Source: Hyphomicrobium sp. (GTDB taxonomy: Bacteria; Pseudomonadota; Alphaproteobacteria; Rhizobiales; Hyphomicrobiaceae). From it: a DNA stretch of 33,408 nucleotides. Where the stretch lies: positions 1-33,408 of the forward strand of contig NZ_JADZBI010000123.1 in the NCBI RefSeq assembly GCF_020852195.1. Direction: 5' to 3'. Position numbers and translations under genes: made by a program. The notes beneath the pieces were generated by a model that had not been told where the DNA came from, ran no database searches, and saw only the letters and a list, made by a program, of their open reading frames with translations. Positions 1 through 33,408 of this stretch are shown here, piece by piece (within the stretch, counting starts at the first letter, position 1; every line of letters begins with the position of its first letter).

Positions 1-221
1 CGATCGGCCGCCCAACGTCCGCACGCAAACGCCCCGTAGAAGAGCGACAGGTTCGCGAGCAGGTGCGCCGTGATCTGCATGGCGTCATAGCTCCAGGACA
101 ATGCAGCAATCGCGGGCCCGCTTGCCGTAAAGAGGGCGGCGGGGGCGATCCAATGGGATCTGTTCAGTCCGAACCAGAACAACAAGGCCGCGAAGAGCAG
201 AGACGCCGTCAGGACGATCAT
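1..221 (-). CDS. Membrane protein, C-terminus cut by window edge
   Basis: The frame is open from an ATG at 221 down to base 1, so 73 residues are visible and the protein continues outside the window. A very strong Shine-Dalgarno run (GGGAGGAGG) sits just before the ATG. The first 17 residues are hydrophobic (MIVLTASLLFAALLFWF). A second hydrophobic stretch begins near residue 26 and includes APAALFTASGPAIAALSW, and a third lies near residue 57. The start is only 13 bases after the stop of the PLP enzyme gene on the same strand, so the two are probably co-transcribed. I do not recognise the family. It could be part of a transporter or a small integral membrane protein linked to sulfur amino acid metabolism, but position is the only evidence for that. 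Confidence 0.6.
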   Translation of the reverse strand, partial: MIVLTASLLFAALLFWFGLNRSHWIAPAALFTASGPAIAALSWSYDAMQITAHLLANLSLFYGAFACGRWAAD

Positions 222-234
222 GGCCTCCTCCCAT

Positions 235-1422
235 TCACAATGCCGACTGCGCAAGCACCTGCGTCTCTTCCACCGAGGCCAACGCCAGATCCAGATCCGA
301 GATCAAGTCCGCTTCGGCTTCGAGGCCGATCGAAAGGCGCAGCAGACCGTCGGTGATGCCGGCTGTACGCCGCGCTTCGGGATCCATCCCCGCATGGGTC
401 ATTGTCGCGGGGTGGGCAACCAGGCTCTCCACGCCGCCGAGCGACTCGGCCAAGGTGAAGATCCGAACGGCCTCCACGAACCGGTGAACAGCGCCGCAAC
501 CACCCTTAAGCTCGAAGCCCAGCATGGCGCCGAAGCCGGACTGCTGCCGTCTGGCAATTTCGTGCCCCGGATGCGAGGACAGGCCGGGATAGTAGACGGC
601 ACTTACCAGCGGGTGCCCGGCGAGATACCTCGCGACGGCGTGAGCCGTCTCCTGCTGCTGGGCTACGCGAGGAAACAGGGTCCTGAGACCCCGGAGGGTC
701 AGATATGAGTCGAACGGCGAGCCGGTGGTGCCGACGACATTGGCCCAGGCCGCCAGCGTTTCGGCATCCGATCTGGCGGCCGCAACGACCGCTCCCCCCA
801 CGACGTCCGAATGGCCGTTGAGGTATTTTGTCGTCGAGTGCACGACGTAGTCCGCGCCGAGAAGAAGCGGCCGCTGCAGCGCGGGGGACAGGAAGGTATT
901 GTCCACCACGAGCTTCGCGCCGCTCTTCCCGGCACGATCCGCCATCGACCTAATATCCACCACGCGCATCAGGGGGTTGCTCGGTGTCTCGACGAGCACC
1001 ATCGAGGGAAATTTCTCGAATGCTCTAGCCAGCGCCTGCTCGTCGTTCTGATCGACGAAGACAACATCGAAGTGCCCCCTATCCCGGCGCGCCGACAGGA
1101 GCCGGTGCGTGCCCCCGTAGCAGTCGTGAGGTGCCACGGCGAGATCATCAGGCCCCAGTTGACTGAACACGAGATCGATCGCCGCCATACCGGAGGCCAC
1201 GACGACCGCACCTGCGCCACCTTCGAGCTCAGCCAAGGTCTCCGCGAGAAGGCTTCGCGTCGGGTTGGAGGTTCGGGAATAGTCATGCGTTCGGCTGCGC
1301 TCGAAGCCCTCGAACGCGAACGTCGTCGAGAGATGGAGCGGGGGCGTGACGGCTCCGAACGCGGTGTCTATGGCCACCCCGTTGGCCGCCGCAACTGTTC
1401 TTGGATCCCTGGACTTTGACAT
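235..1422 (-). CDS. Cystathionine gamma-synthase/beta-lyase family PLP enzyme
   Basis: This 395-residue protein belongs to the Cys/Met metabolism PLP-dependent family (PF01053), at normal length. The PLP-binding lysine is K199 in STTKYLNGHSD. The phosphate-binding SGMAAI stretch lies near residues 77-82, VDNTF near 173, and the C-terminal SLGGVESLVAHP signature is present. Such enzymes make or cleave cystathionine or degrade methionine. Sequence reading alone does not separate gamma-synthase (MetB) from beta-lyase or gamma-lyase, although the SLGGVESL region suits MetB/MetC. The ATG at 1422 is preferred over an in-frame TTG at 1437 because GCGGAG stands 8 bases before it. It is divergent from a MarR regulator across a short region holding a dyad, so it is probably that regulator's target. 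The membrane-protein gene follows 13 bases downstream. Confidence 0.9.
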   Translation of the reverse strand: MSKSRDPRTVAAANGVAIDTAFGAVTPPLHLSTTFAFEGFERSRTHDYSRTSNPTRSLLAETLAELEGGAGAVVVASGMAAIDLVFSQLGPDDLAVAPHDCYGGTHRLLSARRDRGHFDVVFVDQNDEQALARAFEKFPSMVLVETPSNPLMRVVDIRSMADRAGKSGAKLVVDNTFLSPALQRPLLLGADYVVHSTTKYLNGHSDVVGGAVVAAARSDAETLAAWANVVGTTGSPFDSYLTLRGLRTLFPRVAQQQETAHAVARYLAGHPLVSAVYYPGLSSHPGHEIARRQQSGFGAMLGFELKGGCGAVHRFVEAVRIFTLAESLGGVESLVAHPATMTHAGMDPEARRTAGITDGLLRLSIGLEAEADLISDLDLALASVEETQVLAQSAL

Positions 1423-1475
1423 TGAAAAGCTCCGCAAGAGCCGCCACAGATCGCAAGGTCGATCCCATCGACATT

Positions 1476-1492
1476 ATATCGTATTGCGATAT
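1476..1492. promoter_or_regulatory. Dyad in metB-like/MarR divergent promoter region
   Basis: ATATCG and CGATAT form a perfect 6-bp inverted repeat with a 5-base spacer. It lies in the short region between the two divergent starts (1422 and 1510) and is the most AT-rich stretch there. MarR regulators typically bind such dyads next to their own gene, so I read it as the likely operator for both genes. Binding is inferred. Confidence 0.55.
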
Positions 1493-1509
1493 TTGCAAGA
1501 GGCCGATCC

Positions 1510-1932
1510 ATGCCGAAGGCTGCACCGCACCGGAAGTTTCCCAAGCAAAGCTATGAGGCGCTTGCGGATTTCAGGTATGCCCTCAGGGCATTCTTTGCGT
1601 TCAGCGAACAGGCCGCGGACGGTGCCGGCCTCAGTCCCCAGCAGTATCAGGCCCTGCTCGCGATCAAGGGCGCGCGTGAGAGGTCCGAGCTCAGCATTCG
1701 CGAGATTGCGGACCGCCTGATGATCCGCCACCACACGGCCGTGGAGCTGGTCGATCGGTTGACCAACAACGGCTTTGTGGCGCGCGTCAAGGACAAGGGA
1801 GACGCGCGGCGTGTGCAGGTGCGCCTGACCGCAAAGGCCGAACGGGTGATGGACGGCCTCGCTGCCGCGCATCTCCGCGAGCTAAAGGGCATCCGCCCCG
1901 TGCTCGAGGAGCTGCTGGCTCAGTTCGACTGA
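1510..1932 (+). CDS. MarR-family transcriptional regulator
   Basis: This 140-residue protein has the size and winged-helix layout of MarR regulators. A dimerisation helix covers about residues 14-36, a helix-turn-helix about 62-86 (SIREIADRL, HHTAVELVDRL), and the wing about 91-108 with the conserved D98 and R100 in DKGDARRVQVRLT. A C-terminal helix closes the dimer. AAGAGG lies 7 bases before the ATG. The gene is divergent from the PLP enzyme gene and shares a dyad-bearing promoter region with it, which suggests autoregulation plus control of that sulfur-metabolism gene. The ligand cannot be read from the sequence. The gene is convergent with the small GTPase gene downstream. Confidence 0.9.
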   Translation: MPKAAPHRKFPKQSYEALADFRYALRAFFAFSEQAADGAGLSPQQYQALLAIKGARERSELSIREIADRLMIRHHTAVELVDRLTNNGFVARVKDKGDARRVQVRLTAKAERVMDGLAAAHLRELKGIRPVLEELLAQFD

Positions 1933-2007
1933 ACTGTCGCGGCCGGCGGCCGGGACCGTTCATGCCGATGGGGCACTCGGCGCACACAGCAGGGCTAGAC
2001 GAGCCAC

Positions 2008-2529
2008 CTACAATCCGCGGCGGAGAATCGTTGCGGCAAGCTTTGCGAACGTCGGCCGGACACCCTCACCGGTCAGCGCACTCGTCGATTCCGCAAAGTC
2101 GGGCGAGCCAAAATCGTCAAGCGATATCGATGGCGGAGCTTCCAGCAGATCGACCTTGTTGAGGATTGCCGCGCAGGGCCGGCCTGGCAACTCGTCCTTG
2201 AAGCCAAGCACGAGCTTCTCGAGATAGGGGATCGTTTGTGGCCGTGTCGCATCGGCGACGATGACGGCGGCGGAAGCGCCGCGCAGATAAGTGCTCGCGA
2301 AGATGCTCGTGCCGAAATCGCCATCGGTGTCCCACAAGATGAACGGCATGGTCGCACCGGTTGCGTCGCCTTCGATCTCCACCATCGTGCGATAGACGTC
2401 GACTCCGATCGTCGCCTTGTAATTCCCGTCGAACCTGTCAAACGCCAGGCGGCGCGACAGCGAGGTCTTGCCGACGCCTACGGCGCCCAAGATCATGACT
2501 TTCTTGTCCACCATCTCGTCGCGGCTCAC
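2008..2529 (-). CDS. Ras-like small GTPase with non-canonical G3 motif
   Basis: This 173-residue protein is a single Ras/Rab-type G domain. G1 is GAVGVGKTS (15-23), with K21 and T22 for phosphates and Mg. G2 is T40 in KATIGVDV. G3 is D67-T-D-G-D71 where the canonical form is DTAGQ. G4 is NKVD (124-127) and G5 is S150-A151. There is no lipidation site or extra domain. Position 71, which holds the catalytic glutamine in Ras and Rab, is aspartate, so intrinsic hydrolysis is probably slow or needs a partner. The gene starts with GTG whose last bases form the stop of the upstream gene (GTGA overlap), so translation is coupled to the roadblock/OmpA-like membrane protein. Prokaryotic Rab-like GTPases of this kind include MglA and the Rup groups. 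The cellular role here is unknown. Confidence 0.9.
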   Translation of the reverse strand: MSRDEMVDKKVMILGAVGVGKTSLSRRLAFDRFDGNYKATIGVDVYRTMVEIEGDATGATMPFILWDTDGDFGTSIFASTYLRGASAAVIVADATRPQTIPYLEKLVLGFKDELPGRPCAAILNKVDLLEAPPSISLDDFGSPDFAESTSALTGEGVRPTFAKLAATILRRGL

Positions 2530-4250
2530 TCGTTGATGTAGCCCATCTCGAATGTCACGCGCCGGTTGGAGCTACCAGGCCCCTCCCCTTGCGTAATCTC
2601 CTGCGAGCCGTCGCGCGCTGCCAGGACAAGTCGGGTCTCGTCTACTCCACGCGCGATAAGATCGGCGGCAACCTTCTGAGCGCGAGTCAGTGCGATCTTG
2701 AGGTTTGTCTCGCGCGTGCCGATGTTATCGCCATGGCCGATAAGGCGTATCTTAGGCCCCGGATTGCTTTTCAACAGGGCGGCGATGGCGTCGAGGTCGC
2801 GCTCCGCTTCGGCCGGGGAGCGATACGATGTCCCCTCTTGGAAGAACATCGCGTAGTTGGGCAGGGACAGAGACAGAGTTGTTCGCCCTTCGCGGAGAAC
2901 GCGGGTCGCTTCGTCAATGCTTGCACGCAGGCGCTCGGCTTCCGAGGCCACCGACGCTTCGGCTGATTTGAAGCGTTTTTCGGTATCCTGACCCAGGCTC
3001 GCGACGGCGCTCTCCAGGCGCTTGGAATGAGCGTCGAAGCCTATGGCCGCCTCAAGTGAGGCCGGCCCACCCGTCACGGTGACAACCTGGGCCTCCAGCC
3101 GGTATCCCGGAAGCTCGCGGGCAATCTCAGCCTCCAGGTCATGACGCGCCGCTTCGCTCGGCAAAAGGCCAACGGCCTTGACGGTGTGCGTCCGCGCGTC
3201 CCTGACGATCGTCAGCGCCCCTCCGCCAGCCGCAACCCTTTCGCCGAGAGCAGCGACCGAAGCGTCGAGCCGCTGCTCCGCGCGCCGCGCCTCAAGGGCA
3301 CGCACACCCCAGTAGCCTAGGCCGGCAAGCAGCAGCGTTACAACGATCAGCAGAGGAACGGGGGCTCCGCCCTGACGCGCGGGAACGGCTTGAGCCGCGA
3401 GCGCCGACGCAAGTGACCCAAGAAGCGCGTGCGAATCGACCTCATCGTCCGCCGTGGCACTTTGCTCGAGCATGCTTAGGAAGGCACTGTCGGCGCGCGC
3501 CTCCACCTGCTCGTCGACGGCGCCACGCCCGACGGCTGCGACAATGCGGCGAGCAGACGACCGCAACATCACGACACGGTCGCCGAGATCGAGCGCCCGC
3601 AGGTCGTGACCCTCCCCTTCGAAGGCATCCCGGGAGAAGCTCACGATCGCCGAAAGCAGACCGCCCATCAGCGCCGTCTGGCCATCCTGCCGCTCCTCAC
3701 CCTTACGCGCAGGCCAAGTCGCCAGCAGGGCTCCCGTCGTGCGATCTATCAGGAGAAGGCGCTCGAGCTGAAACCCGATGGCCTCGGACAGAATAATCTC
3801 CGCGAGCGGGCGCCCGGTCACGAGCGATTTTAGCCGCCGCCGCCAGTTGAGCGGGCTGACGGCCGCTTCCAGTTTTGCATTGATGTCGGCAACGAGGCGT
3901 TGGAAGGCGCGAGCCACCGCCGTCGAGACAAGCCTGCCCGTGATCGGATAGAGCGCCTCCACCATCAAGTCTCGCGACTGGACGATCTCCCGCCTTATCC
4001 CGGCGAGCACAAGCGGGGACAGCGCCTCCGCCAGATCGCGATGCTGGTGCGCCTCGGCCGCCCGGAATGCGGCGACGAGCTCCCTCGTCATGGAGTCCCG
4101 GAAACGGTCATCGTCGCCGACGCGCTCGTCGAGCGCAGCCAGTGCACGACGCAACGTCTCGATCGTGGTCCGCTCTTCGGCAAGCAGGATGCGCTTTAGT
4201 TTTTCCAGCTCGGCCTGACGATCAGGCATTACCATTGCGATCACGTCCAT
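2526..4250 (-). CDS. One-TM protein with roadblock-like, BON-like and OmpA-like domains
   Basis: From the ATG at 4250 the protein has 574 residues. An alpha-helical N-terminus covers about 1-140. Residues 148-243 have the pattern of a roadblock/LC7 fold (LLLIDRTTGALLAT, a central helix, then DRVVMLRSSARRIVAAVGRG). One transmembrane helix lies at about 297-316 (PVPLLIVVTLLLAGLGYWGV). A BON-like segment covers about 344-395 (TVKAVGLLPSEAARHDLEAEI), a coiled coil about 405-455, and an OmpA/MotB-like domain 458-570 (IRLIGHGDNIGTRETNLKIALTRAQ, then SSNRRVTFEM). No signal peptide is seen, so the roadblock-like part should be cytosolic and the OmpA-like part periplasmic. Roadblock proteins regulate Ras-like GTPases, and a GTPase gene overlaps this one's stop. 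The start could also be 4235 or 4229. The roadblock and BON assignments are by pattern only. Confidence 0.82.
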   Translation of the reverse strand: MDVIAMVMPDRQAELEKLKRILLAEERTTIETLRRALAALDERVGDDDRFRDSMTRELVAAFRAAEAHQHRDLAEALSPLVLAGIRREIVQSRDLMVEALYPITGRLVSTAVARAFQRLVADINAKLEAAVSPLNWRRRLKSLVTGRPLAEIILSEAIGFQLERLLLIDRTTGALLATWPARKGEERQDGQTALMGGLLSAIVSFSRDAFEGEGHDLRALDLGDRVVMLRSSARRIVAAVGRGAVDEQVEARADSAFLSMLEQSATADDEVDSHALLGSLASALAAQAVPARQGGAPVPLLIVVTLLLAGLGYWGVRALEARRAEQRLDASVAALGERVAAGGGALTIVRDARTHTVKAVGLLPSEAARHDLEAEIARELPGYRLEAQVVTVTGGPASLEAAIGFDAHSKRLESAVASLGQDTEKRFKSAEASVASEAERLRASIDEATRVLREGRTTLSLSLPNYAMFFQEGTSYRSPAEAERDLDAIAALLKSNPGPKIRLIGHGDNIGTRETNLKIALTRAQKVAADLIARGVDETRLVLAARDGSQEITQGEGPGSSNRRVTFEMGYINE

Positions 4251-4584
4251 CCGAGCGTCCCAGGGCTGAGATCTGGTGGCCCAGTGACACGATGGCTTCA
4301 CCGATCTGGCGCAGGCTCTCCTCATGCCTGGAGGACAGCGTTTGCGACATGGCCTCCATCCTCGTCTCCATCGCACTCAATTGCTCGGCGATGCGGCCTT
4401 GCATGCGTTTGATCGAGAGGTCGAGCTCGGCAATACGGCTGTCGTGCTCGCGCTTGGCCTCCCCAAACAGGAGATCGCGAACCTGCTCTATCGTGTTCGC
4501 CGGTGCGTCGGCCGCCACCTCTCGCGCCAAGCGCCTGTTCTCAGCGTCCTGCTCTTGCGGCGCGAACCGGACTGTTTCGGTCAT
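4222..4584 (-). CDS. Short coiled-coil protein, first gene of the GTPase operon
   Basis: This 120-residue soluble protein begins with a low-complexity N-terminus. The motif EQVRDLLFGEAKREHDSRI follows at about residues 33-51, then a long amphipathic helix to about residue 108 with heptad-like hydrophobic spacing (IAELDLSI, ISALGR). The ATG at 4584 is chosen because AAGGA precedes it by 6 bases. An upstream in-frame ATG would add 39 residues of cysteine-rich, atypical sequence. Its stop overlaps the start region of the OmpA-like gene, and that gene overlaps the GTPase gene, so all three are tightly coupled. I recognise no named domain. An adaptor or oligomerisation role for the GTPase and membrane protein is inferred from coiled-coil content and operon position. 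Confidence 0.75.
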   Translation of the reverse strand: MTETVRFAPQEQDAENRRLAREVAADAPANTIEQVRDLLFGEAKREHDSRIAELDLSIKRMQGRIAEQLSAMETRMEAMSQTLSSRHEESLRQIGEAIVSLGHQISALGRSDGRDRNGNA

Positions 4585-5112
4585 GCCGTTTCCTTTTGGC
4601 TTGGGGCAAGCGCAATCGCGCGAACAAAATATACCGCCCCCGTCGGGACAGTAAGCCTTGAGCGACATTGCTTGGTCAAGGCCCGCAAGCGACTGCGGCA
4701 CTTGGCCAAAATAGCGGGGTGCTCGCCCACACGCCGCTGCGTAGCCCCCGTAGGGCTTGCGGCTGATGCCTGTCTGCCAGCAGGGCGGCTTCTGTGGGCC
4801 ACGGACATTCCGATATAGTTAATGCTCCAGCGGCTCTCGTCGCCGATCAACGCGGTCTATGGCCATCATCAAGCCGCCCGAGCCGACGCTATTGCCGTGG
4901 TGGCGCTGGATATCGACGACGTTGCGCGGATACCGACTTCAGGTTGCAGCCGCAGCAAGGCGACGGACACCTCGAGCCCGCTGGCCCAACCTCATGACTA
5001 TCGTCACTGCAGATTGTGACGAAAGCCACCTCAAGACCGAGGTCAGATTGCGTATCCATCTATAACCGGCCCCGTACGGCTTCATCTCGGGGCGGGTTTG
5101 AGGAAGCCAACA
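4585..5112. other. Intergenic region, no convincing gene
   Basis: This stretch upstream of the GTPase operon has only short open frames with odd composition and no good ribosome site, such as a 68-codon frame at 4859-5065. Part of it must hold the operon promoter reading leftwards, but I could not pick -35/-10 boxes with confidence. It may contain decayed sequence. Confidence 0.4.
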
Positions 5113-5183
5113 GCGAATAGGGAGCTAGCGCCGCGACCAATGCCTCCCCCCGGCCCCCCCGTTGCCCGCTAGTCCCTATTCGC
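5113..5183. repeat. Imperfect long inverted repeat (REP/MITE-like)
   Basis: The left arm at 5113-5130 begins GCGAATAGGGA and ends CTAGCG. The right arm at 5167-5183 is its reverse complement apart from one missing base. A 36-base spacer contains a strongly C-rich run near 5144-5160. The element sits directly before the XRE regulator frame. Arms and spacer resemble dispersed palindromic elements of alphaproteobacterial genomes, but copy number cannot be judged from one window. Confidence 0.6.
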
Positions 5184-5196
5184 CTTCTTGTCCAAG

Positions 5197-5829
5197 ATGC
5201 CCGAGATGGCCCACACACAAGGCGCATCAATTGCTCAACCAAGCCCTCCACCACCGGCACGCCCCTTCCCTGCCAGCTATCCGGCCGATGACCGCGTAGT
5301 GCACATGGTGGAGAACTGGGGGCTTGTCGTCAGGCGCTTGAGGATCGTGTACGGGCTGACGCAGGAGCGTGTCGGCATCATATTCGGCGTGTCGCAGCGA
5401 ACCGTCTCACGCTGGGAACGCAGCGAGAACAAGCCCGGCCCGGAGTGCAGGCGGCGTCTGCGCGATCTGGAGCGGGAGCTGTCGGACAGTTCGGCGGGGT
5501 CGGGCAGGCCGTCTCCATCGCCCGGCGAGCCGTCGGGCGCGCAGAATGTCCCCCCGCAGGCCCTATCCGGCAAAGACGACATGCTTCAGGCGGATCTTAT
5601 GCCAATCGCCCTCGCCGATCGCGTCACGACCCTGCTTGCCTGCCTTTCGCGGGAAGACATAGAGCGGCTGCCGGCCCGGGAACGGCGTCAGTTGGCGGAC
5701 CACTGCCGGCAGGTGGCGCAGCTTGCCGAGACTTGCGACGATGTCTTTCTACGGGCGGACATGCCTGCGGACCTGCAGCAAGGTCCGGACGGGCATGCTC
5801 CGGCGACGACAGGACGAGGGAAGGAGTAG
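5197..5829 (+). CDS. XRE-type helix-turn-helix protein
   Basis: The frame encodes about 210 residues. A proline-rich N-terminus of some 35 residues is followed by a helix-turn-helix of Cro/CI/XRE type at about residues 40-95. Its key stretch is RRLRIVYGLTQERVGIIFGVSQRTVSRWERSENKPGP, where LTQERVG and VSQRTVSRWE are the two DNA-binding helices. The C-terminal half has a disordered Ser/Pro/Gly linker and then a helical segment (ADRVTTLLACLSREDIERL). The start is uncertain. ATGs at 5197 and 5206 and a TTG at 5188 are in frame, none has a good ribosome site, and the frame begins right at an inverted repeat. The true start may be the ATG at 5308 just before the HTH. It is convergent with the response regulator gene 17 bases away, and its targets are unknown. 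Confidence 0.7.
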   Translation: MPEMAHTQGASIAQPSPPPPARPFPASYPADDRVVHMVENWGLVVRRLRIVYGLTQERVGIIFGVSQRTVSRWERSENKPGPECRRRLRDLERELSDSSAGSGRPSPSPGEPSGAQNVPPQALSGKDDMLQADLMPIALADRVTTLLACLSREDIERLPARERRQLADHCRQVAQLAETCDDVFLRADMPADLQQGPDGHAPATTGRGKE

Positions 5830-5846
5830 CTCAGCCGATGCACGCC

Positions 5847-6533
5847 CTATCGTGAGCGCGGCCGACGGCGTGTGGCCTTCACGGCGAGTTCCGTCCTGGA
5901 TTGCACGTTGAGCTTCTCCATGATGCGGCTCACGTAGTTCTTGACCGTCCCCTCGGCCAGGAAAACGGTCTCCGCAATGTTCCTGTTGCTCAGTCCTTCA
6001 GCCACGAGCGCGAGAATTCTCTCCTCACGTGCGGTCAACGGCTCGGTTGGTGGGTCATCGCCGGGCTTCCCGGACGCCGGCTGGAGGTTACGCAACCCCT
6101 CCAGCACAGTACGGGCGACCCTCGGCGAAAGACCTGACTCGCCGCGTTTCACGGCACGGATGGTCGCAAGGATCTCCTGCTCGCTGGCATCCTTGAGGAG
6201 GTAGGCTTGAGCGCCGGCTGCGACCGCCTCGAGGACCAGGTCGTCCGTATCGAAGGTCGTGAGCACGATGACCTGCGTATCGGGACGCTCCACGACAATG
6301 CGCCTTATGGCAGCGATCCCGCCGCCGCGCGGCATTTGCAGGTCCATCAGCACGATATCAGGCCGCCAGGCACGGACCATCTCGATCGCCTCGACGCCAT
6401 CCGCCGCCTCGCCGACGACGGTAATGTCTGGCTCCAGCGACAACGTCGCAGCAAACGCGCGTCGAATGACCTGATGGTCCTCGGCGATGACGACACGGAT
6501 CGGATCGGGGGCACTGGTTTCCTGAGACGGCAT
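5847..6533 (-). CDS. NarL/FixJ-family response regulator
   Basis: This 228-residue protein has a receiver domain at about residues 11-127, with acidic pocket E18-D19, phosphorylation site D64 in VLMDLQMP, T92 and K114. A LuxR/GerE DNA-binding domain lies at about 155-220 (LTAREERILALVAEGLSNRNIAE, then VKNYVSRIMEKLNV). The ATG at 6533 is chosen because it lies 10 bases after the kinase stop at 6544. Longer in-frame starts would overlap the kinase. The kinase and regulator form one operon and an evident cognate pair. They lie directly downstream of a PQQ dehydrogenase gene, as with the ExaD/ExaE pair that controls the quinoprotein ethanol dehydrogenase exaA in Pseudomonas. Control of the dehydrogenase genes is therefore likely but inferred. 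Confidence 0.92.
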   Translation of the reverse strand: MPSQETSAPDPIRVVIAEDHQVIRRAFAATLSLEPDITVVGEAADGVEAIEMVRAWRPDIVLMDLQMPRGGGIAAIRRIVVERPDTQVIVLTTFDTDDLVLEAVAAGAQAYLLKDASEQEILATIRAVKRGESGLSPRVARTVLEGLRNLQPASGKPGDDPPTEPLTAREERILALVAEGLSNRNIAETVFLAEGTVKNYVSRIMEKLNVQSRTELAVKATRRRPRSR

Positions 6534-6543
6534 GGCATCTTTA

Positions 6544-7263
6544 TCAGAGGCGCACTTTGATGGTGAGTTGCGTTCCGCGTTCCGGCGCACTCTCGATCAG
6601 CAGGGAGCCGCCGATCATCTCGACCTGCTCGCGCATGCCCGGAATGCCATAGTGGCCGATCACGCCGACATTTGGGTCGAACCCCTTGCCTTCGTCGCGG
6701 ACGATAACCTCGAGGTAGCCGTTCGCCGTGTCGGGCTTGACCTTCGCAATGATGAGGCCGCGGTCCACTCCCGCGTGCCGCTCGATATTATGCACGGCCT
6801 CCTCGACGACCCGGAACACGGTCTCGGCGCGCTCGTCGGCGAGCACGAACGCCCCAGCATCCACGTTCAACTCGATGTTCATGCCCTTGCGCAATCGCAT
6901 CCGCTTGGTCAGCCGTCCCAATGCGGCGCCCAGCCCGTCATCCCTCACGGCCTGGTAGCGCATACGCGTGACCGCGGCGCGCGCCTCGCGCAATCCCCCG
7001 AGCGCCACCTCCTCGGCGCGCTCGAGCTCCTCCGCCAGACGCTCCGGCGCGACCATTGCGAGCTTTCTAACAAGCCGAATCTGGGCCAGCGTAGCTGCCA
7101 TGGAATGGGCCAGCGTGTCGTGCAGATCCCGTGCGATCTGCAGACGCTCCCTCAACACCGCGGCGTGTTGATTTTCCTCTACCACAAAGAGCTCACCTCC
7201 GAAGCCATCGAACTCGGTATCCAGGATTAGCGTCATTATATCGTTCGAGAAAGATGATTTCAT
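6544..7263 (-). CDS. Soluble NarL-partner histidine kinase (HisKA_3 type)
   Basis: From the ATG at 7263 the protein has 239 residues. The dimerisation/phosphoacceptor helix is ERLQIARDLHDTLAHSMAA with phospho-histidine H48. Next come the N box (VEEAVHNIERHAG), the G1 box (VRDEGKGFDP) and the G2 box (GHYGIPGMREQVEMIGG). There is no transmembrane segment and almost no room for a sensor domain, so it is a minimal cytosolic kinase, like ExaD-type kinases beside quinoprotein dehydrogenases. The start is uncertain. GGA stands 6 bases before 7263, an ATG at 7236 is possible, and a TTG at 7365 would overlap the terminator of the upstream gene. The response regulator follows 10 bases downstream. What it senses is not visible and may come through a partner protein. 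Confidence 0.88.
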   Translation of the reverse strand: MKSSFSNDIMTLILDTEFDGFGGELFVVEENQHAAVLRERLQIARDLHDTLAHSMAATLAQIRLVRKLAMVAPERLAEELERAEEVALGGLREARAAVTRMRYQAVRDDGLGAALGRLTKRMRLRKGMNIELNVDAGAFVLADERAETVFRVVEEAVHNIERHAGVDRGLIIAKVKPDTANGYLEVIVRDEGKGFDPNVGVIGHYGIPGMREQVEMIGGSLLIESAPERGTQLTIKVRL

Positions 7264-7349
7264 GCGGTATCCGGAATGGGCCCTGTTCTTCCCGAATCTG
7301 CCGTCATTGCTCTGATAGCATTTGGTCACGCGGTGCGCCGATGACACCC

Positions 7350-7380
7350 AAAAAAGCCCACGCAAGCTGTCACGGGCTTG
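7350..7380 (-). terminator. Rho-independent terminator after the first PQQ dehydrogenase gene
   Basis: On the minus strand AAGCCC pairs with GGGCTT (arms 7374-7379 and 7354-7359), followed directly by a T run. A second, nested pairing GCAAGC/GCTTGC is also possible. It lies 34 bases after the dehydrogenase stop and separates that gene from the kinase gene. Confidence 0.65.
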
Positions 7381-7413
7381 CGCGGGATGCCAGTTGACCC
7401 AGGGAGAGGGCGA

Positions 7414-9543
7414 CTAGTTGCTCGGCGGTTCCTTGGTCTTCAAAGCCTGTTTGCGCACATAGTGCTGCAACGCTTTCAAAGCATCGTCGGCGAGATGCCT
7501 GAACCTCGGCATTCCATTGAGTGCAAGGGCGCCTTCTTGAACGACCTTCTTGAGCTGCTCCACATCCAGGAAAACCTCTGAAGCTCGCAGGTCCGGAGCG
7601 TAGCCTCCCGAGACCGCGCCCGCGCTATGGCAGAAGGCGCACGACCGCTTGTAAACAGTCTCTCCGTGGTCAGCGAGTTGGTCGTCCGGTGTGAAGCCTG
7701 CGGGCGTGAGCGCCGTCACGAACGAGGGTGGACCGACATCCGGCATGGGTTTGTTGCCATCCAGCGCAAAGGTCAGGAGTTGGCGCACTTGAGCTCCATA
7801 TGCCCAACCATACTGAGCCATGATGCTGCCGCCACCAATGTTGACACCGACACCACCCGGCCCCACCAGCAGGGAGACGTACTGGATGCCGTCAACGGAG
7901 TAGGTGACGGGAGGCGCGCTGATGCCGAGACCGACGTTGACGGACCAAAGCTCCTTGCCGTCACGGGCGTCGTAAGCCAGGAAATGCCCGTCGATGCGGC
8001 CCTGGAACACAAGATTGCCTGCCGTCGTCAAGGTTCCGGCATGCCAGTAGTCCCGTTGGGGGACCTCCCATACCTTCCGTTGTTTCACTGGATCCCAGGC
8101 CAGCAAAGAGCTCGTCCCGACGCCTTTCGGGATATCTCCGCCCAATCCGATATCCGCGGCAACGTCCATATCCCAAGACGGCTTCGTCCAGTCCTTCAGG
8201 TTGACCTTCGTGTCGTCCCAGCCGCTCGGCAGCTCGATCGTGGGAATGTAGACCAAGCCGGTCTCCGGATTGTAGGACATGGCGTGCCACGAGTGCGCGC
8301 CGAACGCACTGGGGTATATCAGGAAGGGCTTCGTCTCGTAGCGTGCCCCTTCAGCTTCGATGGGCCGCCCGGTCTTCATGTCGATCCCGGTCGCCCAGGT
8401 TATCTTCTTGGCGAACGCCTCGGCGGAGATGAGCTTCCCGTCCTTACGGTCGATAACGTAGAAGAAGCCGTTCTTCGGAGCGTGCAGCAACACCTTCCTT
8501 TTGCCCTCGCCCTCCTCCAGTGCAAGATCGGCAAGAACGATATCCATGTTCGAGTTGTAGTCCCAGGTTTCGCCCGGAACGGTTTGATAGTGCCATCTGT
8601 ACTTGCCGGTCGTCGCATCCAGGGCCACGATCGAGCACAGGAAGAGATTGTCGCCACCTCCCGGGCTGCGGACTTTCTGGTTCCATGGAGCGCCGTTGCC
8701 GGTTCCGATCAGGATCTGATCGTAGTCGGGGTCATAGGTCACCCCATTCCATGTTTGGCCGCCGCCCCCGTGCTTCCACCAATCTCCGGTCCACGTCTTG
8801 GCTGCCATCTCCTGCGTTTCGTCCTCGAAGCCGTCGGCAGGATTCCCGGGCACGACATAGAACCGCCACGCCTGCTTGCCGGTCTCGACGTGATAGGCAG
8901 TGACATAACCGCGCCCCGCTCCATTTTCAGATCCGCCGTTACCGATAACGACCAGATCGCGAAAGGCCTTGGGAGCACCGGAGATATATTGCGGCAGCTT
9001 TGGATCGGTTGTCTGGGTGCTCCAGATCGGCGAACCGGATTTCGCATCCAGCGCGATGAGGCGACCGTCGGCGGTCCCGATGATAACCTTGCCCTTGTAG
9101 AAGGCCAGACCGCGGCTGGAATCCCACATGTTTCGCGCGCGATCCGCACCGGCGTGCTTCAAGGTCTCCGGATCGTACTCCCAGACCAGCTTGCCGGTCT
9201 TCACATCCACCGCGCGCGCCTTGCTGTAGCTGCCCGTGAAGTACATCGTGCCATCGACGACCAGCGGCGTGCTCAGCAGCGACTTGTCTCCCGGCAACGC
9301 CAACGACCACGCCAATCCCAACTTCGAGATGCTGTCGGCATTGATTTGATCCAGCGGACTGAACCTCTGCTCGCTGAAGTCCTTTCCATAAGCGAGCCAA
9401 TTCTCTTTCTGATCGGGATCCGCGAGCACGGCATCATCGACGATCGTCTCGGCGATGGCATCGTGCGACGGCCTGCAGATACCAGCCGCTAGAACGAAAA
9501 TTGCCGCTGCGCGCGCGATGCGCCCCAGGTTGTTCACGTTCAT
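7414..9543 (-). CDS. Quinohaemoprotein (PQQ, haem c) alcohol dehydrogenase, copy 1
   Basis: This 709-residue periplasmic enzyme has a signal peptide (about 1-31), an eight-bladed PQQ propeller (about 40-600) and a C-terminal cytochrome c domain with C635-A-F-C-H639 and probable sixth ligand M678. Residues for PQQ and metal are E206 (GNGGSE), N283 (GTGN) and catalytic D328 in TWDYN. Position 330, two after the catalytic Asp, is Asn and not the Asp of lanthanide enzymes, so Ca is the likely metal. The adjacent cysteine pair of classical methanol and ethanol dehydrogenases is absent. The protein has only C23, C303, C635 and C638. Start: GAGGAGG then AAGG before the ATG at 9543. It is nearly colinear with the copy at 13508-15634. 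The substrate is unknown (primary or secondary alcohol, or aldehyde), and electrons would leave through the haem domain. Confidence 0.93.
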   Translation of the reverse strand: MNVNNLGRIARAAAIFVLAAGICRPSHDAIAETIVDDAVLADPDQKENWLAYGKDFSEQRFSPLDQINADSISKLGLAWSLALPGDKSLLSTPLVVDGTMYFTGSYSKARAVDVKTGKLVWEYDPETLKHAGADRARNMWDSSRGLAFYKGKVIIGTADGRLIALDAKSGSPIWSTQTTDPKLPQYISGAPKAFRDLVVIGNGGSENGAGRGYVTAYHVETGKQAWRFYVVPGNPADGFEDETQEMAAKTWTGDWWKHGGGGQTWNGVTYDPDYDQILIGTGNGAPWNQKVRSPGGGDNLFLCSIVALDATTGKYRWHYQTVPGETWDYNSNMDIVLADLALEEGEGKRKVLLHAPKNGFFYVIDRKDGKLISAEAFAKKITWATGIDMKTGRPIEAEGARYETKPFLIYPSAFGAHSWHAMSYNPETGLVYIPTIELPSGWDDTKVNLKDWTKPSWDMDVAADIGLGGDIPKGVGTSSLLAWDPVKQRKVWEVPQRDYWHAGTLTTAGNLVFQGRIDGHFLAYDARDGKELWSVNVGLGISAPPVTYSVDGIQYVSLLVGPGGVGVNIGGGSIMAQYGWAYGAQVRQLLTFALDGNKPMPDVGPPSFVTALTPAGFTPDDQLADHGETVYKRSCAFCHSAGAVSGGYAPDLRASEVFLDVEQLKKVVQEGALALNGMPRFRHLADDALKALQHYVRKQALKTKEPPSN

Positions 9544-10049
9544 CCTTGTCGCCTCCTCATAACGACTTCCGATTGCCGCTTATTCGCGCTTCCGTCGCTG
9601 GAAGAGACGTTCCTTGTTGCAAGAGCGATTTGCGCGAATTGCGTACGCTTTCATCGGCAAGAGTAGAGGGCGAACCACCTCTCGGCATGTCCTTGCGTGT
9701 TGCTTCACTTGCCTACGAGCGCATGGGCTGGCTCTTTCCAACCGTCGCGGTGCAATCCTGCTCGCCGCGACCCGAAAGGGCCGCGACAAGGACACTTGCT
9801 CGGCAGTGATTGATTGACGGACTCAGCCGCGTGGCTTTCGTAGCGACGTGGGCAAGATCATGAGTGCCTGCTACTCCCGGAAGCCCCGGAGGAACGCGGA
9901 GGCAAGCCGCAAGCGTCAGCACAGAGTGACGGGCGGCGGCCTTTCCGGCAGATCAAGCCGTTGGGAGAGAGAGCTTTTCATCGGCAACACATGCCCGATC
10001 GGCGACTGTCGGGACTTAGCCGGCCGCAACGATCATTTGGTGGTGTAAG
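9544..10049. other. Promoter region upstream of dehydrogenase copy 1
   Basis: No convincing gene lies in these 506 bases; the open frames are short and atypical. The minus-strand promoter of the dehydrogenase must lie here. TTGCGC at 9630-9635 resembles a motif before copy 2 and before the Mo enzyme gene, but such a short match may be chance. Confidence 0.4.
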
Positions 10050-11030
10050 CTAGCTCGCTTCCTTCGTTCTGGCGTCGTGCGTGTACTGCCACAGACCCAT
10101 CGGGGTGTACCCGAACTTCTTCTTGAACACCCTGCTGAAATGGGCCGTGTCGCTGAAGCCCCATTGGAACGCGACATCTTTCACGATGCAGCGGGCATCG
10201 CTTCGCGTGGCAAGAGCATCGCGGCAGCGCTCGAGGCGCCGGTCCATAATCCATCGTGACACGCTGCAGCCCAGCGCGGAAAAGAGCGTATGGACGTAGC
10301 GCACGGAAATGCCGTTGCATTCGGCAATCTTCTTCACGCTGAGCTCGGGATCCTGGAGATTCTCGAGGATGTAGCGTTGCACATGCCGGAGGTGGCTCTT
10401 GGACGCACGCAGCGCGGGCTGCTGCAGCCGGGTCGCCGCGGCGGCGCCCAGCTCGACGCTCGACCACTTCACCCCGAACGTGTCCTCATCGGAAACCTTG
10501 TCAAATTCGTTCGAGATCGCCTTGAGATGATGGAAAAGGATGGCGCCGATGCCGGACGAAGCATCGAGCACACCGCCTCTGATTAGCAATCCCATCTGCA
10601 TTCGGGATTCGAGCAAGGATTGGGGAAGCAGAAGCGTAACCTTCGAAAGGCCCGATTGATGAACTTCAAACTCTGTCGATTCAAAGCTGTTCCAGAATAT
10701 GAGCGAGCCCGGCCCGACTTCTGTTATTTTTTGCCCGATCTTGAACCTTTCGCGTCCGCTTATGACAATTTGTATGCCCACATAAACGTCCCCGTCCTTG
10801 CCGATATGGCGCAAGCTCCGGCGACCCGAACAGGGACCACATTCACATTCAATGAGCTTAATATCGCCAAACATTCGCTGGCGAATCTTTGCCCTGAAGT
10901 TGCTATCAACCGGCTTGGTCAGCTCCCAGCTCAGATAGCAACTGCACAGCGCGCGTTCCCAAGCTTGCGACTTGTTATGGGGAACGGTATCCGTTGACCA
11001 CCAGTTGGCGGCGATAGTGCTCCCAGGCAT
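10050..11030 (-). CDS. AraC-family regulator with AraC_binding_2-type N-terminus
   Basis: The predicted 326-residue protein has an N-terminal ligand domain (about 1-190) of the kind found in FeaR-like regulators (PF14525). It opens with STDTVPHNKSQAWERAL, and its beta-rich core includes VYVGIQIVISGRERF and VGPGSLIFWNS. The C-terminal AraC double helix-turn-helix covers about 222-318 (SVKKIAECNGISVRYVHTLF and VKDVAFQWGFSDTAHFSRVFKKKFGYTP). The ATG at 11030 is chosen because GGGAG and GTGGA precede it and because the length then fits the family. Upstream in-frame codons would add 96 cysteine-rich, atypical residues. It lies between the first PQQ dehydrogenase and acetoacetyl-CoA synthetase genes on the same strand, so it probably controls this catabolic cluster. 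FeaR relatives respond to aromatic amines or aldehydes, but the ligand here is unknown. Confidence 0.9.
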   Translation of the reverse strand: MPGSTIAANWWSTDTVPHNKSQAWERALCSCYLSWELTKPVDSNFRAKIRQRMFGDIKLIECECGPCSGRRSLRHIGKDGDVYVGIQIVISGRERFKIGQKITEVGPGSLIFWNSFESTEFEVHQSGLSKVTLLLPQSLLESRMQMGLLIRGGVLDASSGIGAILFHHLKAISNEFDKVSDEDTFGVKWSSVELGAAAATRLQQPALRASKSHLRHVQRYILENLQDPELSVKKIAECNGISVRYVHTLFSALGCSVSRWIMDRRLERCRDALATRSDARCIVKDVAFQWGFSDTAHFSRVFKKKFGYTPMGLWQYTHDARTKEAS

Positions 11031-11363
11031 TTCCACCACTCCCGCAAGTATTATGTTTTCTTGCAATAATGGTATCATGCACGCGCAAGCCGGCACAAGC
11101 GTGAGACACCGACCGTCCGACCAATGTGAGGCGATTGAGCAAAGCTCAAAGTGGCAATTTCTGCACGCTGCACCTTCTTTCCTCGAGTGCGCGGAGAGCC
11201 TGCTCATTCTGCACTTTTGGCGATACAATTTCGCACGCCATCGTGGCTCGCCACTATAATATTCGACGGCGTTATCCTTTTGCGAAGTTGCCGGCGATGG
11301 AGAGGATTCTCCACGCACGAGGGGTGTGCATTTGTCTTGTTCTGCCCAATCGCGTCGCGGCGA
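11031..11363. other. Intergenic region upstream of the AraC-type gene
   Basis: These 333 bases hold no convincing gene. An AT-rich segment near 11047-11075 on the minus strand is the likely promoter of the AraC-type gene. Clear -35/-10 boxes or a terminator for the preceding synthetase gene were not identified. Confidence 0.4.
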
Positions 11364-13343
11364 TTACGGTCGGCTCAGCTCGCTCAAATCGGCATAGAAC
11401 TGCAGCGACTCTGGGTTCGCGAGCGCTTCCTTGTTCTCCACCGCGCGGCCCGTGATGATATTGCGAACGGCGAGCTCCGCCAGCTTGCCCGAGCGGGTGC
11501 GCGGGATGTCCGGAACGGCGATGATCTTGGCCGGGACATGCCGAGGCGAGCACCCCGTGCGGATCCTGAGCTTGATGTCGCGTTCGAGCGCGTTATCCAG
11601 CGCAACGCCTGGCTTCAACATGACAAATAGCACGACGCGGACGTCGCCTGCCCAGTCCTGGCCGACGACGACACTCTCCTGCACTCCATCGATCTGCTCA
11701 ACCTGCCGATAGATTTCCGCGGTGCCAATGCGTACGCCACCCGGGTTGAGGGTCGCATCCGAGCGGCCATGAATGATGATGCCGCCATGCTCCGTCCATT
11801 CCGCGAAGTCGCCATGGTGCCAGATACCGGGATAGCGCGCAAAGTATGCGCTGTGATACTTGCTTCCCGTGACATCGTTCCAGAATCCCGTCGGCATCGA
11901 CGGAAACGGCAAGCGGCAGACGAGCTCCCCCTTCCCGCGGGGCAGTGGCTGGCCCTCTGTGTCGACGACATCGATGTCCATGCCGAGGGCCGCCCCTTGG
12001 ATCTCGCCGCTCCAGACCGGCTTCAGAGGGTTGCCGATGACGAAGCAGCCGCAGAGGTCTGTGCCGCCGGAGATGGACGCCAGGTGCACGTCCGGCTTGA
12101 CCATGGAATAGACATACTCAAAGCATTCGGGCGAGAGCGGAGAGCCCGTGGACAGGATCGCCCGGAGCGCGGAAAGCTCGTGGGAGCGCTTGAGATCGAT
12201 CTCATTCTTTCTCAGCGTATCGATGTATTTCGCCGAGGTTCCGAAATGCGTGCACGCCTCCTCTGCCGCATAGTCCCAAAGCACCGTTTCATCGGGGAAC
12301 AGCGGTGACCCGTCATAGAGCAGCAGGGAGGCGCCGGCACCGAGACAGGACAGCAACCAGTTCCACATCATCCAGCCGAGCGTCGTGAAATAGAACACGC
12401 GATCGCCGGGCTTGATATCGAGATGCAGGCGCTGCTCGGAGATGTGCTTCAATAGAACGCCGCCGGCGGAATGTACGATGCATTTGGGAGTCCCGGTCGT
12501 TCCTGACGAAAAGAGCACATAGAGCGGGTGCGGGAAGGGAAACCGTTCGAACGTCGGCCTGTCCCGGGTGTTGGCCGCTTGCAGCTCCGTCCAGCTCGTG
12601 ACCGTCGTGGCGCTCCTGTCGGTCGGCATCTCAACCGACGGCGAATTGTCGACAAGAACGATCGGCACGATGACGACGTGCGTGACGGTGGGCAGCCGCT
12701 CAAGGATGCGGGTCAGCTTGCCTCGGATGTCTATGATCTTCCCGCCATAGCGGTATCCGTCGCATGCGACGAGGACACGAGGCTCGATCTGAGAAAAGCG
12801 GTCAACCACGCCATCGATGCCGAAGTCGGGAGAGCAGGAGGACCACACGGCCCCGATCGATGACGCGGCGAGCATCGCGGCGACGGCGGCGGGGTGGTTT
12901 GGCAGCAGACCGACGACTCGGTCCGCCACGCCAACGCCTGCAGCTTTCAGCCATCCCTGAAATCCCGCAACCTCGCGGCGCAGGTCCGCCCAGCTTTGGC
13001 GCGATTTGACGCCACCCTCACTCCAGAACACGAGTGCGTCCCCGGAGGGTTCAGGCGCCAGGATGTTTTCCGCATAGTTGAGGCGGGCTTCCGGAAAGTA
13101 CCGGGCGCCCGGCATCCGATCCGCGTCGACGAGATAAGGAGGCTGACCTTTGTCTCCGATTACCCCCGCAAAGTCCCAGAGATCGGACCAGAACGTCTGC
13201 GGCGCGGCGACGGAATGTCGAAAAAGATCATCGTAGCTGAAGGTGGGAGGCTTGCCATGCCTCTGCCTTACGAAGCCGATGAAAGAGCTTAGAGCCAATG
13301 CATTGGCCCGGTCCGGATCCGGGCGCCACAGGGCATTTGTCAT
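11364..13343 (-). CDS. aacS: Acetoacetyl-CoA synthetase
   Basis: This 659-residue acyl-CoA synthetase of the ANL superfamily activates acetoacetate with ATP and CoA to acetoacetyl-CoA. The N-terminal LWRPDP opening and the approximate length match the AacS subfamily, which is longer than most acyl-CoA synthetases. The phosphate loop is LFSSGTTGTPK at about 277-287. Other motifs are YFTTLGWMMWNW, ILSTGSPLSPE, SISGGTDLCGCF and the HGDFAEWTEHGGIIIHGRSD hinge region. The catalytic lysine is K620 in RTRSGK. The ATG at 13343 begins the conserved MTNALWRP, while an upstream in-frame TTG gives odd sequence. It lies between two PQQ dehydrogenase genes in the same direction, 164 bases after the copy 2 stop. 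With the DUF849 enzyme at 18400-19482, which yields acetoacetate, it gives a route from beta-keto acids to acetoacetyl-CoA. Confidence 0.93.
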   Translation of the reverse strand: MTNALWRPDPDRANALALSSFIGFVRQRHGKPPTFSYDDLFRHSVAAPQTFWSDLWDFAGVIGDKGQPPYLVDADRMPGARYFPEARLNYAENILAPEPSGDALVFWSEGGVKSRQSWADLRREVAGFQGWLKAAGVGVADRVVGLLPNHPAAVAAMLAASSIGAVWSSCSPDFGIDGVVDRFSQIEPRVLVACDGYRYGGKIIDIRGKLTRILERLPTVTHVVIVPIVLVDNSPSVEMPTDRSATTVTSWTELQAANTRDRPTFERFPFPHPLYVLFSSGTTGTPKCIVHSAGGVLLKHISEQRLHLDIKPGDRVFYFTTLGWMMWNWLLSCLGAGASLLLYDGSPLFPDETVLWDYAAEEACTHFGTSAKYIDTLRKNEIDLKRSHELSALRAILSTGSPLSPECFEYVYSMVKPDVHLASISGGTDLCGCFVIGNPLKPVWSGEIQGAALGMDIDVVDTEGQPLPRGKGELVCRLPFPSMPTGFWNDVTGSKYHSAYFARYPGIWHHGDFAEWTEHGGIIIHGRSDATLNPGGVRIGTAEIYRQVEQIDGVQESVVVGQDWAGDVRVVLFVMLKPGVALDNALERDIKLRIRTGCSPRHVPAKIIAVPDIPRTRSGKLAELAVRNIITGRAVENKEALANPESLQFYADLSELSRP

Positions 13344-13507
13344 ACTGTTCTGAACTCTGAGGAGTCGACATGAAACATGGTGCGCCAAAGGGCATGCGCA
13401 CAGTCTGCCCGTCAGCGCAAACCTTCGCGTTCGGCGCTCACCGCATCAACGAGATGATCCGAGGCAGCAACCACCTCTTTTCCGATGCGATGAGCGACCG
13501 TTCGAGA

Positions 13508-15634
13508 TTAGTTACTCGGAGGCTGTTTCGTGTCCAGCGCCTGCTTACGCACATAGTGCTGTAGCGCATTCAAGTCCTCGTCGGAGAGGTTCTCGAACCT
13601 CGGCATTCCGTTTCCGGCGAGAGTGCCATCATGGACGACCTTTTTGAGTTGCTCCATATCGAGGAACGTTTCGGAGGCGCGAAGGTCCGGCGCATAGCCT
13701 CCCGAGACAGCGCCGGCGCTGTGGCACCAGACACAAGACGCTTTGTAGACATGCTGTCCGCGGTCGGCGAGCTTCTCGTCCGGCGTGAACCCGGCGGGCG
13801 TCAATGCCTCCACGAACGCGGGCTTGCCGACGTCCGGCATGGGTTTGCTCTCATCCAGCGCGAAGGTCAGGAGCTGGCGAACTTGAGCCCCATATGCCCA
13901 ACCATACTGGGCCATGACGCTGCCACCGCCTATCGAGTACCCCACGCCGCCGGCTCCTACGAGGAGCGAGACGTACTGCGTACCATCGACGGAGTAGGTA
14001 ATTGGAGGGGCACTGATGCCGTGCCCGACGTTGATCGACCAGAGTTTGTTCCCGTCGCGCGCGTCGTAGGCCGCGAACGTTCCATCCACCATGCCCTGGA
14101 ACACGAGGTTGCCGGCCGTCGTCAGCGTGCCTGCATGCCAGAAGTTCGGTTGCTGTACTTCCCACGCCTTCTTCTGATTTACGGGGTCCCAAGCGAGCAG
14201 CGAGCTCGTTCCCGCATCCTTCGGGATGTCGCCCCCGAGACCAATATCAGCAGCAACGTCCAGATCGTAATAGGGCTTCTTCCAATCCTTGAGGTTGACC
14301 GCTGTATCATCCCAGTTGCTCGGAAGCTCTATTTTCGGAATGTACGCGAGCCCCGTGTTCGGATTGTAGGACATCGCGTGCCAGGAATGGGCACCGAAGG
14401 CGCTCGGGTAAATAAGGAATGGCTCGGTTTCGTAGCGGGCCCCCTTGGCTTCGATGGGACGGCCCGTCTTCATGTCGATCCCGGTGGCCCAGGTGATTTT
14501 CGCAATCGGCTCCGCCGACAGAAGCTTTCCGTCCTTGCGGTCGATGACATAGAAGAAGCCGTTCTTCGGGGCGTGCATGAGCACCTTTCTTTTGTCTTCG
14601 CCTTCCTTCAGCGCCAGGTCCGCGAGGACGATGTCCATGGTCGAGTTATAGTCCCAGGTCTCCCCGGGAACCGTCTGATAGTGCCACTTGTATTTTCCTG
14701 TCGTCGCATCAAGGGCGACGATCGAGCAAAGGAAGAGGTTGTCGCCTCCTCCCGGGCTGCGGGCTTTCCGGTTCCATGGAGATCCGTTGCCGGTGCCGAT
14801 CAGAATCTGATCGTACTCGGGATCATAGGTGAAGCCGTTCCAAGTTTGGCCGCCGCCGCCGATCTTCCACCACTCTCCTGTCCAGGTCTTCGCGGCCATC
14901 TCCTGAGCTTCGTCCTCGAAGCCGTCGGCGGGGTTGCCGGGGACGATATAGAACCTCCATGCCTGCTCGCCTGTCTCGACGTGAAAGGCGGTCACGAAGC
15001 CGCGTCCACCTCCCTGCTCGGAGCCGCCATTGCCGACGAGGACCAGATCACGAAACACGGTGGGATGGCCGGTGATGTGAAGTGGCAGCTTCGGATCGAA
15101 TGTCTGTGTGCTCCAGATCGGCGTACCGGTCTTCGCGTCAAGCGCGATGAGACGGCCGTCAACGGTCGCGATGATCACCTTGCCCTTGTAGTAGGCAAGG
15201 CCGCGACTCGAGTCCCACATCGTGCGGGCACGGTCGGGGCCGGCATGCTTCATCGCCTCGGGATCGTATTCCCAGATCAGCTTGCCTGTTTTTGCCTCCA
15301 CCGCTCGTGTCCTGCTGAAGCTTCCGGTGAAATACAGGATGCCATCGACGACCAACGGCGTACCCACCAGCGAGCGGTCGCGAGGCAAGGGCAGGGACCA
15401 CGCCAGCCCGAGCTTGCCGACAGAGTCGACATTGATCTGGTCCAGAGGACTGAACCTGTGTTGGTTGAAGGTGCGTCCATAGCCCAGCCAGTTGTCTGCC
15501 TGCTTGGGATCCGCCAGCGCGGCGTCATCGACGATCGTCTCTGCGGAAGCATCATTCAAGGATGCGGAAATAGCGCCGGCAACAGCCAGTGCCATTGCCG
15601 CTTTGGCAATATGTTTCAATCGATTGATCGGCAT
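13508..15634 (-). CDS. Quinohaemoprotein (PQQ, haem c) alcohol dehydrogenase, copy 2
   Basis: This 708-residue protein is a close paralogue of copy 1. It is colinear apart from one deleted residue near 380, with the same signal-peptide layout (about 1-31). Key residues are E206, N283, catalytic D328 with Asn at 330, and a C-terminal haem site C634-V-W-C-H638 with ligand candidate M677. It too lacks the vicinal disulfide cysteines. The ATG at 15634 is preceded by GAGGAGACGACGAGG, almost identical to the leader of copy 1. Upstream in-frame codons would add 102 residues before the signal peptide and are not credible. The acetoacetyl-CoA synthetase gene follows in the same direction. Two copies in one locus suggest duplication followed by a split in substrate range or regulation; the substrate is unknown. 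Confidence 0.93.
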   Translation of the reverse strand: MPINRLKHIAKAAMALAVAGAISASLNDASAETIVDDAALADPKQADNWLGYGRTFNQHRFSPLDQINVDSVGKLGLAWSLPLPRDRSLVGTPLVVDGILYFTGSFSRTRAVEAKTGKLIWEYDPEAMKHAGPDRARTMWDSSRGLAYYKGKVIIATVDGRLIALDAKTGTPIWSTQTFDPKLPLHITGHPTVFRDLVLVGNGGSEQGGGRGFVTAFHVETGEQAWRFYIVPGNPADGFEDEAQEMAAKTWTGEWWKIGGGGQTWNGFTYDPEYDQILIGTGNGSPWNRKARSPGGGDNLFLCSIVALDATTGKYKWHYQTVPGETWDYNSTMDIVLADLALKEGEDKRKVLMHAPKNGFFYVIDRKDGKLLSAEPIAKITWATGIDMKTGRPIEAKGARYETEPFLIYPSAFGAHSWHAMSYNPNTGLAYIPKIELPSNWDDTAVNLKDWKKPYYDLDVAADIGLGGDIPKDAGTSSLLAWDPVNQKKAWEVQQPNFWHAGTLTTAGNLVFQGMVDGTFAAYDARDGNKLWSINVGHGISAPPITYSVDGTQYVSLLVGAGGVGYSIGGGSVMAQYGWAYGAQVRQLLTFALDESKPMPDVGKPAFVEALTPAGFTPDEKLADRGQHVYKASCVWCHSAGAVSGGYAPDLRASETFLDMEQLKKVVHDGTLAGNGMPRFENLSDEDLNALQHYVRKQALDTKQPPSN

Positions 15635-16221
15635 CCTCGTCGTCTCCTCAAATACCCGGTCTTTTTTCGTTGTTTCCGTTGCGCAGATTGTGCGAGTGAG
15701 GTGCTCAGCCAAATTGTCACCTCGATCGAGATCAGCTCGATGCGGCGCGGCAAGCTCCTTCATTGAGCCTATGCACCCTCGCGTCTTGCCGCATGCCTGT
15801 GCGCGTCGCATCGGTTGTCCACGAGTGCATCGAGCGGGGGGTGCTGGCGGAATGCAGTAGCGAGACGTTCTGCAGCAGGAGCGAGCCACAGAGAGCTGGT
15901 AAGGAGCGAGATCCGAACGCCAACACGGTGCCGCGCACAACGAGGGGAGTCCTAGTTGGACGCCGAGGTGTGATCCGGGGTGCTTGGGCTACGAGGCAGA
16001 CGCGCTAGGCCCTGCGGGCCATGAGCGTTGTTGTTGCATAGAGCGACATTCTCAGAGCGCAGTCATCCATACCAGGCGTGCACGAAACTGTTGCCGAGCT
16101 GTTTCAGCCCAATGGGCATAGCCTTCAGTGCACTCATGTACAGGCTGTACAGGCGGCTGCAGTTGCACAAGTCTGGTCCTCGCTGTTTGTTGCAAGGCGC
16201 AGGCGTAAGGCAGTCCATCTC
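15635..16221. other. Divergent promoter region between copy 2 and the MFS gene
   Basis: No gene is supported here. It must carry the leftward promoter of dehydrogenase copy 2 and the rightward promoter of the transporter. A perfect tandem 9-bp repeat, TGTACAGGC twice at 16137-16154, lies shortly before the chosen transporter start and could be an operator. The dyad GGCCC/GGGCC at 16008-16020 is short. Confidence 0.4.
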
Positions 16222-17481
16222 GTGCAGAACCTCAGAGCGACACGCGCGGAACCTCCTGTGGGAGCGAGCCCATTCGCGATCTTCCTGATCTTCCTTTGCG
16301 GCTATACGCTTTCGCAGTTTTACCGATCGTTCCTTGCCGTGCTCGCACCCGAACTCGCAAATGAGTTCGCGTTGTCGTCCGCAGATCTCGGCAACATGTC
16401 TTCAGCCTGGTTCACCGCTTTCGCGGTGATGCAGCTACCGATCGGACTGGCATTCGATCGACTGGGGCCGCGTCGGTGCGTCTCCGTCCTCATGCTCGTC
16501 GGCGCCTTGGGTGCTGCCGTTTTCGCCCTAGCCCAGTCTGGACGCGATCTCATCCTGGCCATGGCATTGATCGGGATCGGATGCGCTCCCATCTATGTGG
16601 CGGCGCTTTTCATGTTCGGCCGGGCCTATCCGCCACAACACTTCGCCCTCCTTTCGTCTTGGATGATCGGAATCGGATCCGCCGGAAACCTTCTCGGTGC
16701 GACGCCCTTGGCGCTTGCGGCGCAGGCGTTCGGCTGGCGGTCGGTGTTTTTCGGGCTCGCGCTTGCAACTCTCCTCGTCGCCGCGCTCGTGGCGAAGTGC
16801 ATCACAGATCCGCCGCCCGCGTCCGGCGCTCCATCCAAAGCTTCCGGGTGGCTCGCCGAGCTCAAGGAGCTTCTCGTGCTACGGGATCTCTGGTTCTTCG
16901 TTCCCATGCTGATCGTGAGCTACGGGATCGTGGCGGCAGAACGAGGCGTCTGGATGGGGCCGTTCCTTGCAGACGTCTACGGGCTCGATCAGATCGCGCG
17001 CGGGAATGCGGCACTTCTCATGGGGGCGGCGATGTGCGTCGGCGCCATGGCGTACGGTCCACTCGATCAGTGGTTCGGCGCACGCAAGCCGATCGTTGTT
17101 GCGGGAACATTCATGACGGCCGCTTGCTTCCTGGCGCTCTGGCACTGGCCGGCGAGGACGCTGGCGACAACGATCGTCCTACTCACGTTGATCGGGCTGA
17201 TCGGCCTCACCTGGGGCGTGCTCATGGCCCATGCCCGATCCTTCTTTCCCGAGCACCTGCTTGGACGGGGAATCACGCTCGCCAACTTCCTCTGCATGGC
17301 AGGCGCCGGAGCGATCCAGGCATTCTCCGGCGCGCGCGTTGACGCTCTGAAAGCTGCCACCGACGCGGAGACGGCCTACGCGTCGCTGCATGTCACATTC
17401 GGGCTGGTACTGCTGGCCTCCGGCGCGCTCTACCTCTTGTCCTCCGAAACATCGCGAACGTCACGAGATGACGGCACGTAA
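16222..17481 (+). CDS. MFS transporter
   Basis: The protein has about 419 residues and roughly twelve hydrophobic segments, starting with FAIFLIFLCGYTLSQFY. Between helices 2 and 3 is the MFS motif A variant GLAFDRLGPRR, and a cytosolic central loop carries PPPASGAPSKASGW. It belongs to the major facilitator superfamily and moves a small solute across the inner membrane, but the solute cannot be read from sequence. The start is uncertain. I use GTG at 16222 (AAGG upstream). GTG at 16258 is possible, and the ATG at 16078 would add 48 non-membrane residues lying over a tandem repeat that looks regulatory. It is divergent from PQQ dehydrogenase copy 2, so uptake of that enzyme's substrate or export of its product is a reasonable guess. 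Confidence 0.88.
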   Translation: MQNLRATRAEPPVGASPFAIFLIFLCGYTLSQFYRSFLAVLAPELANEFALSSADLGNMSSAWFTAFAVMQLPIGLAFDRLGPRRCVSVLMLVGALGAAVFALAQSGRDLILAMALIGIGCAPIYVAALFMFGRAYPPQHFALLSSWMIGIGSAGNLLGATPLALAAQAFGWRSVFFGLALATLLVAALVAKCITDPPPASGAPSKASGWLAELKELLVLRDLWFFVPMLIVSYGIVAAERGVWMGPFLADVYGLDQIARGNAALLMGAAMCVGAMAYGPLDQWFGARKPIVVAGTFMTAACFLALWHWPARTLATTIVLLTLIGLIGLTWGVLMAHARSFFPEHLLGRGITLANFLCMAGAGAIQAFSGARVDALKAATDAETAYASLHVTFGLVLLASGALYLLSSETSRTSRDDGT

Positions 17482-17489
17482 CGACCGTG

Positions 17490-17927
17490 CTAGCGCGGCT
17501 GACGATCATTCTTGCTCGCGGGAGCTCTTTTTGCCTCCACAGCCGCCAGAGTTGCCGCGACGGCAAGCGCACAAGGGACCGGCGGCTTCCTGGCCACGTC
17601 CAATTTGACGTTGGATTCGCGCTCGGAGTCAGCTCTAGCTGTCGGACCGGCCGCGCGTGGTGGAAAACTGGTGGATGCTTGCGGAATGACGGCTGCTTGC
17701 GGCGCCACGATTGACGGCGACGACAACGGGCGCGCCTGTTGAGGCGGAATGCCTGTCGCCCGAGGCAGCTTCTGAGCCAGCGGTGCTTCCGGCGCAGTCC
17801 CGACCTCCGGAGGAGCGATCTCGTTTACACCCGAGACACGCGGTCCGCGCCGCTGCGTGATGAAAGCCCAAACGCAAAGGGCGACCGCACCGCCGATCAG
17901 AGCGAGCAGGATTGAAGGGGACCACAT
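17490..17927 (-). CDS. Small single-pass membrane protein, Pro/Ala-rich
   Basis: This 145-residue protein begins MWSPSILLALIGGAVALCVW, a single transmembrane helix at about residues 4-22 followed by RR. The rest is low-complexity Pro/Ala/Ser sequence with a basic C-terminus. GGGAGG precedes the ATG at 17927 by 6 bases, a strong start signal that makes the gene credible despite unusual composition. A longer in-frame start at 18065 would overlap the LuxR-type gene. I recognise no family. It lies 46 bases after the LuxR-type regulator on the same strand and is convergent with the MFS gene, 8 bases away. A membrane-tethered accessory role is possible but nothing shows it. Confidence 0.6.
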   Translation of the reverse strand: MWSPSILLALIGGAVALCVWAFITQRRGPRVSGVNEIAPPEVGTAPEAPLAQKLPRATGIPPQQARPLSSPSIVAPQAAVIPQASTSFPPRAAGPTARADSERESNVKLDVARKPPVPCALAVAATLAAVEAKRAPASKNDRQPR

Positions 17928-17973
17928 TGTGAACCTCCCGTTCGCGTCCTTGTTCCAGTATGTGACTCTGGCA

Positions 17974-18321
17974 TCAGGGCGCTGACGCTTCGTCCATGCG
18001 GTGACGCACCTGATCACCGTTGTAGACATCCTCGAACCGGTCCATGAAGCGATGGATCGCGCCATAGGCCCGGCGACGGCCCACGATCCCTTCGACGCTC
18101 AGCCTGTGGCAGAGACAGTGGCCGACCAGTGCGGCCTGGGTCCGATTGCTGCACTCGAGAGCGACAAGAATCGAAGTGATGTGACTCTTGACCGTGGTCT
18201 CGGCCAGGCCAAGCACTCCCGCAATCTGCTTGTTGGGATAGCCGAAAGTCAGAAGCGACAGAATCCGCCTTTCTTGATCGCCCAACGATCTGACACGTTC
18301 GAGCAATTGGCTGTTCATCAT
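17974..18321 (-). CDS. Stand-alone LuxR/GerE-type HTH regulator
   Basis: This 115-residue protein is mainly one LuxR-type DNA-binding domain (about residues 10-70). The recognition region is LLTFGYPNKQIAGVLGLAETTVKSHITSILVALECSNRTQAAL. There is no receiver or ligand domain, and the C-terminal 45 residues are not recognisable. The start has two adjacent ATGs (18321 and 18318) with only a weak upstream purine stretch. Between it and the BKACE gene upstream on the same strand is a strong hairpin, so it is probably expressed separately. It may be a relic of a longer NarL-type regulator, but no receiver sequence remains upstream. Regulation of the neighbouring catabolic genes is plausible and unproven. 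Confidence 0.75.
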   Translation of the reverse strand: MMNSQLLERVRSLGDQERRILSLLTFGYPNKQIAGVLGLAETTVKSHITSILVALECSNRTQAALVGHCLCHRLSVEGIVGRRRAYGAIHRFMDRFEDVYNGDQVRHRMDEASAP

Positions 18322-18353
18322 TTACCGCTTGAGTCCAGCTATGCAGGAGACGT

Positions 18354-18387
18354 CGGAAAAGGACCCGCGGGCAGCACGCCCGCGGGT
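18354..18387 (-). terminator. Strong hairpin terminator after the BKACE gene
   Basis: Perfect 10-bp arms ACCCGCGGGC (18363-18372) and GCCCGCGGGT (18378-18387) enclose a 5-base loop. On the minus strand the stem is followed by CCTTTTCC, so it lies 12 bases after the BKACE stop and reads as its terminator. Confidence 0.8.
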
Positions 18388-18399
18388 TCTTGCGCGAGA

Positions 18400-19482
18400 T
18401 CAGCGGCCGGCCACCACTCTGTCCCTCAACACTCCGCCAGGCTTTTTCATTCCCATCTTCTTGCGGAACTCGTCCGGGGAAATAATGTCCCGTCCGAGCA
18501 GCCGCGAGATCTGGCTGAACTGGTACCAAGTGTCGATGTTCTTGGCGACCTTCTCGTCCTTATGCGGATACCTCCAGACGGTGTCCTCCATGCCGATGCG
18601 GATGTTGAGGCCGAGAAGCAGGGCCAGCGTCGCGAGGTAGCTCGAAGCCCTTCCCGATGCGCAAACTACGATCTCGGAGTTTTCGTCGATCTCCTTGATG
18701 CGGTTCGTGTAGTGCATGAGCACTTCGACCATCGCCTTCGGGTTCTGCATGGGCGATCCGCCAGGCAGCGTGGGCAAAATGATCCAGTAGTACGGCGGCT
18801 CGATCGCGCCTGTCTTGATCAGATAGCGATCGGCATTGTCGATGTCGCCGTCGCTATAGACCGCGATCTGAGGCTTGACGTTCAGCTCCTGGCAGATGCG
18901 CGCCTTCTCGATCATGACGTGCGGGGGTTTCGCAAACAGCGTATCTCCGCAGAACGCCGCGACTGTGTTGATTGGCGTCTGATCGAATAATCCGTCCTGC
19001 ATGCATTCGATCATCTTGGCCCACTCGCCGGTCTGGAACGGAACCATGCATCCGCAGACAAGCCGGTCCGGGTAGGCTTTGCGGATCGGATCGACCACGT
19101 AGTGGAACAGCTTCGGATCGAGCACGTTGTGGCCGTCTTCGCCGCGGACATGAACGTGGATGTTAGGCGCGCCAGCCTCCGCGCACGCCAGCGCCTGATC
19201 GCGGATCTCGTCGGGGCTGGTCGGATGGTTCGGATTGCCGCGCTTGCTGTAGAACGCGCCCGTGATCGTCTGCGTGATCAGCACCTTGTCGGGAATTTTC
19301 CACTTGGGTTGCACCTCGAAGCCCGTTCCGTAAGCGGTATGGACTGGGTCGATGATCTCCGGAAGGCCGTAAGGTATCCAGACGCACTGGAAGTCCTGCT
19401 TCAGGCCAAGTGGGTTCGGATCCTTCTTCCACGCCTCGACGTATTCCCAGTTGACGTTGTCCTTCTTTATCCGTTCCTGCAT
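18400..19482 (-). CDS. Beta-keto acid cleavage enzyme (DUF849/BKACE family)
   Basis: This 360-residue protein belongs to PF05853. The family founder, Kce (3-keto-5-aminohexanoate cleavage enzyme), uses a Zn site to condense a beta-keto acid with acetyl-CoA, giving acetoacetate and a new acyl-CoA. Zn ligands here should be H109 and H111 (NIHVHVRG) and E299 (GMED). SKRGNPNHPTSPDEI near 79-93 and ILPTLPGGSP near 235-244 are also typical family segments. It is longer than most members (about 270-310) because of some 60 extra N-terminal residues. GGAGG lies 8 bases before the ATG. Upstream is a structured leader, and a strong terminator follows. Acetoacetate could pass to acetoacetyl-CoA synthetase at 11364-13343. 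The exact keto acid cannot be told from sequence; family members act on many. Confidence 0.9.
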   Translation of the reverse strand: MQERIKKDNVNWEYVEAWKKDPNPLGLKQDFQCVWIPYGLPEIIDPVHTAYGTGFEVQPKWKIPDKVLITQTITGAFYSKRGNPNHPTSPDEIRDQALACAEAGAPNIHVHVRGEDGHNVLDPKLFHYVVDPIRKAYPDRLVCGCMVPFQTGEWAKMIECMQDGLFDQTPINTVAAFCGDTLFAKPPHVMIEKARICQELNVKPQIAVYSDGDIDNADRYLIKTGAIEPPYYWIILPTLPGGSPMQNPKAMVEVLMHYTNRIKEIDENSEIVVCASGRASSYLATLALLLGLNIRIGMEDTVWRYPHKDEKVAKNIDTWYQFSQISRLLGRDIISPDEFRKKMGMKKPGGVLRDRVVAGR

Positions 19483-19497
19483 AGCGAGTCCTCCAGG

Positions 19498-19557
19498 GCT
19501 TTGTTATTTCGCAAGCCATTCGTGCGGGGCGATCCCCTGGGGTGAGTTTAACAAAGC
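19498..19557 (-). promoter_or_regulatory. Structured 5-prime leader of the BKACE gene
   Basis: GCTTTGTTA (19549-19557 on the minus strand) pairs perfectly over 9 bp with TAACAAAGC (19498-19506), directly before the GGAGG of the BKACE gene. The enclosed 42 bases can form GGGG-ATCG-CCCC and a short CGCA/TGCG stem, giving a three-way-junction-like fold. I do not recognise a known riboswitch. It could be an RNA control element or a protein-binding dyad. Confidence 0.45.
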
Positions 19558-20066
19558 AGATGCGACCGCCGTTGTCTGACTGCGCACCATTCGTTGTGCC
19601 AGCGCGTACAGCGGCGGATGTTGCATTGTCAGCTATGATTTTGTTCGCTCGTGAGCGCATCGTGAAGGTGATGAGCCTCACCTGGTGATGAGGCGCGGCG
19701 CGTCGATACCGAGCGATGTCGGATGCGGCCTACACGCGGGTAGAACTATTCATCCCTTGGAAGCCAGAGACGACGCGAAGATCCAGCACGTCAGCTATCG
19801 TGCTGTAAGACAAACGATTGCTCGCGCTATTGCTGGCGAGCAGAGCGCCGCTCAGGCAACCGAGAAAGAGAGTCTCGGCAAGGCACTCTCCATGCCGCCG
19901 CGAACTGATTGCCAAATAGGCAGTTGCACATCCGCTTTGACTATCAGGCGTGCAGCAACGCGGCTGAAACACTCGGCGGCACGGCGATTGTACTTTGGCG
20001 CCAACGAAAACAGCCATCCTGGCTCTTTGCGTTGCTTAAGAGCGCTCTAGGCTGGTCTCCAATCGT
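19558..20066. other. Intergenic region between BKACE and Mo enzyme genes
   Basis: No gene is supported here. Short open frames such as 19685-20050 lack ribosome sites and recognisable sequence. It separates two divergent genes and must hold both promoters, although I could not assign boxes. Confidence 0.35.
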
Positions 20067-20107
20067 GTTGCGCCCGGCGACACTTCGATGGGCGCAACTC
20101 GGCGCAA
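20067..20107 (+). promoter_or_regulatory. Three-copy TTGCGCC/GGCGCAA site before the Mo enzyme gene
   Basis: GTTGCGCCC (20067-20075) is a perfect 9-bp inverted match to GGGCGCAAC (20090-20098). A further GGCGCAA at 20101-20107 repeats the right arm at a 10-base interval, one helical turn. The site ends 20 bases before the Mo enzyme ATG at 20128. It may be an operator array or an RNA hairpin in the leader. Confidence 0.45.
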
Positions 20108-20127
20108 TCCAGCCTTAGGAGATGCCG

Positions 20128-22269
20128 ATGTCTGCCCATACCAGCGAGATGAAAATTGTGCGGGGTGCCTGTCCCCAGGATTGCCCGGACACATGCGCCT
20201 TCCTCTATCACGTCGAGGATGGAAAGCTTGTCGAGGTCACGGGTGACCCAAACCATCCCATGACGCGCGGCGGTCTCTGCGTCAAACTCAAGAATTTCGC
20301 CGAACATCACTACCATCCCGACCGTCTGCTTTATCCGCTACAGCGGGTTGGCCCCAAGGGCTCGGGACAGTTCGAGCGTATAAGCTGGGACAGAGCTCTC
20401 GAGCGCATCAGATCCGAGTGGACCAAGATCATCGATCGATACGGCCCCCAGGCGATCATGCCTCACGCCTACCTCGGCCATCAAGGAACGATCAATGGTC
20501 TGACGTCGGGCGACGCATTCTTCAATCGCCTCGGCTCGACTGTGGCCGAGAAAACGTACTGCGAATCCGGATCGTCAACGGCTTGGCTCATGACGGTGGG
20601 ACCGACCGGCGGCCTCGATGTCGAAAGCCTCGCATACTCGAAGTACATCATCGTGTGGGGCATGAACATGGTGAACACCAATCTTCATGCCTGGCCGTTC
20701 ATCCTTGAAGCGCGCAGCAAGGGCGCCAAGGTCGTTGTTATCGATCCGATCCGGACCAGAACGGCCAAACAAGCCGATTGGCACATCCCGATACGACCGG
20801 GCACGGACGGCGCTCTTGCTCTCGGCATGATGTACGTCATGATGTGCGAGGACGACCTCGTCGATCACGACTACATCGAGAAATACACACTCGGGTTCGA
20901 GGATCTGAAGGCGCGAGCAGCGGAGTTTCCGCCCGAGCGCGTCGAGGCCATCACCGGAATCGCAGCAGAGGACATCCGTAAGCTCGCACGGGAGTACGCG
21001 ACGACGCAGCCTTCTGCCATACGCCAAGGCGTTGCCGTTGAGCGCAGCCCGGGTGGCGGCGATGCCATCCGTCTCATCACCATGCTTCCGGCACTAACGG
21101 GAGCCTGGCGTCATGTGGGCGGCGGCACCATCGAAATGCCGATCTGGGAGTTCCCCTTCAACTTCGATTTCATGTGCCGCCCGGACTGGATCCGACCAGG
21201 AACACGCGTCGTCAACGAACTGGAACTGGGTGCCGCGCTGACTGGCGAACTGAAGCTCGATCCACCGATCAAATCGCTGTTCGTCTACAACTCAAACCCA
21301 GTTTCGCAGGCTCCGAACGCTTCCAAGATCGTTGAAGGTCTGAAGCGCGAGGATCTGTTCATGGTGACAAGCGAGCTGTTCATCACGGATACCGCGAAGT
21401 ATTCGGACATCATCCTGCCGGCAGCGATGCAGGCCGAGGTCTACGACTTGATGGTCACGTGGGGGCATCTCTACGCCTCGCTCAATCAACCCGCAATCCC
21501 GCCGCCGGGAGAGTGCGTCTCCAACGCGGAGCTGTTCCGGCGTCTGGCAAAAGTGATGGGGTTCAATGATCCCCATTTCTCCCTGAGCGACGAGGAAATG
21601 GTGGTCCGGAGCTATAACTGGGATGCGCCGGCGTTCGAAGGCATCACCATCGAGAAGCTCGAGGAGCGCGGTTGGATGCGCCTCAATGTCGGGACGCCTT
21701 CGGAGCGCGTGCCTCACGCCCAAGGCGGATTTAAAACGCCATCCGGCAAGTGCGAGTTCAAGTCGAGCCTGGCCGAGAAGGGCAACTTCGTCGCCGAGGT
21801 CTGGCGTTCCGGCTACGCGGAAATGCAGCCCGGCGGCTACGTCGATCCCGTGCCGAACTTCATTCCGCCCGGCGAGTCTCCCGTAGACAATCCGGCTCAC
21901 GCCCTCCGTTATCCGTTGAACCTCATCTCGCCCAAGCCGCACGCGTTCCTGAATACGCAGTACGGGAACGAGCCCATGCAGCAGAAGCGGCAGGGAGAGC
22001 AGCTGATCCTGATAAACCCCAAGGACGCAAGTGCGCGTGGCATCAATCCCGGAAGCTACGTCAAGGTCTACAACGAGCGTGGCGCGTTTGAGGCCAAGGC
22101 GCAGTTCAGCGACGATGTCATGGCCGGGATGCTGATGACCAACGTCGGACATTGGCCGGGTCACAACCGCACGGGAAGCGCCGTCAATTCTACGACCGCG
22201 CCGCGCCACTGCAATCTCGGGAACGCGGGTGTCTATTCGGACAACCTCGTCGAGATCAGCGCCGTCTAA
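20128..22269 (+). CDS. Molybdopterin oxidoreductase (DMSO reductase superfamily)
   Basis: This 713-residue cytosolic enzyme has an N-terminal [4Fe-4S] motif, C15-x3-C19-x3-C23-x27-C51 (ACPQDCPDTC then GGLCVK). The Mo-bis-MGD domains follow, and a C-terminal molydopterin-dinucleotide-binding domain covers about 590-713 (LNLISPKPHAFLNT, MLMTNVGHWPGH). The Mo ligand should lie near C145 or a nearby Ser in TYCESGSST, but I cannot fix which. There is no twin-arginine leader. AGGAG favours the ATG at 20128 over the one at 20122. Family members oxidise or hydroxylate many small compounds, and no specific substrate is recognisable. A seven-iron ferredoxin and a ferredoxin-NADP reductase follow on the same strand, so electrons probably move between this enzyme and NADP(H). 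It is divergent from the BKACE gene. Confidence 0.9.
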   Translation: MSAHTSEMKIVRGACPQDCPDTCAFLYHVEDGKLVEVTGDPNHPMTRGGLCVKLKNFAEHHYHPDRLLYPLQRVGPKGSGQFERISWDRALERIRSEWTKIIDRYGPQAIMPHAYLGHQGTINGLTSGDAFFNRLGSTVAEKTYCESGSSTAWLMTVGPTGGLDVESLAYSKYIIVWGMNMVNTNLHAWPFILEARSKGAKVVVIDPIRTRTAKQADWHIPIRPGTDGALALGMMYVMMCEDDLVDHDYIEKYTLGFEDLKARAAEFPPERVEAITGIAAEDIRKLAREYATTQPSAIRQGVAVERSPGGGDAIRLITMLPALTGAWRHVGGGTIEMPIWEFPFNFDFMCRPDWIRPGTRVVNELELGAALTGELKLDPPIKSLFVYNSNPVSQAPNASKIVEGLKREDLFMVTSELFITDTAKYSDIILPAAMQAEVYDLMVTWGHLYASLNQPAIPPPGECVSNAELFRRLAKVMGFNDPHFSLSDEEMVVRSYNWDAPAFEGITIEKLEERGWMRLNVGTPSERVPHAQGGFKTPSGKCEFKSSLAEKGNFVAEVWRSGYAEMQPGGYVDPVPNFIPPGESPVDNPAHALRYPLNLISPKPHAFLNTQYGNEPMQQKRQGEQLILINPKDASARGINPGSYVKVYNERGAFEAKAQFSDDVMAGMLMTNVGHWPGHNRTGSAVNSTTAPRHCNLGNAGVYSDNLVEISAV

Positions 22270-22279
22270 ACAACACATA

Positions 22280-22311
22280 GGAGCGCCCGCACGAGAACGT
22301 GCGGGCGCTCC
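22280..22311 (+). terminator. Hairpin between Mo enzyme and ferredoxin genes
   Basis: Perfect 13-bp arms GGAGCGCCCGCAC and GTGCGGGCGCTCC enclose a 6-base loop, starting 10 bases after the Mo enzyme stop. Only a weak T stretch (CTTATCC) follows, so it may terminate part of the transcripts or protect the 3-prime end and thereby set a different level for the ferredoxin and reductase genes. Confidence 0.6.
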
Positions 22312-22354
22312 CTTATCCATCCCCGCTGGGCGAATACGTCAGAAAGAGAAACCT

Positions 22355-22660
22355 ATGCCCCATGTGGTAACTGAAAACTGCAAGGATTGCCGTTTTACAG
22401 ACTGCGTCTCTCACTGCCCTGTCGAATGTTTTCACGCCGATGCGGCACGGCTGTACATCAACCCAGATGTTTGCATTGACTGCAGTGCCTGTGTGGATGC
22501 GTGCCCCGTTCACGCCATCTACGAGGTGATCGATCTCCCCGAAGAAATGTCGACCTGGATCGCCATCAACGCCGAGCGATCACTCGTGCTACCCGTCATC
22601 CGCGCGCGCCAACAGCCGCTCTCCACGGCCGCCACCCGGCGCGCCGCGCTCGGCTTCTAG
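22355..22660 (+). CDS. fdxA: Seven-iron ferredoxin (FdxA type)
   Basis: This 101-residue ferredoxin has the cysteine layout of Azotobacter FdI. C9, C17 and C50 can hold a [3Fe-4S] cluster, and C21, C40, C43 and C46 a [4Fe-4S] cluster. C12 and C25 are extra, as in many FdxA proteins. The first motif is ENCKDCRFTDCVSHCPVEC and the second CIDCSACVDACP. The ATG at 22355 has AAAGAGA upstream and gives the normal N-terminus MPHVVTENC. The C-terminal 40 residues form the usual FdxA tail. It lies after the Mo enzyme gene and 17 bases before the ferredoxin-NADP reductase gene, so it is the obvious one-electron carrier between them. Confidence 0.93.
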   Translation: MPHVVTENCKDCRFTDCVSHCPVECFHADAARLYINPDVCIDCSACVDACPVHAIYEVIDLPEEMSTWIAINAERSLVLPVIRARQQPLSTAATRRAALGF

Positions 22661-22677
22661 AGCCGAGGGCAGCTACG

Positions 22678-24042
22678 ATGGACGGTACGGTTGGCAGCTT
22701 CCAAGTCGCGATCGTCGGCAGCGGTCCCAGCGGCTTCTACGCGGCAGAAGCGCTACTGCGCAGCACGCTGCCGGTGCACATCGACATGTTCGAGCGCCTG
22801 CCAACGCCATTCGGTCTCGTCCGCAGCGGCGTTGCCCCCGATCATCAGAAACTCAAGCAACCCATTCAGGTCTTCGAACGTATCGCGCGCGCGCCGGAGT
22901 TCAGTTTCCTGGGCAATATTACCGTCGGGGCCGACATCACGATCGACGCATTGAAGGCTGCCTATCACGCTGTCATCTTTGCCTGCGGCGCTCAGAACGA
23001 TCGTCGCATCGGCATCCCGGGCGAGGATCTCAAGGGCAGCCATACGGCGACCGAATTTGTCGGCTGGTACAACGGCCACCCGGACTATAGGGATCGCATC
23101 TTCGATTTGAAGCAGGACGTCGTTGCGATCGTCGGACAAGGAAATGTCGCGGCCGACGTCTGCCGCATCCTGACGCGTCCCGTTGATGAACTCGCAATAA
23201 GCGACATCGCCGAGCACGCGCTTGATGCGCTGGCCGAGAGCGAGATTCGCGAGGTCCATATCATTGGTCGCCGCGGTCCCGCACAAGCGAAGTTCACGAC
23301 CAAGGAGTTGCGGGAGCTCACTCAGCTTACCGGCACTATCGCCACGATCGATGCCGCAGAACTGGAGCTCTCCGAGATCTGCCGGGTGGAGCTCGCCAGT
23401 CCTTCGAACGTGACGGCTCAGAAGAATATGGGACTTTTCAAGTCGCTCACCGGCAATGTGCCACAGCGGGGTGCGCGCCGAATTCATTTCCGCTTCCTTG
23501 CCAGCCCGAGCGCCTTACTTGGCCGCGACCGGGTCGAGCAGCTCTCGCTTGTCCGCAACCGGTTGACCGGTGAGGCGTTCGCACAGATCGCAACGCCAAC
23601 CCAGCAGTTCGAGAATATTGCGTGCGGATTGGTGTTCCGTAGCATCGGCTACAAAGGTGTCCCGATCCCCGGCATGCCGTTCGACGCCAGCAGAGGCTTG
23701 CTGCCCAATGTCAATGGACGTGTAACGCAAGGAGACACCGTCCTTCCGGGTTTCTATGTGACCGGTTGGTTGAAGCGGGGACCGAGCGGGATCATCGGCA
23801 CGAACCGTGCCGACAGCATCGAAACAGTGGACGCGGTGCTGTCTGATCTGATGGCGGAAGAGCCGAGGGCTGCGCCGGGTCTCCGGGCTCTACTTCCTAT
23901 GATCGAGCGCCGTTGTCCTCGGGTCGTGCACCTTTCCGACTGGTTCGATATCGATACCGCAGAGGTGGAAAGGGGCCGCATCAAAGGCAAGCCGCGCGAG
24001 AAGTTCACCCGCATCAGCGAAATGCTGGCAGTGCTGTCATGA
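22678..24042 (+). CDS. fprA: Ferredoxin-NADP reductase, adrenodoxin-reductase-like (FprA)
   Basis: This 454-residue flavoprotein resembles adrenodoxin reductase and mycobacterial FprA. The FAD-binding Rossmann motif is VAIVGSGPSGFYAAEAL (G14, G16, G19). Other family marks are GVAPDHQKLK, an NADP site VAIVGQGNVAADVCRIL (about 146-162), and VHIIGRRGPAQAKFTTKELRE. The C-terminal FAD segment is YVTGWLKRGPSGIIGTNRADS. It moves electrons between NADP(H) and ferredoxin. GAGGG lies about 8 bases before the ATG. It follows the seven-iron ferredoxin by 17 bases and the Mo enzyme before that, completing a plausible NADP-ferredoxin-Mo chain in the cytosol. The reaction direction depends on the unknown Mo substrate. 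Confidence 0.92.
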   Translation: MDGTVGSFQVAIVGSGPSGFYAAEALLRSTLPVHIDMFERLPTPFGLVRSGVAPDHQKLKQPIQVFERIARAPEFSFLGNITVGADITIDALKAAYHAVIFACGAQNDRRIGIPGEDLKGSHTATEFVGWYNGHPDYRDRIFDLKQDVVAIVGQGNVAADVCRILTRPVDELAISDIAEHALDALAESEIREVHIIGRRGPAQAKFTTKELRELTQLTGTIATIDAAELELSEICRVELASPSNVTAQKNMGLFKSLTGNVPQRGARRIHFRFLASPSALLGRDRVEQLSLVRNRLTGEAFAQIATPTQQFENIACGLVFRSIGYKGVPIPGMPFDASRGLLPNVNGRVTQGDTVLPGFYVTGWLKRGPSGIIGTNRADSIETVDAVLSDLMAEEPRAAPGLRALLPMIERRCPRVVHLSDWFDIDTAEVERGRIKGKPREKFTRISEMLAVLS

Positions 24043-24128
24043 TCCACGTAAACGCCGAGGATAATCGCTTGCAGTGCGACGTGCCCAGCGGCAGGCCAAC
24101 ACCCGATATCACGCGAATAGTCTCCTAA
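24039..24128 (+). CDS. Possible 29-residue ORF coupled to the reductase gene
   Basis: An ATG overlaps the reductase stop (ATGA) and opens 29 codons ending in TAA, beginning MIHVNAEDN and ending DITRIVS. The overlap is the usual form of translational coupling, but the peptide matches nothing I know and may be chance or the start of a decayed gene. The following 230 bases hold no other gene. Confidence 0.25.
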   Translation: MIHVNAEDNRLQCDVPSGRPTPDITRIVS

Positions 24129-24330
24129 AAAATGAGCGGTGTGCCCAATTGCCAACCACAGCAGCCACCGCCATCGGCAAGCACCAATTCAAATCGGCAG
24201 ACCTCTAAGCGATTGAAATCAGGAGGGCTGCGGGGATCGTGCACGGCGCTTTCGCGTGGCCTGGAACTTGCTCGCTCGAACGTTAGGCGGTCGAGTGCCT
24301 TGTCCGGCCAGCCGCAAACCAAAGACAAGG

Positions 24331-24346
24331 TCCAAGTGTGTCCAAT
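24331..24346 (+). promoter_or_regulatory. Direct repeats before the MocR gene
   Basis: TCCAA occurs at 24331 and again at 24341, one helical turn apart. ATTGGA at 24360-24365, over the start codon, is the inverse of TCCAAT at 24341-24346. MocR regulators often bind direct repeats near their own promoter, so this may be an autoregulatory site. Confidence 0.35.
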
Positions 24347-24360
24347 ACAGGAGGCATGCA

Positions 24361-25881
24361 TTGGAACTGAACTTGAATTTTGACAAGAGCGCTCCCGAGA
24401 CGCTGCAGGAGCAGGCGTTCGAGCAGATCCGAAACCACATCCTGAGCGGGCGGCTTCGCCCCGGCATGATACTGCCCCCCACACGGCAGCTTGCAGAGCA
24501 GCTCAATATCTCGCGCAACACCATATCCCTCGTCTACGAGCGGCTCGCTGCCGAAGGCTATGTCGAGTCCCGTGGCCGGGCCGGCACGTTCGTCAGCCGC
24601 GCGCTGCCCGACGAGTCGCTCAATACCGATCCAAACGGCCCAAGCTCGATCGAGGCGTTGAAACTCGATCTGCCGTCCCCGATCCTTTGCTTTTCGGTGC
24701 ATCCTCCGGGCCTCAACAGGCCCGACGTCGCGAACCCGCTGATTGATTTCTGGGTGGGGCGCTCTGACCCGGAGACCTTCCCTCTTGATACCTGGCGCCG
24801 GCTACTGCTGCGCAAGCTCTCGGTGGCGGGATCAAATCTCACCGAATACGGAGATCCGGCCGGTCTTTCCGAGTTGCGCCTCGCGATTGCGAGCCATCTT
24901 GGTCGCACGCGCGGCATGCTTGTCTCTGCGGATCAGGTGATCGTCACCAGTGGCTCGCAGGACGGCCTCAACCTCATTTGCCGGCTGCTCAACACGCAAC
25001 ATCATCCGTTCTTTATCGAGAGCCCTTGCTATCAGGGCGCCGCATTCCTGTTCCGCGGCCTCGGCGCAACCTTGTATCCGATCCCCGTCGATCAAAATGG
25101 TCTTGTCGTCGACAAGCTGCCGGAGGATCGCGGAGGTGTCGTTTTCGTTACGCCATCCCATCAGTATCCAACAGGCGCCACGCTGTCGCTTGAGCGACGA
25201 CTGCAGATCCTGAAGTGGGCCAACGACACGAACAGTGTCATCATAGAAGATGATTACGATAGCTACTTTTGCTACGATGGCCGCCCCATTACCGCGCTCG
25301 CCGGCCTCGACAATGGGCAGAGGGTTTTCTATCTCGGCACGTTCTCGAAATCGCTGGGTGCCGGTCTCAGGATCGGATTCACCGTGGTGCCGAAGGAACT
25401 GGCTGAAACCGCCCGCATCATAAAATCGCAGATGAACCATGGGCAATCCTGGCTCGATCAAGCCGTGCTGGCCGAGTTCATCGAGAGCGGGCTTTACGAT
25501 CGCCACCTCCGGCGCGCGCGAAAGCTCTACAAGAGCCGCAGGGATTGCCTGAAATCCAGCCTGACAAAGCATTTCGGCAGTGCAGACATCACCGGCGATG
25601 AGGGCGGACTGCATGTGGCCTGGCGCTTGCCGCATGGGTCGCCGGACGCCGCAGTTGTCCAACAGCGTGCACGCCTGAGGGGGGTTGGAGTCTATACGTT
25701 CGGAAGCGGCGCGGCCTACGACTTCGATGGCAGCTCCAGTCGTGATTTCCTCGTTCTTGGTTATAGCTCCGTCAAGGAGAAAGACATTGAGGTCGCCGTC
25801 GGCCGGCTCTCCGACTTGTTGGAGGATATGAAGCGAGAGTTCACACCCTATGTCGTATTCTCTCGACAGCAATCTGCATAG
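24361..25881 (+). CDS. MocR-family regulator (GntR HTH plus aminotransferase domain)
   Basis: This 506-residue protein has an N-terminal GntR winged helix (about 10-80: ETLQEQAFEQIRNHILSG, PPTRQLAEQLNISRNTISLVYERL). A type I aminotransferase-like domain follows (about 125-495). PLP lysine is K330 in GTFSKSLGAGLR, the ring-nitrogen Asp is in EDDYDS (296-301), and TPSHQYPTG is the family motif. Such proteins (PdxR, GabR, TauR) sense PLP or amino compounds and usually regulate a neighbouring operon. I chose TTG at 24361 because AGGAGG lies 7 bases upstream. The in-frame ATG at 24256 would add 35 atypical residues. It lies after the ferredoxin/reductase genes and is convergent with the flavodoxin gene. 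Its target is unknown; direct repeats precede it. Confidence 0.9.
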   Translation: MELNLNFDKSAPETLQEQAFEQIRNHILSGRLRPGMILPPTRQLAEQLNISRNTISLVYERLAAEGYVESRGRAGTFVSRALPDESLNTDPNGPSSIEALKLDLPSPILCFSVHPPGLNRPDVANPLIDFWVGRSDPETFPLDTWRRLLLRKLSVAGSNLTEYGDPAGLSELRLAIASHLGRTRGMLVSADQVIVTSGSQDGLNLICRLLNTQHHPFFIESPCYQGAAFLFRGLGATLYPIPVDQNGLVVDKLPEDRGGVVFVTPSHQYPTGATLSLERRLQILKWANDTNSVIIEDDYDSYFCYDGRPITALAGLDNGQRVFYLGTFSKSLGAGLRIGFTVVPKELAETARIIKSQMNHGQSWLDQAVLAEFIESGLYDRHLRRARKLYKSRRDCLKSSLTKHFGSADITGDEGGLHVAWRLPHGSPDAAVVQQRARLRGVGVYTFGSGAAYDFDGSSSRDFLVLGYSSVKEKDIEVAVGRLSDLLEDMKREFTPYVVFSRQQSA

Positions 25882-25900
25882 CGCGATGGGCTCTGACCCG

Positions 25901-26350
25901 TCACGCGGAGAATTGACTGAGAACGTCCATCAACCAAGGCACCGCAACGTGCTGCGGTAGATCATCCGAGGAGGCGTCGTGCAGACCCCGTTCTCCAACC
26001 ATCTGCGCATTGCATGCCAGCATTTGCGTCATCAGAATCTTTGAACCGTTGGCGAACGTCTCGCCGAATGTCCGATCACCGAGCCCGAATATCGCGAAGC
26101 GGATGCGACTCAGGTCGGGTTTGCGCTCTTCCAGAGTTTCAAAAAACGACTGAGCGCTATCCGGAAGCTCACCGCTCCCGAAGGTCGCGCTTACCAAGAC
26201 GTAGAATGTTTCCGGGTCAAGGGCCGTTGGATCGACCTCGTCCATGCTTGATACCTTGCAGTCGAAACGATCGCCCACCTTGTCCTTCAGTTTGTCACAC
26301 AGGTATTCGGCGGTGCCGCTTTGGGTGCCGTAGAGAAAGTGAATTTGCAT
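25901..26350 (-). CDS. Short-chain flavodoxin (MioC-like)
   Basis: This 149-residue protein binds FMN through the N-terminal loop YGTQSGTAEYLCDKL (T9-T13). ATFGSGELPDSAQSFFETL near residue 53 and FAIFGLGDRTFGETF near residue 85 are the second and third FMN contacts. It belongs with the MioC-like flavodoxins and flavodoxin-like domains of sulfite reductase or P450 reductase, and carries electrons in the cytosol. Only a weak ribosome site precedes the ATG at 26350. It is convergent with the MocR gene 19 bases away and lies near the ferredoxin and reductase, so it may substitute for ferredoxin under iron limitation. An unrecognised gene lies 84 bases upstream on the same strand. Confidence 0.9.
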   Translation of the reverse strand: MQIHFLYGTQSGTAEYLCDKLKDKVGDRFDCKVSSMDEVDPTALDPETFYVLVSATFGSGELPDSAQSFFETLEERKPDLSRIRFAIFGLGDRTFGETFANGSKILMTQMLACNAQMVGERGLHDASSDDLPQHVAVPWLMDVLSQFSA

Positions 26351-26434
26351 AAGCTTTTTCGGCTCGTTTATGGAGGTTCAGGAGAGCGAGTGAGGATGCC
26401 GCGCGCCCATCGACATGCGATGGATGATCGATGC

Positions 26435-26968
26435 TCAGTTCAGTTGGGTTGGAGGTTGTTGCGGCGTGCTTGAAGCAACTTCCTGCAGGCCGTCGTGACG
26501 AATGCACAGCGCGCCGATCGCACGTGCAGCAGTGTTCAGCCGGGACGGGTTGCTGTTCGTCGCGACTTGGCGAACGGCAGATGCCAGATGCGTGTCGCCG
26601 TGTTGCATGCAACGTCCAGCACGTATCAGTGCCATCAAGTCCTGTTCGTCCTCCGAGATGTGGGCGCAGTCCGTCGACATGGAGCCAAAGCCACACGCGC
26701 GCTCGGCGCGAAGGGCGCGAAGCAAAGATACGCAGCCCGATACGACCATGGGGCCATCGATCGCACCAAGGCGTTCCTCTGCGGTATCAAATGCGCGGAT
26801 CCAGCAAACCAACTGGTTGTGTTCGAGCCCTGCACAGAGCGTTCTCAAGACGTGCAGGATCAGGAGTTCGATCGGCTTGAGGTCCCATGCAGACAATAGA
26901 GGCAAGTCGGGATGCTGACACTCAGTCAAAGCTCTTATCCTTCTTCGCCGGCCCGAGATCTCGACCAA
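26435..26968 (-). CDS. Unrecognised protein upstream of the flavodoxin
   Basis: The frame encodes about 177 residues. A helical N-terminal half (LKPIELLILHVLRTLCAGLEHNQLV) is followed by GPMVVSGCVSLLRALR. The motif MSTDCAHISEDEQDLMALIR at about 96-115 looks conserved in character, and the C-terminus is Pro/Gln-rich. There is no signal peptide or transmembrane segment. The TTG start at 26968 has a weak ribosome site, so the real start may be further in. It lies on the same strand as the flavodoxin with 84 bases between them, and an AT-rich promoter-like stretch lies about 25 bases upstream of its start. I do not recognise the family and give no function. Confidence 0.55.
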   Translation of the reverse strand: MVEISGRRRRIRALTECQHPDLPLLSAWDLKPIELLILHVLRTLCAGLEHNQLVCWIRAFDTAEERLGAIDGPMVVSGCVSLLRALRAERACGFGSMSTDCAHISEDEQDLMALIRAGRCMQHGDTHLASAVRQVATNSNPSRLNTAARAIGALCIRHDGLQEVASSTPQQPPTQLN

Positions 26969-26989
26969 ACCGGCAGGATGAAGACGCAG

Positions 26990-27012
26990 TAACTAATATA
27001 CTATACCGTAAT
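26990..27012. promoter_or_regulatory. AT-rich promoter-like island
   Basis: This is the most AT-rich stretch in the window and contains TATACT. It lies between the divergent unrecognised gene (start 26968) and LysR gene (start 27198). On the minus strand TTGTTG and TATTAG are 17 bases apart, a plausible promoter for the leftward gene. Confidence 0.35.
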
Positions 27013-27197
27013 TTTCAACAATATGTTCGGGAGTGGTTCGACCTCCCGGTCAGTTCCCTCGCGAGCTCCAGCGCTGCAAGCGGTTGATGTCGCCGACCGG
27101 ATTATCGAGAGCTCCGGACAAATCATCCCAGACTGGCGGCGCAGTATATGGTTGGGGTAAAATGCTCGGCAATTCAGTTGGAAAGGCCTTGGAGCGC

Positions 27198-28154
27198 ATG
27201 TCGGACCGACTTGGCACATCGAGGAATGGCCAGTTCTTCGCGCGCAATCTCGACTGGAACCTCGTCAAACTGTTCCTTGGCATCGTGCGCTCGGGCGGCA
27301 TCGGGACCGCGGCGCGCGCGCTCAACAAGCAGCAGCCGACCGTCAGCGCGGGATTGAAGCGCCTCGAGGAGCACGTCGGCGCGACGCTGTTCGTTCGAAC
27401 CGCGCGGGGCGTGGCGCTTACGCCAGCCGGCAGGACCTTCCTGACCGCGGCAAAGGAGATCGAGGTTCTCATTTCCGGAATGCCCGGCGAAGCCGCGCGC
27501 GCCTCCGGGCGCCTGCAAGGCATTGTGACCGTGCGCGTGATCTCGGATCTCGTCTCGCCGGAGTTCGATCAGGCGATGGTGACCTTCCATCAGCTCAACC
27601 CCGAGGTCGAGATCCGTCTCGACATTGCGCCGTGGCGGGAGGTTGTGATGTCGGTCAAGGATGGCTCGGCCGATATTGGCATCGCCTGCGACGGCGCCAC
27701 CAGCACCGATCTGTTTCACCGTCCGCTGATGCGCGAGTGGCAGCAGCTCTATTGCGGTCGGGCGCACGCGGCTTTTGGCAAGGGCATTCACGATCCAGCC
27801 GACCTTACCGACGAGGTCTTCATCCTGACCGGAGAGGATGAGCCGGCGGAGCTGGCGAGCTTCCGTCAGCGCTATGGCCTCGGCCAACATGTGGGCGGCT
27901 CGGCGGAAACCTTGCACGAGGTCAAGCGGCTCATTCAGATCGGTATCGGCGTCGGTTTCCTGCCGACGGTCGTTGCTGCCGACGCGGTGGATGCCAAGGA
28001 GCTGTGGCCGATGCTGCGTGCCGATATTCTGCCGACCTACCACGTCTACCTGATTACGCGCGGCAAGGAGCTGAGCCCGCCCTCCCGAGCCTTGCTCGAC
28101 GTGATCGAGGCGCATCTGCAGCCTGAGGAGGTTGCCGAGCACGCCACGTCATAG
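27198..28154 (+). CDS. LysR-family transcriptional regulator
   Basis: This 318-residue protein has a LysR winged helix at about residues 18-80 (LDWNLVKLFLGIVRSGGIGTAARAL, QPTVSAGLKRLEEHVGATLF). A periplasmic-binding-like effector domain follows (about 105-305, opening GIVTVRVISDLVSPEFDQAM). The usual SAAA helix is replaced by GIGTAARALNKQQPTVS. The ATG at 27198 is chosen with GGAG just before it. The ATG at 27162 is possible, and 27033 would add 55 atypical residues. It lies 85 bases before the 28240 operon on the same strand, with a perfect 11-bp dyad in the gap, and probably regulates that operon. Confidence 0.88.
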   Translation: MSDRLGTSRNGQFFARNLDWNLVKLFLGIVRSGGIGTAARALNKQQPTVSAGLKRLEEHVGATLFVRTARGVALTPAGRTFLTAAKEIEVLISGMPGEAARASGRLQGIVTVRVISDLVSPEFDQAMVTFHQLNPEVEIRLDIAPWREVVMSVKDGSADIGIACDGATSTDLFHRPLMREWQQLYCGRAHAAFGKGIHDPADLTDEVFILTGEDEPAELASFRQRYGLGQHVGGSAETLHEVKRLIQIGIGVGFLPTVVAADAVDAKELWPMLRADILPTYHVYLITRGKELSPPSRALLDVIEAHLQPEEVAEHATS

Positions 28155-28202
28155 ATTCAATCTATGACCGCCATCGATCGATAACTGCTACTTGCACACA
28201 CT

Positions 28203-28227
28203 GATCCAGGTCATCGTGACCTGGATC
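28203..28227. promoter_or_regulatory. Perfect 11-bp palindrome before the SBP/oxygenase operon
   Basis: GATCCAGGTCA (28203-28213) and TGACCTGGATC (28217-28227) are exact inverted copies around a TCG centre. The ribosome site GGAGGAG of the operon's first gene begins at the next base. It can be an operator, or an RNA hairpin that affects access to the start of translation. No T run follows, so it is not a terminator. Confidence 0.6.
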
Positions 28228-28239
28228 GGAGGAGCCGCG

Positions 28240-29079
28240 GTGGTGGAAATCAGCGATACATTCGGTCTGTGGACGCGTTCGCTGATCGTCTGGCCGGACG
28301 GACGCCGGGATACGACGACGTTTGCCGGCTGGCTGCAGGGACCGACGCTGTTCGCCGATCTCCGCCAGCCGGTCGATCCCCCTTCGTTCGATGGCGTCGC
28401 GTGCCTCAACGATCTCGGGCCGGTCCATTTCCACTGGCTCGCGCGCCAGGAGGGCTTTGCGGGCCGTTTCGTTCGCGCCGGCGACGCTTTCGAATGGCAG
28501 CGGATCATCGATTTTCAGTGCACGAGCGCCAACAGCGACGCCGGATATCTCGTTTTTGAGGACGACGTTCTGGTCGAGCAGGGACGCGACATCCCTTACA
28601 TCGAGCACTGGCATCGCGCAGCCCGCGAGGTTTCACCACTGTTTGCGGCCCGCTTGCAGGATCCTGGCGGCCGCCAAGGGGTCATCGTCCGCGCCGGCGC
28701 CATCTTCATGTATGTCCGTGACCGCGCCAAGCCGCTCGCCTTCAATGGCTCGCTCCCGGACATGGTTCTCAACAGCACCGCAGGCGAGGCGCGGGCGCTT
28801 CTCGATTGCGAGATTTCGCTCGGTCATGTCAGCGGTGACCACTGGACCATCGAGCGTTCGAGCTTGCCTTACCGGGTCGGGACGAACCTTTCGGCGTCGT
28901 TCGCCGCTGACCACACGAGCGTCGCCGTCTCGGATCTCGCCGACGACGGTACGGCATTCACGCGCCGCTGGGCGATCGTCGACCTCGATGTCGGCGCGCC
29001 GAACAAGACCATCCAGGGATCGGAAGTCGACGAGGCGGGATCACCCCTAGTTTTTTCAGAGACCGGGAGAGCCTCATGA
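28240..29079 (+). CDS. Unknown protein, first gene of the SBP/oxygenase operon
   Basis: This 279-residue cytosolic protein starts at GTG 28240, with GGAGGAG 5 bases upstream. An in-frame ATG at 28192 would run through the palindrome and is less likely. The sequence is rich in beta strands and aromatic and charged residues (FGLWTRSLIVWPDGRRDTTTF, VHFHWLARQEGFAGRF, WQRIIDFQC, DDVLVEQGRDIPYIEHWHR), without a signal peptide or transmembrane helix. I recognise no family. A lipocalin- or cupin-like beta fold is possible. Its stop overlaps the start of the binding-protein gene (ATGA), so translation is coupled. That tight link to a periplasmic binding protein and an oxygenase suggests a role in metabolism of the same compound. 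Confidence 0.75.
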   Translation: MVEISDTFGLWTRSLIVWPDGRRDTTTFAGWLQGPTLFADLRQPVDPPSFDGVACLNDLGPVHFHWLARQEGFAGRFVRAGDAFEWQRIIDFQCTSANSDAGYLVFEDDVLVEQGRDIPYIEHWHRAAREVSPLFAARLQDPGGRQGVIVRAGAIFMYVRDRAKPLAFNGSLPDMVLNSTAGEARALLDCEISLGHVSGDHWTIERSSLPYRVGTNLSASFAADHTSVAVSDLADDGTAFTRRWAIVDLDVGAPNKTIQGSEVDEAGSPLVFSETGRAS

Positions 29080-30146
29080 TCGCACCTGTCGTCCGGCACC
29101 TTGTAGCCTGCGCTTGCGGGCTAGTTCTCGTCACATCAGCATCGCTGGCGCCGGCCCACGCCGAGAAGACCTTCAAGATCGCATGGTCGGTCTACACCGG
29201 ATACATGCCATGGCCCTACGCCGAGCATGCCGGCATTATCGACAAGTGGGCGAAGAAGTACGGCATCAAGATCGAGGTCACGCAGGTCAACGACTATATC
29301 GAAGCGATCAACCAATACACGGGGGGCAAGTTTGACGGCGTGACGTCGACCATCATGGATGGCCTGACGCTGCCGGCCGTGGGCGGTGTCGATACGACCG
29401 TTCTCATCGCCTGCAACTACTCGGATGGAAACGACGGCATCGTGCTCAAAGGGAAAGGCAAGACGATTGCCGATCTCAAAGGCAAGAAGCTCAACCTCGT
29501 GCAGTACTCGATCTCCCACTACATGCTGGCGCTTGCGTTCAAGAAGCACGGTGTCGACGTCGGCGACGTCAAGCTTCAGAACATCTCGGACGCGGATTTC
29601 ATTGCTGCCTTCCAAACACCGGATGTCGACGCGGTGGTGGCGTGGAACCCGGCCTATGTCGAGCTGAAGAAGCTGCCCGATATCAGCGTGGTCTTCGATT
29701 CCAAGGAGATTCCCGGAGACCTCGTCGATGGCTTCCTTGTCAACACCAAGACGTTGAATGAGAACCCCGAGCTTGGGAAAGCATTGACCGGCGCGTGGTT
29801 CGAGGCAATCGAGGTCATCAAAGGCAGCGACGAGAAGTCAGCGGCGGCGCGCAAGTACATGGCCGAGATGTCCGGCACAACCGTTGAAAGCCTGAACTCC
29901 CAGCTTGAAACAACATCGTTCTACGAACCCGCCGCAGCAGCCGCTTTTTCTCGGTCTCCCGAGTTGGTGACGGCGATGGACGAGATCCGGACCTTCACTT
30001 TCGACAGCGGGCTCATGGGCGCCTCAGCCAAGACCAAGGACGCGATCGGCATCGCGCTTCCAGGAAGCACCCTCGGTGATGCGTCGAACGTCAAGCTCAG
30101 GATCGACGACACGTTCACGCAAATGGCTGCCGACAACAAGCTCTAG
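29076..30146 (+). CDS. ABC-type periplasmic binding protein, urea-carboxylase-region-like
   Basis: This 356-residue protein has a signal peptide (about 1-29, ending PAHAEK) and an NMT1/SsuA-like binding fold. WSVYTGYMPWPYAEHAGI at about 36-53, VTQVNDYIEAINQYTGGKFDG at about 68-88, GNDGIVLKGKGKTIADLKGKK and ADFIAAFQTPDVDAVVAWNP resemble, from memory, the binding proteins found beside urea carboxylase genes (TIGR03427-like). These are thought to handle urea-type or guanidine-type compounds. Its ATG overlaps the upstream stop. No permease or ATPase gene is in the window, so it is an orphan here and must share or find a transporter elsewhere. The actual ligand is unknown. Confidence 0.88.
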   Translation: MIAPVVRHLVACACGLVLVTSASLAPAHAEKTFKIAWSVYTGYMPWPYAEHAGIIDKWAKKYGIKIEVTQVNDYIEAINQYTGGKFDGVTSTIMDGLTLPAVGGVDTTVLIACNYSDGNDGIVLKGKGKTIADLKGKKLNLVQYSISHYMLALAFKKHGVDVGDVKLQNISDADFIAAFQTPDVDAVVAWNPAYVELKKLPDISVVFDSKEIPGDLVDGFLVNTKTLNENPELGKALTGAWFEAIEVIKGSDEKSAAARKYMAEMSGTTVESLNSQLETTSFYEPAAAAAFSRSPELVTAMDEIRTFTFDSGLMGASAKTKDAIGIALPGSTLGDASNVKLRIDDTFTQMAADNKL

Positions 30147-30192
30147 GCAACGGGCGCTTCCTATCCGCGTCACGATCTTCATGAGGACCACG

Positions 30193-31227
30193 ATGAGCAA
30201 TCCAGCACACTTTTCCAGCGTTCCGCTGGTCGACATCACCAAGCTGCGCACCGGCACACGCGCCGAGCAGCAGGCGGTAGCCGAGGAGCTCGGCAAGGCC
30301 GCGCGCAACGTCGGCTTCGTCTATGTGACCGGTGGCGGCGTCGACGAGGTGCTTTTCGAGGGTGTGCTTGATGCGACCAAGCGGTTCTTCGCCCTGCCCT
30401 TCGACGAGAAAATGAAGGTCTACATCGGCAATTCCAAGAACCACCGAGGCTACGTGCCGGAGGGCGAGGAGGTATTTGCCTCGGGCAGCAAGGACAAGAA
30501 AGAGGCCTACGACCTCTCGATAGATTTGCCCGCCGACGATCCGGACTATGTCGCCGGCAACCCGCTGCTCGGGCCGAACCAATGGCCGGATATGCCCGGC
30601 TTTGCGGTCGCCGTGGATGCCTACTACAAGGCCGTATTCGACTTGGGCCGCGTGCTGTTGCGCGGGTTCGCCATGGCAATCGGCGAAGAGCCGACGTTCT
30701 TCGATCGTTACGTCACCAAGCCCCCGAGCCAGCTCCGGCTGATCCACTATCCGTTCGATTCGAGCGCAGAGGACCGCCCCGGCATCGGCGCGCACACAGA
30801 CTACGCGTGCTTCACGCTGCTGCGCTCGACGTGCCCCGGGCTCGAGGTCATGAACGGCGCCGGCGAGTGGATCGACGCGCCGCCGGTGCCCGGCGCCTTC
30901 GTCGTCAACATCGGCGACATGATGGAGATCTGGACCAACGGCGAGTTCGTCGCCACATCGCATCGCGTGCGCAAGGTCTCAAAGGAGCGCTACTCGTTCC
31001 CGCTGTTCTTCGCCGCCGACTATGACACCGTCGTTGCGCCGCTCCCGCGGTTTACCAAGGGAGAAAGGCCGGTTCGCAAGTCGCTCAAGGCCGGGGAGCA
31101 TCTGTTCGCCCAGACCATGCAAAGCTTCACGTATCTGAAGGAGCGCCGCGCCCGTGGCGAAATCGTACTGCCGGAGGGATCGGCCCCGCTCTCGTCTTTC
31201 GGCCAGGAAGCGCAGCAGAAATATTGA
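30193..31227 (+). CDS. 2-oxoglutarate/Fe(II)-dependent oxygenase, isopenicillin-N-synthase family
   Basis: This 344-residue enzyme has the DIOX_N-type N-terminus (VPLVDITKLRTGTRAEQQAVAEELGKA) and a jelly-roll core. Fe ligands are H201 and D203 (GAHTDY) and H257 (TSHRVR). The 2-oxoglutarate site is R266-x-S268 in ERYSFPLFF. All are intact, so it should be active. GAGGA stands before the ATG at 30193, and an in-frame ATG at 30181 adds four residues. It lies 46 bases after the binding-protein gene in the same operon. The family includes hydroxylases, desaturases, the ethylene-forming enzyme and homoarginine hydroxylases that release guanidine. The substrate cannot be read from sequence, but the binding-protein type points to a nitrogenous compound (inference). 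Confidence 0.92.
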   Translation: MSNPAHFSSVPLVDITKLRTGTRAEQQAVAEELGKAARNVGFVYVTGGGVDEVLFEGVLDATKRFFALPFDEKMKVYIGNSKNHRGYVPEGEEVFASGSKDKKEAYDLSIDLPADDPDYVAGNPLLGPNQWPDMPGFAVAVDAYYKAVFDLGRVLLRGFAMAIGEEPTFFDRYVTKPPSQLRLIHYPFDSSAEDRPGIGAHTDYACFTLLRSTCPGLEVMNGAGEWIDAPPVPGAFVVNIGDMMEIWTNGEFVATSHRVRKVSKERYSFPLFFAADYDTVVAPLPRFTKGERPVRKSLKAGEHLFAQTMQSFTYLKERRARGEIVLPEGSAPLSSFGQEAQQKY

Positions 31228-31413
31228 TCAGGCGCGATCATCATCGGAGGCGCCCCGGGATCGGAGGCCCCAGATTGAAGGCTCGGCGGCCATATACGCT
31301 CTGAGCTTGACCTCGTCCTGACGCGTTATCGGCCCGCTGGCGAATACCCGCAACATGAAGAGCTTTCCGACGACCAGGACGAATTTCAGAGCCACTTGTC
31401 CGAGCAATCGCAT
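31228..31413 (-). CDS. Small protein with hydrophobic N-terminus
   Basis: A 61-residue frame starts MRLLGQVALKFVLVVGKLFML, one hydrophobic helix with basic residues, followed by a soluble charged tail. GAGGTGG precedes the ATG at 31413, a fair ribosome site. Its stop abuts the oxygenase stop in a TGATCA palindrome, so the genes are convergent with no gap. I know no family. It may be a small membrane protein, but coding status is unproven. Confidence 0.4.
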   Translation of the reverse strand: MRLLGQVALKFVLVVGKLFMLRVFASGPITRQDEVKLRAYMAAEPSIWGLRSRGASDDDRA

Positions 31414-31720
31414 GGCCACCTCGTGATGGAGGAAACCAAAAGCTATGCAATTCTTGTACCTGCGAGGAGGAAGCGCGTAAGGCAGGAATCTTGTTCGTCC
31501 GCGCGAAGAGCTTCCGTGACGCAGGATTTCGACCTGACGGACGCTCTTGGCCTTCGTGGGGCCAGGGACCGGTATCCGACCCCCACTTACGACCTAGTGC
31601 GTGGCGACCCCGGCAACACGGAGATGATTCCGATGGGTCAGAGACGGTTGAAGCAGCGCTCGGCGCTCAGCAACGTTTGCGGGAACTGTGATTCCGCTTC
31701 ATGATGCTTCAAAAGCGGAA
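31414..31720. other. Intergenic region with a hairpin at the autotransporter stop
   Basis: No gene is supported in the nearly 300 bases before the autotransporter stop. TTCCGCTT (31692-31699) pairs perfectly with AAGCGGAA (31713-31720) around the stop codon at 31709, but without a clear T run, so it is only a possible terminator. Confidence 0.4.
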
Positions 31721-33408
31721 GCGCACGCTACCTGTCGCATCGTGCTGTGTCGTGGTCTCACTAAATGCGCCTGAGTACGTTACGCCGACCTCCGCCCCTG
31801 AGATATCCATGAGCTGGATCCCTGCGTCGATTTTAGCTACGGCGGCGTCGAACGGTTCGGTGATGCGGATATCCGAAAGACCGTTTGGAGAGGCCCTGAA
31901 CTGAGTCTTAGTCTCCCACTCGTCGCTGCGGTTGAGTGCAACGCCAGCTCGAACGAAGCTACGTGCGAAGCCACTTTCGGAAAACTGCATTTCCGTCGAG
32001 AGCTCAAGGCCCGGTGTCACCGTAACCAGGCGCTCCGTCACTTTCGGGAATGCCAGGTTGGCGAGGCCGACGCCCGTCTCCTCATAGCGATCGATGCGCG
32101 CAAAGTAGGCATCGATATCTACGTAAGGTGTCATCTGGAAAATCGGCTTTCCGAAAGCGTACGATAGGTGCAAGCGCGGATTAATAGCCCACAGCTCTGA
32201 ACCGCCGACCGCGATACCATTGATGCCGTCAAATGCGATCGTCTTGTCGGTGAAGATGGCGTGCTCGTCGATTATGAAATCTTGGTCCTGGGTGTCCTGG
32301 ATTCCCTCGTACTCCGAGTAGGTCTGCTCGAAGCCGTCGATCTTGACCACACGCCGCGTCGTGAAGTCGTTCCTCGTGCCACCGACAGAGAGGCTCATGC
32401 CGAACGGGCCGCTGCGATACGTCATCGTCACGTTCGCCTGGTTCACCTCGGTATCCGTGTTCGAGATATGCAGTCCGTTGTACGCCTTGTCCGACGATCC
32501 GTTACCGGTCTCGAATCCGAGGCCGATGCCGAAAGCGTCCGACACCGGTGCATGGAGGCCGACCGTGAAGGCACGATACTCGTCGTCCGTTTCGGGAGCG
32601 CCGAGCACATCGTCTCGCTCGTAGGCGCTGTAACGTCCAGCGGCCCAGATGCACCCACGGCGGCTGTAGAAACCTGCCGCGGTCGGCAGTTCAGGGCATT
32701 CGTCCGTTGCGTCTAGGAATGAGGTGAGCCGGCGCTTGGCGAACTCGAACACGTGCGGTGCCGCGCTCGGCGTCAGCGTGACGATGGCGAGACCCAGGGC
32801 CTCCTCGTCTGGCTGGAAACGCAAGAGATTGATCAGGCGATTGAACGGATCATCGATCGCAATTGCGTTCTCGATATCCGTTAAGCCTGCCCCCATGCGG
32901 AACACGTTCGGATCTGTGACGCCCGAGCCCGCGAGCAAGTCCTCAAAGGCCGGCTTTTCGGCGAACAGAACAAGATCGGTTAAGCTGTCGACGCGAGTCA
33001 TGAAATTGAAGCCGACCGCAGGTGGATTGGTGAACGGCTCGAAGTTATCGTCGGTCATTCCGCCAGCGGCGGTCATGATCGTATATTCGGTGAATGCTTG
33101 ATCTATGCTGTGAAACAGAAGCCGCCCGCTACCACCAACCACCGCCGTACCCGTAACGTTCATCAGGTCTGTGGTCTGTGTGTTGAGATCGATATCCAGA
33201 GGCAGGCTGCCGAAGCTAGTTTGCACGAAGTTGCCCCAGAGCGCCGTCGTCTTGAGCTTGCCGAGACCGCCAATTTCGAAAGCCCCGTCGTTTGTCAGAA
33301 GATTTGGTGCCGGCGGCGGCGCGTTGGTGTCTAAGAGGCGGATGTCATCATCTGTGATCATCAGGCCCGCGAGTTCATTGTGAATCGTGTTCGTGCCGGA
33401 GCCGAGGC
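31709..33408 (-). CDS. Autotransporter, C-terminal part (start outside window)
   Basis: The frame is open to the right-hand window edge, reading LGSGTNTIHNELAGLM before an internal Met at 33361, so the visible 565 residues are the C-terminal part of a longer protein. The N-terminal portion is passenger-like with short beta repeats (TTALWGNFVQTSFGSLPLD). The last 280 or so residues are the outer-membrane beta-barrel (autotransporter domain). A linker carrying GCIWAAGRYSAYERDD leads into strands such as FGIGLGFETGNGSSDKAYN and FGMSLSVGGTRNDFTTRR. It ends in ...SVRFRF, with the C-terminal Phe typical of Bam substrates. Two cysteines flank the passenger-barrel junction. The passenger function cannot be judged. 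Confidence 0.88.
   Translation of the reverse strand, partial: LGSGTNTIHNELAGLMITDDDIRLLDTNAPPPAPNLLTNDGAFEIGGLGKLKTTALWGNFVQTSFGSLPLDIDLNTQTTDLMNVTGTAVVGGSGRLLFHSIDQAFTEYTIMTAAGGMTDDNFEPFTNPPAVGFNFMTRVDSLTDLVLFAEKPAFEDLLAGSGVTDPNVFRMGAGLTDIENAIAIDDPFNRLINLLRFQPDEEALGLAIVTLTPSAAPHVFEFAKRRLTSFLDATDECPELPTAAGFYSRRGCIWAAGRYSAYERDDVLGAPETDDEYRAFTVGLHAPVSDAFGIGLGFETGNGSSDKAYNGLHISNTDTEVNQANVTMTYRSGPFGMSLSVGGTRNDFTTRRVVKIDGFEQTYSEYEGIQDTQDQDFIIDEHAIFTDKTIAFDGINGIAVGGSELWAINPRLHLSYAFGKPIFQMTPYVDIDAYFARIDRYEETGVGLANLAFPKVTERLVTVTPGLELSTEMQFSESGFARSFVRAGVALNRSDEWETKTQFRASPNGLSDIRITEPFDAAVAKIDAGIQLMDISGAEVGVTYSGAFSETTTQHDATGSVRFRF

Follow-up and report, generated by a model that had tools for sequence, protein, structure and literature searches.

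The system encoded near one end of the window (the whole stretch of DNA analysed, an entire contig of 33,408 bases from a 4.24-Mb draft genome) is, as judged from its sequence, a Group 1 Rup system, and the new element reported here is a predicted roadblock/longin fold for the middle domain of the OmpA protein that accompanies the Rup GTPase. No paper naming this domain roadblock or longin was found in the open PMC literature. As the preliminary description had proposed, three overlapping genes are present, and their open reading frames were confirmed on the minus strand: a coiled-coil cytoplasmic protein of 120 aa (4222..4584), a 574-aa membrane protein with an ATG start at 4250 (2526..4250), and a Rup-type small GTPase of 173 aa with a GTG start (2008..2529). 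The start of the GTPase gene and the preceding stop share the bases GTGA, and the 574-aa gene overlaps the coiled-coil gene by up to 29 bases.

The layout itself had already been noted in 2014. The neighbourhood of Group 1 Rup GTPases was then reported to contain a coiled-coil protein, a protein combining a conserved unknown domain, a TM segment and an OmpA domain, and an output gene that is 'typically' a kinase or a c-di-GMP enzyme (GGDEF-EAL) (Wuichet & Søgaard-Andersen 2014, PMC4316618), and the earlier remark that no named system with this arrangement was known is therefore not supported. In the window, the GTPase carries the G3 Asp and no G3 Gln, the latter residue being reported as lost in the group (PMC4316618); the coiled-coil and domain-TM-OmpA genes adjoin it; and the probable neighbouring output is a kinase with a response regulator, which lie upstream with an HTH gene in between and also stand beside the module of the nearest relative. 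Group 1 Rup genes are uncoupled from an MglB (Robl_LC7) gene, and this is likewise so in the genome studied, where no Robl_LC7 match exceeded the cut-off and two sub-cut-off matches (E 0.03 and 0.22) lie on other contigs. One characteristic differs: an invariant Gln has been reported in the N-terminal region of the output proteins (PMC4316618), whereas the window kinase lacks such a domain according to an indirect test with our own profile of 31 kinases. The predicted fold and the nucleotide cyclase outputs described below are further differences from the 2014 account, as far as its accessible text extends. That account mentions a Group 1 member in Mesorhizobium loti, and the M. loti locus in our set (L079, apparently from another strain than the paper's) contains the three genes. 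The accessible text of the same source states that, as of 2014, no Rup member had been studied by experiment and no interaction had been demonstrated (PMC4316618); in the open PMC literature, no paper reporting experiments on a Group 1 Rup system was found.

The association of the three genes is far beyond chance. An alignment-based profile scan confirmed 124 stretches, the best 80 of which were kept as loci and make 81 with the window; a scan of genome contigs with a single sequence confirmed no relative, the alignment query being the one that succeeded. The coiled-coil, TM/OmpA and GTPase genes occur together in 74 of the 81 loci. Where only the GTPase is missing (L080, L093, L115 and L122), the stretch ends inside or within about 90 bases of the second gene; the stretch of L135 ends inside the second gene, and a detected coiled-coil gene is also missing there. 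In L100, which has no GTPase, and in L132, which has no coiled-coil gene, contig ends do not account for the absence. Of 299 genomes sampled from the phylum, our own included, 46 had matches to a profile of the roadblock domain, and 20 further loci were selected from these 46 (six from other families of the order, one from the class and 13 from other classes); they are mostly more distant, and at least L171 and L172, to judge from the lengths of their contigs, repeat contigs of the first set. The order coiled-coil gene, domain protein, GTPase is kept in 19 of these 20, L178 having a partial GTPase match of 113 aa and L189 lacking the GTPase, which agrees with the conserved gene order expected in the preliminary description. 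Distance matrices of the three proteins correlated strongly over the 74 loci (r 0.84-0.87, whereas 300 permutations per pair gave no value above 0.12), but as the permutations also remove ancestry, this correlation indicates shared inheritance and not binding. The nearest relative of all three proteins is found in L057 (Bradyrhizobium sp. LHD-71; 79, 69 and 71%).

The 574-aa protein starts with helices (residues 11-130) and continues with the predicted roadblock/longin-fold domain (~148-267; 3450..3809, minus strand), a TM segment (~298-320), a possible BON-like segment (345-391), a helical linker (396-465) and an OmpA domain (467-569). Two of the parts that had been read from the sequence alone, the OmpA-like domain and the single TM segment, were recovered: Pfam places OmpA at residues 479-562 (1.8e-12, cut-off passed), with one sub-threshold KaiB match within the same part, and in 57 of the 58 aligned homologues the strongest hydrophobic segment lies near residue 300 (283-368 across rows), the corresponding segment of L076 being its second strongest. 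Nothing was recognised by Pfam at E <= 1 in residues 1-478, roadblock and BON included, and the BON domain that had also been suggested is possible from the predicted E-E-H-E order of its segment. The AF2 model of the whole protein, for which 58 near-complete sequences were chosen from the 81 loci, has a mean pLDDT of 82.7 and a pTM of 0.38, so that it does not fix the relative placement of the domains; with this model, Foldseek returned only OmpA-type rows among the 50 matches listed. Counts of Lys and Arg flanking the TM segment favour an N-in orientation in 34 of the 58 homologues, oppose it in 16 and are tied in eight. The window protein is one of the 16 (1 versus 4), and its flanking charges count against a mechanism that needs N-in. 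The OmpA part is present in 15 of the 20 further loci, and the second-protein variants of L174, L178, L179, L180 and L189 have no match to the OmpA profile; anchoring to the wall is thus not universal. In L174 a separate OmpA-type gene lies within the same locus, and in L106 (225-5105) one coiled-coil gene is flanked by two copies of the large-protein gene.

Residues ~148-267 are predicted with good confidence to form a roadblock/longin fold. Modelled alone by AF2 (residues 134-288, with an alignment of 49 of the 58 sequences, nine close relatives being left out), the domain reached a pLDDT of 87.9 and a pTM of 0.79; its predicted order, as in the whole-protein model, is H-E-E-H-E-E-E-H, and that of the whole construct H-H-E-E-H-E-E-E-H-H. 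Comparison of this model with the PDB by Foldseek gave 763 matches at E <= 10, of which 15 were at E <= 0.001 and the best at a modest 2.4e-4. Many of the TM-scores are between 0.4 and 0.6, and the Streptomyces roadblock protein 3kye_B was aligned with a TMt of 0.68 and an rmsd of 2.6 over 111 columns. When the best 50 of the 763 rows were classed by us according to entry title, with chains of the large dynein/axoneme entries taken as roadblock light chains by size, 40 were roadblock-type (15 Ragulator-type, 12 MglB, 10 dynein or axoneme and three 3kye) and 10 longin-type (four AP/COP, three Mon1-Ccz1 and three TRAPP); about two thirds of these 50 belong to complexes that bind small GTPases. 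Sequence comparison gave no corresponding support. A profile search of the PDB with the domain returned no matches at E <= 10; Pfam Robl_LC7 (PF03259) did not match the window protein at E <= 1 and matched two of 49 members, at best with E 0.086; and a profile-profile comparison with Robl_LC7 (28 of 30 fetched members, two having been dropped for stops in frame) scored 12.8, while 60 column shuffles scored up to 19.6 and at least eight of them higher than the domain. Sequence comparison thus did not establish roadblock homology, and what persists of the roadblock-like domain first proposed is a fold claim that rests on prediction. The roadblock and longin folds are described as circular permutations of one another (PMC3521125), and because the domain model has helices at both ends of the sheet, one before it and two after, we do not choose between them.

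The neighbouring protein had been called a Ras-like GTPase, and Pfam agrees (Roc 8.9e-19, Ras 1.2e-16). Its nearest solved relatives are mostly Rab/Ypt among the best 60 of 614 matches, in which MglA is not named, and no second copy was found in its own genome, the next matches having E 0.02 and 0.26. The Ras-like G1-G5 motifs are conserved, with the G3 Asp present. In an alignment of 103 distinct sequences, 101 of which have a residue at each scored site, the P-loop Lys and the G3 Asp (Asp67) are invariant (101/101). Two other residues are absent from all 101 homologues, namely Gln at the Ras-61 position, where the window protein has Asp71, and Gly at the Ras-12 position, both positions being assigned by our own correspondence to Ras numbering. 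Since neither residue is present, it is plausible that GTP hydrolysis by this protein is helped from outside.

A roadblock-like fold beside a Ras-like GTPase resembles the MglA/MglB pair of Myxococcus and Thermus, in which MglB is a separate soluble protein, and the module could be taken for a polarity or motility system of that type. We consider this very improbable. The likeness pointed out in the preliminary description extends to the fold, but no sequence test detected a relation between the domain and MglB, and the genome has no Robl_LC7 protein over the cut-off. MglA is reported to be the exception that lacks the G3 Asp (PMC4316618), in contrast to the Asp67 kept by every Rup homologue scored here; in MglA, moreover, Thr78 replaces a highly conserved residue (PMC3000849). 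The actinobacterial conservons (cvn/mfp) also encode a kinase, a roadblock protein and a small GTPase together, but according to the accessible part of the 2014 paper their GTPase is of the MglA group, their MglB-type protein is separate and a response regulator is lacking (PMC4316618). The eukaryotic Ragulator, TRAPP and Mon1-Ccz1, whose roadblock/longin folds bind Rag or Rab GTPases, are among the Foldseek matches; they are separate complexes without a wall-binding domain, and the likeness is one of fold only. Nor do we know of an OmpA anchor in any conservon.

In the reading that we favour, and hold to be reasonably probable, a protein anchored in the wall regulates the GTPase by means of its roadblock/longin domain, and the two-component pair serves as the output. 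The 574-aa protein would be located in the inner membrane, hold peptidoglycan through its OmpA domain and, on the cytosolic side, bind the neighbouring Rup GTPase through the roadblock/longin-fold domain, which would regulate it as GAP, GEF or both. When the wall or the periplasm changes, the cytosolic part, possibly its dimer, would be altered in conjunction with the coiled-coil protein, and the two together would set the share of the GTPase in the GTP form. The GTPase would then switch the output, which in the window is probably the upstream kinase/response regulator pair and elsewhere may be a GGDEF-EAL protein or a nucleotide cyclase. The binding, the direction of regulation and the signal are what we infer in this scheme. 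On the other hand, the domain could be a Ragulator-like scaffold that recruits the GTPase to the membrane and the wall while leaving its nucleotide state unchanged; the catalytic helper would then be another protein, for example the N-terminal domain of the output, as Wuichet and Søgaard-Andersen speculated. The Ragulator-type and dynein/axoneme matches among the best 50 rows, as we classed them by title, are in line with a scaffold, and so is the invariant Gln reported in the N-terminal region of the outputs (PMC4316618), considering that the GTPase has no Gln of its own. However, an N-terminal domain of this kind is absent from the window kinase, and yet its module keeps the GTPase. We regard the scaffold as unlikely.

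The probable partners of the window module, which the three-gene extent given in the preliminary description had missed, are a histidine kinase of the HisKA_3 type (6544..7365, minus strand; HisKA_3 3.3e-13) and a response regulator of the NarL/LuxR type (5847..6590, minus strand; Response_reg 2e-26, GerE 2.2e-19). No gene on the same strand follows the GTPase before a convergent MarR gene, and the pair lies upstream, past a divergent XRE-like HTH gene (5188-5829) for which a comparison with the gene-like ORFs in the window and the 80 loci gave, at E <= 1e-5, no match but itself. Beside the module of L057, a kinase (82% over 209 aa) and a regulator (82%) are also found, in an orientation differing from that of the window. 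In 30 genomes, our own included, the best match of the regulator elsewhere at E <= 1e-30 has 41% identity, and the other kinase matches at E <= 1e-12 have 26-33% identity and at most 63 bits among the matches listed, whereas regulators and kinases beside other modules reach higher scores, such as 261 and 164 bits (L067, L102). On account of the similar pair beside L057 and the weak matches elsewhere, we infer that the window module probably consists of five genes. This assignment is made with some reservation, as there is one close relative with weaker family similarity beyond it, and the kinase lacks the N-terminal domain of linked kinases. No N-terminal sensor domain was recognised in the kinase ORF, the real start of which is probably near 7180, and it did not match the N-termini profile of 31 module-linked kinases at E <= 10. 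With that profile the same domain, which looks PAS-like, was also recognised in kinases from another 20 of the 80 loci. Hyphomicrobiales loci often have a histidine kinase close to the module, either upstream, following the GTPase or in convergent orientation.

Other types of output accompany the more distant modules. Of ten genes examined beside the further loci, four encode nucleotide cyclases (Pfam Guanylate_cyc), two GGDEF-EAL proteins and one a hybrid kinase; another encodes a response regulator and lies on the opposite strand, and the last two have no Pfam match. The cyclase genes directly follow the Rup GTPase gene (L176:7446-8462, L179:3171-4193, L182:2071-3141 and L185:7882-9084) and presumably encode class III enzymes. 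A nucleotide cyclase as output is new here, this type not being named in the neighbourhood description of 2014 as far as its accessible text goes (PMC4316618).

The outputs also bear on the direction of signalling. The kinase or another enzyme could act first together with the GTPase, whose state would decide whether the OmpA protein holds the wall; inside-out control is known for LapD and for flagellar stators. An OmpA domain placed behind a TM segment and a long helical linker would suit such an outward signal, as would the seemingly PAS-like domain on Hyphomicrobiales output kinases. However, a shared input accounts better for the interchange of the outputs, which may be c-di-GMP enzymes, cyclases or kinases with regulators, and some homologues have no OmpA domain; we judge outward signalling to be improbable.

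The coiled-coil protein has sub-threshold Pfam matches only, several of them to coiled-coil families, and a homologue of it was found by profile in 79 of the 81 loci. This protein (4225-4584) and the N-terminus of the 574-aa protein (4100-4250) each start a helix with an [RK]xLLF-like motif, also in L057-L136, which could be a shared docking motif; a profile-profile comparison of the two scored 24.9 with a probability of only 30%, while the highest of 30 column shuffles reached 18.3.

The 574-aa protein had a match in 31 of the 60 genomes searched (own included, OmpA-only matches counted), and none in the seven other genomes of the same genus. A Cys/Met-enzyme gene and the MarR gene adjoin the module, and they are paired side by side in three of four same-genus stretches (G004, 86/87% identity; G005 and G003, 76/76% and 75/76% for the two other pairs); the fourth stretch (G006) has the Cys/Met-enzyme gene only, and in the remaining three same-genus genomes its best match is at most 38%. 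Owing to this retained pair, at least that end of the contig looks native, and contamination was rejected. In G004 and G005, genes other than the module come after MarR; considered with the absence of the 574-aa protein from the seven genomes, this indicates a site that is variable within the genus and a module that was probably acquired. The G+C content of the module (0.641) is close to that of two neighbouring genes (0.643 and 0.645), most of the contig being about 0.60. Spread by plasmids was rejected on one weak match among 72,556 records (E <= 1e-8), and anti-phage defence because none of the three module proteins had a PADLOC match at E <= 0.01. Elsewhere in the window, two genes for PQQ-dependent dehydrogenases, each with a C-terminal cytochrome domain (7414-9543 and 13508-15940), flank genes for an AMP-binding enzyme and an AraC regulator. 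A molybdopterin oxidoreductase gene 57% identical to the one at 20122-22269 is found in C147 of the genome; the best matches of the window copy in same-genus genomes are similar (55-62%), and it may thus be an acquired paralogue.

The Group 1 Rup GTPases have been described as very similar to Rab/Ran/Ras/Rho (PMC4316618), and the predicted roadblock/longin domain in the adjoining gene provides them with a concrete candidate partner, in a system that lends itself to testing in common soil bacteria, Mesorhizobium among them. We put at about even chances the broader view that the module is a bacterial counterpart of the Rab-longin pairing, which would read the state of the wall and drive interchangeable outputs (two-component, c-di-GMP and nucleotide cyclase). 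If true, a GTPase switch would be wired directly to the cell wall, and this would suggest that the pairing of a Rab-like GTPase with a roadblock/longin fold is older than the eukaryotic membrane system or has arisen outside it.
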